Program-made: the position numbers and the translations under genes
Source: Saccharibacillus sacchari DSM 19268
Lineage (GTDB): Bacteria > Bacillota > Bacilli > Paenibacillales > Paenibacillaceae
NCBI RefSeq assembly: GCF_000585395.1
Contig: NZ_KK073875.1
Coordinates: 4,040,600 to 4,104,599 of the forward strand
Length of the DNA stretch: 64,000 nt
Direction of reading: 5' to 3'
The notes under the pieces: generated by a model
The model's input: the letters and a program-made list of their open reading frames with translations, nothing else
Told to the model about the DNA's origin: nothing
The model's database searches: none
Shown: positions 1-64,000 of the stretch, piece by piece
Position numbering within the stretch: the stretch's first letter is position 1
How the letters are laid out: each line of letters starts with the position of its first letter

Positions 1-622
1 GGATCGTTACGTCCGAACCTTCGCGAACAACATTTGCTTTGCCCAGTTCTACCGTGTATTCGCCTTCCGGCACTTCGGCACGGAATGCATGGTACAGGTT
101 CAAGTGCTCCATGAAGAAGACAGGGTCGTTATCGCGGATTGCAGAAATCAACAGGCCTTTTGCATCGTAAGGGTTCGAAGGAACGACCACTTTGATACCC
201 GGGCTTTGAACCAACAGGCCTTCAAGCGCGTCCGTGTGCAACTCGGCCGCTTTAACGCCGCCGCCGAAAGGCGTACGGAAAACGATTGGCGAGTTGTAAC
301 GGCCGCCCGAACGGTAACGCATGCGTGCCGCTTGAACGATCATTTGGTCAAGAGCTTCGAAGATGAAGCCAACGAATTGAATCTCGGCGATTGGACGGAA
401 ACCTTGCACGCCCAGACCTACAGCCATACCGCCGATCGCGGATTCGGCCAGCGGAGTATCGAATACGCGCTCTTCGCCGAATTCTTTTTGCAGCCCTTCT
501 GTTACGCGGAATACGCCACCAACGTTACCTACGTCTTCACCGAAGATCAGAACGTTCGGATCACGCTTGAGTTCCACACGCATTGCGTCGCGGATTGCTT
601 CTTTCATATTCATTTGTGCCAT
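1..622 (-). CDS. pdhB: Pyruvate dehydrogenase E1 component, beta subunit (partial, C-terminus outside window)
   Basis: This is the beta half of the thiamine-dependent E1 enzyme, which decarboxylates pyruvate and passes the acetyl group to the lipoyl E2 subunit in the cytosol. The first 207 codons are present, beginning [18 protein letters not shown], followed by the typical FGEDVG and DTPLAES stretches and the FRTPFGGG region of transketolase-like beta subunits. The start at 620-622 is set by a GGAGGAAAT ribosome site just upstream. The gene follows pdhA by 122 bases with a hairpin in between and is probably cotranscribed with it; the rest of the pdh operon (E2, E3) would lie to the left of the window. 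The family assignment is secure. Confidence 0.95.
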
Positions 623-699
623 TGCTACATTTCCTCCTTAACGTTACGTTCAATGGATACCGCTCTATATGCATGTAAAGCTTGTATGCGCAGGTAAAA

Positions 700-736
700 G
701 GTTCGGTTGAGTGCCGCCAGGGCACTCAGCCGGAAC
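700..736 (-). other. Intergenic hairpin between pdhA and pdhB
   Basis: A long inverted repeat pairs about 16 bases on each side of a four-base loop (arms GGTTC..GAGTGCC and GGCACTC..GAACC). On the minus strand it starts 8 bases after the pdhA stop and is followed only by a short TTTTA, so it is at most a weak terminator. It could set the ratio of alpha to beta transcripts or act as an RNA processing or stability element; the sequence does not decide which. Confidence 0.6.
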
Positions 737-744
737 CGATTCTT

Positions 745-1812
745 TTATTGGAAGTCCGCTTTTTGCTCTTCCAGATGTTTAGGTGTATGTTCGAACATGG
801 AATCGATCAGGCCGGAAACAGTCATTTTCTCTGTTTTCTCTGCCTTTTTGATTTGCTCGGCTACGGTTTCTTTGGCTTCTGCTCTTACGCGTTCGGTGTC
901 TTCCGCAGTCCAAAGTCCTTTTTTCTCCAGGTATTTCGCAAGGCGAGTGATTGGATCTTTCTCGCTCCATTGTCCTTCTTCTTCCTTCGTACGGTACTTG
1001 GAAGTATCGTCGGAAAGGGAGTGCGGCTTAACGCGGTAAGTTACGGCTTCGATCAGTGTCGCGCCTTCGCCGTTACGTCCGCGTTCAGCAGCGTCTTGTA
1101 CCGCTTTGATGACGGCAAATACGTCCATGCCGTCGATTTTAACGCCTTTGATGCCTGCTGCAACCGCTTTGTGAGCGATCGACAGCGCAGCCGTTTGCTT
1201 CGCGAACGGAGTCGTGATCGCATAACCGTTGTTTTGCACGAAGAAGATTACAGGAAGTTTGTATACGCCTGCGTAGTTCAGGCCTTCGTAGAAGTCGCCT
1301 TCCGACGAACCGCCGTCACCCGTATAAGTGATCGCGACTTGTTTTTGCTTTTTCAGTTTGAAGCCCATGGCAATCCCCATCGCGTGCAGAATTTGCGCAC
1401 CGATGATGATTTGCGGCATCAGAACGTTAACGCCTTCCGGAATTTGTCCGCCGTGCTGGTGACCGCGGGAATACAGGAAAGCTTGGTACAACGGAAGACC
1501 GTGCCATACGAGTTGCGGAATGTCGCGATAACCCGGGCAAACGAAGTCTTCTTTTTGCAGAGCGAACTCGCTGCCTACCATTGTTGCTTCTTGACCGGAA
1601 ACCGGTGCATAGAATCCGAGACGTCCTTGACGGCCCAAGTTGATTGCTCTTTCATCCCAAGTACGGGTAAAGACCATGCGACGCATAACTTCTTTCAGTT
1701 GGTCGTCAGTCAATTCTGGCATCAATGCTTCGTTAACAATTTCGCCATCCGGCGAAAGAACGGAAAGAGCTTCAACGTCTTCCGTATACACTTCATAAGG
1801 AACCTTGCTCAT
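745..1812 (-). CDS. pdhA: Pyruvate dehydrogenase E1 component, alpha subunit
   Basis: This is the alpha half of the pyruvate dehydrogenase E1 heterotetramer, which binds thiamine diphosphate and magnesium. The 355-residue protein has the usual family length. The cofactor motif begins with GDG at residues 165-167 and closes with NN at 194-195, and the phosphorylation-loop-like stretch YRVKPHSLSDD is also present. It is the first gene of the pdh operon: a well-formed sigma-A promoter lies about 55 bases upstream of the ATG, and pdhB follows. Nothing in it appears broken. Confidence 0.97.
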   Translation of the reverse strand: MSKVPYEVYTEDVEALSVLSPDGEIVNEALMPELTDDQLKEVMRRMVFTRTWDERAINLGRQGRLGFYAPVSGQEATMVGSEFALQKEDFVCPGYRDIPQLVWHGLPLYQAFLYSRGHQHGGQIPEGVNVLMPQIIIGAQILHAMGIAMGFKLKKQKQVAITYTGDGGSSEGDFYEGLNYAGVYKLPVIFFVQNNGYAITTPFAKQTAALSIAHKAVAAGIKGVKIDGMDVFAVIKAVQDAAERGRNGEGATLIEAVTYRVKPHSLSDDTSKYRTKEEEGQWSEKDPITRLAKYLEKKGLWTAEDTERVRAEAKETVAEQIKKAEKTEKMTVSGLIDSMFEHTPKHLEEQKADFQ

Positions 1813-1865
1813 TATTTTTCACCCCAATAAAAAATTTGAATATCATGTCCCTCTGTTATATCATT

Positions 1866-1894
1866 ATTATACACCTGTTGCATAGCCGAGTCAA
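1866..1894 (-). promoter_or_regulatory. Sigma-A promoter of pdhAB
   Basis: On the minus strand, TTGACT and TATAAT are separated by exactly 17 bases. The -10 box lies 54 bases upstream of the pdhA ATG. Five of six -35 bases and all -10 bases match the vegetative consensus, so high expression is expected. Confidence 0.85.
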
Positions 1895-2088
1895 AGAAAT
1901 TAAGCATATTTGTTCATTAATTTCTTGTATTGTATATATAACAGGAAGCGTATATTAGTATAACAAAAAGGAATTTCCGAACGTTCTACGTCTTTTCGTC
2001 CGCACATTTCCAATCTTACCGCATTCTCGCCTGCCCTGTAAAGCGCATGCAAAACCAGCGGTCAAACTTGTAAAAGGAGAGAGTTTCC

Positions 2089-2814
2089 ATGACAGATTCC
2101 CGCTACCTTAAACGCACCATTGTGAAGGAAGTCATTGCGAGCAGCTTTTTAAATGAAGAAAGAACACTTCGAATTTACCTCCCCCCCGGTTATAACGAGG
2201 TGCTCAGCTATCCTGTTGTCTACTGCCAGGACGGTGAAGAATTTTTCAATTTCGGTCGAATCGCCACCTATGCCAACCAGCTTATTCTCGATGAGGGAGT
2301 CGAACCTTTCATTATAGTAGGCATTGAAGTGGACGTTAAAAAGAGAACTGCTGAATATGCTCCGTTCGGAGATCGCCACGAAGCCTATGTGCGCTGTATT
2401 ATGGAAGAGATTATTCCGTTCGTCGAGCAAAAGTACCGCGCGCGCGAAGACGATCGCATTTTAGCCGGAGATTCATTGGGCGGTTCGATGTCTCTCCATC
2501 TGTCCCTGTTATACCCGGGCGAATTCCCTCGAATTATCAGCCTCTCGGGTGCCTACTACGGAGAGTCCCAGGAAATCATTGCGCGAGAGTCTGACTTGAG
2601 CTGGCTCGACGCGTACATGATCGTAGGGCTGCAGGAGGATGAATACGAGACGGATCACGGAACATTCGACTTCGTTGACCTCAACCGCCGAACCCGCGAT
2701 CTGCTGCAAGACCGCGGCGCAACCGTACGCTACGCGGAAAAGGAAGGCAAACATCTCTGGGGATTTTGGCAGAAAGAACTTCCGGACGCACTCATGTATT
2801 TTTTAACCCATTGA
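2089..2814 (+). CDS. Esterase D / Fes-like alpha/beta-hydrolase
   Basis: This predicted cytosolic serine hydrolase belongs to the putative esterase (esterase D/IroE-like) family. The nucleophile elbow GDSLGG puts the catalytic serine at residue 129, and a late GKHLWGFW stretch supplies the likely histidine at 222; the acidic residue is probably within VGLQEDEYE (residues 179-187). The start YLPPGYNEVLSYPVVYCQDG resembles the conserved entry strands of this family. There is no signal peptide. An AAAGGAGAG ribosome site lies 9 bases before the ATG. Substrate unknown; relatives act on small esters or siderophore esters. It stands alone between pdhA and thiN. Confidence 0.8.
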   Translation: MTDSRYLKRTIVKEVIASSFLNEERTLRIYLPPGYNEVLSYPVVYCQDGEEFFNFGRIATYANQLILDEGVEPFIIVGIEVDVKKRTAEYAPFGDRHEAYVRCIMEEIIPFVEQKYRAREDDRILAGDSLGGSMSLHLSLLYPGEFPRIISLSGAYYGESQEIIARESDLSWLDAYMIVGLQEDEYETDHGTFDFVDLNRRTRDLLQDRGATVRYAEKEGKHLWGFWQKELPDALMYFLTH

Positions 2815-2906
2815 AGGAATCGCAACGCTTAATTTTTTGTCAATCTTGCAAACTTGGTCGCTAAACGCGCAGCATCAACGCAACTCTGCCGCTTCACTCG
2901 ATGTCT

Positions 2907-2934
2907 TTGCGTACATGCGCCGGTTCGGTATACT
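2907..2934 (+). promoter_or_regulatory. Candidate sigma-A promoter of thiN
   Basis: TTGCGT and TATACT are separated by 16 bases, about 90 bases upstream of the thiN start. The -35 is only fair and the spacer is one base short, so this is a tentative call. No TPP riboswitch was recognised in the leader. Confidence 0.35.
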
Positions 2935-3025
2935 GAAGAGTAGCAATACCGTGGTTGCGCTTAGACTTTATTGAGCCTGCACAAACGGAGCGCCTCATCC
3001 TTTATTTATGAAAAGAGGGTTTGTA

Positions 3026-3667
3026 TTGACTGCCAAACGAGTTATCATCGTCTCAGGTGGATCATGGACCGACGATTACCTGGAATATATCAGCGCTGGC
3101 GATCTGCTTATCGGAGCGGATCGCGGCGCCTTGCTATTGATCGAACACGGGTTGACGCCAGATATTGCCGTAGGCGACTTTGATTCGGTATCCCCGGCAG
3201 ATGCCGAACGAATTCGTTCAGTCAGTATCAAAACCGATTCCTGCGATCCGGTCGACAAAAATTATACGGACACCGAGCTTGCCTTTGAATTGGCTTTGAA
3301 CCAGCGTCCTTCAGAAATCATCATGTTGGGCGTAACAGGCGGACGGATGGATCATACTCTAGCTAATGTCCAATTGTTGATTCGCGCACTGCACCATCAA
3401 GTCGTCTGCACGATTCGCGATGCCAACAATTACATTCAACTGACAAGCAGCCAACTCACCGTAGAAAATCATGGGTTCACATACATATCCCTGATTCCGG
3501 CTACGATGGAGGTCAGCGGCGTAACGCTTCAAGGCTTCGAGTATCCGTTAACCAATGCCACGCTTAGACAAGGACAATCGCTGGCGGTCAGTAATAAGCT
3601 TGCCGGCCCGACAGGCACAGTATCGATCGACAGCGGATTGTTATTCGTCATTCAAAGTCGGGATTAA
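3026..3667 (+). CDS. thiN: Thiamine pyrophosphokinase
   Basis: The enzyme transfers pyrophosphate from ATP to thiamine, making thiamine diphosphate directly, the cofactor of the pyruvate dehydrogenase encoded nearby. Family hallmarks are visible: GADRGA near residue 29, VGDFDS, the KNYTDTELA region, and GVTGGRMDHTLAN in the middle, then the C-terminal thiamine-binding domain with FEYPL. I chose the TTG at 3026 because AGAGGG lies 6 bases before it; the in-frame ATG at 3008 has no ribosome site and overlaps that element. This gives 213 residues, the usual length. A strong terminator follows. Confidence 0.93.
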   Translation: MTAKRVIIVSGGSWTDDYLEYISAGDLLIGADRGALLLIEHGLTPDIAVGDFDSVSPADAERIRSVSIKTDSCDPVDKNYTDTELAFELALNQRPSEIIMLGVTGGRMDHTLANVQLLIRALHHQVVCTIRDANNYIQLTSSQLTVENHGFTYISLIPATMEVSGVTLQGFEYPLTNATLRQGQSLAVSNKLAGPTGTVSIDSGLLFVIQSRD

Positions 3668-3701
3668 AAGCACGATACGAATCAATCGTAAGAGCAAATC
3701 A

Positions 3702-3750
3702 AAAAGCACCAGGCCTTTCCCGAACATGGGTGCAGGACTGGTGCTTTTTT
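3702..3750 (+). terminator. Intrinsic terminator after thiN
   Basis: The arms AAAAGCACCAG and CTGGTGCTTTTTT enclose a loop of about 25 bases and are followed by a run of six T on the plus strand, 35 bases after the thiN stop. The A-rich left flank may let it work in both directions. Confidence 0.85.
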
Positions 3751-3913
3751 CACTTCCGGAAGGCTTCGGATGTTTCGTTTGTTTGGAAAAAGAATACGTA
3801 GACCTTGGCTACTCATTCGTTATATAGTCTAGTTGCAGGCATATTTTGACGCATCTTAAAGCAAGGCAGCCCTATTCCCAATCACTTATTTTGTTCAGAG
3901 AAAGGCGGATTTT

Positions 3914-4234
3914 ATGGACATCGGAAGCAAACTGCGCTATTTGCGCAAAGCGCGTCATTTATCTTCGGTGGAGCTTGCTCAACGGGCCAACGTCTCCCAA
4001 TCCTCAATCAGCGACATTGAATGCAATCGGCGCTCGCCGAGGCTCAATACACTGAGCAGCCTCAGCCGCGCACTGGGTCTCCCCCTTTCCGAGCTGCTGC
4101 CCGTCGACGACCTGCTGGAACATCCGTTGAAAGAAGAAGAACGCGAAATCCTCGATTTGTTCGGCCGAATGAACGAATCCCAGCAAAAGAATCTATTGGA
4201 GCTTCTGAGAAGCTTTTCCTCACAAAAAAACTAA
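3914..4234 (+). CDS. Small XRE-family helix-turn-helix regulator
   Basis: The 106-residue protein is a small DNA-binding regulator. An N-terminal helix-turn-helix domain (about residues 5-60) contains LRKARHLSSVELAQRANVSQ and the SSISDIE recognition helix, followed by a short acidic helical tail that probably mediates dimerisation. Size and build recall SinR/Xre-type repressors; its target is not known. AAAGGCGG precedes the ATG. It converges on the last gene of the Tad-like operon with only 30 bases between the two stops and no clear terminator, so transcripts of that operon may run antisense through it. Confidence 0.85.
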   Translation: MDIGSKLRYLRKARHLSSVELAQRANVSQSSISDIECNRRSPRLNTLSSLSRALGLPLSELLPVDDLLEHPLKEEEREILDLFGRMNESQQKNLLELLRSFSSQKN

Positions 4235-4264
4235 CATCACTTACCAATCAGTCATGATCACTAC

Positions 4265-5239
4265 TTACTTCCGGACCGGGAAATAGCCGGATCTGGCCGC
4301 GTCTTTCTCGTTCTCGAATCGCTCTTCGACTTTCGCGGGCAGCTGCGCAGGATCGCGCGAGTAGTATCTGATTCCGGTAGACGGATCAACAGATCCATAG
4401 ATTACTTTTTTCTTCTTCAGCATGCCGCCGCCGAAGGAATAGTTATTGTACTGCTGGTCGCCCACAGGGATCCCTTGAATGAACGCGACGATTCCGATAT
4501 CATCGATCCCGTTATCCCACTCTTCCTGCGAAATTTGCGGCAATGTGAACAGATAATCGATTCCGTAGCGCGTCGCATATTGATTATGTCTATTGATCGT
4601 ATACGCAAGGTCGTTTTGAATCGCATGGATGATAGTTTGCCTGCGGGCGGTCTCGAACGTCGCGCCGTCTCTCAGCAAAGGAATTTGCGTAGAATCAACA
4701 ACTTCCGTGCGCTGCCCTTGAATCCAACGCGAGGAACTACGATCATACGTTTTCACAAATCCATCCAGGGAAAATTGTACGATATTCCCTTGCTTATCCG
4801 CATACGAGTATGGTTTCTTCGGCGACCATACCAGTCTCATCTGTGCCTGACCGCTGTCATCCACGAATTGTTCGGTTGCATAGATGTAGTAGCCGTCATA
4901 ATCGATCACTGCGACTGCCGGGATATAACCCGCAAGCGCTCCGATCGCGACCGCGTCGCCGTCCACATTAAAGTTCAAAGCCAGCGTTCGATAGAAAGCT
5001 TCTACGGCACGCTCTTTGTTGGCCCGAAAAAACTTTTTCGATCCGTACCCGGGTTCGTACCGCTGATCGACCGTTTCGTTCAACATGTACGCCGCATCCT
5101 GAATCGCCGTCTTGGTGACCGCATTATAACGATCGGTCAGCTGCATGACTTTATCCAGATCATCCAGGCGCATTGACGCAATTTGAAAAAAAGGCGAAAA
5201 GATCAGAACGAAAATAATCGCGAAACTAGTAATCTTCAT
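4265..5239 (-). CDS. Membrane-anchored protein of the Tad-like operon (unrecognised, 324 aa)
   Basis: I do not recognise a named family. The protein begins MKITSFAIIFVLIFSPFFQIAS, a single hydrophobic segment (residues 5-22) that could be a signal anchor, followed by about 300 polar residues expected outside the membrane. The rest is rich in Tyr, Asp and Gln and has no CxxC or lipobox. It is the last gene of the ten-gene operon and overlaps the preceding gene by 14 bases, implying translational coupling. By position it is a candidate minor pilin-like or surface subunit; that role is inferred only from context. Confidence 0.75.
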   Translation of the reverse strand: MKITSFAIIFVLIFSPFFQIASMRLDDLDKVMQLTDRYNAVTKTAIQDAAYMLNETVDQRYEPGYGSKKFFRANKERAVEAFYRTLALNFNVDGDAVAIGALAGYIPAVAVIDYDGYYIYATEQFVDDSGQAQMRLVWSPKKPYSYADKQGNIVQFSLDGFVKTYDRSSSRWIQGQRTEVVDSTQIPLLRDGATFETARRQTIIHAIQNDLAYTINRHNQYATRYGIDYLFTLPQISQEEWDNGIDDIGIVAFIQGIPVGDQQYNNYSFGGGMLKKKKVIYGSVDPSTGIRYYSRDPAQLPAKVEERFENEKDAARSGYFPVRK

Positions 5240-5777
5240 GCAAGACCATTCCTTCGTAGTTCATCAGAACCGTCGAATTTTCCGTGGTATTGTCGCTCAT
5301 TAAAAAATCCCAAAGCTGCGTAGCCGCCGTTCTATTTTTATTCGTCATCTGAATGCCGATGTAATCGCCGACCTGCATCGTGTAGCGCCTACCGGGATCA
5401 TTCGAAGGCAACGTGCTGTCGGGAAACAATACGGCAAGAATTTGTTGATTGTAAAATCCGGAATAGTAAGCGGTAAAGCTATGCTGAAAAGTAACCGAAT
5501 TTGCCGGATCGCCGTAATCAGGGCTGACTTGCTTATGCAGATGCTCCAGCTCCACTTCATACTGGTTACCTGTTGCCGCCAGTTGAGCATTAAACTCTTC
5601 GTACATTTTCGGCGTGATATACCCCTTCGTTCTTGCGCTATCGATAAAATGCATCGCTGCGCCCTGGACCACGATGTTTGCAATTTTATCTTGGCTTCTG
5701 GCTTGCTCATATAACGGGTACATGAACAAAAGCAAAACAGCCAAAAGAGCCGCGAATATGCCGGTTACATATTTCAT
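5226..5777 (-). CDS. Membrane-anchored protein of the Tad-like operon (unrecognised, 183 aa)
   Basis: No family is recognised. A single N-terminal hydrophobic stretch (residues 4-22, TGIFAALLAVLLLFMYPLY) precedes a polar ectodomain of about 160 residues, with the helix YEQARSQDKIANIVVQGAA directly after the membrane segment. That build, a hydrophobic helix running into an amphipathic helix, is pilin-like, but there is no prepilin peptidase motif. The gene starts 3 bases after the upstream stop and overlaps the downstream gene by 14 bases, so it is tightly coupled in the operon. Confidence 0.75.
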   Translation of the reverse strand: MKYVTGIFAALLAVLLLFMYPLYEQARSQDKIANIVVQGAAMHFIDSARTKGYITPKMYEEFNAQLAATGNQYEVELEHLHKQVSPDYGDPANSVTFQHSFTAYYSGFYNQQILAVLFPDSTLPSNDPGRRYTMQVGDYIGIQMTNKNRTAATQLWDFLMSDNTTENSTVLMNYEGMVLHEDY

Positions 5778-5780
5778 GTT

Positions 5781-6161
5781 TTATCCCCTAAATACGATTT
5801 TGATTAAATATCCCGCGCTGTCCCTCTCGTAAATTGCCCGGTATCTTTTGCTTAAATCAATCCTGCTCGGGTCAAAGTCTTCGTAATTTCCCGTCCGTAA
5901 ATAAAGCATTCCGTTCACCTCAATATCCAGATCGCTTTCTTGGATATTTCGAATGATGTTCACGATAGCAGCACCGCTATACGTTTCTTCTCCGGGAGCA
6001 GAGAGCTTGGCTTTAACCTTTCTGTCCTGATCCGTCTTCAACGCGTAGGCAAGCCGGGTTCCGTGTTCGATCGATTGAATGACGTTCACCGTATATGTAC
6101 ATGCCCCGATGAACAAGAAAAACACAGCTGCCAGTACCATAAAACTCCTCGCATTGCTCAT
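5781..6161 (-). CDS. Small membrane-anchored pilin-like protein (126 aa)
   Basis: The protein has an N-terminal hydrophobic segment (residues 6-24) followed by VNVIQSIEHGTRLAYALK, again a transmembrane helix leading into a helical stalk, then a small domain of about 80 residues with a GAAIVNIIRNIQ helix. The GAAIVNIIRNIQ region resembles the GSQVMNAVRQY stretch of the 154-residue protein encoded just upstream, which suggests that the two are diverged relatives. A GGAGGG ribosome site precedes the ATG. Function is inferred from operon context only. Confidence 0.75.
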   Translation of the reverse strand: MSNARSFMVLAAVFFLFIGACTYTVNVIQSIEHGTRLAYALKTDQDRKVKAKLSAPGEETYSGAAIVNIIRNIQESDLDIEVNGMLYLRTGNYEDFDPSRIDLSKRYRAIYERDSAGYLIKIVFRG

Positions 6162-6182
6162 CTATTCCCTCCAACCGGGCAG

Positions 6183-6209
6183 CAGCCTTCCGAACGGTCC
6201 GGAAGGCTG
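6183..6209 (-). other. Perfect 10-bp hairpin between two pilin-like genes
   Basis: CAGCCTTCCG and CGGAAGGCTG flank a seven-base loop about 20 bases upstream of the 126-residue gene. No T run follows on the minus strand, so it is not a standard terminator. It lies next to the repeat at 6213-6321, and both sit behind the gene most likely to encode the abundant subunit, so a role in transcript processing or partial termination is plausible. Confidence 0.55.
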
Positions 6210-6212
6210 TGG

Positions 6213-6321
6213 GTACCTTTTCAACGACACAGGTAAGATTACGCCCGCCTGGAATTTGGATCTTAACCCGGTACGAAGTGCTAGGCGAACACAATCCTCT
6301 GATTAAAAGTTGACAAGGTAC
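6213..6321. repeat. Short repeat with terminal inverted repeats, copy 1
   Basis: The element is 109 bases long and is bounded by GTACCTTTTCAAC on the left and GTTGACAAGGTAC on the right. Its reverse complement aligns with the element at 39541-39644: about 32 of the first 37 bases agree, and the block GGCGGGC-TAA-CTTAC is shared near the other end, while the middle differs. It carries no open reading frame with a convincing start. It sits 14 bases downstream of the 154-residue gene, inside the Tad-like operon. The layout resembles a MITE or a small structured RNA element. Confidence 0.7.
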
Positions 6322-6335
6322 CCGTTCCCTTTGTT

Positions 6336-6800
6336 TTATTTAGCTTGAACGAACACGATACCGCGAACCATGTTGTTATCATCGCGAACGACCGAAGACT
6401 TGAATTTACCCGACGGATTGATGAAATTGTTGTCGGCTTCATCCAATGCGGGAGACAAAACGGTATTGTTTTTTTCGCCTGTAATGATGCCTGTCGTCTG
6501 ATTGAACTGGCTGCCGTAATAAGTCGAACCGCCTTTACCCGTCTGAACGTATACGCCGAATTGCTTTTCATTGTTATACTGACGGACCGCGTTCATAACT
6601 TGGCTGCCGGACAACGTCGTGTTCTCATAGATATTGAAGCGCGTCTGCGACAACTGCGTCTGAATGGTAGAAAATTGAGTTTGGCCTTCTTTTGCAGCGT
6701 CTTGCGAAGAAATGAAAATGACGACCACCGTTGTGATCAGCGCGAGCGTCAGAAAAATTCCTGCTGCCAATTTCAAACCCGAAGTTGCATTGCTTCCCAT
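6336..6800 (-). CDS. Pilin-like membrane-anchored protein, probable main subunit of the Tad-like system (154 aa)
   Basis: The protein has a short polar start, MGSNATSGLK, a hydrophobic segment (residues 11-31) and then a long amphipathic, Gln/Ser/Thr-rich helix (about 32-58) before a small C-terminal domain with several Gly, Tyr and Asn residues. This is the build of a pilin or pseudopilin, but the GxxxxEY motif of Flp prepilins is absent. An AAAGGGGA ribosome site precedes the ATG. It lies between the TadB/C-like gene and the three other small membrane proteins. Calling it the main subunit is my inference from position and from the hairpin and repeat that follow it. Confidence 0.7.
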   Translation of the reverse strand: MGSNATSGLKLAAGIFLTLALITTVVVIFISSQDAAKEGQTQFSTIQTQLSQTRFNIYENTTLSGSQVMNAVRQYNNEKQFGVYVQTGKGGSTYYGSQFNQTTGIITGEKNNTVLSPALDEADNNFINPSGKFKSSVVRDDNNMVRGIVFVQAK

Positions 6801-6840
6801 AATAAATAGTCCCCTTTAAAATGAATTTTGGTTGATTGTT

Positions 6841-8919
6841 TTAAATTTGGCCCAGTTGCGTAATCAGATCCTTCATTTGCATAAACGATACGTACAGGAA
6901 CGGAACGATGATGTAAGCGCCAAGCATGAACATGACAGGCGCAAATCCGATATCCCTGCCCCAGTTTGCTTTGCTTTCAATCAGACGATCCATCGTTTCT
7001 TTTTTCTGTTCCCGGTAATACTCTTGCTCCATTTCCAAATCGTCGAACGCTTCCTGAATCGAAATACGCTCCAGCGCGTTTTCCAAACGTTCGATCATCC
7101 GGACAAACGATGGAAAAGGGGCTTCAGTCTTCAACTGCCGCAATGCCGCCGCAGGCCCGCTATCGTAATCGAGCAAACAGCGCTGAAGCGCAGGTTTGAA
7201 AATGATTCCGAAACGTTCCATCCATTCCAAAATAATCTGCACGCTCATCCGGTCAAATTGACTCAGAATCGAGATTAACATCCGGAATTGATCGACTTCA
7301 TTCTGCATTTCCATTCCGCGAATCCGACGTTGAAATTGCATGATTCCCAGCGGAACAAAGTAAACGCCCATCCCCGCCGCAACGGCGATCAACACTTCCC
7401 ACCATTTCAAATACTCGCTGTTTGCCTGACTCAACTTTTCCACAATGCGCGCTGACATGTCATTTTGTTGAACCTCGCTTAGTGTTGACGTAGCCGATTC
7501 TCTCACCAGAACTCGTACCTTATCCTCCCAATCGGACTTTCCGGCATCAATGTCCTGCATGATCCGGTTATCGAGAGAAGTACGCTCCTCCGCTTCCCGG
7601 CGCTCTGCATCATCAACCCGCCCCAGCATTAATCCACCTTTGAGATAGGTCGGTGCATTCCAGATTCGTTCAACCTGACCGATATGCGCCGATACAAACA
7701 TACCCGAGACAAAAAGGACGGCACACAGCGACAGCAGCAGACGTCTTACCGTCAACCATTCAATCATGAGCGGCGAATTGGATTCTTTAATCAACCGCGA
7801 TAGACTGTAATGCGCCTTCGTATGTTTCTGAGGCACGAATCGGTCAACGACGAAACGAATCGGCCGATACTCATATAGTTTCTTTTCCCAACGAATACCG
7901 CCCGATTTCGGCGTATAACGCGACTCTTCCGTTTCTGCGAGCTTGCGAATCAGCACATATGCCGCAACAGCTACCGCGTACAACAGCAGCTTCGCCGCCA
8001 GGCCGATCCGCCCTTCGTAAAATTCGCCCATGACAGGAAAATATGTTTCAGCCCAACGCTGAAGCGGGAAAGACAGCAGAATCGGCGCTAATGCAATGAC
8101 CGTTAAGCTATTTAGCTGATAACTCAAACGGTTTCTTCGCAGCAGGTCGAAGTTGATATCCTGAACGAACTTGCTGATTGCATTCAGGTATAACGAACCT
8201 TTCGCCGTCGTTTTGTCGCCGTATTCCATAATCATGCGCGCGATCCCCGTAAATACTTTCAAGTAACGGTTGGGAGCGACTTCATAGTAGGCTGCCAAGC
8301 TGCGATCCGGATCTTTGGCTGTTAGTACGCCATGCATCCGTTCACCGTGCAGCTTCATGTCATGACTGGATAACTGCGCGGCTTCATAGATTGCTTCATC
8401 CGCCATGCGGGTTGCTTGAAATTGATGCCGATTATCCTCCAAAAAGTCGCGAAAATCCTTCAGCAAGCGATTCTCTACGCGATGAACGAATAGATCGATA
8501 AGCATCCCGTTCAAAACGAGACAGCCGATCATACCCAGTAGCACAACGGACACGCTTCGGCCGAATAGAGCAAGAGCCAAAATCAATCCGACGACAATCA
8601 GTAAAACGGAGTAGGTGATCTTCATCGTTTCCTTGCGAATAGTCAGTTCATCATATGGACTGATCACCGCAAGCCGTTGACGGATTCGACGCACTTGACC
8701 GCGAAAGATCGGGATTTGCGCGGAACGAACATAGGAACGTTGATAGAAGCGATTGAGCTTCGGGTTTTCCTTCTTCATCCCCGGCTGACGATTCATCCAA
8801 CTGGCGATCGTCTCTTCTTGAACCCCGCTTTTCTTACGCAGCTGTCGCAGAATGATCCAGAGCACAATCGGAACGACGTACAATGCGGAGGCCAGGATAA
8901 TAAGCAATTTCACACTCAT
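6841..8919 (-). CDS. TadB/TadC-like type II secretion F-domain membrane protein
   Basis: This is the inner membrane platform protein that in Tad/Flp systems couples the ATPase to subunit extrusion. At 692 residues it is about twice the length of a single TadB or TadC. Hydrophobic segments occur at about 3-24, 105-145 (two), 270-325 (two), 385-405, 505-525 and 660-680. Two cytoplasmic F-like regions are visible, one with FLEDNRHQFQATRMADEAIYEA and one with FRMLISILSQFDRMSVQIIL, which suggests a TadB-TadC fusion. It overlaps the ATPase gene by 4 bases. The C-terminal half is the clearer F-domain match; the N-terminal half is more diverged. Confidence 0.8.
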   Translation of the reverse strand: MSVKLLIILASALYVVPIVLWIILRQLRKKSGVQEETIASWMNRQPGMKKENPKLNRFYQRSYVRSAQIPIFRGQVRRIRQRLAVISPYDELTIRKETMKITYSVLLIVVGLILALALFGRSVSVVLLGMIGCLVLNGMLIDLFVHRVENRLLKDFRDFLEDNRHQFQATRMADEAIYEAAQLSSHDMKLHGERMHGVLTAKDPDRSLAAYYEVAPNRYLKVFTGIARMIMEYGDKTTAKGSLYLNAISKFVQDINFDLLRRNRLSYQLNSLTVIALAPILLSFPLQRWAETYFPVMGEFYEGRIGLAAKLLLYAVAVAAYVLIRKLAETEESRYTPKSGGIRWEKKLYEYRPIRFVVDRFVPQKHTKAHYSLSRLIKESNSPLMIEWLTVRRLLLSLCAVLFVSGMFVSAHIGQVERIWNAPTYLKGGLMLGRVDDAERREAEERTSLDNRIMQDIDAGKSDWEDKVRVLVRESATSTLSEVQQNDMSARIVEKLSQANSEYLKWWEVLIAVAAGMGVYFVPLGIMQFQRRIRGMEMQNEVDQFRMLISILSQFDRMSVQIILEWMERFGIIFKPALQRCLLDYDSGPAAALRQLKTEAPFPSFVRMIERLENALERISIQEAFDDLEMEQEYYREQKKETMDRLIESKANWGRDIGFAPVMFMLGAYIIVPFLYVSFMQMKDLITQLGQI

Positions 8920-10811
8920 GCCGATTCAATCCCCCAGTACCGGTCCAGAAAGGCGCGAAAATCAGCGGCATCTTCCCTCGACATGTTTCCTGCCATCAAC
9001 TCTACTTTTCGAGCAGTAGGACGATGTACCGGAACATACCTACCGTCTCGGAATTCGATAATATTCCTCGCTTCGAACGTACGTCCCGTCAAGCGTCGGT
9101 AGTAATCGAGATTGGCGCGGGCTAACACTTTAATCGCCGATGCCTCATCCAACTCTCCATCCAATTTTCCTGCAAGTTCGGCAAACCCTTGTTCGTCGGG
9201 ATCCAGCACGACGCATTCCGTCAACCGTTCGATATACCGGGTACCGTCGCGCTCTTTTTCCAGATGCACATCGAACGCGATGACACTGGCTACCTGTTCC
9301 TCGGCGATCCGTTCGTTCTGAAACGTTCCCGTCTTAAGCAATGAGTTTCGCAGCGACCAGATCAAGTCTTTCATCGTTTTGGCGTGATGGCTGAAAACCG
9401 TGAATTTACTGGCAACTTGCGACATTTGAACAGCCCAGGCCGCAACCGGATCGGTCGCAACTTCCCCGAGAATGTTAACCGTGCCGTCGGTCTTTTTTTG
9501 AAGATCCAAGCCTTCCTGACCGCTGATTTTGTCCGTCTCGCGAAAAGCCAGTGTATTTCGTTCCGGATACAACCTGCGTAAATGCAGCTCGAACGCCAAT
9601 TCTTGAATCCGCAGATTGAACGTTCCGTAGATCGACTTGACCATCGCCATAAGCAGCGTCGTTTTACCCGAACCTTGCTCGCCCGTCACGGCCGTGACCT
9701 GAGCGCCTTTCATCAAATAATCCAGCATTTTCATCGGCAGTTCGGCGCCTTTGACTTGTTCGGAAGCGAGCAAACGCTCCAAACTCAGATTCGGCAAATC
9801 GAATTTACGCACAAAGAACGCCCAGCTTTCCGAAAAAGGAGGTCGTACCACGACAACCCGCGAACCGTCCTGCATTTCATTGACCATGTAAGCCTTGGCT
9901 TCGGACAGCTGTCCGGGACTGCCGAATTTGTAGATGTTCTGACAGACCCGCTTCAACTCCAGATCGCTGCCGAACCCAAGGAATGCCAAACGAATCGATT
10001 TTCCTCGGTAAAAAATCCAGATGCTGTCGCAGCCGCGAGGTCCTTTTTCCCGCATGGATCGCATCAATTCAACTTCATGCTCCAGCTCTTGCATATCGGC
10101 AGGCAGACCGGAGACCCCGCCCGAGACGCCGTCAATGGTCTGATCCCGCAGTTCATCGATCGGTCCAAATCCCTTATACTGCTGATACACACGTTGAACG
10201 ACGATTTGCAGCTTGTCATCGAAAGACAATCGAGGCGCTTCCAGAGCGTAGATATCGCGAATCTCTTCAGGAGTGATGATGTACGATTCCGTCTCGCCGT
10301 TTTCGATAATGGACTTCAGTTCTGCCAAACGATGCTTTTCGATCAGCCGGCTTAAGCCCTGCATGCCGTGCTCCAATTTGTAGGCGTGCAGCAAAATATC
10401 AAATTTGTCCTGATCGGTAAGCAGCCGCTCGTCGCCGAAAGGCAGCACGCGATCAATCGTCGATTCGTTAATCACTTCTCCGCGCAGAAGCAAATCGGCA
10501 ATGAATGATTTAACGTAAGTCTTATCCGCCAAACTGCCGGAATTGCACATCTTAAGCGAACTTTTCAGTTCAGCCACGACATTTCTTCTGCGCTCGAACT
10601 CTTCAGCCGATAAACCAAGGTCCAACAGATTGGCATTGGTGAATTCATTAATGGCCGCCGTCGCATAGGACTGAAGCGCCTCGATCGTAAGAAGCTCGGC
10701 CTCAAGTTCGCGTGCTCCTTGCGCCATGGGACTTTTACGAAGCAGCAGGAGCAGCCACAACAAAATCCCGGCAAGAATCACGCAAATCAGCAGCAAATTA
10801 ATCCAGTCCAT
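8916..10811 (-). CDS. TadA/CpaF-like secretion ATPase with N-terminal membrane anchor
   Basis: This is the hexameric motor ATPase of the Tad-like machine. A transmembrane helix at residues 5-24 is unusual, since most TadA/CpaF proteins are soluble. The ATPase core follows: Walker A GEQGSGKTT at 377-385, an Asp-box-like region with RIQELAFELHLRRLYPERN at 401-419, Walker B-like NILGE at 446-450 and a His box SHHAKT at 474-479. The segment YKGFGPIDEL (212-221) matches the conserved entry of CpaF N-terminal domains. It is coupled to its neighbours by a 4-base overlap downstream and a 3-base gap upstream. Catalytic residues appear intact, unlike those in the three ParA-like modules of this operon. 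Confidence 0.88.
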   Translation of the reverse strand: MDWINLLLICVILAGILLWLLLLLRKSPMAQGARELEAELLTIEALQSYATAAINEFTNANLLDLGLSAEEFERRRNVVAELKSSLKMCNSGSLADKTYVKSFIADLLLRGEVINESTIDRVLPFGDERLLTDQDKFDILLHAYKLEHGMQGLSRLIEKHRLAELKSIIENGETESYIITPEEIRDIYALEAPRLSFDDKLQIVVQRVYQQYKGFGPIDELRDQTIDGVSGGVSGLPADMQELEHEVELMRSMREKGPRGCDSIWIFYRGKSIRLAFLGFGSDLELKRVCQNIYKFGSPGQLSEAKAYMVNEMQDGSRVVVVRPPFSESWAFFVRKFDLPNLSLERLLASEQVKGAELPMKMLDYLMKGAQVTAVTGEQGSGKTTLLMAMVKSIYGTFNLRIQELAFELHLRRLYPERNTLAFRETDKISGQEGLDLQKKTDGTVNILGEVATDPVAAWAVQMSQVASKFTVFSHHAKTMKDLIWSLRNSLLKTGTFQNERIAEEQVASVIAFDVHLEKERDGTRYIERLTECVVLDPDEQGFAELAGKLDGELDEASAIKVLARANLDYYRRLTGRTFEARNIIEFRDGRYVPVHRPTARKVELMAGNMSREDAADFRAFLDRYWGIESA

Positions 10812-10814
10812 GCC

Positions 10815-11660
10815 TTATGAGGCTCCTTTCGCGGCATCTACGTGTTTCAGTCTGGTGTTGATGCCGATCTCTTCCAGTACCTTTTCCGCAGTCCGACGAA
10901 CTTCCATCATGAACGGATAGTTGTCATGCCGCCGATCCAATGAGCGACTGCGCGCCATGAAGCCTTTGATATCCCCATCATTGATCGCATCTCTAAAATC
11001 AGAACTGTAAGGCACGGTCAATGCAGGCTCGCGTCTTCCGTACTTGCGCAAAATGTTGGCTGCTTTGTATTTGGAACGAGGATCGTAACCCGAGAACAAG
11101 AGCAGTTGTTTTTTGCCATGAAGCTCTTTCGGCCATCCGTTTCGATTGAAATAACGTTCCAGCATATCCGCATTCTGCGTTAAACAAACGACAACGAGAT
11201 CCGCTTCCGCAAGCGCCTGCGCCGCAGCCGGACTGTCGGTTCCCGATCGGATATCCAGCAAAATGCAGTCGTAATAGTTTCGTGCGTTGGCATAGATATT
11301 TCCGATAAGTCCGCCGGCATTCTCGAATTGCAGACGATTCATTCGCTCCGAGCCGCTGAGCAAATCCAGACGATCCCGTTCGATCAAAAGCGCGTTGTTT
11401 TTAACCGTTTCCCGCTCCAACTTGCCGCTGCGAGCCAAACGAACCAACGCATCCAGTCCGGTTCCGGCATCGGTAGCCAGGTCTCGACTATATGTATTGA
11501 TCGAGCGGGAAAAGCCTCGTTCCAGCGTGCTTTCTTCTCCCTGCGGTTGGGAAACCAACGTGCGAATCCGATACTCGCTGCCGATAATCGAAGCAATTGC
11601 GGCAACAGAAGAAGTGACGCCTGTGCCATGCCCCATACTCCAAAAGGCGATTTGTCCCAT
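10815..11660 (-). CDS. CpaE/TadZ-like ParA-fold protein with degenerate P-loop
   Basis: The protein has the build of a ParA/MinD ATPase, the family that places Tad/Flp machines in the cell. After MGQIAFWS comes MGHGTGVTSSVAAIASIIG, which occupies the P-loop position, but the lysine expected before T/S is replaced by Val. The DCILLDIRSG stretch corresponds to the Walker A' aspartate strand, and LVVVCLTQN to the next one. I start at the ATG at 11660 because AAAGGAG lies 8 bases before it; the longer in-frame extension has no ribosome site. This gives 281 residues. ATP binding is doubtful. Confidence 0.75.
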   Translation of the reverse strand: MGQIAFWSMGHGTGVTSSVAAIASIIGSEYRIRTLVSQPQGEESTLERGFSRSINTYSRDLATDAGTGLDALVRLARSGKLERETVKNNALLIERDRLDLLSGSERMNRLQFENAGGLIGNIYANARNYYDCILLDIRSGTDSPAAAQALAEADLVVVCLTQNADMLERYFNRNGWPKELHGKKQLLLFSGYDPRSKYKAANILRKYGRREPALTVPYSSDFRDAINDGDIKGFMARSRSLDRRHDNYPFMMEVRRTAEKVLEEIGINTRLKHVDAAKGAS

Positions 11661-11661
11661 T

Positions 11662-12333
11662 TTATTTGCTCCTTTCAGCTTTTTTCCACAATTTGCGCGT
11701 TTCGCGTTCGTCATTTTCAAGCAATACCGTGGCAATCCCTTGCACGGCTTTTTTCATTTCCGGGGACAGTCCTTTCAGCTTTAAACTGTTGGCATACTGA
11801 TTGCCAATTTTGATCGCAAGATCACGTTCATCCGGGTAATAGACCAAGGTTTCTTTCCAATCGATCGGAAAAGCTTCAAATTGTTCATTGATATAAGCTT
11901 CTCCCGGTTCACGCGCACCTTCCATCCATACTTTATGAAAGGCAGATAGTTCAGCAAGCGGCCGTTCTGTAAAAAAGCTCTCCAAGAGCCGAACGCTTCG
12001 ACGAACCGAGGTCTGCTCGCATCCCATTACAAGGAATCGCTGCTCCGCTTCCGGCAGCTCGCTGATCCGAAACGGATCGTCCGTGTCATACAGAACAAAA
12101 TCATAGTCCGCATGGGCAAAAGCTTGCTCACCTCTCGCCGGAATCCAAACTTCAAATCCGTCATACTCCTGCGGCTGGCCCGGAACATCCAACGCCGGAT
12201 ACGAAAATTCGTAACTTCCAAGCGCTGTAGCATCGACAATCAACACGCGCAGCCCGCTTTCGGCTAATATTTTGGCTGTATAAAACAGCAGGTCCGTTTT
12301 ATCCCGATCACCGATAAAAATAGCTCGTTTCAC
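11662..12333 (-). CDS. ParA/MinD-like protein lacking a P-loop (223 aa)
   Basis: The start MKRAIFIGDRDKTD-LLFYTAKILAESGLRVLIVDA follows the first strand, loop, helix and second strand of ParA/MinD proteins, but the loop is GDRDKTD rather than a glycine-rich KGGxGKT. YDFVLYDTDDP matches the D-strand, and FLVMGCEQTSVRRSVRLLESF resembles the next strand and helix. The C-terminal half is helical and basic. It ends one base before the next gene, which is another ParA-like protein, so the two could form a heterodimer. Homology is judged from fold pattern only; no motif proves it. Confidence 0.65.
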   Translation of the reverse strand: MKRAIFIGDRDKTDLLFYTAKILAESGLRVLIVDATALGSYEFSYPALDVPGQPQEYDGFEVWIPARGEQAFAHADYDFVLYDTDDPFRISELPEAEQRFLVMGCEQTSVRRSVRLLESFFTERPLAELSAFHKVWMEGAREPGEAYINEQFEAFPIDWKETLVYYPDERDLAIKIGNQYANSLKLKGLSPEMKKAVQGIATVLLENDERETRKLWKKAERSK

Positions 12334-12345
12334 TCGTCATCCTCC

Positions 12346-13311
12346 TCAATCGCTTACGCCGGCATCGGAGTTATCCGTGAAAACGGGCTCGCTTTCTGCC
12401 GCCTCGGCTTCTTGCGTCGTTCCGGTATCCACGCTTTGCTCTTGAATCAGCGAGTTGTTTTGCGTACCGGGATTGATCGTGCTCATGTTCGCCTTACTAT
12501 TCAGATACTTCTGAATGTCTTCCGGCGTCAGCAGATCGAGTCCGCTCTCCAGCTTTTCGCGCATCCGGCGTTCCAGCTCGGTCTTCGCACGTTCGACGAT
12601 ATTCGGATCGCTTTCAATCAGATCCAGAACACTTGCGTTTGCCGGATAAGTAATAGTTGCGGCTTGTTGAAGACCCGGTTCAACATAGGTTACCGCGTAG
12701 ATCGAAGCATCGTTCAGATAAGCGTCCACAATCGCCGACGACATCGTCAAAATCTCGCGTTCGTTCATCTGCACCCAGATTGTTCCCGAAGCCAGATCTT
12801 CCGTGCGTTTTTTGGACAATACGATGAAGTCTTCGCCTGTCGGGAACTTTACGCGAACGTCGACGAACTCTCCGGCTTGCAGGCGACTCGGCAGCTCGAT
12901 CAAGCGAAACTCTTGATTCCGCAGATCTTTAGGCGTCACTTCGCCTTCGTACAGCATCGACTCGCTGACAGGCATGTTTTTGGAAAGCGAAACTTTCGCA
13001 TAACGCCCTACTGCATCTTCCCGCGCGGACATATCTTCCGGAACGGTCGTTTTAACCACTTCAATCTGGACTAGATCATCCTCCCCGATTTCTTCGCCGG
13101 CCTGGATATTACGCGTCAGCGCAAAGACCGGTACGCGCTGCGCGTCCATCTCCGCAATCTGCTGTTCATAACCGCTCCGATCAGCCTCGTAGTTTTTTTC
13201 GATATGGCGCACATAAGGAATGCCCGCCGCTGCGCAGATCAATAACGCTGCCGCGGCTCCCGCCCCCGCAGTCAGCAAACGCTGACGCTGGCGAAACCTG
13301 ATTCTTGACAT
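12346..13311 (-). CDS. CpaB/RcpC-like SAF-domain protein
   Basis: This is a Flp-pilus assembly protein of the CpaB type. A transmembrane helix (residues 13-30, rich in Ala) is followed by a short coiled stretch, then a SAF domain beginning VPVFALTRNIQAGEEIGEDDLVQIEVV (about 55-82) with the typical RYAKVSLSKNMPVSESML continuation. A CpaB C-terminal domain region follows, with LQAGEFVDVRVKF. The tail from about 270 is low-complexity and rich in Thr, Glu and Ser. In Gram-negatives CpaB sits in the periplasm near the secretin; here, with no secretin, it presumably faces the cell wall. It is the second gene of the operon. Confidence 0.82.
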   Translation of the reverse strand: MSRIRFRQRQRLLTAGAGAAAALLICAAAGIPYVRHIEKNYEADRSGYEQQIAEMDAQRVPVFALTRNIQAGEEIGEDDLVQIEVVKTTVPEDMSAREDAVGRYAKVSLSKNMPVSESMLYEGEVTPKDLRNQEFRLIELPSRLQAGEFVDVRVKFPTGEDFIVLSKKRTEDLASGTIWVQMNEREILTMSSAIVDAYLNDASIYAVTYVEPGLQQAATITYPANASVLDLIESDPNIVERAKTELERRMREKLESGLDLLTPEDIQKYLNSKANMSTINPGTQNNSLIQEQSVDTGTTQEAEAAESEPVFTDNSDAGVSD

Positions 13312-13377
13312 GATTGTTCTCCCTTCATTTCTGGTTATGCCGATCTTGCTTTTGCAGCTTCAGCTTCGTTTTCCGCT

Positions 13378-14826
13378 CTATCGGAAGCCCAGTTTCAAGA
13401 TCGACCGTCTCCCTTTTCTTGCATAAAACGAACCCAGAATCGGCTCAAAAACGTCGCGTTGGTTGCCATCGAACGGATTCGATAGCGAAGGCAGCGAATA
13501 GATTCTTTTGTGACCGAGCCTTCGGCGCATTTCCCGCACGGCATCCTCAGCGGCAAAGGGAAGCACGTACGTCCACTTGGGCCTGACGCGCAATGTTTCC
13601 CGATGGGCAAAAGCGACTAAATCTCCGCTTCGCCACTCGCTTGCGGAGCCGACAATCACCGGAACGTCCGCCCGCAAAAATTCTTCAAAGTCACGAGCAT
13701 CACTGCACGTCCCAAGATCCAGGACCACGTATCGGTATCCTCTGCTGAAAATGTCGGTCAAACGGTTGCGTTCTGACGAGGGCCAGTAATCGACTCCCCG
13801 AATACTGAACATCCGTCGTCCTCTGAGCGGCTCGCCCTCCCATTCCATCGCAATTCGTTCAAAAGCTCCAGACATTCGGCTCAACTCGACGAGCGCGGTT
13901 CGCCCTCCCTCGCGAGCCAGAGTATGTGCCGCGGCAACCGCTATGTGCGTAGCTCCGCAACCTTGGAAGTTGCCCAGCACCGCAATCGTGGATGTGCCTC
14001 CAACACCCGGGGTCAACGAAGTTTCGCCTTCGACGGGTTCAGGCTGAATGATTCGCTTGATATCACCGATATGCGGATAACGCTCTTCTCGTCGATAACT
14101 GAGCATCCGGCGAATCGCAGGCACCAGCGCCGAAGGAAGATCAGGCCGAAGCGCTCGCTGTGCCTCCGGTGTCCATTCGCTAAACCGACCACCCGTGGAG
14201 AGATACAACAGCATCGCCCCCAACGCGTACTGATCGCTGGACGGATCGCTTTGCCCTTCATACTGCTCGGGTGCGGCAAATCCGATAGTCCCCAGCTTTA
14301 CCGTATCGGCGCTCTTGTCCGGATTGGCACTACGCGCAATTCCAAAGTCGATCAAACGAATAGTTCCGTCTTCACCGATCATCACATTGCCTGGTTTCAA
14401 ATCCCGGAAAACGACAGGCGGACTTTGCGTATGCAGATACTCCAACGTTTCGCAAATGCGCAATGTCAGCTCCAAGATAAACGGAATGTCCAGGATGCCT
14501 CCGGCTTTACTCGCATAATCGCTCAGATTCGAACCTTCGATGTACTCCATGACCAGAAATACTCGACCTTCCGTATCCGGCGCAAAAAAGTCCGCGACCT
14601 GAGGCAAACTGCGATGACGCAGCCTGGTCAGCATTCTCGCTTCGTTTTCGATCCTTTCATAATCCGCCGTATCGGCCATCGTCTCCTTGACGGCCCACCA
14701 CTTGCCCGGAAGCTTGGCATCGGAAGCCAGATAGACCCGACCCATTCCGCCGCTCCCGAGTACGCGTTCCACCCGGTATCGATCTCCTATTACGGCTCCT
14801 CGCTCCAATTTCGGCGGGTACGGCAT
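13378..14826 (-). CDS. Hanks-type Ser/Thr kinase fused to a ParA-like domain
   Basis: The first 260 residues form an apparently active protein kinase: glycine loop GSGGMG at 24-29, Lys47, helix-C Glu62, catalytic loop FRD at 140-142, DFG at 160-162 and APE at 185-187. After a short linker, a second domain from about 278 begins STIAVLGNFQGCGATHIAV, which matches the start of ParA/MinD proteins but has Ala in place of the P-loop Lys; YVVLDLG then matches the Walker A' strand. There is no membrane helix or PASTA domain, so the kinase is cytosolic. It is the first gene of the Tad-like operon and probably controls assembly. The promoter lies upstream of a terminator (see 14847-14964). Confidence 0.88.
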   Translation of the reverse strand: MPYPPKLERGAVIGDRYRVERVLGSGGMGRVYLASDAKLPGKWWAVKETMADTADYERIENEARMLTRLRHRSLPQVADFFAPDTEGRVFLVMEYIEGSNLSDYASKAGGILDIPFILELTLRICETLEYLHTQSPPVVFRDLKPGNVMIGEDGTIRLIDFGIARSANPDKSADTVKLGTIGFAAPEQYEGQSDPSSDQYALGAMLLYLSTGGRFSEWTPEAQRALRPDLPSALVPAIRRMLSYRREERYPHIGDIKRIIQPEPVEGETSLTPGVGGTSTIAVLGNFQGCGATHIAVAAAHTLAREGGRTALVELSRMSGAFERIAMEWEGEPLRGRRMFSIRGVDYWPSSERNRLTDIFSRGYRYVVLDLGTCSDARDFEEFLRADVPVIVGSASEWRSGDLVAFAHRETLRVRPKWTYVLPFAAEDAVREMRRRLGHKRIYSLPSLSNPFDGNQRDVFEPILGSFYARKGRRSILKLGFR

Positions 14827-14846
14827 GAATTCACCCCTTTTCGGAC

Positions 14847-14907
14847 AAAAAAAGAAAGCACCCCTCGCAAACCAGGTCCTAAGACCGAATTCGTGAGGGA
14901 TGCTTTC
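14847..14907 (-). terminator. Intrinsic terminator in the leader of the kinase/Tad-like operon
   Basis: On the minus strand GAAAGCATCCCTC pairs with GAGGGGTGCTTTC around a loop that contains a small GGTC/GACC hairpin, followed directly by seven T. It ends 20 bases before the kinase ATG and lies downstream of the promoter at 14935-14964. It can end transcripts of the upstream methyltransferase gene, but also most transcripts from the operon promoter, so it acts as a built-in attenuator unless read-through is regulated. Confidence 0.85.
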
Positions 14908-14934
14908 CCTTTCCGTGCATATGATTTTGAAGTC

Positions 14935-14964
14935 ATTATAAACCTATTGCTTGCTAAGTGTAAA
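14935..14964 (-). promoter_or_regulatory. Sigma-A promoter upstream of the attenuator
   Basis: On the minus strand TTTACA and TATAAT are separated by 18 bases. Transcription would start near 14928, giving a leader of roughly 100 bases that contains the terminator at 14847-14907 before the kinase start codon. The promoter lies just after the stop of the methyltransferase gene. Confidence 0.7.
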
Positions 14965-14974
14965 GGCCTATTTC

Positions 14975-16057
14975 TTAATATTTGATCATGTAAAGCGTAA
15001 TTTCTTCGCGATTATGGAACAATTGCTTAGCCCGCTGGACCTGTAAACGCGAGTTTTCGAACGAAGCAATGACCTCTTTGATCAGCGCCATCGGCTTTTT
15101 GTGCATGAGCTTGATCGTGACGATAGCCGTACCGCCAGGACTTAATCCATGCAGCAAGCCCGTCACCAGTTGAACCATCAATTTGGGGCTCCAACTCATG
15201 TCGCACACCAGCAAATCGAATTCGTTTTCTTTGAATTTGACTTCGCTTGCGTTTTTACGGATATAGGTCAGGTTCGGCGACTTGAGAAGCGATGGATGCA
15301 GTTTCGCCGGGTCGATCGCGGTTACCTTCAACCCGCGTTCAAGCAGCAGCGACGTCCAACCGCCCGGAGCCGCACCAATGTCTACCGCGCTGCGATAGGC
15401 AGAGAGATCCAGTCCGAATTCCCGTTCGGCTTCAAGCAGTTTGAATTTGGCGCGGGACAGCTGGCCTTCCTCGCGGCGGAAACGAACCGCTCCTCCGCTC
15501 CAATCCGACAAATTGTCCTCCGGACGCGAAATTCCCGCGTAAATTGCCGAATCCGTCAAATACACCGAGGCAATCCAATCGGCGCTTGCCGTCACGAATT
15601 CCACTTCGGATGCCCGAAGCAATTCTTCCAGCCATTCCTTCAACTGCGACGAACTTTCCTCGCCCGCATCAGCGCTTTTTCTCACCTGAAGCGCGACTTT
15701 GACGCCTGCTCCCATTACGGGGCTCCGCAGAATAAATGACGCGGCTTCAGCCAACAATTCTCCGGCATTTTCACCTTCGCGTTCGAATTGAACAGGTTGA
15801 ATATGACGCAGGAAAATAGGACGACTATCCGAAATTTGTTGTACAGCGTTCTGCTCGGATACGTTCAATTTAACCAAAAGAACTTCACGGTCGCTCAATA
15901 CGCTGCTTTTTACCGAGCCGAAAAGTCGACGAAGCTCTTCCTGTGCATAAGCCGCAAAGTCACGGTTCGCCGTGCAAATGAATAAACTTTCTCCTTGCTC
16001 CGGCTCCTGAACTTCTTCTATGTTTTGATTTTCTTGTTCCAACTCGTGCTCACTCAA
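14975..16057 (-). CDS. FtsJ/RlmM-like SAM-dependent RNA 2'-O-methyltransferase
   Basis: This predicted rRNA 2'-O-ribose methyltransferase has the Rossmann motif DIGAAPGGWT at 226-235. The K-D-K-E tetrad of FtsJ-type enzymes is present: Lys204, Asp286, Lys316 and Glu351 or 352. The first 25 residues are acidic and probably disordered, and the N-terminal half (25-190) is a THUMP-like or RlmM-like RNA-binding region. Length 360 residues is close to that of RlmM. The exact nucleotide target cannot be read from sequence. Confidence 0.85.
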   Translation of the reverse strand: MSEHELEQENQNIEEVQEPEQGESLFICTANRDFAAYAQEELRRLFGSVKSSVLSDREVLLVKLNVSEQNAVQQISDSRPIFLRHIQPVQFEREGENAGELLAEAASFILRSPVMGAGVKVALQVRKSADAGEESSSQLKEWLEELLRASEVEFVTASADWIASVYLTDSAIYAGISRPEDNLSDWSGGAVRFRREEGQLSRAKFKLLEAEREFGLDLSAYRSAVDIGAAPGGWTSLLLERGLKVTAIDPAKLHPSLLKSPNLTYIRKNASEVKFKENEFDLLVCDMSWSPKLMVQLVTGLLHGLSPGGTAIVTIKLMHKKPMALIKEVIASFENSRLQVQRAKQLFHNREEITLYMIKY

Positions 16058-16126
16058 AATACATTAACCTCCACAGAATCCGCGTATTATATAGGTTTCA
16101 ACGATACGCAGATTCTCTCTTGTTCG

Positions 16127-16477
16127 TTATCGTCTTTTTGTTTCGGACCATATGCCTTGCTTCTGCTCTTGTCCGATAAATTCCAGCAAATACGGAACAG
16201 AATGCATCGCATAAACCGTACGCGGTTCGCCAGGGTTCGCTGGATCGAAGATACTGAGCGAAGGCGTGCTGCTAATCTGATACTTGCGAATAAACTCAGG
16301 AGCGAAATTCAGATCAAGCGCATAAATATCGATTTCCCGGTCCATTTGCTCAATCACGTCCAACATTCTTCGCGCTGCTTTGCAAGTTCCGCAAAAAGGC
16401 GTGTGCCCGAATACGATAATCCGGCGTTCCCTCGCTTCGATCCAGTCGGCCAGTTCACGTTCGGTCGATTCTCTCAT
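16127..16477 (-). CDS. Thioredoxin-family protein (CGTC active site)
   Basis: This small cytosolic thiol-disulfide protein of 116 residues has a thioredoxin fold with active site CGTC at residues 29-32, after strand RRIIVFGHTPF, and the cis-proline loop STPSLSIFD. The CGTC pair differs from the CGPC of general thioredoxins, so its redox potential and partners may differ. It overlaps the upstream receiver-like gene by 4 bases (ATGA type), so both are probably made together. Confidence 0.88.
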   Translation of the reverse strand: MRESTERELADWIEARERRIIVFGHTPFCGTCKAARRMLDVIEQMDREIDIYALDLNFAPEFIRKYQISSTPSLSIFDPANPGEPRTVYAMHSVPYLLEFIGQEQKQGIWSETKRR

Positions 16478-16839
16478 CGGGACTCTTCGGCGGCGACTTT
16501 TCTGCGGACTTCTTCCGGCATGGACCCCTTGTGCAAAATCACATCGTCAGGCTTCCCCGCATACAGGGTCTGATACATGCTCCGCCGACCGTATTCGCTC
16601 GAAGTGTGCAGATAGATTTCGCGCGGGAATGTTCCGTTGGCTACAATTCGCGCCGCAACCTCGCTGCCGCTCAATTCTCCGGGACCCATCTCATGATCCA
16701 ACGACAAAATATCCACTTCGCACGCTTTCAACATTTCCAGGCATTCCTCACCCGTACGCGCCAATGCGAAGCCTTCCGGACAAGGACGCCAGTCATCCAT
16801 ATAGAGATGAATTTTCGGTTTGTTTTCGGTATTCGTCAC
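16474..16839 (-). CDS. Receiver-like protein (cyclic-phosphate-processing receiver type)
   Basis: The 121-residue single-domain protein has a receiver-like fold: IHLYMDDWRPCPEGF at the first strand with an Asp pair, DILSLDHEMG at the phosphoacceptor strand, and IYLHTSSEYGRRSM. This pattern is that of a cyclic-phosphate-processing receiver family found in Bacillales. I set the start at the GTG at 16839 because GGAAGGAG lies 7 bases upstream; the longer frame would overlap the Fpg-like gene and lacks a ribosome site. It overlaps the thioredoxin gene by 4 bases. Biological role unknown. Confidence 0.75.
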   Translation of the reverse strand: MTNTENKPKIHLYMDDWRPCPEGFALARTGEECLEMLKACEVDILSLDHEMGPGELSGSEVAARIVANGTFPREIYLHTSSEYGRRSMYQTLYAGKPDDVILHKGSMPEEVRRKVAAEESR

Positions 16840-16871
16840 GTTCTCACTCCTTCCCGAACGAATTCTCCCGA

Positions 16872-17699
16872 TTACGAAAATACGGGAGTTTGCTCGTATT
16901 GGCATTGCGGGCAATAGTACGCTTTTTTACCCGACACATCCATCTTTTCGACTTTAGCTCCGCCCTCGGTGCATGGCTGCCCCTCACGTTCGTAAACGCG
17001 GCACTGTGCCAAGTATCCGCCCGTTATCGTATCCTTGGCGCTAAGTGGCGTTTGAATGCAGCCTCCCGCATCGATTGCGGCACTCAGTACGCTTTCCAAA
17101 GCTTCGTACAAACGAGCTGCACTCTCCCCGTTAAGTTCCTGTACTTTAACCGAAGGCAGCAGTCCCGCGGCAAAGGCGATCTCATCCGCGTAACGAGGAC
17201 CGATTCCGGCTGCCAACTTCTGACCGGTCAATAGGCTGCGGAGCGCTCCGCGACGCTTTTTAAGCTGAGCGACAAACGATTCCGCGGTAAGTTGACGGGA
17301 AAATGGATCGGGACCCAGCGTTTTAACCACATCGTCCAACCCGCGTACAGTCATCAAACGCAGAACGCTTGCTTTGCCGGATACATAAAGCGTCCGTTCT
17401 CCAAATCCGATCTCGGCTTGAACGGTGAACGGCGGCTTTTCGTCGCCTTCTCCGCAGTACAACGCTCCATCCTTCGCCAAAGCAATCAACAGGCGGTGAC
17501 CGTTATCCAGATGGAAAATCAGAAAGGTTCCGCGACGCTCAAGGAACAGCAAGCTTCTTCCCTCTAAAGCTCCCGAAAATTCTTCGGGCGTAACATCCGT
17601 GCTGCGCTCATTAGCCAAGAATACTCGATCAATCGGACGATCGAGGATCCACTGGCCTAGTTGTCTGCGATAGTGTTCGATTTCGGGAAGTTCAGTCAT
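16872..17699 (-). CDS. Fpg/Nei-like protein with altered catalytic N-terminus and zinc finger
   Basis: The sequence follows the formamidopyrimidine-DNA glycosylase fold: N-terminal TELPEIEHYRRQL, a middle helix-two-turn-helix with GIGPRYADEIAFAAGLLP, and a C-terminal zinc-finger region ending CPQC. In active enzymes the first residue after Met is the nucleophile Pro; here it is Thr, while the next Glu is kept. The first zinc pair is CTEG instead of CxxC, with an extra Cys ten residues earlier. The protein may bind DNA without base-excision lyase activity. Start: ATG at 17699 aligned to the family; a TTG one codon earlier is possible. Confidence 0.8.
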   Translation of the reverse strand: MTELPEIEHYRRQLGQWILDRPIDRVFLANERSTDVTPEEFSGALEGRSLLFLERRGTFLIFHLDNGHRLLIALAKDGALYCGEGDEKPPFTVQAEIGFGERTLYVSGKASVLRLMTVRGLDDVVKTLGPDPFSRQLTAESFVAQLKKRRGALRSLLTGQKLAAGIGPRYADEIAFAAGLLPSVKVQELNGESAARLYEALESVLSAAIDAGGCIQTPLSAKDTITGGYLAQCRVYEREGQPCTEGGAKVEKMDVSGKKAYYCPQCQYEQTPVFS

Positions 17700-17720
17700 C
17701 AATCATCGTTCCTTTCTCTT

Positions 17721-18527
17721 TTAGCTTAACGTTAACACCCATTCTCTCACTTCATGCAAATTATTCTTGACGAGATCAGGCTCGGCTTCAGCAAGGCCTT
17801 TGTGACGCTCCAGATTATGCGGAGTCGTAACGCCTTCGTCCGTAAGCAACAATAACGAACGGCAACCGGATTGAACCCCGGCCTTGATATCGGTCATCAT
17901 GTTATCGCCGATAATCGTGACGCGCGAAGCTTGAGCACCAAGCAAATCAAAAGCAAAGTTCATCAAAATCGACGAAGGCTTTCCGATTACAACAGGTTGG
18001 ATTCCGGTCATGGATTGCAGAGCCGCCCCTAATGTACCCGCTCCCGGCATCAGTCCGCCTTCGGAAGGAAGCAGCAGGTCGGGATTCGTTAATACGAACT
18101 CCGCGCCAGCCAAAATCAAACGTCCGGCCTGTGCCAATTTTTCGTAGGAAAACTCGCGGTCAATCCCTTGCAGTACATAGTCGGGATTCCCGTTTTCGCC
18201 AGTGAATTCGTTCAGTCCTGCCGCAGATACCGCTCCGCGCAATCCTGCCTCCCCGAATACAGCCACAGAAGCTCCCGGCTTGCGCCCCGCCATATAGGCA
18301 GCAGCTGCCATGGAAGAGGTACACACCTGTTCAGGACATGCGGGAATCCCCATTTTGTTCAACCTCAACGCGACCGTTTCCGGTGCGGCAGAAGAGTTGT
18401 TGGTCAAAAAAAGAAACGGAATGCGACGATCATTCAATGTCGCAATGAGTTCGTCCGCTCCGGGTACCATTCGCTCACCATGATACAAGGTTCCGTCCAA
18501 ATCGATCAAGATACAGCTTTGCGTCAT
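17721..18527 (-). CDS. HAD-IIA sugar-phosphatase (NagD/AraL type)
   Basis: This cytosolic phosphatase of the haloacid dehalogenase superfamily has motif I DLDGT at residues 9-13 with nucleophile Asp9, motif II LTNNSS at about 42-47, a C2-type cap in the middle, and motif III/IV VIGKPSSILMN and GDNMMTDIKAG. Length 268 fits the NagD/AraL/YutF group, which dephosphorylates small sugar phosphates and pyridoxal phosphate. Its stop is 18 bases before the TTG/ATG start of the Fpg-like gene, and the RNase Z gene is 18 bases upstream, so the four to five genes here are probably one operon. Confidence 0.87.
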   Translation of the reverse strand: MTQSCILIDLDGTLYHGERMVPGADELIATLNDRRIPFLFLTNNSSAAPETVALRLNKMGIPACPEQVCTSSMAAAAYMAGRKPGASVAVFGEAGLRGAVSAAGLNEFTGENGNPDYVLQGIDREFSYEKLAQAGRLILAGAEFVLTNPDLLLPSEGGLMPGAGTLGAALQSMTGIQPVVIGKPSSILMNFAFDLLGAQASRVTIIGDNMMTDIKAGVQSGCRSLLLLTDEGVTTPHNLERHKGLAEAEPDLVKNNLHEVREWVLTLS

Positions 18528-18545
18528 AACCCTTCATTCCTTTTC

Positions 18546-19481
18546 TTATTCTACGCCTTTCGCAGCCTGGATCGGATAAGATTGGTGTTCGATCGCGAGC
18601 TGCGTATGAGGAAATACGGCTTGTGCTTCCTCCAATAAAGGTTGAAGTTGTTCAAAATCCTTATAACGCGAACTGAAATGAGTCAGAATCAACTCGCCCA
18701 CTCCCGCTTGCTTTGCAGCTTCCGCGGCCTGAACCGCGGTACTGTGGTAATACTTATAGGCCAAATCGGAAAATTCGTCAGTGAATGTCGCTTCGTGAAC
18801 CAGCAGATCGGCTCCCAATGCCAATGGATGAATACCCGGTGTCGGACGCGTATCGCCGAGAATCGTGACGATTCGGCCACGCTTCGGAGGTCCGAGCACC
18901 TGTGCGGGTTCAATAGTGCGCCCGTTCACCGTAATGCATTCTCCATTCTTAAGCTTACCGTATTCCGGCCCCGGACGCACGCCCCATTCCTGCAAAAGTT
19001 CCATATTCAAGCTGCCCGGACGATCCTTTTCGGTCACGCGATAGCCATAGCTCTCGATTCGATGCTCCAAAGCCTCGGCTTCAACCTTGATCTGATCGTC
19101 TTCAAACACCAACCCGCCTGAATGTTCCACGATCTCCAAGCCGAAATCGATTCGGCTTTGCGTCGCTCGCAGCGTGGCTTCCAAGAAATCTCTCAGACCT
19201 TGCGGGCCGTATACGGTCAATGGCGGGGAACCTTCATGCGAAGCCCGGCTGGATAACAGACCCGGCAGTCCAAAGACGTGATCGCCATGCATATGCGTGA
19301 TAAAAATTTTTTCCAATTTGCCGAGTTTAAGCGGCGAATGCAGAATCTGATGCTGAGTCGCTTCGCCGCAATCGAACAGCCAGGAACAACGCCGTTCCTC
19401 CAACATGCGGAGCGCGACGGACGTAACATTGCGCTGCGTGGTCGGCAAGCCTGCATTGGTGCCGAGAAAATAAAGTTCCAC
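18546..19481 (-). CDS. rnz: Ribonuclease Z (tRNA 3'-endonuclease)
   Basis: The enzyme removes 3' trailers from pre-tRNA. It is a metallo-beta-lactamase protein with the zinc motif HxHxDH at residues 63-68 (ITHMHGDHVF), the ELAC-type start ELYFLGTNAGLP, an exosite arm region near residues 150-180, and late motifs GDTRP, HEATF and LTHFSSRY. The GTG at 19481 is preceded by AAGGAGGAG at 7 bases spacing, giving 311 residues, near the 307 of the Bacillus protein; the longer frame is unlikely. Confidence 0.94.
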   Translation of the reverse strand: MELYFLGTNAGLPTTQRNVTSVALRMLEERRCSWLFDCGEATQHQILHSPLKLGKLEKIFITHMHGDHVFGLPGLLSSRASHEGSPPLTVYGPQGLRDFLEATLRATQSRIDFGLEIVEHSGGLVFEDDQIKVEAEALEHRIESYGYRVTEKDRPGSLNMELLQEWGVRPGPEYGKLKNGECITVNGRTIEPAQVLGPPKRGRIVTILGDTRPTPGIHPLALGADLLVHEATFTDEFSDLAYKYYHSTAVQAAEAAKQAGVGELILTHFSSRYKDFEQLQPLLEEAQAVFPHTQLAIEHQSYPIQAAKGVE

Positions 19482-19597
19482 AGCCGCACTCCTCCTTCTT
19501 TTGACGCCGTCTTGCACGCCGTAAATGCTAATTCAATACCCGAATCCGGATTGCGATAATCGGATTCGTTCGTTATCCCTGTTAAAATGATGAAGCG

Positions 19598-19627
19598 AAA
19601 AAAAAGCCCGCCCGCCGCAGCGGGCGG
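19598..19627 (-). terminator. Intrinsic terminator after the HAD hydrolase gene
   Basis: A GC-only 8-bp stem (CCGCCCGC/GCGGGCGG, 4-base loop) is followed on the minus strand by eight T. It lies 25 bases after the stop of the gene at 19652-20461. Confidence 0.9.
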
Positions 19628-19651
19628 ACGGAATACCGGTTCGCCGATTTC

Positions 19652-20461
19652 TCAGGAATTGCGGATTCCCGCCAGTGGAAGCAGATCGCGCAACGAGTCG
19701 ATTTGATGCACAGGGACAATACCGGAGTGCGGCGGACGGCCTACACGGTTAATCCAGACCGAAGGAATTCCCGTGTCCAGTGCTCCGCGAATGTCCGTAC
19801 TTTGTTTATCGCCAACCATCAAAGCTTCTTCCGGCGCAACGCCCAACAATCCAAGCGCATGATGGAAGATCGAAGTATCCGGTTTGCCTTTTCCGAACGT
19901 TCCCGAAATCACGATATGGTCAAAATAAGGAACCAGCTGCGGTACGCCGTCCAACTTTTCTTGTTGCAGCGAAGGGCAACCGTTCGTCAGCATGAGCAAC
20001 TTTACATTTCCTTTAAGCTGGTCAAGTACGGCATACGTCTCTTCATAGACATACGGACGCTTACGACGTTCCGCGGCAAATAAGGTGGACAATTCCAGTG
20101 CCAACGCTTCATCCTCGACCCCGAGATCAGCCAAGCCCAGACGCCAGGCTTCTTTCCGATAAATCGGAGCAATCTCTTGCAATTTACGGAATTCCGGCTG
20201 TTCGCCTTTGTCAAAATTCGCCCAGAGTCCTTCGAACGGGCTAATGCCGATCATTTGGGTGAACGGATACGTTTCGTAAGTTGCGTATAGATCGCGAGCA
20301 CGCTCACGCACTGCCGCTTCAAGGGATTCGGCATTGATTCCCGTACGACGCGCCGCTTCTTCCGAAGTGAATTCAAAAGCTTCTTTTACACTGCGTTCAT
20401 CCCAGAGCAAGGTATCGTCCAGATCAAAAATTACCGCTTTTACCGTCGTTTCCACCGTCAT
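19652..20461 (-). CDS. HAD-IA hydrolase
   Basis: The 269-residue phosphatase-like protein of the HAD superfamily has motif I IFDLDDT at 11-17 (nucleophile Asp13), an alpha-helical cap with many charged residues (about 25-130), motif II LLMLTNG, a motif III lysine in FGKGKPDTSIF and motif IV VGDKQSTDIRGA. It resembles the YjjG/YsaA group of nucleotide or phosphoglycolate-type phosphatases. It is followed by a strong terminator and stands between the membrane protein gene and rnz. Confidence 0.85.
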   Translation of the reverse strand: MTVETTVKAVIFDLDDTLLWDERSVKEAFEFTSEEAARRTGINAESLEAAVRERARDLYATYETYPFTQMIGISPFEGLWANFDKGEQPEFRKLQEIAPIYRKEAWRLGLADLGVEDEALALELSTLFAAERRKRPYVYEETYAVLDQLKGNVKLLMLTNGCPSLQQEKLDGVPQLVPYFDHIVISGTFGKGKPDTSIFHHALGLLGVAPEEALMVGDKQSTDIRGALDTGIPSVWINRVGRPPHSGIVPVHQIDSLRDLLPLAGIRNS

Positions 20462-20530
20462 TTCGTAGTCCCCTCACTCTTCCGTTATAATCGTCGACAT
20501 GCGTAGCCTTACATGGATTGAAATAAGCGA

Positions 20531-21061
20531 TTACTTCTTTTCGACCGGAATCTGATGTTGCTCCGCAAATTCGGTCACGCGCTGAGCGATTTCTTCCGTC
20601 TTGAACATTTTCAGGAAACGGGAGAATATCCAATTCGCGCTTTTTCCTTTTGTCTCAATCGTAACATAGCCTTTTTCGATCCGGAACTTGGCAATATCGC
20701 CCGCCAGAAGCGTACGTTCACGGTTGAAGCGAATCGTCGATACCCGGTCTTTGCCCACACGCAAAAACGGACGGCGCAAGAACATGATGACCGCCAAAAT
20801 CACATACATGACGATAATGAACCAGTACGATGCGCCGGAAGCTTCTTCCACGCCCGACATTTGCGCTCCAACCGTAATAATAGTCAGGAAAATGGCGATA
20901 ATCATCAGGAACGTCGGGAACATGTAGTTTCTGCCTTTGAACGTGTCATAGGCCTGACTCACTGTTCCTGTCGTACCGATTCGTTCTTGGCCTGTTTTTT
21001 GCCTCAAGGTGTTCGTCTTCTGCTGATTTTTACGGACCTGTCTCTCCCATGAACGGGACAT
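20531..21061 (-). CDS. Two-helix membrane protein of unknown function
   Basis: The 176-residue protein has a basic N-terminus (RQVRKNQQKTNTLRQK), two hydrophobic segments at about 48-67 and 80-96 that would form a hairpin, and a cytoplasmic C-terminal domain of about 80 residues with a PH-like or bPH pattern (KDRVSTIRFNRERTLLAGDIAKFRIEKGYVTIET). I do not recognise a named family. A GGGGGAAAA site precedes the ATG. It lies 69 bases upstream of the HAD gene and may share its transcript. Confidence 0.75.
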   Translation of the reverse strand: MSRSWERQVRKNQQKTNTLRQKTGQERIGTTGTVSQAYDTFKGRNYMFPTFLMIIAIFLTIITVGAQMSGVEEASGASYWFIIVMYVILAVIMFLRRPFLRVGKDRVSTIRFNRERTLLAGDIAKFRIEKGYVTIETKGKSANWIFSRFLKMFKTEEIAQRVTEFAEQHQIPVEKK

Positions 21062-21109
21062 TCGTTTTCCCCCTTAGCGATCTATCACTCTTTATGAATC
21101 TCTATACAA

Positions 21110-21156
21110 GAAAAGCTCGCCGGAACGCGGCACTCCCTGTCCGCGAACCGGCGAGC
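21110..21156 (-). terminator. Intrinsic terminator after the DUF896 gene
   Basis: GCTCGCCGG pairs with CCGGCGAGC and is followed by TTTTCTTG on the minus strand, about 40 bases after the stop of the gene at 21198-21398. Confidence 0.85.
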
Positions 21157-21197
21157 CATTTCCGTTTCGATGAAGCGCTTGCCCTGAACCATAAAAA

Positions 21198-21398
21198 TTA
21201 ATGCAACTTGCCGCCATTCTTCGGTTCTTCATCAACCCATTCAATCGAATCCAGCTCTTGACGGAAGTTGCGCCGTACGTTGCCGAGATAGATTTCGCGA
21301 AGCTTTGCACGCTCTTCCAGCTCTTCTTCGCTCAGTCCTTCGGCTTTATGTTTACGGGCCAGCTCATTGATCCGGCCTACCAAAGTATCGATATCCAC
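21198..21398 (-). CDS. ynzC: DUF896 (YnzC-like) protein
   Basis: The 66-residue protein is predicted to be two helices. It starts MDIDTLVGRINELARKHK and carries the family core LSEEELEERAKLREIYLGNVRRNFRQEL. In Bacillus, ynzC is the last gene of the SOS-inducible yneA-yneB-ynzC operon; here it also follows a yneA-like gene, but yneB is absent and a terminator stands between them. An AAGGAGGGT site precedes the ATG. Function unknown. Confidence 0.9.
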   Translation of the reverse strand: MDIDTLVGRINELARKHKAEGLSEEELEERAKLREIYLGNVRRNFRQELDSIEWVDEEPKNGGKLH

Positions 21399-21441
21399 TA
21401 TACACCCTCCTTGTAACCATACTTCTTTATACTTTCACATG

Positions 21442-21484
21442 AAAAAAAGAGCTTGTCAAGGCGATTGCCCTGCAAGCTCTTTTC
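21442..21484 (-). terminator. Intrinsic terminator between yneA and ynzC
   Basis: AAAAGAGCTTG pairs with CAAGCTCTTTTTTT on the minus strand with a loop of about 17 bases. It ends the yneA transcript and so separates ynzC from direct LexA control at that promoter. Confidence 0.85.
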
Positions 21485-21543
21485 CCAATTTCCAACGCAT
21501 GGCTCACGAATTCGCACCCGTCACATTCCCGCTGCCTTACGAT

Positions 21544-21948
21544 TTAGAAATTAGGTAAAATCAATTCTTCGCCGGCATAAATCTCACTGCTGCTCAGCGC
21601 GTTTTTCTGCTTGATTCCCGAGATGAAAATCCGCGTATCCGCGCCTTTTGGTTTATTGCTTTCGGCAATGGACCAAAGCGTATCGCCGGGCGATACCACG
21701 ACCGTGCGCACTTCCGCCGGAGGCGTGTTGCTCTGAAGAGCATGCACAACTCCCGTTCCTGCGAACAAGCCGATCAGTACGAACAACATCAAACGAACTC
21801 TGGCCGCGCCAGTTTTGCTCCAGCGATACTTTGGCATACCGATGCTATGTAAAAGAGTAGGAATCGATGAAAAAATTCGCTGATTGCGCCCTTCATTGTT
21901 GCTTCCCACCGTGTCATAGATACTTTTATAAGTTGTGTATTTTGGCAT
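21544..21948 (-). CDS. yneA: YneA-like LysM cell-division suppressor
   Basis: This is a predicted SOS-induced inhibitor of cell division. After a basic segment there is one hydrophobic helix (LMLFVLIGLFAGTGVVHAL) and then a LysM peptidoglycan-binding domain with VVVSPGDTLWSIAESNK and GEELILPNF, expected outside the membrane. The start at 21948 has GGGAGAG 8 bases upstream and lies downstream of the promoter; the longest frame would start upstream of the transcription start. A later ATG (MPKYRW, near 21837) would give a length closer to Bacillus YneA. Its promoter contains a LexA box and is divergent from lexA. Confidence 0.85.
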   Translation of the reverse strand: MPKYTTYKSIYDTVGSNNEGRNQRIFSSIPTLLHSIGMPKYRWSKTGAARVRLMLFVLIGLFAGTGVVHALQSNTPPAEVRTVVVSPGDTLWSIAESNKPKGADTRIFISGIKQKNALSSSEIYAGEELILPNF

Positions 21949-21989
21949 TTTCAACACTCTCCCAAACGTTTGTTCTGCCCTCTGCGAAC

Positions 21990-22018
21990 AATATAGCACG
22001 AACATACGTTCAGATCAA
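21990..22018 (-). promoter_or_regulatory. LexA-controlled promoter of yneA
   Basis: TTGATC and TATATT are separated by 17 bases on the minus strand, and the whole spacer is filled by the LexA box at 21999-22012. This placement would block RNA polymerase directly. Confidence 0.85.
21999..22012. promoter_or_regulatory. LexA (SOS) box 1, yneA promoter
   Basis: CGAACATACGTTCA matches the Bacillus-type SOS consensus CGAAC-N4-GTTC with one deviation at the last base. It fills the spacer of the yneA promoter. Confidence 0.88.
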
Positions 22019-22026
22019 TAGGTTTC

Positions 22027-22040
22027 GGAACGTTTGTTCG
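22027..22040. promoter_or_regulatory. LexA (SOS) box 2, intergenic yneA/lexA
   Basis: GGAACGTTTGTTCG is a SOS box with one arm mismatch, placed between the two divergent promoters. It could help LexA act on both. Confidence 0.7.
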
Positions 22041-22074
22041 CGAAAATTTGTTCGCATCATCGCAGAACTTACGT

Positions 22075-22103
22075 TTGTGCGAACGGAAGTTCTATGATAT
22101 AAT
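22075..22103 (+). promoter_or_regulatory. lexA promoter
   Basis: TTGTGC and TATAAT are separated by 17 bases, with the LexA box at 22080-22093 overlapping the -35 and spacer. Autoregulation of lexA follows from this layout. Confidence 0.75.
22080..22093. promoter_or_regulatory. LexA (SOS) box 3, lexA promoter
   Basis: CGAACGGAAGTTCT has both arms of the SOS consensus (CGAAC and GTTC) and lies inside the lexA promoter. Confidence 0.8.
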
Positions 22104-22198
22104 CGTCCCATATCGCATTCAAGATTTTATGATTCTTTTTGGGATGCTTTTGCAAAATATTCAATAATTAAAATGATTAATGGATGGGGTTGATACGA

Positions 22199-22825
22199 AT
22201 GTCGAAGATTTCCGTACGCCAACAGGCTATTCTGGAATTTATCCGTACTGAGGTCAAATCCAAGGGATATCCGCCGTCCGTTCGCGAAATTGGCGAAGCG
22301 GTAGGTTTAGCTTCCAGTTCTACCGTCCACGGACATCTGGATCGCTTGGAGAAAAAAGGGTTGATTCGCCGCGACCCGACAAAACCGCGCGCGATCGAAT
22401 TGCTTGGCATGGACGAGTCGGAGAGCAGCAATTTGTTCGCATCGACAATCCGCCGCGTTCCGGTCGTGGGTAAAGTTACCGCCGGCGTGCCGATTACGGC
22501 AACCGAGAATATTGAAGATTACTTCCCTCTTCCGCAGACGATGGTTGGCGAAGATCAAGTATTTATGCTCTCCGTTGTTGGAGACAGCATGATTGAAGCA
22601 GGCATTAACAGCGGGGATTACGTCGTGGTTCGTCAACAACAGACGGCCAATAATGGCGATATCGTCGTCGCTATGACTGAGGAAGATGAAGCTACAGTGA
22701 AGACGTTTTACAAGGAAAAGGATCATATTCGCCTTCAGCCGGAAAACCCAACGTATGAGCCGCTTCGTTTGACTCACGTTACGATTCTCGGCAAGGTCGT
22801 AGGTTTGTTCCGTAATTTTCATTGA
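22199..22825 (+). CDS. lexA: LexA SOS repressor
   Basis: This is the repressor of the DNA-damage response, which cleaves itself when RecA filaments form. An N-terminal winged helix (residues 1-65, with [20 protein letters not shown] as recognition region) is followed by the cleavage site Ala95-Gly96, Ser130 in GDSMIEAG and Lys168 in VKTFYKE, the catalytic dyad. I use the ATG at 22199, matching the usual MTKLS-type start, with a G-rich site upstream; the ATG 15 bases earlier overlaps that site. Length 208 residues fits the family. Confidence 0.97.
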
Positions 22826-22864
22826 AGGACGGACGCATAATTGGATTTCAACAACGTCCCAATT

Positions 22865-22898
22865 AAAAAAACTCCCCGGATAACGGAGGAGTTTTTTT
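22865..22898. terminator. Bidirectional terminator between lexA and the convergent small gene
   Basis: AAAAAACTCC-CGG and CCG-GGAGTTTTTTT form a stem with A and T runs on both sides, 40 bases after the lexA stop and 20 bases after the stop of the minus-strand gene. Confidence 0.88.
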
Positions 22899-22917
22899 GT
22901 GCGGTATAACTTACGCC

Positions 22918-23292
22918 TTAGTCTGCGGTTTGTTGTCGTCTTGATGATAGGTCCGGCACGTTCGGGCGATGCTTAATTCGAAGCGATCTCTCTTCTTGCG
23001 TAGATGAATAGGGCGGGCCCGGAATGGTTATGCCTGCTTCGCGATTAGATAACCACGGAAACATGGCTTTCAGCTTATAAGCTTTACGCAATACGGAAAT
23101 ATGCGTTAATGAAGACTTGTCCGGCCAACGGATATATCCGCTCTGTTCCAGGTTAATCAGCGTGATCGTCACATCCCGGAATGCGCCTCCGCTACGACGC
23201 ATAAGTCCGGCCATCGATAATAAACGGAAGGCGAGCCATCGATGACGACGCAAAATTCCCAAAATTCTTCGCTCCAAGCGATTCATCTTCAC
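22918..23292 (-). CDS. Small basic protein, probable LexA regulon member (unrecognised, 124 aa)
   Basis: No family is recognised. The first 75 residues are predicted helical with a winged-helix-like pattern (RRILGILRRHRWLAFRLLSMAGLMRR, then VTITLINLEQSGYIRW); the tail is basic and probably disordered. The GTG at 23292 follows GAGAGGG with 7 bases spacing; an ATG two codons later is possible. The gene converges on lexA. Two LexA-type boxes sit on its promoter, so it is probably induced by DNA damage. It could be a DNA-binding protein, but no catalytic motif is visible. Confidence 0.75.
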   Translation of the reverse strand: MKMNRLERRILGILRRHRWLAFRLLSMAGLMRRSGGAFRDVTITLINLEQSGYIRWPDKSSLTHISVLRKAYKLKAMFPWLSNREAGITIPGPPYSSTQEERSLRIKHRPNVPDLSSRRQQTAD

Positions 23293-23310
23293 AAACACAC
23301 CCTCTCGTTC

Positions 23311-23324
23311 GGAACGTATGTTTG
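23311..23324. promoter_or_regulatory. LexA-like box downstream of the -10 of the small SOS-type gene
   Basis: GGAACGTATGTTTG matches the SOS consensus with one arm mismatch on each side. On the minus strand it lies directly after the -10 box of the promoter at 23326-23354, across the transcription start. Confidence 0.65.
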
Positions 23325-23325
23325 T

Positions 23326-23354
23326 ATCATAAGCGAACATCAGTTCTTTTTCCA
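23326..23354 (-). promoter_or_regulatory. Promoter of the small SOS-type gene
   Basis: On the minus strand TGGAAA (four of six consensus bases) and TATGAT are separated by 17 bases. A LexA-like box fills the spacer and another covers the start site. Confidence 0.55.
23334..23347. promoter_or_regulatory. LexA-like box in the promoter spacer of the small SOS-type gene
   Basis: CGAACATCAGTTCT has the same arms as the box in the lexA promoter (CGAAC-N4-GTTCT) and lies between the -35 and -10 of the promoter at 23326-23354. Confidence 0.65.
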
Positions 23355-23356
23355 GC

Positions 23357-24313
23357 CTATTTTTGGATTTTCGGATAAACGTTTAGCGCATCTTGGATAT
23401 GATAAGGCTTGCTCCAAGGACTGCCGTCCGCATCAGCGGTTACCAGCATGTACTCTTTACCGTCTTTGACAGCGATCGAAGCCAAACAGAGACCCGCGGC
23501 GCGCGTATATCCGGTCTTTCCGCCAAGGATCCGTCCGCCTTTGAATTGCAGGGTCGGAGCGCTTTCCGATAGCGTGCTGCGCACTGTCATTCCTTGCGGA
23601 TGGGTGTTTGTCGGCGACATCGAATATTTATGCGTCGTGACCAATTTGCGGAAAGTCGAATTTTTAAGCGCGGCTTTCATGAGGATCGACATATCTTTGA
23701 CCGTGGTGTAGTGATTGGCATTATGCAGACCCGTGACATTCGTGAAATTCGTATGCTTCATGCCTAGCTGCTTGGCTTTTTGATTCATCTTTTTCACGAA
23801 ATCCGCTTCCGATCCGGAAACTGCGTACGCCAGTCCAACAGATGCGTCCGCTCCCGAAGGCAGCATCGAACCGTATAGCAGGTCGATCGCTTTGACTTTT
23901 TCGCCCCGCTTAAAACCCGCCATCGACGCCCCCTGCTTCTCCAGGCTTGCAAACATCCCGGCCGGCAGTGTCGTCTTCCGTTGAAGGTCCGGCAAATTTT
24001 CCAACGCCACGAGTGCGGTCATCATTTTGGTCATCGAAGCCGGATATACTTTTTGATTGATATTTTTCTTCATCAGCACCTGACCGTCACTCATTCGGAT
24101 CAAAATAGCATTGGAGCTGTAGAGTCCCGAAGCCAGTTTGGAAGACGCGGACGACAAAAGCGTTGATTCGTAACTAGCGGCCTGCGCAGCAAACGTTTGG
24201 GCAGGCAGAATACTGCCCGAAACGGCTATAGCCGATGTCATCACGAGCGCTGCCGCAGTTTTCCAAAGTTTGCGTGCATACGCTTCGTTTGTTGCTGTCA
24301 CTCTTGATTTCAC
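23357..24313 (-). CDS. D-alanyl-D-alanine carboxypeptidase (PBP5/DacF type)
   Basis: This low-molecular-weight penicillin-binding protein trims the terminal D-Ala from peptidoglycan stems. A signal peptide (about residues 15-42, LWKTAAALVMTSAIAVSGS) precedes the serine-peptidase domain: SMTK at 93-96 with nucleophile Ser93, SGA at 153-155 in the SxN position, and KTG at 266-268. It is 318 residues from the GTG at 24313, chosen for the AAGGAG upstream; a longer frame would overlap coaA by 26 bases. It lacks the long C-terminal anchor of PBP5, and ends shortly after the transpeptidase domain. Confidence 0.9.
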   Translation of the reverse strand: MKSRVTATNEAYARKLWKTAAALVMTSAIAVSGSILPAQTFAAQAASYESTLLSSASSKLASGLYSSNAILIRMSDGQVLMKKNINQKVYPASMTKMMTALVALENLPDLQRKTTLPAGMFASLEKQGASMAGFKRGEKVKAIDLLYGSMLPSGADASVGLAYAVSGSEADFVKKMNQKAKQLGMKHTNFTNVTGLHNANHYTTVKDMSILMKAALKNSTFRKLVTTHKYSMSPTNTHPQGMTVRSTLSESAPTLQFKGGRILGGKTGYTRAAGLCLASIAVKDGKEYMLVTADADGSPWSKPYHIQDALNVYPKIQK

Positions 24314-24335
24314 GCTTATGTCTCTCCTTCTATGT

Positions 24336-25259
24336 TTAGATTTCCCGTAAATAAACTTCATGAATCCGATGGTCGCGTCCTTTTCTCAAGATCAGATCAG
24401 CCCGTTGACGCGTGGGTAAAATGTTTTCGTTCAAGTTCAGCAGATTGATGCTCTCCCAGATCTGCGAAGCTCGCTCGACCGCTTCCTGTTTATTCAGGTC
24501 CGCATAACGATGGAAGTAAGACAACGGTTCGCGGAACGCCGTCTGTTGCAGGAGCAGGAAACGATCGATATACCAACTGCGAATATCTTCGGCATCAGCG
24601 TCGATATACAGCGAAAAGTCGAAATAATCGCTCACGAACACCGGCTGTCTTTTGCTGACTTGAAGTACGTTAATCCCTTCCACGATCAGAATATCCGGAT
24701 TATCGATCACTTCGAACTCATCCGGCAGCACGTCATACGTAATATGCGAATACAGCGGAGCTTGAACATTGCGCTCACCGTCTCTGACTTTGCTTAAGAA
24801 ATCGATCAATTGCTTGGTATCGTAGCTCTCCGGGAACCCTTTCCGAGCCATAAGCCCCTTCTCTTCCAATACACGGGTCGGATAAAGGAAACCGTCCGTC
24901 GTCACCAGGTCCACCTTCGGGTGATGTTCCCAGCGGGATAAAAGGGTTTTGAGCAAGCGCGCCACCGTACTTTTACCTACGGCCACGCTTCCGGCAATCC
25001 CGATAATAAAAGGCTTGTTTACCGGTTCACAACCCAAAAACGCACTGGTAACCTCTCGCAAATACTGTGCCGCCCTGACCTTCAAATTAATCAGACGGGT
25101 CAACGGAATATAGATATCCTCTGCTTCACGCAGCGAAATTTTGTCGTTCAGTCCTTTAATTTTCTCCAACTCTTGCTCGGATAGCAGCAGCGGAGTCCGA
25201 CTTCGCAATGCGGCCCATCTGGCTCGATCGAATTCTTTGAAATTTCCATACGCATTCAT
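24336..25259 (-). CDS. coaA: Pantothenate kinase type I
   Basis: The enzyme phosphorylates pantothenate with ATP in the first step of coenzyme A synthesis. The P-loop GSVAVGKS is at 90-97, followed by [12 protein letters not shown] and later VEGINVLQ, the typical PanK-I motifs; 307 residues is close to family length. I use the ATG at 25259 (MNAYGNF); a TTG two codons and a GTG six codons upstream are alternatives, since the ribosome site is not distinctive. The carboxypeptidase gene follows after 22 bases, so the two are probably cotranscribed. Confidence 0.93.
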
Positions 25260-25397
25260 ATTCAACCGATCCCTCACTCCGACATAGTACCTTCAGTCTA
25301 GCAAATTACATCCGTTTTGAACACGCATTTGACTTTGTTTTGAAAAAAGGCGCAATCTTCGATCGTTTCCTCCACGGTAAATACGGTAAACGTTGTT

Positions 25398-25438
25398 AAA
25401 ACAAAAACAGCTTCCGGCCTTAGGGCTCGGAGGCTGTT
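25398..25438 (-). terminator. Intrinsic terminator after the 66-residue gene
   Basis: ACAGCCTCCGAGCC pairs with GGCCGGAAGCTGT around a short loop and is followed by TTTTTGTTTT on the minus strand, 3 bases after the stop codon at 25442. Confidence 0.82.
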
Positions 25439-25441
25439 GGT

Positions 25442-25642
25442 CTAACTGGAAACTTTGAATACATGCTTGTGCCGCGGGTAGCTGACGCCTTTGATCCATA
25501 CGCTGAAATCGGTATACTGCTGCACGGTACCGCCTTCGTCCACTTCCGACTCGTCGATCGCGTCAATCACGAAGATCGGCACTTGCATCAGGGCAGCCGC
25601 GAAAAATTCTTCGTTGCTGATTAGTTCTCTGTACGTTTTCAT
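25442..25642 (-). CDS. Small hypothetical protein (66 aa)
   Basis: No family is recognised. The ATG at 25642 is preceded by AAGGAG with 9 bases spacing, which argues for a real gene. The product MKTYRELISNEEFFAAALMQ-VPIFVIDAIDESEVDEGG continues to a C-terminal YPRHKHVFKVSS; it looks like a compact alpha/beta protein with an acidic middle. It stands alone between glnA and coaA and has its own terminator. Confidence 0.7.
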   Translation of the reverse strand: MKTYRELISNEEFFAAALMQVPIFVIDAIDESEVDEGGTVQQYTDFSVWIKGVSYPRHKHVFKVSS

Positions 25643-25779
25643 ATGAAGACTCTCCTTAACATGGAAAAATCGACTTCGCATCAGGATCGCGCGAGCCGAT
25701 TCTTGAGTTGTTTCCATTCTAGCAAGGCAGGAAATAAACGTCCAGATGAATTATTATTTTAATGGATATCGTTATTCGC

Positions 25780-25815
25780 AAAAAAGAAAATCCTCGGCGC
25801 TTAGAGCACCGAGGA
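25780..25815 (-). terminator. Intrinsic terminator after glnA
   Basis: ATTCCTCGG pairs with CCGAGGAT around an 11-base loop, followed by TTTTCTTTTTTGCG on the minus strand, directly behind the glnA stop. Confidence 0.88.
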
Positions 25816-25824
25816 ATCTGATTT

Positions 25825-27153
25825 CTAGTAAAGCGTCATGTACTGATCGCGTTCCCATTGGTGGACTTGCGTGCGGTACATGTCCCACTCGATTTCTTTC
25901 AACTCGTAGAAGTGCGTCAGAGCGTGTTCGCCCATTGCTTGTACCACGACTTCGTCGCGGATCAGTTCGTTGAGGGCCTCCTTCAGATCGGCCGGAAGGC
26001 TCGGGATGCCTTCTTCGATCCGCTCTTCTTCGGACATCACATAGATGTTGCGATCGATCGGAGCCGGGAGTTTGAGCTCTCTTTTGATCCCGTCGAGACC
26101 GGATTTCAGCATAACCGCGAGTGCCAGGTAAGGGTTCGCCGCCGGGTCCGGATTACGAACTTCGATCCGGGTGCTCAGGCCGCGCGATGCCGGAATACGG
26201 ATCATCGGGCTGCGGTTGCTTGCGGACCATGCCACGTAACAAGGAGCTTCGTAGCCAGGCACAAGACGCTTGTAAGAGTTTACGGTCGGGTTGGTTACCG
26301 CTGCAAACGCACGAGCATGCTTGAGGATACCTGCCATATAATGACGAGCTGTCTCACTCAGACCGAGCGCATCGCTCTCGTCGTAGAAGGCGTTCTCGTT
26401 ACCGCGGAACAGCGATTGGTGACAGTGCATGCCGGAACCGTTCATGCCGAACAGTGGTTTTGGCATGAACGTCGCGTGCAGGCCGTGTTGGCGAGCGATC
26501 GTTTTAACGACCAGCTTGAACGTCTGGATCTGGTCGGCTGCTTTCATCGCATTTTCGTATTTGAAGTCGATCTCGTGTTGTCCCGGCGCTACTTCGTGGT
26601 GGGACGCTTCGATCTCGAAGCCCATTTCTTCCAGCGTGATGACGATCTCGCGGCGACAGTTCTCGCCCAGATCGGTAGGGGCCAAGTCGAAGTATCCGCC
26701 TTGGTCGTTCAGTTCGTCAGTTGGATTGCCATTTTCGTCTGTACGGAACAAGAAGAATTCCGGCTCCGGTCCTACGTTCATTGCACTGAAGCCCATTTCT
26801 TCCGCTTCTTCCAGTGCACGACGCAGAACAGCGCGAGGGTCGCCCGCGAACGGCTTGCCGTCCGGCATATAAATATCGCAGATCAGACGCGCAACGCGGT
26901 TTTCCGTCACCCAAGGGAAGATTACCCAAGTGTCGAGGTCCGGGTACAGGTACATATCGGATTCTTCGATCCGCACGTAGCCTTCGATAGAAGAGCCGTC
27001 GAACATCATTTTATTATCCAGCGCTTTAACCAACTGGCTGACCGGAATTTCAACGTTTTTGATCGATCCAAGCAAGTCGGTGAACTGAAGACGAATAAAA
27101 CGAACGTTTTCTTCCTTGGCGATGCGCAAAATATCCTCTTTAGTGTAACTCAA
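25825..27153 (-). CDS. glnA: Glutamine synthetase type I
   Basis: The enzyme makes glutamine from glutamate, ammonia and ATP and, in Bacillales, also controls GlnR and TnrA. Hallmarks: [20 protein letters not shown] (metal and substrate), [29 protein letters not shown] arginine region and [10 protein letters not shown]. It has 442 residues, as for the GSI-alpha group without an adenylylation tyrosine context. The start is a TTG at 27153 with AGGAGAGG 5 bases upstream. It follows glnR after 176 bases, the conserved glnRA order. Confidence 0.97.
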
Positions 27154-27329
27154 GATACCCTCTCCTCTTCATGTCTTTTCTTCATCATCGGAGGTCGCAT
27201 TTACAACCTGATGAGCTGACCGTTTGTAATAATTCGCTAAGACTAAGAAAATCCCTGCCATGGTTCGAAAAGAATCGTTACGATACTCAGCAAAGTGAAG
27301 GCATAACCTCACAGGAAACCCATCTCTTC

Positions 27330-27743
27330 TTACTTTCTATTAAAGAATCGGGAAAGTTCGCCTTGAATCAGCGAGACTTGACCCGGCTTCTTGCCGGAAA
27401 CCAGTTGCTGCTTAAGCATGCGGTGAAGCTGCGAGTCGGAAAGCTCCTTGCGCTTCTCTTCGGTCGCGGCGTTCAGAACCGTAGCTTCTTCGGACTCCTT
27501 CGTGACAGGGTTCATCACTTGTTTGATGCCAGCAATGTTTACGCCTTTTTCAATCAATGCTTTAATCTCCAACAAACGTTCTACATCGTTAAAGGAGAAC
27601 AAACGCTGATTGCCCGATGTACGTGCCGGAACAATCAAACTATGCTGCTCATAATAGCGGATCTGCCGTGCGGACAAGTCAGTCAGTTTCATTACGATGC
27701 CTATAGGGAATAAGGCCATATTTCTGCGAATATCGTCGCCCAT
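27330..27743 (-). CDS. glnR: GlnR, MerR-family nitrogen regulator
   Basis: This repressor of glutamine synthetase and other nitrogen genes is active when nitrogen is plentiful. The start MGDDIRRNMALFPIGIVMKL and the helix-turn-helix SARQIRYYEQHSLIVPAR match GlnR closely, and the C-terminal tail (to FFNRK) is the region that senses glutamine synthetase. I start at 27743 to align with GlnR proteins, giving 137 residues; an upstream extension in frame has no homologous sequence. A good promoter and a GlnR box lie at 27873-27923. Confidence 0.95.
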   Translation of the reverse strand: MGDDIRRNMALFPIGIVMKLTDLSARQIRYYEQHSLIVPARTSGNQRLFSFNDVERLLEIKALIEKGVNIAGIKQVMNPVTKESEEATVLNAATEEKRKELSDSQLHRMLKQQLVSGKKPGQVSLIQGELSRFFNRK

Positions 27744-27872
27744 GGATTCATCAACCTTCCAGTGTACTATTCTAGGTTCCAACCCGAAAGCTGCCTTAAT
27801 CCCGGATGCCTGGGCGCATAGCACCCTGTCATTCAGTATGGTTGTTTGGGGTGAAACCTTATTCTCTCTCTT

Positions 27873-27901
27873 ATTGTACATAACCTGATAGGAAGCGTCA
27901 A
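27873..27901 (-). promoter_or_regulatory. Sigma-A promoter of glnRA
   Basis: On the minus strand TTGACG and TACAAT are separated by 17 bases. The GlnR start codon lies about 130 bases downstream, leaving a leader of roughly 120 bases. Confidence 0.8.
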
Positions 27902-27906
27902 TGATG

Positions 27907-27923
27907 TGTTAGATTAACTCACA
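27907..27923. promoter_or_regulatory. GlnR/TnrA-type operator
   Basis: TGTTAGATTAACTCACA matches the TGTNA-N7-TNACA consensus exactly. It sits 5 bases upstream of the -35 of the glnRA promoter and overlaps the stop codon of the ynbB gene (27919). Confidence 0.82.
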
Positions 27924-29172
27924 GTAAATTGCGATCAAAAAGTGTCTGCAACGCATTAAGCACCCCATATTTCACATGCGAATAGGTTAACCCGCCCTGC
28001 AAATATCCGATGTAAGGCTCGCGAATCGGTGCATCTGCAGACAATTCCAGGCTTCCGCCTTGAATAAAGGTCCCCGCAGCCATAATAACCGGATTCTCGT
28101 AACCCGGCATATCCCAAGGCTCGGGCACTACATGGCTATCGACCGCAGCCGCCAACTGCACGCCTTGCACGAAAGCAATCAACTGCTCGGCGCGCTCGAA
28201 CACGATCGCTTGAATCAGGTCCGTGCGCGGCGCATTCCAGGCCGGACTGCTTGCAAATCCCGCCAAATCAAACATGGCAGCCGCGAAAATACTGCCTTTT
28301 ACCGCTTGTCCGACAATGGTCGGCGCCATGTAAAGGCCTTGATAGATCCCGCGCGTTGTTCCCAACATAGCCCCTACTTCAGCGCCGATGCCCGGGGCCG
28401 TCAAACGATAAGCCGCCAGCTCAACCAGGTCTTTGCGTCCGCAAATATAACCCCCGGTTTCTGCCAAGCCCCCGCCTGGATTTTTGATCAAAGAACCTGC
28501 CATGAGGTCTACGCCGACTTCGGTCGGTTCTATTTTTTCCGTAAATTCACCATAGCAGTTGTCTACAAATACAATAGCGTCAGGAGACAATTCCTTCACG
28601 CGACGTGTCATGGCTCCGATCTCTTCTACCGTAAAAGGAGAACGCCAAGAATAACCGCGCGAACGCTGAATGCCGATCACGCGAGTATTGGGCGTTATTT
28701 GACGCTCCACCTCCGTCCAGTCAATATCTCCGTTTTCCAGTAGTGCCGCTTCGCCATACCCAATACCAAAGTCAGCCAGCGAACCCGTGCCGTCGCCTTT
28801 TTTACCAATTACTTTATGCAGGGTATCGTACGGAGTTCCCGTGATATACAAGAGCTCGTCGCCCGGACGAAGCACACCGAACAGAGCGGTAGAAATGGTA
28901 TGCGTTCCCGAGGCGAAGTGGGGACGCACAAGAGCCGCTTCCGCGCCGAATACTTTGGCATAAAGTTCATCCAGCACTTCGCGTCCGCGATCGTTATAGG
29001 CGTAACCCGTCGAGGGATTAAAATGATAATCGCTCACTTTGCACTCCCGGAAAGCCTCGATAACCTTCCATTGGTTATGTTCGACAATCGCGTCCACCCC
29101 GTCAAAACGAGGGCGTACAAGTCTTTCCGCTTCTTCTTTCCATTGTTCGATCCGCGTATCAAATGTTTTCAT
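27919..29172 (-). CDS. ynbB: YnbB-like PLP enzyme (methionine gamma-lyase family, 'aluminium resistance' type)
   Basis: This predicted pyridoxal-phosphate enzyme is of the Cys/Met lyase fold (Met_gamma_lyase family). FASGTHTISTALFGVLRPGDELLYI in the cofactor region, FVDNCYGEF for the PLP-binding Asp, and AGSLIKNPGGG with the Schiff-base lysine are visible. Length 417 matches the family; substrate not established. Gene order hflX-ynbB-glnR-glnA is the same as in Bacillus. Confidence 0.9.
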   Translation of the reverse strand: MKTFDTRIEQWKEEAERLVRPRFDGVDAIVEHNQWKVIEAFRECKVSDYHFNPSTGYAYNDRGREVLDELYAKVFGAEAALVRPHFASGTHTISTALFGVLRPGDELLYITGTPYDTLHKVIGKKGDGTGSLADFGIGYGEAALLENGDIDWTEVERQITPNTRVIGIQRSRGYSWRSPFTVEEIGAMTRRVKELSPDAIVFVDNCYGEFTEKIEPTEVGVDLMAGSLIKNPGGGLAETGGYICGRKDLVELAAYRLTAPGIGAEVGAMLGTTRGIYQGLYMAPTIVGQAVKGSIFAAAMFDLAGFASSPAWNAPRTDLIQAIVFERAEQLIAFVQGVQLAAAVDSHVVPEPWDMPGYENPVIMAAGTFIQGGSLELSADAPIREPYIGYLQGGLTYSHVKYGVLNALQTLFDRNLL

Positions 29173-29336
29173 CGTTTCTCGATCCGTCCTTCATAGTCAA
29201 TTCAAATTGGAGTCCTCAAGTTACCGAGTCGCGACATGCTCTTAACCTTATATGTCAGACCTAAGTCTAACACTTCACAGAATTAACGCGTCACACCCGT
29301 GTGAGATTACGTTTGCCGCAAACTCGGAAGTCATAC

Positions 29337-29387
29337 AGAGGGCGAACCCGCTTACCGTCCATACGACGGATATGCAAAGTTCGCCTC
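29337..29387 (-). other. Nested hairpin downstream of hflX
   Basis: GGCGAAC at 29341-29347 pairs with GTTCGCC at 29379-29385, and inside it CCGTC pairs with GACGG around a five-base loop. No T run follows, so it is not a typical terminator. It lies between the hflX and ynbB genes, 20 bases after the hflX stop. Confidence 0.4.
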
Positions 29388-29405
29388 GGCATCACTTTAT
29401 AACGT

Positions 29406-30689
29406 TCAAATTTTATACTCTTCCAGTAGATACGCGTACTTTTCTGCTTCTCCCTTGTGCAAACGCACCTCGTAAACGATATGTTCCTCATCGAATTCCT
29501 GCGAGATCACTTCTCCGATTTTGTACAACTGAGAAGCCAGATCGCCGCGAGCAGCCGGGACGCGATAAGTGACGGTTCCGCCGGTTAGTTCCTCTTGAAG
29601 ACGATTCAGCAGTTTTTCCAAATCTTTCTCGTCGTAGGCGCTAAGGCGCAGATTCCAATCGTCTTCCGGCAAAAGTTCCAATTGTTCCGGCGTGCAAAGA
29701 TCCTTTTTGTTGTAAATCTGAATCTGAGGCTTATCGACTGCTCCCAGTTCTTGCAGCAGTTGATCGACAACCTTCATCTGATCTTTCAACATCGCCGAGG
29801 AAGCGTCTACAACATGCAACACGAGATTGGCTTCGTTAACCTCTTCGAGCGTCGCTCGGAATGCGGCAATCAGATGGTGAGGCAGATTCTGAATAAAACC
29901 AACGGTATCCGTCAGCACGATCTCTCTGCCGCCCGGCAGTTCCAAAGTTCTCGACGTCGGATCGAGCGTGGCAAAAAGCTGATTTTGCACGTAAACGTCC
30001 GCGTTCGTCAACTGGCGGAGCAGCGTCGATTTGCCTGCATTCGTGTATCCGACCAAAGCGACCTGAACCGTTCCGCTCTTTATGCGACGCTGACGCTGCT
30101 GCGCACGATGTTTCTCGACTTCCGCGATTTGGCGCTTCAATTCGTCGATTCGCCCGCGAATATGACGACGGTCCGTCTCCAGCTTGCTTTCGCCCGGACC
30201 GCGCGAGCCAATTCCGCCCCCGAGTCTGGAAAGGTTGCGACCTTGTCCCGCCAATCGCGGCAGTAGATAGCTCAATTGCGCCAATTCAACTTGAATGATG
30301 CCTTCGCGCGTCTTGGCACGTTGCGCGAAAATATCAAGAATCAACTGGGTGCGGTCGATAATTTTCAGATCCAGCTCTTCTTCCAAATTGCGCACTTGCG
30401 CGCCCGAAAGTTCCTGATCGAAGATGGCGGTATTGGCACCCAGCTCATCCGCGATCAGTTTCAATTCCTGAACTTTGCCTTTGCCGATAAACCATCTCGT
30501 ATCTTTCTTTTCCCGGTTCTGCGACATACTGCTGAGCACTTCGACGCCTGCCGTATCAGCCAAAGCGACAAGCTCTTCCAACGAGTAAACCGGATCGATA
30601 CCGGAACGCTTCACCTCATCCGTCACCAGACTCACCAGAATCGCCCGTGAATTTTCCTCGGGAGTTGTATCGTAAGTTGTACTTTGCAT
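29406..30689 (-). CDS. hflX: HflX ribosome-associated GTPase
   Basis: This GTPase binds the 50S subunit and can split stalled or hibernating ribosomes. The N-terminal HflX domain (about 1-205) includes the glycine-rich linker LGGGIGSRGPGESKLE; the GTPase domain begins with G1 GYTNAGKS at 214-221, then DTVGFIQNLPHHL (G3) and NKKDL (G4). 427 residues is normal. An AAGGAGAA site precedes the ATG. Confidence 0.95.
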   Translation of the reverse strand: MQSTTYDTTPEENSRAILVSLVTDEVKRSGIDPVYSLEELVALADTAGVEVLSSMSQNREKKDTRWFIGKGKVQELKLIADELGANTAIFDQELSGAQVRNLEEELDLKIIDRTQLILDIFAQRAKTREGIIQVELAQLSYLLPRLAGQGRNLSRLGGGIGSRGPGESKLETDRRHIRGRIDELKRQIAEVEKHRAQQRQRRIKSGTVQVALVGYTNAGKSTLLRQLTNADVYVQNQLFATLDPTSRTLELPGGREIVLTDTVGFIQNLPHHLIAAFRATLEEVNEANLVLHVVDASSAMLKDQMKVVDQLLQELGAVDKPQIQIYNKKDLCTPEQLELLPEDDWNLRLSAYDEKDLEKLLNRLQEELTGGTVTYRVPAARGDLASQLYKIGEVISQEFDEEHIVYEVRLHKGEAEKYAYLLEEYKI

Positions 30690-30754
30690 GCTTTTGTTCT
30701 CCTTCTATCCGTATGGGGCTTTGCTTCGAAAACCCGGCATCCCATTATCCCCGA

Positions 30755-31438
30755 TTATTTGCCGTCTGACAATCGGGACTTGTCAAACAACCATTTGGTA
30801 AAAGCCAGCATTTCGCGCCCGCGCGTTTGCCAAATATTCAACGCTTCGGTATCGGCCAGTACGAATTGCGGGTCGTCGTAATGTAAAAACTCCGCAATAT
30901 CTTGCGAACGGGCACCATGAAATTTATGCGTGACGATGGTTGCGGTGCGCACGCCTCGTTCCTCCATGATGCGGCGGCTCAATAGCAGATTCTCATAGGT
31001 GCTAGTCGCTTCGTTTTCAAGCCATATATCGGCCTTCGGCACACCGCGTTCGATCAGATATTCAGCCATGCCCTCTGCCTCGGTCAGACGCATTTCGGGA
31101 CTATCCAAGCCTCCGCTGACGATCAGTTTTGGATACTTCCCGCTTGTGTATCCTTCGTAAGCGGCTTCCAATCTCTCCTTCAGCGCAGGGCTTGGCTTGT
31201 TGTCCCAAAGTCGGGCGCCGAGCACGATCGCGACATCCGTAGAGTGTTCCGGCGATAAGGACGTGCCCTGACCGATTCGAACCTGGATATACAACGTCCA
31301 CAGCGCGAATAACAGGACCCCTGATAATAAAACGATTCCTACGCGCTTTTTCCACCGCCCGCCGCGCTTCGACTTCCGTTCCGGAATATGCACCGGTCCG
31401 GCATGTCGAAACGCGGTTGTACGTTCTTCTTCTGCCAC
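30755..31438 (-). CDS. YdcF/SanA-like DUF218 membrane-anchored protein
   Basis: The protein has one N-terminal hydrophobic helix (about residues 32-48) and then a DUF218 domain with VAIVLGARLWDNKPSPALKERL, LIVSGGLDSP, ESTYENLLLS-like EATSTYENLLLSRRIM and TIVTHKFHGARS. YdcF and SanA relatives are linked to envelope integrity and vancomycin tolerance; the chemistry is not established. At 227 residues it is of family length. It may share a transcript with the DUF402 gene 37 bases upstream. Confidence 0.85.
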   Translation of the reverse strand: MAEEERTTAFRHAGPVHIPERKSKRGGRWKKRVGIVLLSGVLLFALWTLYIQVRIGQGTSLSPEHSTDVAIVLGARLWDNKPSPALKERLEAAYEGYTSGKYPKLIVSGGLDSPEMRLTEAEGMAEYLIERGVPKADIWLENEATSTYENLLLSRRIMEERGVRTATIVTHKFHGARSQDIAEFLHYDDPQFVLADTEALNIWQTRGREMLAFTKWLFDKSRLSDGK

Positions 31439-31475
31439 TTTCTAAATTCCCCTCTCCTTTGGATGAAGGCTAAAA

Positions 31476-32027
31476 TTAGACCTTCAAAGCGGAAGCCGGG
31501 AACAGCCGTCTGCGATGCTCGATCGAAAGTCTGAAGTAAGGAAAGGCATGGGCATCGATCATTCGCAGCAAGCCATGGGCCGTTTTGGTAGCTAGTGCAT
31601 AATCCGCTTCCGTAATGACCCCTCGTCGCAATGCATCATCCAATTCGTCTTCGTCAAGCAAAAATACGGTTCCGTCCCCCAATACCACGATATCCAGGTA
31701 CAGGTCGTCGAACCAGGGAACGCCTTGATCCGTCACGCCCTGCGATTTGCAGATATCAATGTACCATTCTACCACTTCCCTTTTTTCGTTGAACATCGTC
31801 GTTACGATGAAGTGGGCGTCCTTGGGAAAGTATTGCAGCCAAGAATAGCCCTTGTCAGCCACGCAAAACGTAAGTCCCCCGTACGTTTTCATTAGCGGTT
31901 CCTTCAATTTGAGCATGTTGTACAAGGTTACGTAGCCCGTAAAGCGGCGGCTGTCGATATACCGGCACAAGAATCTCCGGTCGGTTACGCGCCGCCAGTT
32001 GGCTCTGTCAGCAAATTTACGTTTCAT
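31476..32027 (-). CDS. DUF402 domain protein
   Basis: The 183-residue protein is of the DUF402 family, whose members include nucleoside tri/diphosphatases and RNA-binding AU-1-like proteins. YIDICKSQGV, WFDDLYLDIVVLGDGTVFLLDEDELDDAL and AHGLLRMID are the conserved core, with acidic residues that could bind magnesium. The first 45 residues are basic, starting MKRKFADRANWRR. No ribosome site is distinctive beyond an AAAGGGTC-type stretch upstream. Confidence 0.8.
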   Translation of the reverse strand: MKRKFADRANWRRVTDRRFLCRYIDSRRFTGYVTLYNMLKLKEPLMKTYGGLTFCVADKGYSWLQYFPKDAHFIVTTMFNEKREVVEWYIDICKSQGVTDQGVPWFDDLYLDIVVLGDGTVFLLDEDELDDALRRGVITEADYALATKTAHGLLRMIDAHAFPYFRLSIEHRRRLFPASALKV

Positions 32028-32143
32028 AGGGAACCGACCCTTTCTCTATTCCATTTGCATCAAGCTTATCACATTCTCAGGTCACTTCACAAAAGAAGTG
32101 ACTTGCTCCTGCCTTTCTATTACCCGTTTTGAGCAAAAATGTA

Positions 32144-32184
32144 CAAAAAAAGCTCCGGAAAGCCGTTTGCGGCTTCCGGAGCTT
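32144..32184 (-). terminator. Intrinsic terminator after the class A PBP gene
   Basis: AAGCTCCGGAAGCC pairs with GGCTTTCCGGAGCTT around a six-base loop, followed by seven T on the minus strand, about 50 bases after the PBP stop codon. Confidence 0.92.
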
Positions 32185-32232
32185 GCTTGATTTGGTCTGC
32201 ATTCGCTAACGAAGAGTATGCAGGAAATGAAG

Positions 32233-34989
32233 TTAAGGTTGGGTCGTTGTCTCGCCTTGCGTCTCGGTCGTACCCTCAACCGTGCCAGGATCGGTGTTTT
32301 GAGCATTAGGGTCAACAGCAGGATCGGCCGGCGGGTCCGGCTGCGACTGATCGGCAGGTGCGTCAGGAATCACGGTACCCGGAACGACATTCTCCTCGCC
32401 GCCGGAATCTCCTTCGGTTGGCGGAGTCGTCGTTCCCGGGTCGGTGTTTTCCGTCCCCCCGTTATTTCCGTTCCCATTCCCATTCCCATTCCCATTGCCG
32501 TTGTTGCCTGAGTTTCCGTTTCCGTTTCCGTTATTGCCCAAATTCCCGTTGTTTTCGCCGTCATCCGTCACCGGAGGCGTCACAGGAACTTCACCTTGAT
32601 CGATTCCCGGATCAGTTTCCGTCTCATCCGGCGGAATCGTGTCTTCCGGGAGATTCTCTTCCGGGTTATCTTCGGCCGGGACGGTTAACGTGACGGTGTT
32701 GGACGCTGCCGATTCGACAATAGGCTCCTCGCCTGCCCGATATGCGGTAACGGCATAACTGTAGGTGAGTCCAGGAAGCGCACCGGTATCGGATGACGAA
32801 GCCGACATCAAGCCGTCCGTCAGCAATGAAGGCTGAGCTTCGGATGACTCCTGCCGATACAAACGATAACGAATGTTTTCGCCGGCTACAGGTTGCCATG
32901 AAAGCATGATTGTTTGGTTAGCCACGTCGTAAGAGGCTACCAGACCCGACGGCGAAGCGGCAGGTTCAACCGTCTCGGGCTGCGGCGGTTCCGGTGTCTC
33001 TACCGTCTCCTGAGCAGGCGCATCCGGCGCTTTGAAATCATTCACCGGCATCCCTTCCATGGCTTGTTTCATGATTCGCGCGAACATGGAAGCTGCCAAT
33101 CCGCTGCTGTTTTTGAGCATATGCTGCGCATCCGGTTTGTCGTAGCCCATCCAGACGGCGCCCGTCCATTCCGGCGTATAACCGACGAACCATACGTCAC
33201 GGTTGGCACTGTTACCCTCGATGCCGCTTTGAGTCGTTCCCGTCTTGCCCGCAAGCGGACGACCGATATCGGCTTTGCGGCCGGTACCGTCGGTAATCGT
33301 GCTGCGCATCATGTCGGTCATTTCGTAAGCCGTTTGAGCGCTCATGACCTGTTTGGAATTGTCGATTCGACTATAGATCTCGATTTCGTTCGAATCACGA
33401 ATCGATTTGATCGCATAGGCTTCAATATATTTGCCTCCGTTGGCAAACGAGTTATAAGCCTGAGCCATCTCCAGCGTATTCGTGCCTTTGCTGAGGCCGC
33501 CGAGCGCAATACTCAGGTTATGGTCATTTTCGGTCAACGGAATACCTAAAGACTCTGCGAATTGATACCCCGTCTCCACGCCGATCTGGCTCAGCAGCCA
33601 AACTGCCGGAATATTGATCGACTCGGCAAGCGCCTCTTTCATCGAAACCGATTGACTATAACCGTGCAAGTTTCTAGGGCTGTAATTGCCGAAGCTTTGC
33701 TGTTCGTTGTTGAGCGGCGTGTCTACAGTAAATCCGTTTTCCAGCGCGGGCGCATAGGATGCGATCGGCTTGAACGCCGAACCCGGCTGTCTACGGCTGT
33801 TGACCGCGCGGTTGAAGTCGCCCTTATGATAATTACGGGCACCCAGTATGGCGACAATGCTGCCGTTCTGGTTGTTCGTAATCGTCATGGACGCCTGCAC
33901 CGGCTGGTCGTCGGGACTTTGTTCGAACATCGCGTCATCTTTGAACGCATCTTCCAGACTCTGCTGTGCTTTTGCGTCCATGGTCGTATAAATCTTGTAT
34001 CCGCCGCGGTTCAGATCATCTTCGGTCAATGCCGTCGTGTCTTCCGCTTCCTGAAGCACATAATCAATAAAGGCTTGGTAATGCGTTTCTTTCGTCTCTG
34101 GCGGCGTATACGCATAATCGACTGCCGCCGCTTTATCTTTTTCCGCTTCCGTGATGTAACCTTGCTCATACATCAGCTGAAGCACGACTGCGCGGCGTTC
34201 TTTGGACTTGTCGGGATTGGCGATCGGGTTGTAGCGCGTCGGTGCCTTCGGCATCGCCGCCAAGGTCGCCATTTCCCATAGTTCAAGCTTGTTCAAGTCA
34301 CTTTTGCCGAAGTAACGCTCGGATGCCGCTTTGATGCCGTAATACTGACCGCCGAACGAAATTCGGTTCAAGTACATCGCCAAAATCTCAGGTTTTGAAT
34401 ACTGTCGCTCCAGCGCCAATGCGATCGACACTTCCGTCGCTTTGCGGAAGAATGTCTTATCCGCGGACAAGAAGATGTTTTTCGCTAGTTGCTGGGTAAT
34501 CGTACTGCCGCCTTCAACTGCGGAACGCGCAATGATGTCTCGTACCGCCGCACGGCCGATCGACCGAAGATCGACGCCCGAGTGCTCGAAGAAGCGTTTA
34601 TCCTCGGTTGCGACAAAAGCATCCTGAAGCAACTCGGGAATATCCTGCGACTCGACTTCCTCGCCTCGCTGGATTTTGATTTCCCCGATTTGCACACCTG
34701 TGCGGTCGTAAATGACTGTCGGCGCTTTGATTTCGATCTTGTCTTTATTCTCTGCCAGGATTTTCTCTCCGCTCACCGTAATGAACAGGTAACCGCCCAG
34801 CGCACAAAATACGGCAAAAGCAGCTGTGAAAAACAACGTCCAAAATACGCGTTTCCCCGTTATTCTTTTCTTTTTCTTCGGGGAAGTTTTCTTCTTGGCG
34901 GTCGTCGGAGGTTTCTTCCCCCCGCCGTTACCTCCGCTACCGCTGCCTCCGGTTGTCCGGTTGGAGCGGCTCAGTTGTGGGTTAGGCAT
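32233..34989 (-). CDS. ponA: Class A penicillin-binding protein (PBP1A/PonA type) with Fn3 domain and Asn-Gly tail
   Basis: This bifunctional murein synthase has the following order: basic/Gly cytoplasmic start, one membrane helix (about residues 50-75), a GT51 glycosyltransferase with EDKRFFEHSGVD and GGSTITQQLAKN, then a transpeptidase with SAFKPI (SxxK), SIN and KTGTT motifs. A fibronectin-III-like domain follows (LVASYDVANQTIMLSWQPV), then a long low-complexity tail rich in Asn, Gly, Pro, Thr and Asp. I start at the ATG at 34989 (918 residues); a GTG five codons earlier is possible. hfq lies upstream on the same strand. Confidence 0.93.
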   Translation of the reverse strand: MPNPQLSRSNRTTGGSGSGGNGGGKKPPTTAKKKTSPKKKKRITGKRVFWTLFFTAAFAVFCALGGYLFITVSGEKILAENKDKIEIKAPTVIYDRTGVQIGEIKIQRGEEVESQDIPELLQDAFVATEDKRFFEHSGVDLRSIGRAAVRDIIARSAVEGGSTITQQLAKNIFLSADKTFFRKATEVSIALALERQYSKPEILAMYLNRISFGGQYYGIKAASERYFGKSDLNKLELWEMATLAAMPKAPTRYNPIANPDKSKERRAVVLQLMYEQGYITEAEKDKAAAVDYAYTPPETKETHYQAFIDYVLQEAEDTTALTEDDLNRGGYKIYTTMDAKAQQSLEDAFKDDAMFEQSPDDQPVQASMTITNNQNGSIVAILGARNYHKGDFNRAVNSRRQPGSAFKPIASYAPALENGFTVDTPLNNEQQSFGNYSPRNLHGYSQSVSMKEALAESINIPAVWLLSQIGVETGYQFAESLGIPLTENDHNLSIALGGLSKGTNTLEMAQAYNSFANGGKYIEAYAIKSIRDSNEIEIYSRIDNSKQVMSAQTAYEMTDMMRSTITDGTGRKADIGRPLAGKTGTTQSGIEGNSANRDVWFVGYTPEWTGAVWMGYDKPDAQHMLKNSSGLAASMFARIMKQAMEGMPVNDFKAPDAPAQETVETPEPPQPETVEPAASPSGLVASYDVANQTIMLSWQPVAGENIRYRLYRQESSEAQPSLLTDGLMSASSSDTGALPGLTYSYAVTAYRAGEEPIVESAASNTVTLTVPAEDNPEENLPEDTIPPDETETDPGIDQGEVPVTPPVTDDGENNGNLGNNGNGNGNSGNNGNGNGNGNGNGNNGGTENTDPGTTTPPTEGDSGGEENVVPGTVIPDAPADQSQPDPPADPAVDPNAQNTDPGTVEGTTETQGETTTQP
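32466..32535. repeat. Hexamer repeat coding the Asn-Gly tail of the PBP
   Basis: The plus strand carries CCGTT or CCATTC units repeated about ten times with small changes. On the coding strand these give alternating Asn-Gly pairs. Such runs can slip and change tail length between strains. Confidence 0.75.
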
Positions 34990-35186
34990 GATGGTTTGTG
35001 ACACCCCTTTTGCTTTCTTTGCGCATGTAGACAGTCTGCATACGCGCTCTAACGAAAAGAACAACCTGTGAAGGTTGCTCTCATTCGCAGCTATGGACTT
35101 AGACGTTAGGATACAGGAAAAGTTTCAAGAATTGCCGTTACAGGTTTGTCATTCGTTCGTCACTTTTGATAAAAAGTCGAAACGAA

Positions 35187-35429
35187 TTACTCTCCGGACG
35201 TTGTCTCTTGCTGAGTCAGGGATACGTTGCGCTGCGGCATGAACGTGGAAATGGCATGCTTGTACACCATTTGCTGACGTCCGTCGCTGTCGATCACGAT
35301 CGTGAAGTTATCGAATGCCTTAATTGTGCCCCGAATTTGAAAACCGTTAGTCAAGTAGACCGTAGCCGGGATATTCTCTTTGCGCAGTTGGTTCAGGAAC
35401 GTGTCTTGAATATTAATGGATTTGTTCAT
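35187..35429 (-). CDS. hfq: Hfq RNA chaperone
   Basis: This Sm-like hexameric RNA chaperone has the Sm1 region [21 protein letters not shown] with [18 protein letters not shown], then Sm2 with YKHAISTF. It has 80 residues from the ATG at 35429, which has GGGGG 8 bases upstream; the frame reaches five codons further without support. The short acidic tail QQETTSGE follows. hfq lies next to miaA, as in most bacteria. Confidence 0.96.
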
Positions 35430-35468
35430 AACCGGTACCCCCAATTGTCATTTTACTGTCATTTTCTT

Positions 35469-36419
35469 TCAAAAATCGGAGCTGAACCTTCCCGTAATTA
35501 TACCATGAACCTTCTCGTAATTTGCAGAAAAGTTTTCCGGCTCGGAAACGTCAACCCATTGGATGTCTTGCATATGGCGGAACCACGAGAGCTGTCGTTT
35601 GGCGAAATGCCGGGTATCCCGCTTCAGCAGGTACACAGCTTCTTCAAGCGTTGCCGATCCGTCCAGGTAAGGCCAGATCTCCTTATAGCCCAATCCTTGC
35701 ATGGAAACCATGTCCGGCGTATACCCGAGCGACCGAAGCTTCTGAACCTCTTCGATCAGTCCTTGTTCCATCATTTGGTCGATCCGCTCTTCAATACGGT
35801 TATATAGCATTTGGCGGTCCATTGTCAAACCGATCAAACATAGGTCGTAAGGCGTGGTCTTTTTTTGCCTGGCCAACTGCTCGGATAAAGTCTCTCCTGT
35901 TAGCTTATAAATCTCCAGCGCACGAATGACGCGACGCGTATCATTGGGATGCAATCTTTGTGCGGATTCCGGATCGATATCTCGCAATTTGTCATGGAGC
36001 GCTTGTGTTCCTTGCGTTTCGGCAAACAAAGCTTGTTCCATTCGGAAGGCTTCGTCTGCCCCGCTGTCTGCGAATTCGTAGCGATAGCATAAGGATTCAA
36101 CGTACAGGCCCGTTCCCCCGACGATAAAAGGAAGATTTCCGCGCGCTGTGATTTCCGGGATCAAAGTATTGCAACGTTCCTGGAATTCGGATACGGAAAA
36201 CGGTTCATCAGGCTCATGGATGTCAATTAAATGATGCGGCACACCATCCATTTCAGCCTCCGAAATTTTCGCCGTACCGATGTCCATCCCCCGATACACC
36301 TGCATGGAATCGCCTGAAATAATCTCACAAGAAAAGGCTTTGGCCAACTCGATGCTGAGCTTGGTCTTCCCCACGGCTGTCGGTCCGATCAAGACAAGTA
36401 ATTTGGGCTTATCAGTCAA
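35469..36419 (-). CDS. miaA: tRNA dimethylallyltransferase
   Basis: The enzyme adds the dimethylallyl group to A37 of tRNAs that read UNN codons. The P-loop GPTAVGKT is at 12-19, followed by ISGDSMQVYRGMDIGTAK, HHLIDI, GGTGLY and a C-terminal region with DTRHFAKRQLSWFR. 316 residues is the normal length. The start overlaps the RsmJ-like gene by 8 bases, so translation is coupled, and hfq follows after 40 bases. Confidence 0.96.
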   Translation of the reverse strand: MTDKPKLLVLIGPTAVGKTKLSIELAKAFSCEIISGDSMQVYRGMDIGTAKISEAEMDGVPHHLIDIHEPDEPFSVSEFQERCNTLIPEITARGNLPFIVGGTGLYVESLCYRYEFADSGADEAFRMEQALFAETQGTQALHDKLRDIDPESAQRLHPNDTRRVIRALEIYKLTGETLSEQLARQKKTTPYDLCLIGLTMDRQMLYNRIEERIDQMMEQGLIEEVQKLRSLGYTPDMVSMQGLGYKEIWPYLDGSATLEEAVYLLKRDTRHFAKRQLSWFRHMQDIQWVDVSEPENFSANYEKVHGIITGRFSSDF

Positions 36420-37191
36420 CTGTAATCACTCCATACGTAATTTTGGCATGGACGCGACCATCTGACGTGAAGCCGAGACGCTCCATTTCTCCGCTACCTT
36501 TTTTTTCTTTTAAAACGACTGTTTTGCGTGCTACGCGAACCGCTTCCCCGATCGATTCTTCGCTAAGCGCCCGATCATCCGCAAATGCACGCAGCGGCGA
36601 AATCGCGGAAGAATCGTAGACGGGTTTACGGAACATCGGATCGAAATACACCACATCGAAGCTTTTGTCCGGCAATGACTTCAAATAGTTCAGATGGTCC
36701 GTGTTGATGACTTCGACGCGCCGCATCGCTTCTGTGACCGTCGGCTTCTCCACTTCGTAGCTTGAAAGTCCCTCGCGAAGCAAAACGGATAGCTCTGCCG
36801 AAGCTTCCAGACAGCGAACAAGACCTGTAGGTCCGACTTGGACGGCAAACACGAGCGAGTCGGTTCCCAGACCTGCTGTGCAGTCGAGAACCGTATCTCC
36901 GGTTTCTACTCGTGCAGCATCGATCATCGGATCGGGTTCGCCTCTTAATAGACGCTTTGCACGGACATAACCCATGCTTGGATGATATTCGAGCACCGGT
37001 TGATCTTCGCGGAAAAGACGAACTTTTCCCTGCGTAACGATCAATACCGCGTCGGCATTATATTTTGAAAATAAATTAGGAATCGAAGTTCGGCCTCTCG
37101 GCACAAGCGGGATTCCCTGTTGATTGGCAATTCCGGTTGCCCGCTGAAGTTCGGCTTCAGCGGGTTGGATGCCGGTTGTTACGATCATCAT
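36412..37191 (-). CDS. RsmJ-like SAM-dependent methyltransferase
   Basis: The predicted rRNA methyltransferase resembles the RsmJ (YhiQ) family. VLDCTAGLGTDSLVFA is the SAM-binding loop and VVYFDPMFRKP the DPMY-like catalytic motif; RRVEVINTDHLNYL lies before it. The N-terminal part has QQGIPLVPRGRTSIPNLF. 259 residues fits. It overlaps miaA by 8 bases. Which base it modifies in Gram-positives is unknown to me. Confidence 0.85.
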   Translation of the reverse strand: MMIVTTGIQPAEAELQRATGIANQQGIPLVPRGRTSIPNLFSKYNADAVLIVTQGKVRLFREDQPVLEYHPSMGYVRAKRLLRGEPDPMIDAARVETGDTVLDCTAGLGTDSLVFAVQVGPTGLVRCLEASAELSVLLREGLSSYEVEKPTVTEAMRRVEVINTDHLNYLKSLPDKSFDVVYFDPMFRKPVYDSSAISPLRAFADDRALSEESIGEAVRVARKTVVLKEKKGSGEMERLGFTSDGRVHAKITYGVITVD

Positions 37192-37297
37192 GAAAGGTGT
37201 TCTCCTTGCGTTAAGATGCTGATTCGAGATAGGGCGAGACCTTTTCCCGATTGAATGAAATGCTCGCGGGATTGGGCCGCCGATTCGGTGAAGCAGG

Positions 37298-37402
37298 GCC
37301 TTCCCCCAGTTGATTAGAACGCTTACGGGTCATTTTCGAAGCCGGTTGAACCGTCCGGCTTCGAAAATCGGATTGTAGTCGCTTGAAGGATTGGGGGAAG
37401 GC
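37298..37402 (-). other. Nested inverted repeat directly after mutL
   Basis: An outer pair GCCTTCCCCCA (37298-37308) and TGGGGGAAGGC (37392-37402) encloses an inner perfect 14-bp pair ATTTTCGAAGCCGG (37332-37345) and CCGGCTTCGAAAAT (37355-37368). It begins 2 bases after the mutL stop. No T run follows on the minus strand, so a plain terminator is unlikely. It could fold as an RNA with two stacked stems or as a DNA cruciform. Confidence 0.7.
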
Positions 37403-37404
37403 TT

Positions 37405-39495
37405 TTACATAACCCGTTTAAACAATTTTTCCAAATCGTAAGAAGAGAAAGACACCACAATCGGTCTGCCGTGAGGACAGGTGTAGGGTTGCTTACATCT
37501 TCCCAGGCGTTCGATTAAGGTCTGGGCTTGAATATCGCTTAAGCGTTGGTTGGCTTTGATTGAGGCTTTGCAGGAGCAGAGTGTAGATGCCTTTTCCCGC
37601 AGTTTAGCCAAATCGATCGCGCGTTCGCTCAGTACCCATTCGGCCATCTCTTCAATAATCGAAGATTCATCACCTGCGGGGAACCAATGCGGATAGGCGG
37701 TAACACGGAACGTTTGACCACCGAAAGGTTCCATATATACGCCAGCTTGCTCAAACCAACCGAGTCGATCACGGATCTTGGTGCTCTCAGCCGACGTAAA
37801 TTCCAGTGTGATCGGAAGCAAGAGCTCTTGTGAAGCTTCTTCCGGCTGCCCGAATTTTTCGTAATAATATTCGTAATTAATCCGCTCATGGGCCGCATGC
37901 TGGTCGATCAGGTACAGACCTTGATCGTTCTGTGCGATCAAGTATGTGCCGTGATGCTGCCCAATCAGCGTCATTTCCGGAAAAGTCGGGCGCTTAGGCG
38001 CTTCTCCGCGGCTGTACAGCTCCGCTGCGCGAGCTAAGGCCGCACTATTTTGCGCAGGCTGAGCCGCTTGCCGGGGATTGGAACCTCCAGACGAAGCGGA
38101 ACGGCCCGTATAACCCAATCCATGTCCGGGTTCCCGAACTTGTTGAGGACGAGAGTCCTGTGCGCCGCCAATGGCCGGATAGGATATAGAAGCTTTCAGG
38201 GCTTCTGGCACCTTGTCTGCGCGTACGGCTGCCCCCTTCGGTCGTGAATCAGGGGAATCGGACGATTCCTTGTTTTTATCGGCAGATGCCGCGGCATTTT
38301 GCTGACTTGCCGCGTTGCCTTGAGATGCCTGTTCGGAATGCGTGGCAGCCGATTGGGATTCGCTCGTTGCGGACGGCACATCCTTATCCTGCGGGAGCCC
38401 CGATGCCAGATCGCCCAGCAGCCCTTCACGCTTTGGAAAATGAAACTGTTCTTGCACAATCGAGTTGTTTTTGCCGATCCGTTGGTTGACCGCCTTCGGA
38501 ATCAACACTTCATGCGACAGAGCCGCACGAATCTTGTCTTCCACAAAAGCAACCAGCTCTGCTTCCTTGCTGAAACGCACTTCTAATTTAGCCGGATGCA
38601 CGTTTACGTCAACAAGCGACGGGTGCATGACCAAACGCAGCACGACAAGCGGATGACGTCCGACCGGGAGCAAAGTATGGTAGGCGCGCATAATCGCTTG
38701 GTTCAGCACATGACTACGAATGTATCGCCCATTCACCACCGTAGTTATGGCGCTGCGATTGGAACGGGTAAAGTCCGGCAAGCTGACAAAACCGGAAACG
38801 GCAAAGTCCAGACTTTCCCCCTGCAGTTCAATCATGGCTTTGGCGCTCGTGGTTCCGTATACGGCCGCGATGACTTGAAGCAAATCGCCTCCGCCCAACG
38901 TTTGCAATAACGAGTTGCCGTTATGCCGAAGAGTAAAAGCCACCTCGGGATGAGATAACGCCATTCGGTACATGTAGTCGGAGATATGCCCAAGTTCAGT
39001 CTGGACCGTCTTCATGTATTTCAGGCGCGCGGGCGTATTATAGAACAATTCCTTCACGCGAAAATCCGTTCCGCGCGAAGCGGGAGCGTCTTCGTTGCTT
39101 TTCAACGTACCGCCTTCGATAACTAGCCGCCGTCCCGCGCCGTCTTCGCCGCAAGCGGTCACCACTTCGACTTTGGAAACCGAGGCAATACTCGGCAGCG
39201 CTTCGCCCCGGAAGCCCAGACTCGTAATCTGAAACAAATCCCGGCCTCCAGAAATCTTGCTGGTCGCATGCCGATAAAAGGCAGTCTCGCAATCTTCCGG
39301 ATCAATCCCCGAACCGTTATCCGTAACCCGAATCGAAGATAAACCGCCCTCCTCGGTCCATACATCAACCTTGGTCGCGCCCGCGTCAATCGCATTTTCG
39401 ACCAATTCTTTCACGACCGAAGCCGGTCTTTCCACCACTTCGCCCGCCGCAATCTGGTTGGCAATATGTTCATCCAGTACTTTAATCTTGGCCAT
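37405..39495 (-). CDS. mutL: DNA mismatch repair protein MutL
   Basis: This is the mismatch-repair ATPase and nicking endonuclease. The GHKL ATPase region shows VVERPASVVKELVENAIDAGAT, DNGSGI and TSKI..GFRGEALPSI; the C-terminal dimerisation domain has DQHAAHERINYE, the DQHA-x2-E-x4-E metal site of endonuclease-type MutL, and the late CSCKASIKANQ and CPHGRP motifs. 696 residues; the linker (about 350-490) is long and rich in Ser, Gln and Ala. It follows mutS with a repeat in between. Confidence 0.97.
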   Translation of the reverse strand: MAKIKVLDEHIANQIAAGEVVERPASVVKELVENAIDAGATKVDVWTEEGGLSSIRVTDNGSGIDPEDCETAFYRHATSKISGGRDLFQITSLGFRGEALPSIASVSKVEVVTACGEDGAGRRLVIEGGTLKSNEDAPASRGTDFRVKELFYNTPARLKYMKTVQTELGHISDYMYRMALSHPEVAFTLRHNGNSLLQTLGGGDLLQVIAAVYGTTSAKAMIELQGESLDFAVSGFVSLPDFTRSNRSAITTVVNGRYIRSHVLNQAIMRAYHTLLPVGRHPLVVLRLVMHPSLVDVNVHPAKLEVRFSKEAELVAFVEDKIRAALSHEVLIPKAVNQRIGKNNSIVQEQFHFPKREGLLGDLASGLPQDKDVPSATSESQSAATHSEQASQGNAASQQNAAASADKNKESSDSPDSRPKGAAVRADKVPEALKASISYPAIGGAQDSRPQQVREPGHGLGYTGRSASSGGSNPRQAAQPAQNSAALARAAELYSRGEAPKRPTFPEMTLIGQHHGTYLIAQNDQGLYLIDQHAAHERINYEYYYEKFGQPEEASQELLLPITLEFTSAESTKIRDRLGWFEQAGVYMEPFGGQTFRVTAYPHWFPAGDESSIIEEMAEWVLSERAIDLAKLREKASTLCSCKASIKANQRLSDIQAQTLIERLGRCKQPYTCPHGRPIVVSFSSYDLEKLFKRVM

Positions 39496-39540
39496 ATCGT
39501 TTCTCCTTTCCCGAGCAACATTGGAAATGTGCTGAATCTA

Positions 39541-39644
39541 ATACCTTGTCAACTCTCAATCATAGGATTATGTTCGCTGGAAACCTACACGCTTTAGGTG
39601 GGTTTCCGGCGGGCATAACCTTACTTTTAGTGTTGACAAGGTAC
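39541..39644. repeat. Short repeat with terminal inverted repeats, copy 2
   Basis: The 104-base element is bounded by ATACCTTGTCAAC and GTTGACAAGGTAC. It aligns with the reverse complement of 6213-6321. The middle has a hairpin GGAAACC..GGTTTCC not shared with copy 1. It lies 11 bases downstream of the mutS stop and upstream of mutL, so it splits the mutSL unit. Confidence 0.72.
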
Positions 39645-39655
39645 TACTAACTTGC

Positions 39656-42478
39656 CTATAACCTCTGCGCTTCCAGCTTCAATTCGTTCAGAATTTGCAT
39701 GGCTTGAAGCGGCGTCATGTTCATTACGTCCACATCGCGTACGCGCTGAAGCATTTTCTTGACTTTTGGATCTTCCTTAACCGGTGCCGCTTGAACTTCC
39801 TTGGAAGGACGCTCATCGTCTCCAAAAATGGATAATTGCACAACTTCGTCAGCATGAGCTGCCGCGGCATCCTTATGCTCGTGTAAGGTTGTACCCGGGG
39901 ATTTCTGATGTACAGGAATTTCCTCAGATAACGCTTCTTCCCGAACAACTTCCGGTTGCTTGACCTCTTCTACCGTCTGCGACGTGTAAGATACGGTATC
40001 CTCCGCTTGAGGAAGAGCTTCCTCAGACATAGAAACGGATTTTTGGGCACCAGGAACACCTGTCGACTGGCTTACTGCCACCTCAGCCGCAGCCTGTTCG
40101 AAACCTTGCAACAACCCGTATGCCCGATCAATAATGCTGCCCGGCAATCCTGCCAGACGTGCACAGTAGATTCCGTAACTCGTGCTGGCTGCTCCTGCAA
40201 CCAGTTTGCGCAAGAAGGTAACCTTATCGCCACTCTCGCGCACGGCCATGCAGTAATTTTTCAGTCTTGGCAAACTCTCCTCCAGATGAGCCAACTCATG
40301 GAAGTGGGTCGAAACCAACGCTTTACAACCGATCGACTCATGCACATGCTCGATGACCGCCTGCGCAATCGCCATTCCTTCGCTTGTCGATGTACCGCGG
40401 CCCAACTCGTCGATGATGATCAGACTATCTTTGGTCGCTTGTTGGGTCATTACTTGAATATCGGCCATTTCCACCATGAACGTACTTTGCCCGCCGACAA
40501 GGTCGTCCGCTGCGCCGATTCGGGTAAAGATGCGATCCAGTAACGGTACGCTAGCCCGATCCGCCGGAACGAAGCACCCGATCTGAGCCATGATGGAGAT
40601 CAATGCGACTTGACGCATATACGTGCTTTTACCCGCCATGTTCGGTCCGGTAATAAGCATGATGTTAGCGCCTTGTTCCGCCAAATCAGTCGCATTGGCC
40701 ACGAATGAGCCGCCTTCCATCACCGCTTCAACGACCGGATGGCGACCATTGTCTACGCTAAGATCGTAGCCGTCATGCAGCTGCGGTCGCACAAAAGATT
40801 TCTCCGCACTCGCTTCCGCGAATGCTTGATAAACATCCGTTTCCGCGACACGCTCCGCAAGCGCTTTGAGCCGCGGAATGCGCTCTGCCACCTGCTCACG
40901 CAATTCCAAGAACAATCCGTATTCCAAATCCGCCATCTTCTCTTCGGCTTCGAGAATCAACGATTCTTTTTCCTTCAACTCCGGCGTGATGTAACGCTCC
41001 GCGTTCGACATCGTTTGTTTTCGCTCATAGCGCCCTTCCGGCAGTTGAGCCAGATTGGCACGCGTAACTTCAATATAATAACCGAATACTTTGTTGTAAC
41101 CGACCTTCAATGAACGGATACCCGTGATACGGCGCTCTTCGGCTTCCAACTCGGCAATCCAGCGTTTCCCGTTCACGCTCGCTTCGCGCAGTTGATCCAA
41201 ATGCTCATGGTACCCTTTGCGAATCAAGCCGCCGTCTCGCACGGACACCGGAGGCTCATCTGTCACTGCCGCAGCGATCGCTTCTGCCAAATCCGCGCAC
41301 TCGTCCATTCGCTGAGCCGTTGCCGCAAGCGTCTGCGAACCGGAATTCAAACATACGGATTTAAGCGCCGGAATCTGAATCAGCGAATCGCGCAGCGCAA
41401 TCAGATCGCGTCCGTTGGCACTGCCGAAAGCCACACGCCCTACCAGCCGCTCCAGGTCGTAAATTTCACGCAATGCTTCTTGCACGTCACCGCGCAAAAT
41501 GAGGTCGCGATGCAGATACTCCACGGCCTCTAAACGGTCTTCGATCGTGCTGCGTTGCAGCAGCGGCTTGTCGATCCAACGGCGCAGCGTGCGCGCGCCC
41601 ATCGACGTTTTCGTACGATCCAGCAGCCAAAGCAGCGAACCCTTTTTCGAACGTTCGCGTACGGTTTCCGTCAATTCCAGATTGCGGCGCGTAAATGGAT
41701 CAAGAATCATATAATGATTCGGCTCGTACACCGAAATTTTGGTCAGTTGTCCCAATGCTCTTTTTTGCGTTTCGGCTAAATAGGCAAACAGACGCGCCAC
41801 GCAAATACGACGCTCTTCGTCCAATCTTGCCCAAGACGCTTCGCCGAACTGCTCGCGCGCGCCGTCTTCCTTCCCCTTTTCCCAAGGCGTGCAGACCAAT
41901 CGGCGTTCCAACGGCGCGATCTGGCTTTCCAGCAGTTGCAGCAGCTGCGCATCGCCTATCGCTTCGACAGGTTGGTAAACACCGACTTCTCCCTTGAGCC
42001 ATTCCTCGCTCTCCGGCGCGGATGTCACATGCAGATCGCCCGTTGAAAGGTCACAAGCGGCGATTGCCATCATTCCATGGGAACGGGTCACGCAGACCAG
42101 ATAGTTATTGGACTTTTCCCCAAGCGCGCGGCTCTCCATCAATGTCCCCGGCGTCACGACGCGAACGATCTCGCGGCGCATCATCCCTTTGGAATCGCCC
42201 GGCGCCTCGACTTGCTCGCAGATCGCGACTTTGTATCCTTTTTCGATCAGACGCTGAACGTAACCTTCGGCCGCATGGTAAGGCACGCCGCACATCGGTG
42301 CTTTCTCTTCCAACCCCGCGTTGCGTCCGGTCAGCGTAATCTCCAATTCGCGCGAAGCGGTAATCGCATCGTCGAAAAATATCTCGTAAAAGTCCCCAAG
42401 ACGGAAAAAGAGGATCGCGTCCTTCGCTTCTTCCTTGATCTTGACGTATTGTTGCATCATCGGCGTTAAAGTGGCCAT
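39656..42478 (-). CDS. mutS: DNA mismatch repair protein MutS
   Basis: This is the mismatch-recognition ATPase. The N-terminal GDFYEIF carries the Phe and Glu that contact the mismatch; the lever and clamp domains follow, then Walker A TGPNMAGKST, the DELGRGTST Walker B region and STHFHEL. 940 residues is about 80 more than in Bacillus; the extra length is an acidic linker before the C-terminal helix (LQAMQILNELKLEAQ). Its extended -10 promoter (TGCTATAAT) lies at 42515-42520 and a LexA-like box further up. Confidence 0.97.
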   Translation of the reverse strand: MATLTPMMQQYVKIKEEAKDAILFFRLGDFYEIFFDDAITASRELEITLTGRNAGLEEKAPMCGVPYHAAEGYVQRLIEKGYKVAICEQVEAPGDSKGMMRREIVRVVTPGTLMESRALGEKSNNYLVCVTRSHGMMAIAACDLSTGDLHVTSAPESEEWLKGEVGVYQPVEAIGDAQLLQLLESQIAPLERRLVCTPWEKGKEDGAREQFGEASWARLDEERRICVARLFAYLAETQKRALGQLTKISVYEPNHYMILDPFTRRNLELTETVRERSKKGSLLWLLDRTKTSMGARTLRRWIDKPLLQRSTIEDRLEAVEYLHRDLILRGDVQEALREIYDLERLVGRVAFGSANGRDLIALRDSLIQIPALKSVCLNSGSQTLAATAQRMDECADLAEAIAAAVTDEPPVSVRDGGLIRKGYHEHLDQLREASVNGKRWIAELEAEERRITGIRSLKVGYNKVFGYYIEVTRANLAQLPEGRYERKQTMSNAERYITPELKEKESLILEAEEKMADLEYGLFLELREQVAERIPRLKALAERVAETDVYQAFAEASAEKSFVRPQLHDGYDLSVDNGRHPVVEAVMEGGSFVANATDLAEQGANIMLITGPNMAGKSTYMRQVALISIMAQIGCFVPADRASVPLLDRIFTRIGAADDLVGGQSTFMVEMADIQVMTQQATKDSLIIIDELGRGTSTSEGMAIAQAVIEHVHESIGCKALVSTHFHELAHLEESLPRLKNYCMAVRESGDKVTFLRKLVAGAASTSYGIYCARLAGLPGSIIDRAYGLLQGFEQAAAEVAVSQSTGVPGAQKSVSMSEEALPQAEDTVSYTSQTVEEVKQPEVVREEALSEEIPVHQKSPGTTLHEHKDAAAAHADEVVQLSIFGDDERPSKEVQAAPVKEDPKVKKMLQRVRDVDVMNMTPLQAMQILNELKLEAQRL

Positions 42479-42514
42479 GATTCCCCTCCATTTACCTGCT
42501 TCTTCTCTTTTTGA

Positions 42515-42523
42515 TTATAGCAG
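42515..42523 (-). promoter_or_regulatory. Extended -10 promoter element of mutS
   Basis: On the minus strand TGCTATAAT lies about 37 bases upstream of the mutS ATG. No good -35 hexamer stands at the right distance. Confidence 0.5.
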
Positions 42524-42548
42524 ACTTTTTCTAAAAAGCGCGATAATG

Positions 42549-42562
42549 CGAACGTATGTTCA
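42549..42562. promoter_or_regulatory. LexA-like box upstream of mutS
   Basis: CGAACGTATGTTCA fits the SOS consensus with one base off, as good as the box in the yneA promoter. It is centred about 40 bases upstream of the mutS -10 box, so a direct block is not certain; another promoter may overlap it. Confidence 0.6.
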
Positions 42563-42592
42563 TATTTTATTCAAAAAAGGTTTTTTGATTAA

Positions 42593-42835
42593 GATCCTGT
42601 TCGTCGGAAAAGCTGGGCGCTGCGTGAGAAATTCTTTAGCGTATGCTTTCGATGTGCCTTTCGTTCGAAAGGCTTCAGGTCGCGTGTTGCCTTTGGGAAG
42701 CTGGATTTGAATTTTATAAGGAAGCTTACCAAATGCAAAGGCGAACTATAGCATAGGCTTCCGAAGTGCATTTCTTCGAAATGCTTTAGCTCCTACACTG
42801 AATTTCTCCCTCCGCTGGCTTCGCTTCCTCTAACA
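42593..42835 (+). repeat. Structured intergenic repeat, copy A
   Basis: Order: a GCGTGAGAAATT stretch; palindromic block m1 (TATGCTTTCGATGTGCCTTT and its partner TTCGAAAGGCTTCA); GTCGCGTGTTG; a long hairpin (arms around GGGAAGCT and AAGCTTACC); CAAAGGCGAAC; a second m block with GCATTTCTTCGAAATGC; then GAATTTCTCCCTCCGC. It shares its order and conserved blocks with copies B and C. No gene is seen within. Confidence 0.72.
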
Positions 42836-43205
42836 GACTTTCTTTTCAAAAGATAACTTTTTTCATCAGACGCTTGGTTATGATAGGCTTCAAGTGCTTA
42901 AAAATCAAATTTACGTTACATCACGCCTCTGCAATTCTATTTCGATTTTGTTCACGACGCATAGGTTTGTCGAATTAAACGATCTAATGAATTAACCTGT
43001 TCTTTCAAATAAAAAATGCCACAATCATTCACCGCTCCAGATCATTTCCGACTTTTACGCAGGAAATACAAGAACGATAAAAGACTGCAACACTTTTACT
43101 CATTTATTAAGAGATGACTTTAGAAGTTATGAACTTCAAACCCATTTTCCCATGCAATTCAAAGCAAGATTTCAAATCCTCTTTTCTTTCCTACACTACC
43201 CTGGC

Positions 43206-43340
43206 TAGGAGGGCGGAGGGGTGTTCGTGCAGGAGCGAAGCGTTCGCCTTTGAAATCGGGAAATCCCATATACAATCCAATTCCAATTTCCCGATTTCAA
43301 CACGCGACCGAAACGAACTCCCCGCAGCCCTCCCCGCGCC
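43206..43340 (-). repeat. Structured intergenic repeat, copy C
   Basis: On the minus strand: GTCGCGTGTT, then a perfect 13-bp stem GAAATCGGGAAAT/ATTTCCCGATTTC around a loop with GGATTGTATATGG, then CAAAGGCGAAC, CGCTTCGCTCC and CCCTCCGCCC. The framing blocks match copy A although the stem sequence is different. It begins 5 bases after the stop of the gene at 43345. Confidence 0.7.
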
Positions 43341-43344
43341 CCCC

Positions 43345-44307
43345 TCACGTGATATGCGGAGCCTTATCCTTTTTCGACAACCCCAAATACCGATTCAACT
43401 CGCGGCACAATTGCAGGATCGCGGAGCGGACTTCGAATTCTTCGCGCGTTTCCGGGAGGCTCATTTCTTTGAATTGCTCTTCCAGTTCTTTCAGCATTTC
43501 TGCTGCATTGCCGGTATAGTGCTCGCTTTTGACGTCTTGTTCCAACCGATCGAACAGTTCTGCCGTCAGCTCGGCTTGGGAAATCTGCCGATAGACTTGC
43601 GACACGAGCTGGGCCATCGTTTGGATCGACTCCAGTTGCTGCTTGCGCATCACGAAATACACGCCCCAGAATTCATCGGACTTCAACACTTGATTTTCTC
43701 GCGAGCGTCTTGCCAGTTCGAGGCCTTCGGCTACTTTTTTATCCGCTTCGATCAGTTCTTTGCCGTTCCAGACATAATCGGGATTGCGAAGCGTCTTAGC
43801 GAACTGGGCAAAAATGCGCGAAAAGCATTCGTCCGCTTCGCTGCGGATTTTGGACAGCTTTTCTTCCGGGTTAGGCATGTAGATCAAGTTGACCAGCATC
43901 GCCGAGCCTAATCCGATGACCAACAGCTGCAGCTCTGTCCAGAGCACCGGCCACGTAATTTCTCCCGCGTTAAATACATGGAACACCACAACCGCATTGG
44001 TTACGATTCCGCCTTTGAACGTCGCCTTGACGATCACGGGGAACGCAATCAGGATATACAGCGGAATCACCCAATAATGAAAACCAAGCGTACCAAATAA
44101 AACACAAGCGACAATCAGACCGACGATCGAGGCGAAAAAGCGATCTACCACCGTTTTGACGCTTCGTTTGATCGTCGTATCCAGTCCCAAAATAGCCAGT
44201 AATCCCGCCGACGTGGCTGATGGAATACCGACAAAATGAGCAATCATGATCGAGGCAAAAGCCGCCAACGCCGTTTTGATGACGCGAAAACCAAACATGC
44301 GTGCCAC
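43345..44307 (-). CDS. Aromatic acid exporter-like (ArAE/YqjA) membrane protein
   Basis: The 320-residue membrane protein is of the aromatic-acid-exporter type. Four hydrophobic segments lie in the first 150 residues (starting VIKTALAAFASIMIAHFVG, then LIVACVLFGTLGFHYW and two more), followed by a long cytoplasmic helical domain with coiled-coil character (ELIEADKKVAEGLELARR). This matches YqjA-like proteins of Bacillus. GAAAGGA stands before the GTG at 44307; an ATG three codons later is possible. Substrate unproven. Confidence 0.83.
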   Translation of the reverse strand: MARMFGFRVIKTALAAFASIMIAHFVGIPSATSAGLLAILGLDTTIKRSVKTVVDRFFASIVGLIVACVLFGTLGFHYWVIPLYILIAFPVIVKATFKGGIVTNAVVVFHVFNAGEITWPVLWTELQLLVIGLGSAMLVNLIYMPNPEEKLSKIRSEADECFSRIFAQFAKTLRNPDYVWNGKELIEADKKVAEGLELARRSRENQVLKSDEFWGVYFVMRKQQLESIQTMAQLVSQVYRQISQAELTAELFDRLEQDVKSEHYTGNAAEMLKELEEQFKEMSLPETREEFEVRSAILQLCRELNRYLGLSKKDKAPHIT

Positions 44308-44384
44308 CGAATCCTTTCTCCGTTTTTCAGAAATATTCTCTTCACTTTCAAAACTTCCATGTTCCTTACATTTCTCTTCGGAGA

Positions 44385-44424
44385 CAAAAATCCCGCCGTC
44401 CTTTTCGGGAATCGGCAGGATTTG
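44385..44424 (-). terminator. Intrinsic terminator after the M32 carboxypeptidase gene
   Basis: AAATCCTGCC pairs with GGCGGGATTT around a 16-base loop, with TTTTTGTC following on the minus strand, 27 bases after the stop at 44452. Confidence 0.8.
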
Positions 44425-44451
44425 TTTGGATTTTCGAGCAAAGATCGCGTG

Positions 44452-45975
44452 TTACAGCTTCAGATTATACAGGCTTGTGTACTTCTGTTCCAGATAATCT
44501 GCCAAGTAATCCGGATTCAATTCCTCGCCGGTGACATCGAAAATGATTTCGGAAGGCTTTTTCGATTTGCCGAAGCGGTAGACTTTGTCCGTAAGCCATT
44601 CTTTGATCGGCAGCAGGTTGCCTTGTTCGATCAACTCGTCGAAGTTCGTCAGTTCTTTGCGCAGCGTGTGCATCATTTGCGCCGCATACATATTGCCGAG
44701 CGAATACGAAGCGAAGTAGCCGAACGCGCCGCCCGACCAGTGAACGTCTTGAAGCACGCCTTTGGAGTTATTGGGAGGCGTGATACCCAGGTAACTCTCG
44801 TATTTGGCATTCCAAACTTCAGGCAGCTTTTTCACATCGAGATCTTCATTGAAGAGCATTTTCTCGATCTCGTAACGGATGATGATATGCAGGTTATACG
44901 TCAATTCGTCGGCTTCGATACGAATCAACGAATTTTCCACGCGGTTAGCCGCGAAGTGGAATTTTTCAGGCGTAACGCCTGTGAGTTGATCCGGGAACTG
45001 CTTTTGCAATTCGCCGAAGTAGCGCTGCCAGAATGGCAAACTGCGGCCGATCATATTTTCCCAGAAACGCGATTGCGACTCATGAATGCCCATCGACGTG
45101 CCTTGAGCCAGCGGCGTTCCGGTAAGTTTCGGATCGACATTTTGCTCGTACAGCGCATGTCCGCCTTCGTGCAGCGAGCTGAACGCCGCGCTCAGCACGT
45201 CGTGCTCGTGATAATTCGTCGTGATCCGCACGTCGCCAGGATTCAAGCCTGTCGCGAACGGATGCACGGTCTCGTCCAAGCGTCCTGCGTCGAAGTCGTA
45301 ACCCATTTCTTTTAAAATGAAATGACTGAACTCCTTTTGGCCTTCTTTCGGATACGTTTCGTCGAGGAACGGCAATTCCGCCACAATCTCCGAAGCCGCA
45401 ATTGCCTCAGCCAGAGGCACCAGACGCTTTTTCAACCGATCGAATACGTCATCGAGGCGCTCAACGGTCATGTCGGGTTCATACATATCGAGCAGCGTAT
45501 CGTAAGGCGTGTCTTTCGCTCCCCAATAGCCGATAAATTTGCGCAATATGCCCACGATCTCCGTCAGATAAGGCTCGAACGAATCGAAATCTCCGCTTTC
45601 CTTGGCGTCTTCCCATTTCGTTTCCGATTTGGAGGTCAGAATCGTATACGCTTTAAATTCACTTTCGGGAATTTTGCGATTTTGGTCGTAGCTTTTTTTG
45701 ACCGCTTCCACCAGTCTGCGATCGATGTCGTCCAATTGCGACGCGTTCGCTTCCTGCGTAAACAGATTCAGGTATGTACCCATTTCGTTCGACGTTTCAA
45801 GTTTGAAAGCTTCTGTCGAAAGCAAGCCGATCGTCTCTGCGCGCGTTTCCGCGCCTTTGCGCGGGGCTCCCGTACGAAGATCCCAATACATCAGGCCTAC
45901 CGCTTCATTGTAGCTTCCGATCTTGGCCACCAATTCGCGAAATCCGTTCCATTGTTCCTGTAGTTGTTGTTCCAT
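44452..45975 (-). CDS. M32 family metallocarboxypeptidase (Taq-type)
   Basis: This zinc carboxypeptidase removes C-terminal residues from peptides. The active-site HEGGH is at 269-273 inside SLHEGGHALYEQN, followed by GIHESQSRFWEN, which holds the third ligand Glu, and the conserved ELTYNLHIIIRYEIE and GAFGYFASYSLGN. It has 507 residues, the usual length for ThermoCP/YpwA, with no signal peptide, so it acts in the cytosol. Terminator downstream; the gene stands alone. Confidence 0.94.
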   Translation of the reverse strand: MEQQLQEQWNGFRELVAKIGSYNEAVGLMYWDLRTGAPRKGAETRAETIGLLSTEAFKLETSNEMGTYLNLFTQEANASQLDDIDRRLVEAVKKSYDQNRKIPESEFKAYTILTSKSETKWEDAKESGDFDSFEPYLTEIVGILRKFIGYWGAKDTPYDTLLDMYEPDMTVERLDDVFDRLKKRLVPLAEAIAASEIVAELPFLDETYPKEGQKEFSHFILKEMGYDFDAGRLDETVHPFATGLNPGDVRITTNYHEHDVLSAAFSSLHEGGHALYEQNVDPKLTGTPLAQGTSMGIHESQSRFWENMIGRSLPFWQRYFGELQKQFPDQLTGVTPEKFHFAANRVENSLIRIEADELTYNLHIIIRYEIEKMLFNEDLDVKKLPEVWNAKYESYLGITPPNNSKGVLQDVHWSGGAFGYFASYSLGNMYAAQMMHTLRKELTNFDELIEQGNLLPIKEWLTDKVYRFGKSKKPSEIIFDVTGEELNPDYLADYLEQKYTSLYNLKL

Positions 45976-46038
45976 TCGGAAAGTTCACCTCGTTTGTTTG
46001 ATCGTTTCGCAAAAATGGTAAAAATTATTGTTTACCTC

Positions 46039-46067
46039 TTGATCATACGTTTTGAGAGGTCTATAAT
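46039..46067 (+). promoter_or_regulatory. Sigma-A promoter of the HesB/YqkB-like gene
   Basis: TTGATC and TATAAT are separated by 17 bases; the ATG is 55 bases downstream of the -10. Confidence 0.8.
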
Positions 46068-46121
46068 CAATATCAACAAAAGGTTTTGCAAAATATAATT
46101 TTGAAAAAGGAGTCCTGAATC

Positions 46122-46484
46122 ATGTCGATCTCCCTTACTATGAACGTCTCCCCGGAAGCGCAAACCTTGCTGGCAAAAAAATTCGATGGTCAACCCGGCT
46201 ATCTTCGCGTCGCTTACGACAACGAAGGCTGCGGATGCTCGCTTAGCGGCGCGATCGCTCTCTGGCTCGTGGACGAGCAAAAAGCATCGGATTTGAACAT
46301 CGCTTCCGATAGCGGCATTTCGTTCATTATCGATAAAAATGACGCTGTCTATCTGGATCAAAACCTCTCAATCACGATCAGCGGTTTCGATAAATCGTCT
46401 GTGCGCCTTGCCAGCGACGGCCAATCTTACGGTTCCAGTATCCGAATCGAAGATCGCCGCGCGGCTTCAGAAGTTCGCGCCTGA
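46122..46484 (+). CDS. HesB/IscA-like iron-sulfur biosynthesis family protein (YqkB-like)
   Basis: The 120-residue protein has the HesB-like fold. It begins MSISLTMNVSPEAQTLLAKKF and has a GCGC pair near residues 37-40 (NEGCGCSLSG), but not the three widely spaced cysteines of classical IscA. It resembles YqkB of Bacillus, whose job is not settled. An AAAAGGAGT site precedes the ATG. It has its own promoter, and the carbonic anhydrase gene begins 103 bases downstream. Confidence 0.82.
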   Translation: MSISLTMNVSPEAQTLLAKKFDGQPGYLRVAYDNEGCGCSLSGAIALWLVDEQKASDLNIASDSGISFIIDKNDAVYLDQNLSITISGFDKSSVRLASDGQSYGSSIRIEDRRAASEVRA

Positions 46485-46587
46485 ACCGCTTTCGCCTAAT
46501 TTCGGCAAAATTCGTGCTTGAAATTCCCCTATGGTGTTATGTAAAATTCGTGATAACGCTCCAGGGCGAAAAAAGGAGGAAGCAGCT

Positions 46588-47169
46588 TTGACTCAGATTA
46601 CGGATATTTTGGACCATAATAAAGCGTTCGTCGAAAACAAGGAATACGAAACATTTATCAGCGGTAAGTTTCCTGAGAAAAAAGTCGTCGTGCTCACCTG
46701 TATGGACACTCGGCTGACCGAGCTGCTTCCGCGTGCCATGAACCTTCGCAACGGGGATGCCAAGATTTTGAAAACGGCGGGTGCTGTGATTTCTTCGCCA
46801 TTCGGCAGTATTATGCGCAGTATTTTAGTTGCACTCTACGAGCTGCAAGCTGAAGAAGTGATCGTTGTCGGTCATCATGAATGCGGCATGGCTTCGCTGA
46901 ATGCGGAACATATCATGGGCAAAATGCGCGAACGCGGGATCTCGGAGGAAGTGCTTGCAACCCTCGACCATTCCGGCGTGCAGCTTGGACAATGGTTCAA
47001 GGGCGTGGAAAACGAGACTCAAGGCGTGATGCACAGCGTCAATATGATTGCCAATCACCCGTTAATGCCTGCGGGCGTACCCGTGCACGGCATGTTGATC
47101 GATCCAAAAACGGGTGCGTTAGAAGTCATTTGCGACGGTTACGAACGTGACAGCGAAGTTGCGGAGTGA
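46588..47169 (+). CDS. Beta-class carbonic anhydrase
   Basis: The enzyme interconverts carbon dioxide and bicarbonate. Zinc ligands are Cys38, His96 (or 97) and Cys99 in CMDTR and GHHECG; the Asp40-Arg42 dyad of beta enzymes is intact. I use the TTG at 46588, with AAAGGAGG 8 bases upstream; the frame extends further but without support. The resulting 193 residues fit the small YvdA/YtiB-like group. Terminator downstream at 47239-47269. Confidence 0.92.
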   Translation: MTQITDILDHNKAFVENKEYETFISGKFPEKKVVVLTCMDTRLTELLPRAMNLRNGDAKILKTAGAVISSPFGSIMRSILVALYELQAEEVIVVGHHECGMASLNAEHIMGKMRERGISEEVLATLDHSGVQLGQWFKGVENETQGVMHSVNMIANHPLMPAGVPVHGMLIDPKTGALEVICDGYERDSEVAE

Positions 47170-47238
47170 CGAAAATTCTGCGTGATCAATCCGCTATGAT
47201 GTGTTCGTAATGAATTATGAAAAAAGTTTAATATTACG

Positions 47239-47269
47239 GCGCGGTTCCTTTTCGGGACTGCGCTTTTTC
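47239..47269 (+). terminator. Intrinsic terminator after the carbonic anhydrase gene
   Basis: GCGCGGTTCC pairs with GGGACTGCGC around TTTTC, followed by TTTTTCG on the plus strand. Confidence 0.8.
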
Positions 47270-47405
47270 GTTGTTGGCAGGCTATTTAGCCCTTTGCAGG
47301 CATCCGAGTTGGTTGCCCCGGCATCTTTTTATGTTGTACACTTTGGGAAGAGGTCGTGCACCGTCCGGCGGCGGGGCGCCCTGAATATGGAGAACGGGTG
47401 ATTTC

Positions 47406-47945
47406 ATGAATATACTTTCTTACGGCCTGCTTGCTCTGGTTTCACGCAAAGAGGCTTCAGGCTATGATTTGATGCTCAAGATCCAGCCATTCTGGCAAGC
47501 CAAGCACAGCCAGATTTATCCACTGCTCGGTAGCATGGAAGAAAAAGGACTGCTCAGTGCCACATGGATTCAGCAAGCAGACAAACCGGATAAAAAGCTG
47601 TATTCCATCACGCCCGAAGGCACATCGAAACTGCATGAGTGGCTGCTGGAAGAGACGGCGGCTCCGGTCATGCGCGACGAGTTCAACCTGAAATGCTTCT
47701 GTATCCACTTGGCAGAACCTTCCGAGGTTCGTCGCATGTTTGCGGATCGCCGCACTTATCATGTCGATCGCATCAAGTACTATAAGGATATCCAGGACAA
47801 TATTCCAAAAGAACATCGTAACCCGGGCCATATCGGCTTTGAAGATTACATTTTGTTGCAAAAAGCGATTCTGCGCACCAAAGCCAGCGTAGATTGGATC
47901 GATTGGGTCGAGGAAGAGTACGGACAATGGACGGTCGAAGCCTAA
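47406..47945 (+). CDS. PadR-family transcriptional regulator
   Basis: The 179-residue regulator has an N-terminal winged helix (about 1-85) starting MNILSYGLLALVSRKEASGYDL, recognition part SQIYPLLGSMEEKGLLSATW and wing KLYSITPEGTSKLHEWL, then a C-terminal helical Vir-like domain with RMFADRRTYHVDRIKYYKDI. Such proteins usually repress a nearby transporter or detoxification gene; no such partner is adjacent, so its target is unknown. The ribosome site is weak. Confidence 0.9.
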   Translation: MNILSYGLLALVSRKEASGYDLMLKIQPFWQAKHSQIYPLLGSMEEKGLLSATWIQQADKPDKKLYSITPEGTSKLHEWLLEETAAPVMRDEFNLKCFCIHLAEPSEVRRMFADRRTYHVDRIKYYKDIQDNIPKEHRNPGHIGFEDYILLQKAILRTKASVDWIDWVEEEYGQWTVEA

Positions 47946-47989
47946 TCAGCCGCTTTATTTAAAACTTTTCTAAAATAATCATTAAAAAT

Positions 47990-48015
47990 TGAAACGTTCT
48001 CGAAATTCCTCCGTA
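47990..48015 (+). promoter_or_regulatory. ECF (sigma-W-type) promoter
   Basis: TGAAAC and CGTA are separated by 16 bases, the pattern of Bacillus sigma-W promoters. It lies 76 bases upstream of the ATG at 48091, followed by a leader hairpin at 48029-48050. No good sigma-A pair is seen at the same place. Confidence 0.7.
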
Positions 48016-48028
48016 TAAGGTCAGGGAA

Positions 48029-48050
48029 GGGCGAAGTTTAAACTTTGCCC
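48029..48050 (+). other. Leader hairpin of the ECF-driven gene
   Basis: GGGC-GAAGTTT pairs with AAACTTT-GCCC with almost no loop sequence, 41 bases upstream of the start codon. Without a T run it is more likely an mRNA 5' stability element than a terminator. Confidence 0.4.
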
Positions 48051-48090
48051 ATTATCTAAAGACCTTACTACAGGAGGAATTTCACTTATT

Positions 48091-48555
48091 ATGAGTCGAT
48101 CCAAAAAGTTCTTTTCCATCATGCTGTCTGTCTTGATCATCTTCGGTGCTTCGGCGATCGTGCCGGACCAAGCAGATGCGCGTCGCGGCGGTGGCGGTTT
48201 CAGCTCCGGCCCAAGGTCTTACCAAAGCACGCCGAACAAATCGCAAAATACCGACAGTGTCAATTCGGGCACGCGATCAAACTCCAATACGCAATCCAAT
48301 AACAGCAGTTTGAACCGTAACAACACGAATAACCGTGGCGGCTTTGGCGGCGCCATGTTCCGCGGCATTTTGTTCGGCGGTATTGCCGGTCTTCTGTTCG
48401 GTAGCCTGTTCGCCAATATGGGAGCTTTCGGCGGAATCCTGGGGCTGTTGGTTAACGTTCTTGCTCTGTACATGTTGTTCGTTATCGTCCGCGCCGTTTA
48501 CCGCAGCGTCAAAGAAAACCGTCGCCGTTCGCGCGAACGCGAAGGACGCTATTAA
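48091..48555 (+). CDS. Secreted/membrane Gly-Asn-rich protein, ECF-sigma driven
   Basis: The 154-residue protein has a signal segment (residues 7-26, ending in ADA), an Arg-Gly then Ser/Asn/Thr-rich unstructured part (30-85), a glycine-rich double hydrophobic region (about 88-130, GGFGGAMFRGILFGGIAGLLFG) and a basic end. This build recalls the N-terminal part of bacterial Tim44-like membrane proteins. CAGGAGG precedes the ATG at optimal distance. Its sigma-W-type promoter suggests a cell-envelope stress role; exact function unknown. Confidence 0.78.
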   Translation: MSRSKKFFSIMLSVLIIFGASAIVPDQADARRGGGGFSSGPRSYQSTPNKSQNTDSVNSGTRSNSNTQSNNSSLNRNNTNNRGGFGGAMFRGILFGGIAGLLFGSLFANMGAFGGILGLLVNVLALYMLFVIVRAVYRSVKENRRRSREREGRY

Positions 48556-48558
48556 GCC

Positions 48559-48837
48559 ATGCAGCTTACGATGGATGAAATTATCAATGCGGTCTGTCTG
48601 AATATCGCGGAACGCCGGGTGATTAAGCCTACGGAAGTTACGGTTGAGATGTTATGGGATGAGGATTTGGGGTACAGCGCGCATATTACGGTGCAAGGGC
48701 GCGACTGGTACATCAACGAAGGTTCGCTGATCGAAGCCATCACCCAATATCTGGACCGGGAATACGGAATTCGTGCTTTTCAAGATCAGATCAGATTGGA
48801 TTTGACGGATGAAATTATCGCGCATATTGCGGTGTAG
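48559..48837 (+). CDS. YxcD-like DUF2653 protein
   Basis: The 92-residue protein of the YxcD family shows MDEIINAVCLNIAERR, VEMLWDEDLGYSAHITVQGR and AITQYLDREYGI, which fill the domain. It begins 3 bases after the preceding stop, so it is in the same ECF-controlled operon. No enzyme motif is seen. Repeat copy B follows directly, then a terminator. Confidence 0.82.
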   Translation: MQLTMDEIINAVCLNIAERRVIKPTEVTVEMLWDEDLGYSAHITVQGRDWYINEGSLIEAITQYLDREYGIRAFQDQIRLDLTDEIIAHIAV

Positions 48838-48850
48838 GCGTGTTTCCTCT

Positions 48851-49050
48851 TAAGCTCCTGTTCGTTGATCAGAGGCCGGGAGCTGCGGGAGAAATTGTCA
48901 GCCTATGCTTCCGAAGTGCATTTCTTCGAAATGCTTCACAATCCGCTGTTTCTCTCGGAAAATTTGATTTAAGTTTTTATTGGAATTTTCCGAGTTCAAA
49001 GGCGTATTTCACTGAATTTCTCCCTCCGCCTGGCGCTTCGCTCAGACTCA
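48851..49050 (+). repeat. Structured intergenic repeat, copy B
   Basis: Order: GCGGGAGAAATT; m block (TATGCTTCCGAAGTGCATTT, TTCGAAATGCTTCA); a perfect 11-bp stem CTCGGAAAATT/AATTTTCCGAG; TTCAAAGGCG; CACTGAATTTCTCCCTCCGC and CGCTTCGCTC. The flanking blocks match copy A, while the stem has a different but still paired sequence. It sits in the 3' region of the YxcD-like gene. Confidence 0.75.
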
Positions 49051-49068
49051 AACCTTTTTTAGAAACAT

Positions 49069-49100
49069 TAAGCCTGGTCTTTCAGAGATCAGGCTTTTTT
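49069..49100 (+). terminator. Intrinsic terminator after the ECF-driven operon
   Basis: AAGCCTG pairs with CAGGCTT around a loop of about 14 bases, followed by TTTTTT on the plus strand, downstream of repeat copy B. Confidence 0.85.
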
Positions 49101-49116
49101 ATGTAGAGAATATAGG

Positions 49117-49926
49117 TTATGCTTTTTCTTTGAGTAAAGGATTCACGATTTCTTTTTTGGATCGGCTCTGTATGTTCAGCGTCAAATTGGGTAAAGAAAC
49201 GCGCATGTTTTCATGCTGCTTATTCTCCGTTGTCAAAGAAATTTCAATCCTATAATCATGGGCAGGAACGAATCGAATCCACTGACCGCTTTTTCCGGAA
49301 AGTTCGATTTCCAGAATTCCCTTTTGTTCGATCTGACGGCATTCTTCGAAAATGGTCTTGACCATTTCCATGTCGCGGGTGCTCCATTTTCCATAAATAT
49401 CGACGGCAACCATTCCCGTGATGCCCGCGTCTTTGCTATTCGGCACCATATACTGCTCCATGAATGCTCGGCTTTTGTCATCGTTCATTTGTTGGAAGAA
49501 AAATTGGAACGGAACTCCTTCGAACGGTTTCACGTAAGCATTGCGCCAAGGCATCGTTCGGGTGAGCAGGTTGAAAAACCAGCGGAATGCCAGAGGTTGG
49601 GGTCGGCTGATTTCGATGCCTTTGCCTGATAAGCGTTCATATACGGCGTCCAGATCCGGCACGTCCAGAGCAAAACCCACGACTCCCCGGTGTCCTTCCA
49701 AATAACGTTTCGTCCAATCGGCTACCCAACCTCCGCCATCCGGTCGCTTGATGTGCACCATCTCCAGATACTCGCCGCCGATCCACAGATTGGATACTTT
49801 AAAACCTCGCGTGCCTTTTCCCCACTTCGGTTCGTACGGTAATCCGCTATCTCGAATCGCTTGAATTCGGGTCGGATCGCTTTGCACATCCGCGTCTACG
49901 TTGACTACAAGATGATCGATTTTCAT
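49117..49926 (-). CDS. Glyoxalase-like (VOC-type) protein
   Basis: The 269-residue protein starts MKIDHLVVNVDADVQSD, the first strand of a VOC-type glyoxalase-like domain, with LWIGGEYLEMVHIKRPDGGGW and VVGFALDVPDLDAVYERL as further family pattern. Metal ligands of the His/Glu type can be placed (His5, Glu in YLEM), but no substrate is suggested. A GGAGAAAT site precedes the ATG. It is divergent from the MerR gene, whose operator lies in the shared intergenic space. Confidence 0.75.
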   Translation of the reverse strand: MKIDHLVVNVDADVQSDPTRIQAIRDSGLPYEPKWGKGTRGFKVSNLWIGGEYLEMVHIKRPDGGGWVADWTKRYLEGHRGVVGFALDVPDLDAVYERLSGKGIEISRPQPLAFRWFFNLLTRTMPWRNAYVKPFEGVPFQFFFQQMNDDKSRAFMEQYMVPNSKDAGITGMVAVDIYGKWSTRDMEMVKTIFEECRQIEQKGILEIELSGKSGQWIRFVPAHDYRIEISLTTENKQHENMRVSLPNLTLNIQSRSKKEIVNPLLKEKA

Positions 49927-49977
49927 TATAATTTCTCCTTTATCCCCTCTGGCTTCTGTTTAAAATCTTCGTCTCAT

Positions 49978-49995
49978 GTTAAAGTGAGCTTTAAC
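49978..49995. promoter_or_regulatory. MerR-type operator 1 (upstream of the merR gene)
   Basis: GTTAAAGTGAGCTTTAAC is a perfect 7+4+7 palindrome. Its core, TTAAA-N6-TTTAA, is identical in arms and spacing to the site at 50421-50436. It lies 17 bases before the MerR start codon, suggesting autoregulation and perhaps control of the divergent gene. Confidence 0.72.
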
Positions 49996-50012
49996 GAAAC
50001 GAGGTGCAAATC

Positions 50013-50390
50013 ATGTTTACGATCAAAGAAGTACAAGAAAAATTCGGCCTGCCGGCTTCGACATTGCGGTTTTACGAAAAAGAAGGCATCCTTCCGCCAA
50101 TCGGACGGGATAGCGGCGGGCGTCGATTATATAGCGAACCGGAACTTGAATGGTTGCAGTTGGTCGTTGCGCTCCGCGATACCGGCATGACGATGGATCA
50201 TATCAAAGATTACGTCGAATTGGTCAAACAAGGCGACGAAACGCTGCATCAACGTCGACAGATCCTGCTGGAGCACAAACAGGACGTCGAACGCAAAATG
50301 AACCAGACGCTTGAACACTTGGAGAAAATCAATCGAAAAATGGCGATATACGATCTGCTCGCGCACGGGAAAAGGGACTTTTTGATCTAA
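50013..50390 (+). CDS. MerR-family transcriptional regulator (AdhR/NmlR-like)
   Basis: The 125-residue regulator has N-terminal helix-turn-helix FTIKEVQEKFGLPASTLRFYE (about 2-22), wing GGRRLYSEPELEW, then a long dimerisation helix with the DETLHQRRQILLEHKQDVERK coiled coil and a short tail without cysteine. Cys-free tails are known in AdhR-type sensors of aldehydes, but no sensor residue can be named here. I start at the ATG at 50013, three codons inside the longest frame, because GAGGTG is better spaced. It probably activates the SDR gene downstream. Confidence 0.88.
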   Translation: MFTIKEVQEKFGLPASTLRFYEKEGILPPIGRDSGGRRLYSEPELEWLQLVVALRDTGMTMDHIKDYVELVKQGDETLHQRRQILLEHKQDVERKMNQTLEHLEKINRKMAIYDLLAHGKRDFLI

Positions 50391-50415
50391 TCTCAGATGA
50401 ACTTGAAATTCTCGC

Positions 50416-50446
50416 TTGACTTAAACTTCACTTTAATTTGTATGCT
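50416..50446 (+). promoter_or_regulatory. MerR-activated promoter with 19-bp spacer
   Basis: TTGACT and TATGCT are separated by 19 bases, the overlong spacing that MerR-family activators correct by twisting DNA. The operator TTAAA-N6-TTTAA (50421-50436) lies in the spacer. The SDR start codon is 32 bases downstream of the -10. Confidence 0.8.
50421..50436. promoter_or_regulatory. MerR-type operator 2 (in the SDR promoter)
   Basis: TTAAACTTCACTTTAA has the same arms and 6-base spacing as operator 1, and is placed between -35 and -10. Confidence 0.75.
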
Positions 50447-50477
50447 GACGGTATACCTTTAGAAGGAGTGAATTCAT

Positions 50478-51323
50478 TTGTCGCAGAAAAAAGTATGGTT
50501 CATTACCGGTTGTTCCACAGGATTCGGCCGGGAGTTGGCAAGCAAACTGATCGAGCAGCAATATCCCGTCGTGATTACCGCGCGCAATCCCGAATCGCTG
50601 TCGGAGCTTGCGCAGGGACGCGAAGACCAGGTACTTGCACTAAAACTGGACGTGACGGATACGCAGCAGATTCAAGATGCCGTGTCCGCGGCGCAACAAA
50701 AGTTCGGCCGCATCGACGTGCTGGTGAATAATGCCGGCATCGGCTACTTCGCTTCCGTCGAAGAAAGCCTGGAAGAAGAAACGCGCAACATGTTCGAAAT
50801 CAATTTCTGGGGATTGATGCATGCGACGAATGCTGTACTCCCCGTGATGCGTGAACAAAAATCCGGCCATATTATCAACTTCTCTTCAATCGGCGGATTA
50901 ACTTCGTTCCCTACGCTCGGTTACTATCATGCGACCAAATATGCGGTAGAAGGCATTTCCGAGAGTTTGGCGCAAGAAGTGGCGGAAAGCGGCATCCATG
51001 TCTCGATTATCGAACCAAGCAGTTTCCGTACCGATTGGGGCGGGCGCTCTTCGGTCAAAACGGAAACCCGGATTCCCGAATACGAAAACACGGTCGGACG
51101 CATGCTGAGCGGCATCGGTCAAAGCGCCGGCCAAGAACCGGGCGATCCGGCAAAAGCCGCCGAAGCGCTGATCCATATTGCCGAATTGGACGCGCCTCCT
51201 TTGCGCTTGCTGCTCGGCAACGGTGCTTATCAAGCCGCAACGCATAAGTTCACGAACCTGTTGAGTTCGATCGAGGAATGGAAAGAAACGACGATCGGCG
51301 CGGATTTCCCGCAGCAACCTTAA
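50478..51323 (+). CDS. Short-chain dehydrogenase/reductase
   Basis: The NAD(P)-dependent oxidoreductase has cofactor loop TGCSTGFG at 10-17, NNAG at 84-87, and catalytic Ser136 or 137, Tyr150 and Lys154 (YHATK). 281 residues is in the classical SDR range. It starts with TTG, with AAGGAG 10 bases upstream. The MerR-type promoter suggests that it removes or makes an aldehyde or quinone-like compound; that is inferred from regulation only. Confidence 0.92.
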   Translation: MSQKKVWFITGCSTGFGRELASKLIEQQYPVVITARNPESLSELAQGREDQVLALKLDVTDTQQIQDAVSAAQQKFGRIDVLVNNAGIGYFASVEESLEEETRNMFEINFWGLMHATNAVLPVMREQKSGHIINFSSIGGLTSFPTLGYYHATKYAVEGISESLAQEVAESGIHVSIIEPSSFRTDWGGRSSVKTETRIPEYENTVGRMLSGIGQSAGQEPGDPAKAAEALIHIAELDAPPLRLLLGNGAYQAATHKFTNLLSSIEEWKETTIGADFPQQP

Positions 51324-51466
51324 CATCCCGCGCTGCTCGAAGCCATCGATTCAAACCTCTGATAAACGAGTTTGTCGACCCTATTCGAGATAAGTTCCGC
51401 GTAAAGATCTTATCAAAAAGAATTTCTATTTCGTTCTTCTTGATCCTTATTTTAACACGTACTATT

Positions 51467-51503
51467 AAAAACCGCCTTTCCGATTTGCGGAAAGGCGGTT
51501 TTC
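51467..51503. terminator. Bidirectional terminator between the SDR and GH115 genes
   Basis: AAAACCGCCTTTCC pairs with GGAAAGGCGGTTTT around a six-base loop. T runs flank it on both strands, 144 bases after the SDR stop and 12 bases after the GH115 stop. Confidence 0.92.
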
Positions 51504-51515
51504 GGATTGTGCATC

Positions 51516-53603
51516 TTAATCTTGGGCATCGCTCAGCAGACGTTCCTTTAACCTCGCTGCCAAATCGTCGTCCGTCAGCGGTTCCCGGTGCGTATTCTCC
51601 AAATAAATATGCTTCTCCGTTTCCGGCATCAAATATTGCTTGTACCATAGGAAAAAGTCCGGGCTATCCCCGTGCATGCGCAGCACTTTTCGCAACGTAT
51701 CGACATTTTGCACCGTGCTCGCGATATTGGTTAACCAATCGGCGCGATAAAAGTCGGCCCATTTTCCATGTTCGGCCGCGCGTAGCGCATCCATTCCCCG
51801 ACGGTAATGCCACAGCGATTCCGAAGCCAACACGAACGCTTGCGGGTATTGCCCCAGTCGATGCGCGGCGTAAGAGCGGCACAGTTGATAAAAGCCTTCA
51901 CTCCCCGACAAATGCAGCTCGCCGTGAAACCGCAAATGATCCTTGGCACGCTGACGATCATCGTCGCCCAGCTTCGCCAACGTCTCGTCGCATTGTTCAA
52001 GCCAACTTTTCCATTTGCCGATGGCAGGCGCAAGCCTTTCTTCGAATGCTTGGATCTGCTGCTCAAACGAGCCTGCACCGACCGCCCAGTCCAGACGGTG
52101 ATCGCTCTCGGTTTCTTTTCCTTGCAGCCAATGACCGATGATCTGCCTCGCCGGATGATGGTAGTATTGCTCGCCCGCCAAATCGTCGGAATGCGGACCG
52201 TAAGGCAGAGTGGCCTCGGCGTAACTTCGATAAAGCCTGGCCAGCGCCTCATGCTCCGATGCGTAATAAGAGCGGACGAAGCTTTGCAAATGCTGCTTCG
52301 TATCAATTGCGCCTTCATTCCACAGCGTACTGACGATATCAAGCGGATATACATGGGGCCGAATATTTCCGCTGTTGAGGATGAGATAATCGGATGCTCC
52401 CACCGCAAATGCCCCCTCGAGCTCGCTTTTCAAAAAGTCGGCGCTTCCTGCGAACATCGTCAAATGGTTGGAAGCTTGCAGATCGTGGAACGTCACATGC
52501 ACATATAATCCGTGACGACCCGAATCTTTGGCTGACGGAAGCGAAGGAACCCGAAGATTGATGTCGTCTCTGCGCCGCGATACCATTTTGCCGTACCCGT
52601 TATCCGCCCAGACCCTGATCGTGTTCTCGGGCAACGAGATCAACCCTTCTTGATACAACTCCGCAATCTCTCCGTATAAAGCCACGCAGCAGACCGGGTC
52701 TTCCACGTATTCGCGGATCATGTCGTATTGCTTTTGCATGACCTGACCGATCAGTTCGCCCCGCTTGAACGGCGTGTCGAAGCTCGGGTCGTCTTCCCAA
52801 AAAGGCTTATCGCCCTGTCCGCGGAACGATAATACCCAGACGACTTTTCGATGCCGCTGCTCTTCGATCGCTTGACGCCATAACTGTTCGTACCGTTCCG
52901 GCTCTCGCAGATAACTCATTTCCCGCCCGGGATAGGCTCTGGCGAACATTTCGGCTCCCAGCGGCTCGGCATGATGATGCGTCACCCACAATCCCATTTC
53001 CGACGCCAACTCATAATGAACGCCGTGGCGCGGCAAATCCGTTCCGGGAATGACCATATTGCCTCCCGAGCGCAGCAAGGCTTCGAACACCGGCTCCCAC
53101 ACTTCGCGCGTCGGCGGATACTCCGGTTTCCAGCCGATCAGACAGACTTCGTCATTCACGAACCAGCCGCGGTATCGGACTTTGCGAGGGGAAGACGCAT
53201 AATGGACGCAAGGAATACTGATTTCGCTTCGACTTTTGATCTCCTGATCCATCCAATACCAGAAAGGCTGGATGCCCAGAAACATTCGACTGAACGCCAA
53301 CACGCCGTACACGACGCCCAATTCGTCCCGTCCGACGATATGGAGTACGGATACCTCGTCGGAAACAAACCGAAATTCAAAAGCTTCGGGATGCGCGGGA
53401 CAAGAATCATTTTCGCCGGCTAAACCGATACGGATCTGCGCTTGCCTCGGATCGGCCGCAAATTCCGGTTCGATTCCGAGCACGGCGGTCAGATCGCGTT
53501 TCAGCATTCGCAGTACGTGGGCAATCGCCGCAGAATGAGGTTCGACAGCGTAAATAAGCACTTTCCCGCTCAGATGCAACTCGCGCTTGAACGCATTGCT
53601 CAT
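51516..53603 (-). CDS. GH115-like glycoside hydrolase (xylan alpha-glucuronidase type)
   Basis: This predicted glycosidase is of family 115, enzymes that remove (4-O-methyl)glucuronic acid from xylan. The N-terminal domain (to about 150) precedes a barrel starting KVRYRGWFVNDE, with GTDLPRHGVHYELASEMGLWVTHHHAEPLG, WVLSFRGQGDKPFW, VYVHVTFHDLQ and LNSGNIRPHVYPLD in family-like order. 695 residues; there is no signal peptide, so it probably acts on imported oligosaccharides. It overlaps the esterase gene by 4 bases. Family call is from pattern memory; a profile search would settle it. Confidence 0.75.
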   Translation of the reverse strand: MSNAFKRELHLSGKVLIYAVEPHSAAIAHVLRMLKRDLTAVLGIEPEFAADPRQAQIRIGLAGENDSCPAHPEAFEFRFVSDEVSVLHIVGRDELGVVYGVLAFSRMFLGIQPFWYWMDQEIKSRSEISIPCVHYASSPRKVRYRGWFVNDEVCLIGWKPEYPPTREVWEPVFEALLRSGGNMVIPGTDLPRHGVHYELASEMGLWVTHHHAEPLGAEMFARAYPGREMSYLREPERYEQLWRQAIEEQRHRKVVWVLSFRGQGDKPFWEDDPSFDTPFKRGELIGQVMQKQYDMIREYVEDPVCCVALYGEIAELYQEGLISLPENTIRVWADNGYGKMVSRRRDDINLRVPSLPSAKDSGRHGLYVHVTFHDLQASNHLTMFAGSADFLKSELEGAFAVGASDYLILNSGNIRPHVYPLDIVSTLWNEGAIDTKQHLQSFVRSYYASEHEALARLYRSYAEATLPYGPHSDDLAGEQYYHHPARQIIGHWLQGKETESDHRLDWAVGAGSFEQQIQAFEERLAPAIGKWKSWLEQCDETLAKLGDDDRQRAKDHLRFHGELHLSGSEGFYQLCRSYAAHRLGQYPQAFVLASESLWHYRRGMDALRAAEHGKWADFYRADWLTNIASTVQNVDTLRKVLRMHGDSPDFFLWYKQYLMPETEKHIYLENTHREPLTDDDLAARLKERLLSDAQD

Positions 53604-54337
53604 GGAGCAACTACCGGCGTGCTTTTTCCAGTATCCGCTTGCGATTGAACATCGGCGAAAAGCTCGGATAACGGCCGAACCTCCTGAATGCCGATCCCAG
53701 CCAACGCCTGTGCAGCCATTCGGGCTATTGCGACGGCACCTTCTTCATTGAGATGCGTGTCATCCATAATGCCTTCCGGATAATTCGGGTGCACGCCCGG
53801 TTCAAACTGGGTAAACCACTGCCGGGAACGTTGATGGCCCATCTCCTTGTAAGCCGAAGCGCTGCGTCCTGTCAGATCGATCAACGGCACGTCTTCCCGC
53901 AGTGCCAGCGCCTCCATCGCCCGAGGGTAGTCGCCGTGCGTTTGCGTCAGCAATCCGTCGGCGTCGAACCAGCGGCGGGAGATCGAAGTGAGCAGAATCG
54001 GCTTCGCCCCTTTCGCGCGCGCTCCGTCTATGTAGCGTTTCAGGTGCTCGCCATAACTCCCCCAAGGACTTGTATGGCGATCCGGATCGTCTTTTTCATC
54101 ATTGTGTCCGAACTGGATCAGCAAGTAATCGCCTTCTCCCAGCTGCTGCAAGATGCGATCCAATCTGCCTTCATCGATAAAACTCTTACTGCTACGACCG
54201 CAGATCGCTTCATTCACGACATTCGCATTAGCTTGTAAAAAGAGTGGCAGCTTCTTCCCCCATCCCTGCATCGGTGCCCGATCTGTCGGATAATCGGCCA
54301 TCGTTGAATCTCCTGCCAAATAAAACGTAACCACCAT
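53600..54337 (-). CDS. Rhamnogalacturonan acetylesterase (SGNH, RhgT/YesY type)
   Basis: The enzyme removes acetyl groups from pectic rhamnogalacturonan. Catalytic Ser11 lies in AGDST, the oxyanion Gly and Asn are in ICGRSS and QFGHND, and DDTHLN carries the Asp-His dyad near the C-terminus. 245 residues, no signal peptide. It overlaps the GH115 gene by 4 bases and both are divergent from the AraC regulator. The pair fits debranching of plant wall fragments inside the cell. Confidence 0.88.
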   Translation of the reverse strand: MVVTFYLAGDSTMADYPTDRAPMQGWGKKLPLFLQANANVVNEAICGRSSKSFIDEGRLDRILQQLGEGDYLLIQFGHNDEKDDPDRHTSPWGSYGEHLKRYIDGARAKGAKPILLTSISRRWFDADGLLTQTHGDYPRAMEALALREDVPLIDLTGRSASAYKEMGHQRSRQWFTQFEPGVHPNYPEGIMDDTHLNEEGAVAIARMAAQALAGIGIQEVRPLSELFADVQSQADTGKSTPVVAP

Positions 54338-54425
54338 TTTAACCTCTCCCCTATTCGCAAATATACAGCTCTCAAAAAAAAGGCTAGCCCAATTTCTGCA
54401 CGATTACTCCGCTTATAACGCTTAC

Positions 54426-54456
54426 TTGACGAAGACCCCGCTTTTTTTGCTAAAAT
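54426..54456 (+). promoter_or_regulatory. Candidate promoter of the AraC gene
   Basis: TTGACG and TGC-TAAAAT (extended -10) are separated by 19 bases. The long spacer suggests that an activator may be needed. The -10 is about 80 bases before the ATG. Confidence 0.4.
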
Positions 54457-54537
54457 AGAACGATAAAATGAAAACGCATTATTTGGAATGAAGAAAATCC
54501 GTGCGAATAGTAGCGAAATCGTGAAAGGAGCTTTCTT

Positions 54538-55416
54538 ATGAACCTGCAATCGATCCCTGATTTACTTCACTACGGTGACAGCGAAGATGAAATCCGGGCC
54601 GAATTCGATCGTCGCTGCGGACACTTTTCTATGATTCAGAATCATTACCATGTGAGCTATGAGCTGTATTATTTGTTTAGCGGAGAGCGAAATTACTTCG
54701 TGAAAGACAGCTCTTATCGGATTCATGCGGGAGACCTCATTCTGATCGATTCCAACGCCGTACATAAAAGTACCGACTCCGGTATTCCCGATCATGAACG
54801 AATCGTGCTCTATTTCTCGCCGAGCTACTTCGATCGCTTTTCAACGGATGAACGTGAGCTGTTACGCACTCCTTTTACCGTTGGTTGTCCATTGGTCTCA
54901 TTAAATCTGCAAGAACGGTTGCGCGCCGAAGAGTTATTAATTTCCCTGTTAAATGAACTGAACGTGCGCCCTACCGGTTATCGCCTGCACGTTCAGCATA
55001 TGGCGGGTGAGTTGCTGCTTCTCGTAGCACGCGCTTCGCGTAAACCAGGCGTATCCACCTTGCCGGAGCCTACGCCCGTTCAGCGAAAAGTATCGGAAGT
55101 GGTGCGGCATATCAACGGGAATTTCGCCGAACCGCTCGAGCTGGATGAACTGTCGCGTCGATTCTTTATCAGTCGAAGCCATTTGAGCCGAACGTTCAAG
55201 GAAGTAACAGGGTTTGGTTTTGCCGAATATGTGAATATCACCCGCGTAAGGGAAGCCCAACGAATGCTGCGGGAGACCAAGAATAGCGTGACGACGGTCT
55301 CGGAACAGGTCGGCTTTGAAAACTTCTCGCATTTCGGCAAAATGTTCAAACGATTATCCGGCGTCTCGCCGCGGGAGTATCGGAATTTGGATCGTTTGAA
55401 TCGAGAGAACGCGTGA
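54538..55416 (+). CDS. AraC-family regulator of the GH115/esterase pair
   Basis: The 292-residue regulator has an N-terminal cupin-like sensor domain (about 25-130; HYHVSYELYYLFSG, IHAGDLILIDSNAVH) and two C-terminal helix-turn-helix motifs (LELDELSRRFFISRSHLSRTF; VTTVSEQVGFENFSHFGKMF) ending in GVSPREYR. AAAGGAG precedes the ATG. Divergent placement suggests that it activates the rhamnogalacturonan acetylesterase/GH115 operon when a plant oligosaccharide is bound. The stop is only 9 bases from the stop of the alpha-mannosidase gene. Confidence 0.93.
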   Translation: MNLQSIPDLLHYGDSEDEIRAEFDRRCGHFSMIQNHYHVSYELYYLFSGERNYFVKDSSYRIHAGDLILIDSNAVHKSTDSGIPDHERIVLYFSPSYFDRFSTDERELLRTPFTVGCPLVSLNLQERLRAEELLISLLNELNVRPTGYRLHVQHMAGELLLLVARASRKPGVSTLPEPTPVQRKVSEVVRHINGNFAEPLELDELSRRFFISRSHLSRTFKEVTGFGFAEYVNITRVREAQRMLRETKNSVTTVSEQVGFENFSHFGKMFKRLSGVSPREYRNLDRLNRENA

Positions 55417-55425
55417 AAAAGTCGG

Positions 55426-58400
55426 CTATAGGATGACTCGCAGCGTAATGATCTCGTACGGCTTGAAGTTCTGCACGAATTCGCTGGCTTCAATCTCTTC
55501 TTCCAGCGGACGTTCCAGCAGATCACAGAGCTGCCATGAACGAACGCCGTAGTCGCTGGCAAGCTTAACTGCAACGCGGCGTCCCGTATATTCATGCAGT
55601 CGAACGATGATCGCGTCTCCTTGTTCCGAGCGTTTGACCGCATCGATTGCGATTCCGTCGGTGTCCAGGGTGATCAATGAACGGTTAGCTCCCGCTTCAT
55701 AGGCCCCGGGCATGGCTCGCGGCGGATCATTGAGCATCCAAGCCTCTTCCGCCGTACGCCCCGCAACCCAATCACCGGAATGCGGAAGCAACGAGTACGT
55801 AAAGACATGCTCTCCCTGATCGGCACTCCAATCCGGATCGGTCGCCGATTTAATCAAAGTCAGACGCATCGTGGAATCTTTGATATCGTAGCCGTACTTG
55901 CAATCGTTCAGCAAACTGACGCCGTAATCCCGTTCCGACAGGTCTGCCCATTGATGCCCGACCGTCTCGAATCGCGCGTAATCCCAGCTCGTGTTCCAAT
56001 GTGTGGGCCTTTTTACATTGCCGAACTGGATGTCGTAAGTGGCTTCGGTGGAACGGATCGATACAGGGAATGCCACCTTCAGCAGTTGATGCTGTTCATG
56101 CCAATCGACTGTCGTCTCAAAATCGATTCGACGCTGTTTGGCGTACACTTTGATATGCTGCGTCACCGTGGAATCCATATAGCGCCAGTTCATTCGCAGC
56201 ACGGCAACCAAGGGGCCGCTCCGGATCAGTTCGGCTGCGGTCAATTCCGTCACTTCGCGCTTTTTCTCCAAATACTCCAGATCGATATTCCAGGCGTCAT
56301 ACTCCAGCGGTTTGTCTTCGAACACTTGCAGCACATTGCCGTATTCGCCTTCTTTCAACACCTCGCGCTCCGCTTCACGATCGAAAATCCGCTTCAATTG
56401 CCCGGCTTCGTTCCATTCCAGAATATAAAAAGGCGTGCTCAAGCTTCCTTTTTCCCATACAAACGGATCTTCGGTCTTCGTCTTCTCTAACGCTGACGCC
56501 GAACGGATCACCGTGCTGCCCATCGGAGTCAAGGAAGGAACTTCGACCAGCCACTCTCCGCCAGATAGATATTGCGCGCGTAGCGATTGTCCTTCCGAAT
56601 CCGTCCATGTCAGTGGTTCGGATAGAGCAGCGTGTTCGTCTTGCACATGTACCAGCCCGTCATACGGGAAAAACGCTCCGCTGAATACCGTATAGGCAGT
56701 AAGCCGCGACGTATCTTCCTTGCCGAATATCGAAGCCGCGGTATCCGCACTACGGATAAGTTGCCGGATCGCTTTTTCAACCAGATCGCTGCCGATCTCT
56801 TCCGCTTGATCGTACTCAATCCGCGAATCTTCATACACTTCGCGAATCGCCGATCCCGGAATGATATCGTGGAATTGGTTACGCAGCAGAATCTTCCAAC
56901 CTTCCAGCAGACGATCTGCCGGATAGCTGTTCAAGTCTCCTTTTTCCGCAGCCAAAAGCACATTCAGCCATTCGGCTTCGCGATACTTGAGCTCCAACTT
57001 CCGATTCATCCGTTTGTTATGCGCCTGACTGGTATACGTCCCGCGATGCGTCTCCAGATACAACTCACCGTCCCAGGTATGCACATATTCTTCGGAGGCT
57101 GCGATCGTCTGATTGAGCCGTTCGAAGTATTCGTCTGCCCGTCCCGGCTTAACGCTCGGAATCCCCGGAACGGTATCGAGACGCCTGCGCATTTCCAGCA
57201 TATCGCGGTTGACTCCGCCTCCTCCGTCGCCGTAACCGTAAGCCAGCAGCAATTCGGTATTGATATTTTTGTCCTGATACAGATCCCAGATCCCTTGCAC
57301 GGAAAACGCTTCGATCACCCCGTTATACGTAATGCCTTGCGATAACGGCTTGGCTCTGGTCGTAATAAAGTGGGTCAGCACCTCACTGCCGTCGATCCCT
57401 CTCCACCGGAAGGTATCATGCGGCATTTTGTTATACTGATTCCAGCCCAGCTTAGTCGTCATAAAAGTCTCGATCCCGGATTTTCGCAAAATCTGCGGAA
57501 GCGCCCAACTGTACCCGAACACGTCCGGCAGCCAGAGATGCTTGCATTCCACGCCGAATTCTTCCCGGAAAAACTGTGTGCCGTACAGAATCTGACGGAC
57601 CAGGGATTCGCCGCTCGTCAGATTGCAATCCGCTTCCAGCCACATGGCTCCGCCCGCTTCCCAGCGTCCTTCTTGAACTCTTTCCGCGATTTGGCCGTAC
57701 AGCTCGGGGTAGTCCTGCTTAATATAGTCGTAGAGCTGAGGCTGGGTCTGCAAAAAGACATATTCGGGAAATTGACGCATCAGACGCAGTACCGTCGAGA
57801 AAGAACGCGCCGCTTTTTCCCGGGTATGCGTCAGACGCCACAGCCAAGCTACGTCGATATGCGTATGCCCGATGGCCGTAACTTGAACCGGATGGGGGTC
57901 GCGCCGAATATTCGCCAGTCGATGTTGCAGATCCGTATTCGCAGCTTGAATGCTATCGTAAAAGCTGTCGCTGCCCGGCTTGGACCCATCCAGCAGACGG
58001 AAAGCTTTATCGAGTGCGGACAACAATTCATGCTTCAACGCGTTATTTTCTTGCAGCTCCCGATAGACGCCGAGTACGGCACGTGCCGTGTAATACAAAT
58101 TGTCCGTCGGTTCATCCAGCCAAGCCAGCCGTGCCGAACCCAGTACATGCTCCTGTAAAGTCGGAAGACCGCCACCTTCAAGTCCCGACCAGAGGCGAAA
58201 AGCAAAACTCAATTCGCGACCCTCTGTATCCGCTTCCAAAAAAACTTCCAAATGATTGGAATCCACACCTTGATACGGATGCCCGTCGATGAATAACAAA
58301 GACTCAAATCCACTATTGTAAAAGTCTCCCGTACGACCAAAGTCAAACAGACCCACAATCCGGCGTCCGGTCCATGCCGCAGGAACTTCTACTTTTCGCT

Positions 58401-58605
58401 GCAACCAAATGTAGCGATCCCGACCTGCCCAACGATCGCCGATTGTATATGTGCGACCTTTTTGAAACGAGCTTGGCGGATAAGCGCCGTTGGTTCCTTC
58501 TTCATCTTCAAGACCCGACCATTCATTCAACACAATCGATTCTCTGTAGCGATAGGATTCCAATTCAGCAATGCGTTTCGTCAGCTTTTCGTCTGTAGTA
58601 AACAT
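55426..58605 (-). CDS. GH38 alpha-mannosidase
   Basis: The zinc-dependent retaining mannosidase acts on mannose-containing oligosaccharides in the cytosol. The family-38 start is GHTHIDVAWLWRLTHTREKAARS (zinc ligands His and Asp), and the nucleophile Asp lies in LPDVFGYSWALPQ. Middle three-helix and C-terminal beta-sandwich domains follow, with LEYLEKKREVTEL. About 1059 residues from the ATG at 58605, chosen for the GGGTGG upstream. The LacI operator at 58621-58634 lies 15 bases before the start codon. Confidence 0.94.
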   Translation of the reverse strand: MFTTDEKLTKRIAELESYRYRESIVLNEWSGLEDEEGTNGAYPPSSFQKGRTYTIGDRWAGRDRYIWLQRKVEVPAAWTGRRIVGLFDFGRTGDFYNSGFESLLFIDGHPYQGVDSNHLEVFLEADTEGRELSFAFRLWSGLEGGGLPTLQEHVLGSARLAWLDEPTDNLYYTARAVLGVYRELQENNALKHELLSALDKAFRLLDGSKPGSDSFYDSIQAANTDLQHRLANIRRDPHPVQVTAIGHTHIDVAWLWRLTHTREKAARSFSTVLRLMRQFPEYVFLQTQPQLYDYIKQDYPELYGQIAERVQEGRWEAGGAMWLEADCNLTSGESLVRQILYGTQFFREEFGVECKHLWLPDVFGYSWALPQILRKSGIETFMTTKLGWNQYNKMPHDTFRWRGIDGSEVLTHFITTRAKPLSQGITYNGVIEAFSVQGIWDLYQDKNINTELLLAYGYGDGGGGVNRDMLEMRRRLDTVPGIPSVKPGRADEYFERLNQTIAASEEYVHTWDGELYLETHRGTYTSQAHNKRMNRKLELKYREAEWLNVLLAAEKGDLNSYPADRLLEGWKILLRNQFHDIIPGSAIREVYEDSRIEYDQAEEIGSDLVEKAIRQLIRSADTAASIFGKEDTSRLTAYTVFSGAFFPYDGLVHVQDEHAALSEPLTWTDSEGQSLRAQYLSGGEWLVEVPSLTPMGSTVIRSASALEKTKTEDPFVWEKGSLSTPFYILEWNEAGQLKRIFDREAEREVLKEGEYGNVLQVFEDKPLEYDAWNIDLEYLEKKREVTELTAAELIRSGPLVAVLRMNWRYMDSTVTQHIKVYAKQRRIDFETTVDWHEQHQLLKVAFPVSIRSTEATYDIQFGNVKRPTHWNTSWDYARFETVGHQWADLSERDYGVSLLNDCKYGYDIKDSTMRLTLIKSATDPDWSADQGEHVFTYSLLPHSGDWVAGRTAEEAWMLNDPPRAMPGAYEAGANRSLITLDTDGIAIDAVKRSEQGDAIIVRLHEYTGRRVAVKLASDYGVRSWQLCDLLERPLEEEIEASEFVQNFKPYEIITLRVIL

Positions 58606-58620
58606 GTTTTCCACCCTTTC

Positions 58621-58634
58621 ATAACACGTGTTAT
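58621..58634. promoter_or_regulatory. LacI-type operator upstream of the alpha-mannosidase gene
   Basis: ATAACACGTGTTAT is a perfect 14-base palindrome identical to the site at 59778-59791. It overlaps a TATAAC -10-like box on the minus strand and so would block transcription. Confidence 0.85.
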
Positions 58635-58698
58635 ACACTAAGAAAATGGACGGCCTCCAAAAGGAACACCGTCAAATATTTTCGCTCATCTGTATGAC

Positions 58699-59757
58699 TC
58701 AAGCACTCTCGCCGGGCTTGAGTACAGCGGGAAGCCATAGCTTGGAGGGCTGCTCGGTTCCGCGCCGCATCTGCAAAAGCACGCTTCGCACCGCCGCTTC
58801 GCCCATTTCCGCATAAGGAATTTCTACGCAACTCAATGTCGGTACGCTCAGTATATCTCCTTGAATCGTATTATCCGCAGCCATGATTCGCAGATCGGCG
58901 CCAATCGACAGTCCGAATCGGTATGCGCTTCGATACAGATCCGGCACCGCACTGGACCAGTTAAGTAGCACCGGGGACGAAGCATGTTTGGATTCGACCT
59001 GCTGCCGGCACCAAGCCTGCCAATCAACTCGCCCTGCCTGCTGCAAATGACGAGAAACCTTTGGCTCCAGCTTATGTTTGCGGCACCATTCCTCGTACCC
59101 TTTCCGACGCTGTTGTTCCGCCCAGTTGACTCGCCCTTCATGGGACAAGCTAAATACTTCCGCATATTCGGGAGCAAGCTTTGCGTCGGAAGAACGTTGC
59201 CATAAATAGTCCAATGCGGTCTTCATGCTCTTCCGGTAATCGGCGTGCACCGAGTGAATCCCCGCAAATTCGGCGTAGCCCTCTACCGATACATAGGGAA
59301 CACCGCTCGCTTGAACACGCTCTGCCCACTCTTCGTCGGCATAGCTGGTATCGTCCAAGGTGACGATTCCATCGATTCTTCGTTGTTGATACAGCTCTAG
59401 CAGTCCACTTCGGGCTTCTCCGACTTTTCCCCTTCCCGGTGAACTGAGCAAAAGATGATAGCCTTCTATCTCACTTGCTCGTTGCATCCCTTCCAGTACA
59501 CGCATAAACAAAGGATGGGAGGTATCGCCGAACGCGGCCAGCGTCATGCTCCGCCCGGTCTTCATTCCGCGCGCTCTCGCATCCACATGATAATTCAACT
59601 CGCGGATTGCCGCATGTACATTTTCCCGCGTGCGCTCACTTACCCCAATGCCCGGCGTTCCGTTCAATACGGCAGATACGACACTCCGCGATACACCCGC
59701 GAGTTTGGCGACATCCTGGCTGGTTACTCTTTTCGGCTTTCCGGATTTATTATTCAT
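58699..59757 (-). CDS. LacI-family repressor of the alpha-mannosidase gene
   Basis: The 352-residue repressor has the helix-turn-helix VTSQDVAKLAGVSRSVVSAVLNG (about 10-32) and hinge helix RARGMKTGRS, then a sugar-binding domain of periplasmic-protein type. An unusual insert of about 50 polar and basic residues (WAEQQRRKGYEEWCRKHKLEPKV) lies near the middle. I use the ATG at 59757, with GAGGTG upstream; the longer frame runs across the operator. Identical 14-base operators precede this gene and the mannosidase, so it controls itself and its target. Confidence 0.9.
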   Translation of the reverse strand: MNNKSGKPKRVTSQDVAKLAGVSRSVVSAVLNGTPGIGVSERTRENVHAAIRELNYHVDARARGMKTGRSMTLAAFGDTSHPLFMRVLEGMQRASEIEGYHLLLSSPGRGKVGEARSGLLELYQQRRIDGIVTLDDTSYADEEWAERVQASGVPYVSVEGYAEFAGIHSVHADYRKSMKTALDYLWQRSSDAKLAPEYAEVFSLSHEGRVNWAEQQRRKGYEEWCRKHKLEPKVSRHLQQAGRVDWQAWCRQQVESKHASSPVLLNWSSAVPDLYRSAYRFGLSIGADLRIMAADNTIQGDILSVPTLSCVEIPYAEMGEAAVRSVLLQMRRGTEQPSKLWLPAVLKPGESA

Positions 59758-59777
59758 TTCTACACCTCGAACCCAAT

Positions 59778-59791
59778 ATAACACGTGTTAT
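59778..59791. promoter_or_regulatory. LacI-type operator upstream of the repressor gene
   Basis: ATAACACGTGTTAT lies 20 bases before the repressor ATG, identical to the operator of the mannosidase gene. Autoregulation is likely. Confidence 0.85.
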
Positions 59792-59850
59792 GTCGACTGT
59801 ATAGAGATTCTTCTGTCGCAAAATAGGCATTCTTTCCTGTACTTGACGCG

Positions 59851-59879
59851 TTGACAAAGACTTCCATGCTCGTTATGAT
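59851..59879 (+). promoter_or_regulatory. Sigma-A promoter of the LacI/uxa regulator gene
   Basis: TTGACA (perfect) and TATGAT are separated by 17 bases, 36 bases before the ATG at 59915. This is one of the best promoters in the window. Confidence 0.85.
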
Positions 59880-59892
59880 GAAAACGTTAACA
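59879..59892. promoter_or_regulatory. Catabolite response element (cre)
   Basis: TGAAAACGTTAACA matches every fixed position of the consensus TGWAANCGNTNWCA. It covers the region from the -10 end to the transcription start, so CcpA bound there would repress. Confidence 0.78.
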
Positions 59893-59914
59893 TTTATAGT
59901 CGGGAGCGAAAAGC

Positions 59915-60928
59915 ATGATTACGATCAAAGACATTGCACGAGCGGCAGGCGTCTCGCATACAACCGTCTCCCGGGCGTTGAACGGCAGTCCGCTGATCAA
60001 GCCGGTTACGCGGGAGCGAATCGCCAAGATTGCCTCGGACATGAATTACGTGCCCAACTACAATGCCAAAAATCTGGTTACGCGCAAATCGAACACGATC
60101 GGATTATTCTTTTCCAGCATTGAGCAAGGAACGTCTTCGAGCTTTCTCGCCGATGCGCTCAAAGGCATCCGCCGCGAACTGGACGAGCATTACATGTTGA
60201 CAGTCAGCGGCATCGACGATGCGGGCAGCTTGGACAGTATCAATCCGCGCCGCTACGACGGGATACTGGTCATGAGCCAGAGCGAGTTGGACAACCGGTT
60301 CATCTATCATGTTCAGTCGGCCGATATTCCGCTTGTGGTCTTGAACCGCCAGTTGGACGATCCGTCGATTGCCAATGTGGCGTCGGACGATCGGGTCGGC
60401 GGACGCGCGGCAGCGGATCATGCGTTCCAATGCGGACACCGTTCCATCGCAATCATCGAAGGCAAGCCGGGATTCAAGTCCTCCTCCGAACGAAGATTAG
60501 GCTATATGGACAGCCTGATCGCGCACGGTCTATCGCCGAATCCGGACTATTTCGTACCTGGGGACTACAGTATCGAGAGTGGATACGCGGCGATGAACAC
60601 CCTGCTCGATCTGAACAATCGTCCGACGGCCGTCTTCTGCGGCAACGACGATATGGCGATTGGCGCGATGAACGCCTGCTTCGACCGCGGGGTTCATATT
60701 CCCGGCGACATCTCTTTGATCGGGTTCGACGATATGATCTTCGCCCAGTATACGAACCCGCCATTGACGACGATTCATAAGTCCGTATCCGAGATCGCCG
60801 CCGAAGGAACCAAACTCCTGCTTCAGCGCATGGAACAGCCGAACGCCGAACCGATTCAACGCCTGCTTGGCAGCAAACTGGTACAGCGTCGCTCCGTAGC
60901 CGAGTTCGCAAGCGAAGACGATCATTGA
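59915..60928 (+). CDS. LacI-family regulator of hexuronate genes (KdgR/ExuR-like)
   Basis: The 337-residue regulator has the helix-turn-helix TIKDIARAAGVSHTTVSRALNG (2-24), hinge NAKNLVTRKSNTIG, and an effector domain with DGILVMSQS, NVASDDRVGGRAAADH and GFDDMIFAQYTNPPLTT, standard for the family. AGCGAAAAGC precedes the ATG with weak complementarity. It is followed on the same strand by uxaB and uxaA, so it probably senses a uronate or 2-keto-3-deoxygluconate. The effector assignment is contextual. Confidence 0.88.
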   Translation: MITIKDIARAAGVSHTTVSRALNGSPLIKPVTRERIAKIASDMNYVPNYNAKNLVTRKSNTIGLFFSSIEQGTSSSFLADALKGIRRELDEHYMLTVSGIDDAGSLDSINPRRYDGILVMSQSELDNRFIYHVQSADIPLVVLNRQLDDPSIANVASDDRVGGRAAADHAFQCGHRSIAIIEGKPGFKSSSERRLGYMDSLIAHGLSPNPDYFVPGDYSIESGYAAMNTLLDLNNRPTAVFCGNDDMAIGAMNACFDRGVHIPGDISLIGFDDMIFAQYTNPPLTTIHKSVSEIAAEGTKLLLQRMEQPNAEPIQRLLGSKLVQRRSVAEFASEDDH

Positions 60929-61030
60929 TTCGACCTGGCAGCCGAATATCTTTTACATTTTCGGCGCCAACTTCTTTTTCACAGCAAAATGTTCACGTGT
61001 GCAAAAATTCATTTTAAAGGAGCCAAAAGC

Positions 61031-62440
61031 ATGACAAGTTTACCCCGACTGTCGCGCAGTATCGTGCCTAAAGTAGCCGCTTTTCCCGAAAAGGTTATCC
61101 AGTTCGGCGGCGGCAACTTTATGCGGGCATTCATCGATTGGCAGCTTCAGCAAATGAACCGTCAAGGCTTGTTCGGCGGCAACGCCGTTCTGGTTCAGCC
61201 GATCTCGGAAGAAGTGAATACGAAATTCGCCGAGCAGGACTATTTGTTTACCGTACTGTTGAATGGGATCGAAAACGGTCAGACGGTGGATTCCGCCGAG
61301 GTTGTCGGAAGCGTGAACCGCCTGATTAATCCGTATACGGATTATGAGACGTATCTGGCATTGGCGGATAACGACCAGCTCTCGATCATCGTCTCTAACA
61401 CAACGGAAGCGGGAATCGTGTATCGTCCCGAAGATCACTTGAACGATAAGCCTCCGGCCGGATTCCCGGCCAAGCTGACCGCCTTACTATATCGCCGATA
61501 TGCGCTGGGTAAAAAAGGCTTCACCATTATTCCATGCGAGCTGATCGACCGTAACGGCGAAAAGCTGCTGGAAATCGTGAAAAAGCACGCCGAAGACTGG
61601 AAGTTGGACGAGGGGTTCCATCTATGGCTGGATACGCAAAATACATTCTGTTGCAGTCTGGTCGACCGGATCGTACCGGGATTTCCCCGCGGTAGAGAGC
61701 AGGAAGTGGCGCAACGGCTTGGTTACGAAGACCAATTGGCCGTGACCGCCGAACCTTATCTGCTGTGGGTCATTGAAGGGCCGGAAGCCATCAAGGACGA
61801 ATTCCCGCTTGCCAAAGCCGGACTGAACGTCGTCGTGACCTCCGATATGACGCCGTACCGCGAACGAAAAGTCCATTTGCTGAACGGTCCGCATACGGCG
61901 ATGGTCCCGCTTGGCTTGTTGAGCGGGTTGGAAACGGTCGAAGACGTGATGAACGATGCCGCTTTCTCCACCTTCCTTCAGGCGATGATCGAGCAGGAAC
62001 TGATTCCGATGCTGGATCTCCCGGTAGAAGAGCTTCAGAGTTATGCGCAAGCGGTGCTGGAACGTTTCCGCAATCCGTCGATCCGGCATGAACTGCGCTC
62101 CATCTCGCTTAACAGCATCTCCAAATTCAAAGCGCGCCTGCTGCCGATCCTGCTTCGCTACGTTCGGGAACGGGGCGAGCTTCCTCCGCGAATCACGCTT
62201 GCTTTTGCCGCATTGCTTTACAGCTATCGCGGGGATCGGATCGCGCGCCAAGATGAAGCTTCGGTATTGGGTATTTTTGATCATGCATGGTCTGAACCCG
62301 ATTCGTTTATCCCCAATATCTTGGGTCAGACTGCGCTCTGGGGTGTTGATTTGAACGAGATTCCGGGCTTGGCCGCTCGTCTGGAAGGCCATCTGCAAGA
62401 ACTCGACTCTTCGGAATTACAGCTCCATCAATTTGTATAG
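61031..62440 (+). CDS. uxaB: Tagaturonate reductase (altronate oxidoreductase)
   Basis: The NAD-dependent enzyme interconverts D-tagaturonate and D-altronate in galacturonate breakdown. The N-terminal Rossmann domain begins VIQFGGGNFMRAFIDWQLQ, then VSNTTEAGIVY; the C-terminal mannitol-dehydrogenase-like domain has VVTSDMTPYRERKVHLLNGPHTA with the catalytic Lys and FRNPSIRHELRSISLNSISKFKARLLP. The ATG at 61031 has AAAGGAG at 8 bases spacing, giving 469 residues. The gene is followed closely by uxaA. Confidence 0.94.
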   Translation: MTSLPRLSRSIVPKVAAFPEKVIQFGGGNFMRAFIDWQLQQMNRQGLFGGNAVLVQPISEEVNTKFAEQDYLFTVLLNGIENGQTVDSAEVVGSVNRLINPYTDYETYLALADNDQLSIIVSNTTEAGIVYRPEDHLNDKPPAGFPAKLTALLYRRYALGKKGFTIIPCELIDRNGEKLLEIVKKHAEDWKLDEGFHLWLDTQNTFCCSLVDRIVPGFPRGREQEVAQRLGYEDQLAVTAEPYLLWVIEGPEAIKDEFPLAKAGLNVVVTSDMTPYRERKVHLLNGPHTAMVPLGLLSGLETVEDVMNDAAFSTFLQAMIEQELIPMLDLPVEELQSYAQAVLERFRNPSIRHELRSISLNSISKFKARLLPILLRYVRERGELPPRITLAFAALLYSYRGDRIARQDEASVLGIFDHAWSEPDSFIPNILGQTALWGVDLNEIPGLAARLEGHLQELDSSELQLHQFV

Positions 62441-62453
62441 GAGGAATACCGAT

Positions 62454-63941
62454 ATGCGGACTTTGATGAAAATGAATCCCCGCGACAATGTTGCCGTTGC
62501 TCTTCGCCCTTTGTCCGGCGGCGAGCATTTGGATGCGGAAGGTACGGATGTGTCCAGTCTGAGCGATGTCCCGCAAGGCCATAAGATCGCGACCGCTTAT
62601 ATCCCGGCAGGCGGCATCGTCATGAAGTACGGAGCGCCGATCGGCTATGCCGCCGAAGATATTCCAATCGGCGGATGGATTCACACGCACAATATCAAAA
62701 CCACGCTTGCAGGCGAAGAAGACTATCAATATGAACCGGAGCTGCATCCTGTTGATTATCCGAACCGGGGACTGACTTTTGACGGCTATCGTCGCAAAAA
62801 CGGAAAAGTCGGCATTCGCAACGATCTGTTCCTCGTCCCGACTGTTGGCTGCGTCAACGGCGTCGCCGAGCTGATGGTTGCCGAATTCAAAGCGATTCAT
62901 CCTGACCTCGGTCCTTTCGACAACGTGACGGTGCTCAAGCATCCGTACGGTTGCTCCCAACTGGGTGACGATCACCGGATGACGCGCAGCATTCTGATGG
63001 ACGCCGTCAACCATCCCAATGCGGGCGGCGTGCTGGTGTTCGGACTGGGATGCGAGAACAATATCGTAGCCGAATTCAAGCAGATGCTGGGCGACTTCGA
63101 CGAATCCCGAGTGAAGTTTCTGGTCGCGCAAGAAGTCGGAGACGAAGTTGAAGCGGGACTGGAACTGCTTGAAGAATTGCATCAAGCGGCTATCGGCGAT
63201 AAACGCGAGCCCGTCCCTTTGAGCGAGTTGAACGTCGGTTTGAAATGCGGCGGCTCCGACGGTTTTTCCGGCATCACCGCCAACCCGCTGCTCGGCGCTT
63301 TCTCCGACTTCCTGATCGGTCAAGGCGGCAGCACCATTCTAACCGAAGTTCCCGAAATGTTCGGCGCCGAAAAAATGCTGATGGCACGCGCCGAAAACGA
63401 AGAGGTATTCGAAAATATCGTCTGGCTGATCAACGATTTCAAACAGTATTTCCTGTCACACGGCGAGACGGTCTACGAGAATCCGTCGCCGGGCAATAAA
63501 GCGGGAGGTATCAGCACGCTGGAAGACAAGTCGCTGGGATGCACGCAAAAGGCAGGCACTTCCGCCGTTGTGGATGTGTTGAAATACGGCGAAAAGCTGC
63601 GTAAAAAAGGACTCAGCCTGCTGCAAGCACCGGGTAACGATCTGGTCGCTTCCTCCGCGCTCGCCGCTTCCGACTGCCAACTGGTACTGTTTACGACAGG
63701 ACGCGGAACGCCGTTCGGCAGCTTCGTGCCTACGGTCAAAGTCGCGACCAACAATGAGTTATTTGCGAAAAAAGGACATTGGATGGATTTCAATGCGGGA
63801 CCGCTGTTGGAAAAGCCGATGGAAGAAATTTTGGAGTCGTTTATCACGTATATAATCGAAGTCGCCAGCGGCCGCAAAACGCGGAACGAAGAAAATCAGG
63901 TGCGCGAACTGGCTATTTTTAAAACGGGGGTAACGCTATGA
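62454..63941 (+). CDS. uxaA: Altronate dehydratase
   Basis: The Fe-dependent hydro-lyase turns D-altronate into 2-keto-3-deoxygluconate. The N-terminal SAF-like part ends near GGWIHTHN and ELHPV; the catalytic UxaA part shows GYRRKNGKVGIRNDLFLVPTVGCVN, HPYGCSQLGDDH, LGCENN and KCGGSDGFSGITANP, then ETVYENPSPGNKAGGISTLEDKSLGC. 495 residues from the ATG at 62454 with AGGAGG at 9 bases. It ends in an ATGA overlap with the next gene. Confidence 0.95.
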   Translation: MRTLMKMNPRDNVAVALRPLSGGEHLDAEGTDVSSLSDVPQGHKIATAYIPAGGIVMKYGAPIGYAAEDIPIGGWIHTHNIKTTLAGEEDYQYEPELHPVDYPNRGLTFDGYRRKNGKVGIRNDLFLVPTVGCVNGVAELMVAEFKAIHPDLGPFDNVTVLKHPYGCSQLGDDHRMTRSILMDAVNHPNAGGVLVFGLGCENNIVAEFKQMLGDFDESRVKFLVAQEVGDEVEAGLELLEELHQAAIGDKREPVPLSELNVGLKCGGSDGFSGITANPLLGAFSDFLIGQGGSTILTEVPEMFGAEKMLMARAENEEVFENIVWLINDFKQYFLSHGETVYENPSPGNKAGGISTLEDKSLGCTQKAGTSAVVDVLKYGEKLRKKGLSLLQAPGNDLVASSALAASDCQLVLFTTGRGTPFGSFVPTVKVATNNELFAKKGHWMDFNAGPLLEKPMEEILESFITYIIEVASGRKTRNEENQVRELAIFKTGVTL

Positions 63942-64000
63942 ACACGACTAACGCAGGCCAAACAGAGCAATGGGCTTCTTCGGAAAATAAAGCGAACACA
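63938..64000 (+). CDS. Start of a further gene in the hexuronate operon (partial)
   Basis: Only 21 codons are present, encoding MNTTNAGQTEQWASSENKAN and one more residue. The ATG overlaps the uxaA stop (ATGA), a strong sign of translational coupling. A Ser/Thr/Asn/Glu-rich start gives no family clue. By context it could be another step of the pathway, such as a uronate isomerase or a kinase, but the sequence cannot show that. Confidence 0.55.
   Translation, partial: MNTTNAGQTEQWASSENKANT

What the first reader, a model, noticed from the sequence alone, without database searches (positions are those of the whole stretch)
4265..14826. Ten-gene Tad/Flp-like machine led by a kinase-ParA fusion, with no prepilin peptidase, secretin or canonical Flp pilin
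The operon holds a TadA-type ATPase, a double-length TadB/C protein, a CpaB-like SAF protein, three ParA-like modules, a Hanks kinase and four membrane-anchored small proteins, all on one strand with overlaps or short gaps. Known Tad systems need a TadV/CpaA peptidase and a GxxxxEY pilin; neither is visible. The kinase as first gene suggests phosphorylation control of assembly. This may be a diverged Gram-positive secretion or surface-appendage system rather than a normal pilus.
Basis: partly seen in the sequence, partly recalled or inferred. Interest (0 to 1): 0.75.

Follow-up and report, generated by a model that had tools for sequence, protein, structure and literature searches.

The report
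Leaderless Tad-like envelope machine of Bacillota
The ten genes are one example of a widespread relative of the bacterial Tad pilus machine, found on chromosomes and on conjugation-type plasmids, whose pilin-like subunits appear to carry no leader peptide and which usually occurs with an unstudied large secreted surface protein.

Summary
The operon is real, intact and conserved. Nine genes (CpaB-like, two ParA-like, TadA-like, TadB/C-like, four small membrane proteins) keep their order in relatives from Paenibacillaceae, Tumebacillus, Lysinibacillus, Sporosarcina and Clostridia. The first gene varies: a TadZ/CpaE-like protein whose N-terminal part is a Hanks kinase in 40 of 131 loci, 35 of them beside one flanking gene. 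The genome also holds a standard Tad locus and a type IVa-like locus, each with an A24 peptidase, so this is a third system. The small proteins start almost directly with a membrane helix: a class-III leader pattern is found in 1 of 128 sml4, against 41 of 42 standard TadE-type proteins under the same rule. The ten such plasmids examined also carry a coupling protein. Most likely: a peptidase-independent Tad-derived machine that puts a short adhesive fibre through the wall. Filament and function are inferred.

The parts
13378..14826 (-). Gene 1: Hanks-type Ser/Thr kinase fused to a ParA/TadZ-like C-terminal domain (482 aa)
   Evidence: PF00069 E 1.3e-34; C-terminal part matches the CpaE-like family 96.5% and the C-terminal part of 23 kinase-free first genes 100% over 208 columns; catalytic residues 37 of 37 rows; GK[TS] P-loop absent in 59 of 59 aligned rows
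12346..13311 (-). CpaB-like membrane-anchored SAF protein (321 aa)
   Evidence: PF08666 E 2.4e-8, over cut-off; TIGR03177 E 3.7e-9, below its cut-off; one N-terminal hydrophobic helix
11662..12333 (-). ParA1: CpaE/TadZ-like protein with modified P-loop (GxxDK[TS]) (223 aa)
   Evidence: hhalign to CpaE-like family 94.7%; GK[TS] 0 of 119, but a Lys in the loop stretch in 113 of 119
10815..11660 (-). ParA2: CpaE/TadZ-like protein with degenerate P-loop
   Evidence: hhalign to CpaE-like family 93.5%; GK[TS] in 4 of 120
8916..10811 (-). TadA/CpaF-type ATPase with an N-terminal hydrophobic helix and long N-terminal extension (631 aa)
   Evidence: hhalign to TadA 99.2%, E 2.4e-19; CpaF structures E 7.5e-17; Walker A intact 119 of 119; helix 6-24 by hydropathy
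6841..8919 (-). TadB/TadC-like polytopic platform protein, double length (692 aa)
6336..6800 (-). sml4: candidate major pilin-like subunit without leader (154 aa)
   Evidence: AF2: helix 2-58, then helix plus beta strands, mean pLDDT 82; leader pattern 1 of 128 relatives; extra sml4-like copies in 12 loci and inside the operon in 21 clostridial loci
5781..6161 (-). sml3: small N-terminally anchored protein (126 aa)
   Evidence: hydrophobic helix 7-25; found in 76 of 80 loci; leader pattern 2 of 126
5226..5777 (-). sml2: small N-terminally anchored protein (183 aa)
   Evidence: hydrophobic helix 4-22; found in 75 of 80 loci; leader pattern 3 of 125
4265..5239 (-). sml1: N-terminally anchored protein, candidate tip or minor subunit (324 aa)
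   Evidence: hydrophobic helix 3-21; found in 71 of 80 loci; 14-base overlap with sml2 seen in many relatives; leader pattern 12 of 121
14975..16057 (-). Flanking methyltransferase-like gene (name read by eye) marking the chromosomal site of kinase-type loci; not part of the machine
   Evidence: this family flanks 35 of 40 kinase-type loci and none of the other 91 loci examined

Best explanation
The operon encodes a distinct, probably peptidase-independent branch of the Tad type of the type IV filament superfamily. Shown: a TadA-type ATPase with intact P-loop and an N-terminal hydrophobic helix, a platform protein with a weak TadB match, CpaB-like and TadZ/CpaE-like proteins, and four small proteins that begin almost directly with a membrane helix. 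Shown: the machine co-occurs with DUF5704, a large protein with a signal-peptide-like start (by eye), usually next to a wall-binding SLH or Cu_amine_oxidN1 protein. In this genome three such pairs are unlinked to the operon; on most plasmids looked at, and in some chromosomes, the pair lies just downstream. Inferred: TadA hydrolyses ATP and, through the platform, extracts leaderless sml4 (with sml3, sml2, sml1 as minor or tip subunits) from the membrane into a short fibre or pseudopilus across the wall; the wall protein and DUF5704 form its exit and adhesive end, the divergent N-terminal half of DUF5704 giving specificity. Inferred: plasmid copies make mating-cell contact beside a VirB4/VirD4-type T4SS. 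Inferred: in chromosomal copies such as this one, the kinase replaces the receiver-like part of TadZ/CpaE and gates assembly by phosphorylation.
For: Gene order kept in 47 of 51 and 74 of 80 loci. TadA and CpaE homology, with unrelated family pairs as negatives; CpaF structures. Leader pattern under one rule: sml4 1 of 128, sml3 2 of 126, sml2 3 of 125, sml1 12 of 121, standard TadE-type 41 of 42. No A24 match on 10 of 10 operon plasmids. DUF5704 in 60 of 64 machine-positive and 0 of 54 machine-negative genomes; the same 5 of 398 genomes in a phylum sample; on 22 of 24 operon plasmids, and 22 of 23 plasmids with a DUF5704 match carry the operon, out of 72,556 records. Wall-protein family in 54 and DUF5704 in 31 of 131 loci near the operon; three pairs in this genome. 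DUF5704 C-terminal part conserved, N-terminal part divergent among the three. TraG-type coupling protein on 10 of 10 operon plasmids.
Against: No filament has been seen. The sml4 model has no standing-out fold match, and sml1-4 match no standard pseudopilin by profile. sml1 gives 12 of 121 for the leader pattern; the six examples printed carry an in-frame extension upstream of a later Met. A24 peptidases exist elsewhere in this genome and in 21 of 22 clostridial genomes, so a trans-acting peptidase is not excluded. Four machine-positive genomes lack DUF5704; in 100 of 131 loci it is not within the stretch held. One of the 22 plasmids (Butyrivibrio pCY186) has only a partial match, 44% of the query at 23% identity, and the two proteins there show no Pfam match. 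The genome counts come from related genomes and are not independent. TraG relatives covering at least 80% of the query also occur on plasmids without the operon: 4 of 10 records and 1 of 8 records in two searches. The VirB4-type AAA_10 model is unspecific: 9 of 10 plasmids match at E <= 1e-3, but only 5 reach cut-off, one has none, and it rings in 10 of 14 control genomes. This genome has no TraG match, so the conjugation reading does not carry over to the window.
Confidence: 0.5

Rival explanations
1. A non-filament exporter: the ATPase and platform drive a wall-spanning secretion or assembly complex, and the four small proteins are static anchors. On plasmids it helps the T4SS in the way of a VirB11-type ATPase.
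For: Small proteins lack leaders and no pilin stood out in the fold searches; plasmid copies occur with T4SS-type genes; the constant partner DUF5704 could be the cargo.
Against: The three DUF5704 proteins here begin with signal-peptide-like sequences (by eye), so they may need no special exporter. This genome has the operon without a TraG match. sml4-like genes are multiplied in 33 loci (12 plus 21), as expected for filament subunits.
Confidence: 0.25
2. An ordinary Tad pilus that borrows the TadV peptidase and Flp pilin of the second Tad locus in the same genome.
For: The genome has a TadV-size A24 protein and a Flp-like pilin.
Against: That locus has its own TadA-, TadB-, TadC- and TadE-type genes. 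The operon's own small proteins show no leader. Ten plasmids carry the operon without an A24 or TadE match; their host chromosomes were not searched, and the TadE model is a weak detector (it rings in 1 of 14 controls).
Confidence: 0.12
3. A DNA-uptake or natural-transformation machine.
For: A tad locus serves transformation in Micrococcus luteus (cited within PMC5696575, passages read).
Against: No ComEA- or ComEC-like gene was recognised by eye among the 30 commonest neighbour families; no family search was made for this.
Confidence: 0.08

Closest known systems
Tad/Flp (CpaF-type) pilus of the type IV filament superfamily
   Same: TadA/CpaF-type ATPase, CpaB-like SAF protein, CpaE/TadZ-like proteins, a weak TadB match of half the platform
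   Different: no A24 peptidase, Flp, TadE or secretin recognised in the operon; TadA with N-terminal hydrophobic helix, platform in one chain; three ParA-like modules, two with degenerate P-loop; leaderless small proteins; DUF5704 partner
Conjugative type IVb pili that accompany a T4SS (PAPI-1; R64 recalled, from no call)
   Same: a type IV filament gene set encoded on an element that moves by conjugation (PAPI-1: PMC5297154, abstract read); here the operon lies on plasmids with coupling-protein genes
   Different: those are Gram-negative type IVb pili; here a leaderless Tad-like set in Bacillota, also on chromosomes, in this genome without a TraG match
tad locus on Cutibacterium acnes plasmids with conjugation signatures
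   Same: Gram-positive plasmid with Tad genes beside VirB4-like and FtsK-like genes; three small TadE-like proteins said to share an N-terminus that is no signal peptide (PMC5696575, passages read)
   Different: there one subunit has a peptidase-site-like motif and one has a TadE domain; no kinase or DUF5704 in the passages read; the sequences were not compared here
T7SSg and T7SSh loci, which adjoin Tad genes (Paenibacillus among the hosts)
   Same: Tad genes in Paenibacillus linked to another envelope system (PMC11217815, passages read)
   Different: whether those Tad genes are of the present kind was not tested

Membership tests
Tad/Flp pilus system | TadA/CpaF ATPase with intact nucleotide site | tested here: met
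   hhalign 99.2%, CpaF structures E 7.5e-17, Walker A 119 of 119; TIGR03819 below its cut-off
Tad/Flp pilus system | TadB and TadC platform proteins | tested here: inconclusive
   N half to TadB 48%, C half none, yardstick TadB-TadC 97%; T2SSF not among the 25 of 71 Pfam families listed for 57 members; EpsF and PilC rows not above unrelated helical proteins
Tad/Flp pilus system | CpaE/TadZ-type ParA protein | tested here: met
   hhalign 93.5-96.5% for three modules; canonical P-loop mostly lost
Tad/Flp pilus system | CpaB/RcpC SAF protein | tested here: met
   PF08666 over cut-off; TIGR03177 E 3.7e-9 but below its cut-off
Tad/Flp pilus system | Flp pilin with class-III leader and GxxxxEY | tested here: not met
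   pattern scan 1 of 128 for sml4, 2 of 126 sml3, 3 of 125 sml2, 12 of 121 sml1, against 41 of 42 standard TadE-type proteins
Tad/Flp pilus system | TadV/CpaA A24 peptidase in the locus | tested here: not met
   own-genome matches only at two other loci; 0 of 10 operon plasmids
Tad/Flp pilus system | TadE/TadF pseudopilins | tested here: not met
   own-genome PF07811 matches only in the other Tad locus, 0 of 10 plasmids, but the model rings in only 1 of 14 controls; no hhalign match of sml1-4 to TadE-type families
Tad/Flp pilus system | assembly of an extracellular filament | not testable with these tools
   needs microscopy
VirB/VirD4 type IV secretion system | VirB4- and VirD4-type ATPases within the operon | tested here: not met
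   none recognised among the ten proteins; on plasmids such genes lie outside the operon
Type IV pilin fold | solved-structure match of sml4 | tested here: inconclusive
   outline alike (long N-terminal helix plus strands), but no match stood out

The most novel reading that the evidence does not exclude
A whole branch of the type IV filament superfamily in Bacillota builds its fibre from pilins encoded in mature, leaderless form, so it needs no prepilin peptidase. It uses a DUF5704 plus wall-anchor pair as its trans-wall exit and tip, is spread by conjugation-type plasmids where it serves mating contact, and has been domesticated on chromosomes under control of a Hanks kinase grafted onto TadZ.
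Probability: 0.33. Interest if true: 0.82.

Novelty: new variant of a known kind. Interest (0 to 1): 0.64.

Why it matters
Prepilin peptidase cleavage of a class-III leader is taken as a defining step of type IV filaments (general knowledge); a large natural family without leaders would show that the extraction motor can work on subunits made in mature form. The tight link to DUF5704, for which no paper was found in the library searched, gives that domain a testable role. The plasmid copies suggest an unrecognised mating-contact device on large plasmids of Paenibacillus, Lysinibacillus and relatives; the ten looked at are all typed non-mobilizable in PLSDB.

Tried and rejected
Considered and rejected: that the operon is a decayed Tad copy (ten open frames; Walker A of TadA and kinase residues invariant in relatives). 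That it is unique to this genome. That it is the conjugation channel itself: pSSII-1, the one plasmid whose annotation was read from end to end, has a separate T4SS block at about 97.6-108 kb. That absence of A24 peptidases in other hosts proves peptidase independence: 21 of 22 clostridial genomes have a match, so this argument was dropped.

Led nowhere: Pfam and NCBIfam gave no usable match for the small proteins, ParA1, ParA2 or the platform; a Cas_APE2256 match to sml4 (E 0.0013, below cut-off) was taken as chance. Structure searches with the sml4 and platform models gave no match that stood out; no pilin appears in the rows shown for sml4, which does not exclude one. Solved-structure sequence searches with ParA1, the platform and sml4 gave none. 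Paper searches for DUF5704; Tad, conjugative plasmid, Paenibacillus, TadA; conjugation, type IV pilus, TadA, replication-relaxation; Tad pilus, Firmicutes, prepilin peptidase, conjugative; type IV filament superfamily, Tad, Bacillota; Paenibacillus, Tad pili, flp; and CpaF, Paenibacillus, plasmid, SAF domain listed no paper whose title or shown abstract describes this system; the library holds open-licence PMC papers only and most listed papers were not opened. Geng et al. 2021 on pBsph transfer is not held and is known here only as cited in PMC13239906.

Limits of counts: the 131 loci hold 119 distinct TadA sequences, so some genomes are counted twice; neighbours are cut at locus ends. 'Gene order kept' judges only the genes found in a locus. 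My ORF caller took the longest ORF, so N-terminal extensions inflate the leader-pattern count. In one search the standard TadE-type proteins were scanned under a looser rule than the small proteins; one search repeats the scan with one rule for all (four settings: sml4 1-2 of 128, TadE-type 36-41 of 42, and the large TadG-type proteins 1-2 of 21). Machine-positive means best E below 1e-100; the other genomes' best matches are 4e-12 or weaker and are taken as standard TadA. One search scored only 3 candidates per genome. Names of the standard Tad genes other than TadV and TadE, of the type IVa-like locus and of Flp were read by eye. For the structure alignments I took 59 rows of sml4 (window plus 58 of 78 relatives) and 57 of the platform (window plus 56 of the 69 listed, itself a length-filtered list). 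Twelve near-copy loci were left out of the tree. Low-scoring sml3, sml4 and first-gene rows were left out of the profile comparison.
Full report
OBSERVATION. The ten ORFs are present on the minus strand at 4265-14826, with overlaps or short gaps. The nearest relatives of the ATPase are in Saccharibacillus (98% to a S. endophyticus protein); the window is C1:4040600-4104599 of a 6.08 Mb single-contig genome. Pfam recognises only the kinase (PF00069 and related kinase models) and the SAF/ChapFlgA domain above cut-off. NCBIfam adds weak TadA (TIGR03819, 4.3e-9) and CpaB (TIGR03177, 3.7e-9) matches, both below cut-off.

OTHER FILAMENT SYSTEMS IN THE GENOME. A24 peptidases occur at two other places. 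One lies in a standard Tad locus (L003) with TadA-, TadB-, TadC-, TadE- and TadV-type genes and a 65-aa Flp-like pilin with a class-III leader (names other than TadV and TadE by eye). The other lies beside PilT-, PilC-, PilM- and prepilin-like genes, also named by eye. The operon is therefore a third system. By profile-profile comparison with 21 standard Tad loci, the operon's ATPase matches TadA at 99.2%, and three modules match the CpaE/TadZ-like family at 93.5-96.5%. The platform matches TadB at 35% (48% for its N-terminal half; TadB against TadC gives 97%). The four small proteins match none of the standard pseudopilins; the other pairings serve as negative controls. CpaF is the nearest solved structure by sequence.

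CONSERVATION. Profiles of the ten proteins find most or all of the set in 50 other loci from Paenibacillaceae genomes and Bacillota plasmids; order and strand of the genes found agree in 47 of 51 with the window. In 80 named loci from a genome-wide scan the order holds in 74; CpaB, ParA1, ParA2, TadA and the platform are in 80 of 80, sml4 in 78, sml3 in 76, sml2 in 75, sml1 in 71 and a first-gene match of any strength in 54; some loci are cut by contig ends. Hosts include Paenibacillus, Cohnella, Tumebacillus and clostridial MAGs. Twelve loci carry an extra sml4-like gene, and in 21 clostridial loci a family of 65 further small proteins, 42 of them matched by the sml4 profile, lies almost wholly inside the operon.

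FIRST GENE. Forty of 131 loci have kinase plus ParA; 35 of them share the flanking methyltransferase-like gene, and none of the other 91 has it. In 23 other loci the first gene keeps the same C-terminal domain (hhalign 100% over 208 columns) with another N-terminal part; as a whole these match the CpaE-like family at 71%. I read the kinase as a replacement of the receiver-like domain of a TadZ/CpaE-like protein (inference). In the TadA tree the Saccharibacillus loci sit not with the main kinase-type branch of 23 rows, but in a set of 22 rows with 14 kinase-free ones, two of them plasmid records (SH-aLRT 99; quick search, no bootstrap, long branches elsewhere). In each of the nine core genes the window is closer to kinase-free L062 and L063 (sml4 88% and 77%) than to kinase-type L034 of its own genus (47%). 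This suggests exchange of machine genes at a fixed chromosomal site; it was not tested further.

MOTIFS. TadA keeps its P-loop in 119 of 119 rows. GK[TS] is missing in 59 of 59 rows of the first-gene C-terminal domain and in 116 of 120 rows of ParA2. ParA1 has no GK[TS] in 119 rows, but a Lys in the loop stretch in 113. TadA starts with a hydrophobic helix (visible in many rows). Seven kinase catalytic positions are invariant in 37 of 37 rows.

LEADERLESS SMALL PROTEINS. A scan for [GAS]x4E followed by a hydrophobic stretch, one rule for all, finds 1 of 128 sml4, 2 of 126 sml3, 3 of 125 sml2 and 12 of 121 sml1, against 21 of 21 and 20 of 21 in two standard TadE-type families. The large TadG-type proteins give 2 of 21, so the pattern does not mark every protein of a Tad locus. 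In sml4 the hydrophobic window begins a median of 3 residues from the start. The sml4 model is a 57-residue N-terminal helix followed by a helix and strands (mean pLDDT 82, pTM 0.60). It resembles a pilin in outline only; no solved pilin stood out.

PARTNER. Near the operon two families recur: a wall-binding protein (SLH or Cu_amine_oxidN1 in those scanned) in 54 of 131 loci and a DUF5704 protein in 31 of 131 (Pfam). In 118 Paenibacillaceae genomes 64 have the machine and 60 have DUF5704, all 60 within the 64; the four without are G028, G046, G083 and G117. Fisher's p is 2.7e-29, but the genomes are related, so it overstates the case. In 398 genomes sampled across the phylum the same five, all of this family, have both. 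Among 72,556 plasmids 24 carry the TadA over at least 80% of its length, 23 have a DUF5704 match and 22 have both; one of these 22, Butyrivibrio pCY186, has only a weak partial match without Pfam support. In this genome the three DUF5704 genes are unlinked to the operon, each directly after an SLH or Cu_amine_oxidN1 gene. Among the three, the last five 100-column blocks are 69-99% identical and the first six 8-78%. Two independent kinase-type loci have DUF5704 downstream (L029, identical in TadA to L124; and L131).

PLASMID CONTEXT. A TraG-type coupling protein is on 10 of 10 operon plasmids searched. The AAA_10 model (VirB4-type but unspecific: it rings in 10 of 14 controls) matches 9 of 10 at E <= 1e-3, 5 over cut-off; the window's genome has one match below cut-off. 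On pSSII-1 a T4SS block (PrgI, DUF87 ATPase, type IV secretion system protein, peptidoglycan peptidase) lies apart from the operon. As a control, TraG relatives covering at least 80% of the query lie on operon plasmids in 6 of 10 and 7 of 8 records, so the coupling protein also occurs without the operon. In L. sphaericus the pBsph-like plasmid p1593 is described as conjugative, with a T4SS, and mobilises IME8 (PMC13239906, passages read). That pSSII-1 is of this type is inference; p1593 itself was not among the hits listed. No operon plasmid of the ten has an A24 or TadE match. The window's genome has no TraG match.

MECHANISM AND NOVELTY. The best-supported reading is a Tad-derived machine that works without leader cleavage and acts with a DUF5704 and wall-anchor pair. 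Co-occurrence, anatomy and leaderless starts are shown; filament, adhesion, mating contact and kinase control are inferred. It fails the Flp, TadV and TadE tests of Tad membership, so it is best called a new variant of the Tad kind that probably works like one.

Noticed in passing
L003 (G000 C1:736000-754000): Standard Tad locus in the same genome, with a Flp-like pilin at L003:13566-13763 and a neighbouring 1623-aa secreted-looking protein at L003:1873-6744.
   Followed up: partly
L004:4856-10421 (G000 C1:3210000-3226000): Type IVa pilus-like locus: PilT-, PilC-, prepilin-, A24 peptidase- and PilM-like genes, named by eye apart from the A24.
   Followed up: partly
L138, L139, L140: Three unlinked wall-anchor plus DUF5704 gene pairs in the window's genome, with conserved C-terminal and divergent N-terminal DUF5704 halves, as expected for a variable surface protein.
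   Followed up: yes
G049 and G070: Eight and six DUF5704 matches in genomes with two machine-type TadA genes each, some matches being fragments: paralogs outnumber machines.
   Followed up: no
window 4265-13311 against L062, L063, L034: Machine genes of this Saccharibacillus are closer to kinase-free loci than to a kinase-type locus of the same genus, although site and kinase are of the kinase type: possible in-place replacement.
   Followed up: partly
G118:C3:166391-166603 and G126:C11:6775-7008: A24 peptidase matches with in-frame stops in two clostridial genomes: possible pseudogenes or frameshifts.
   Followed up: no
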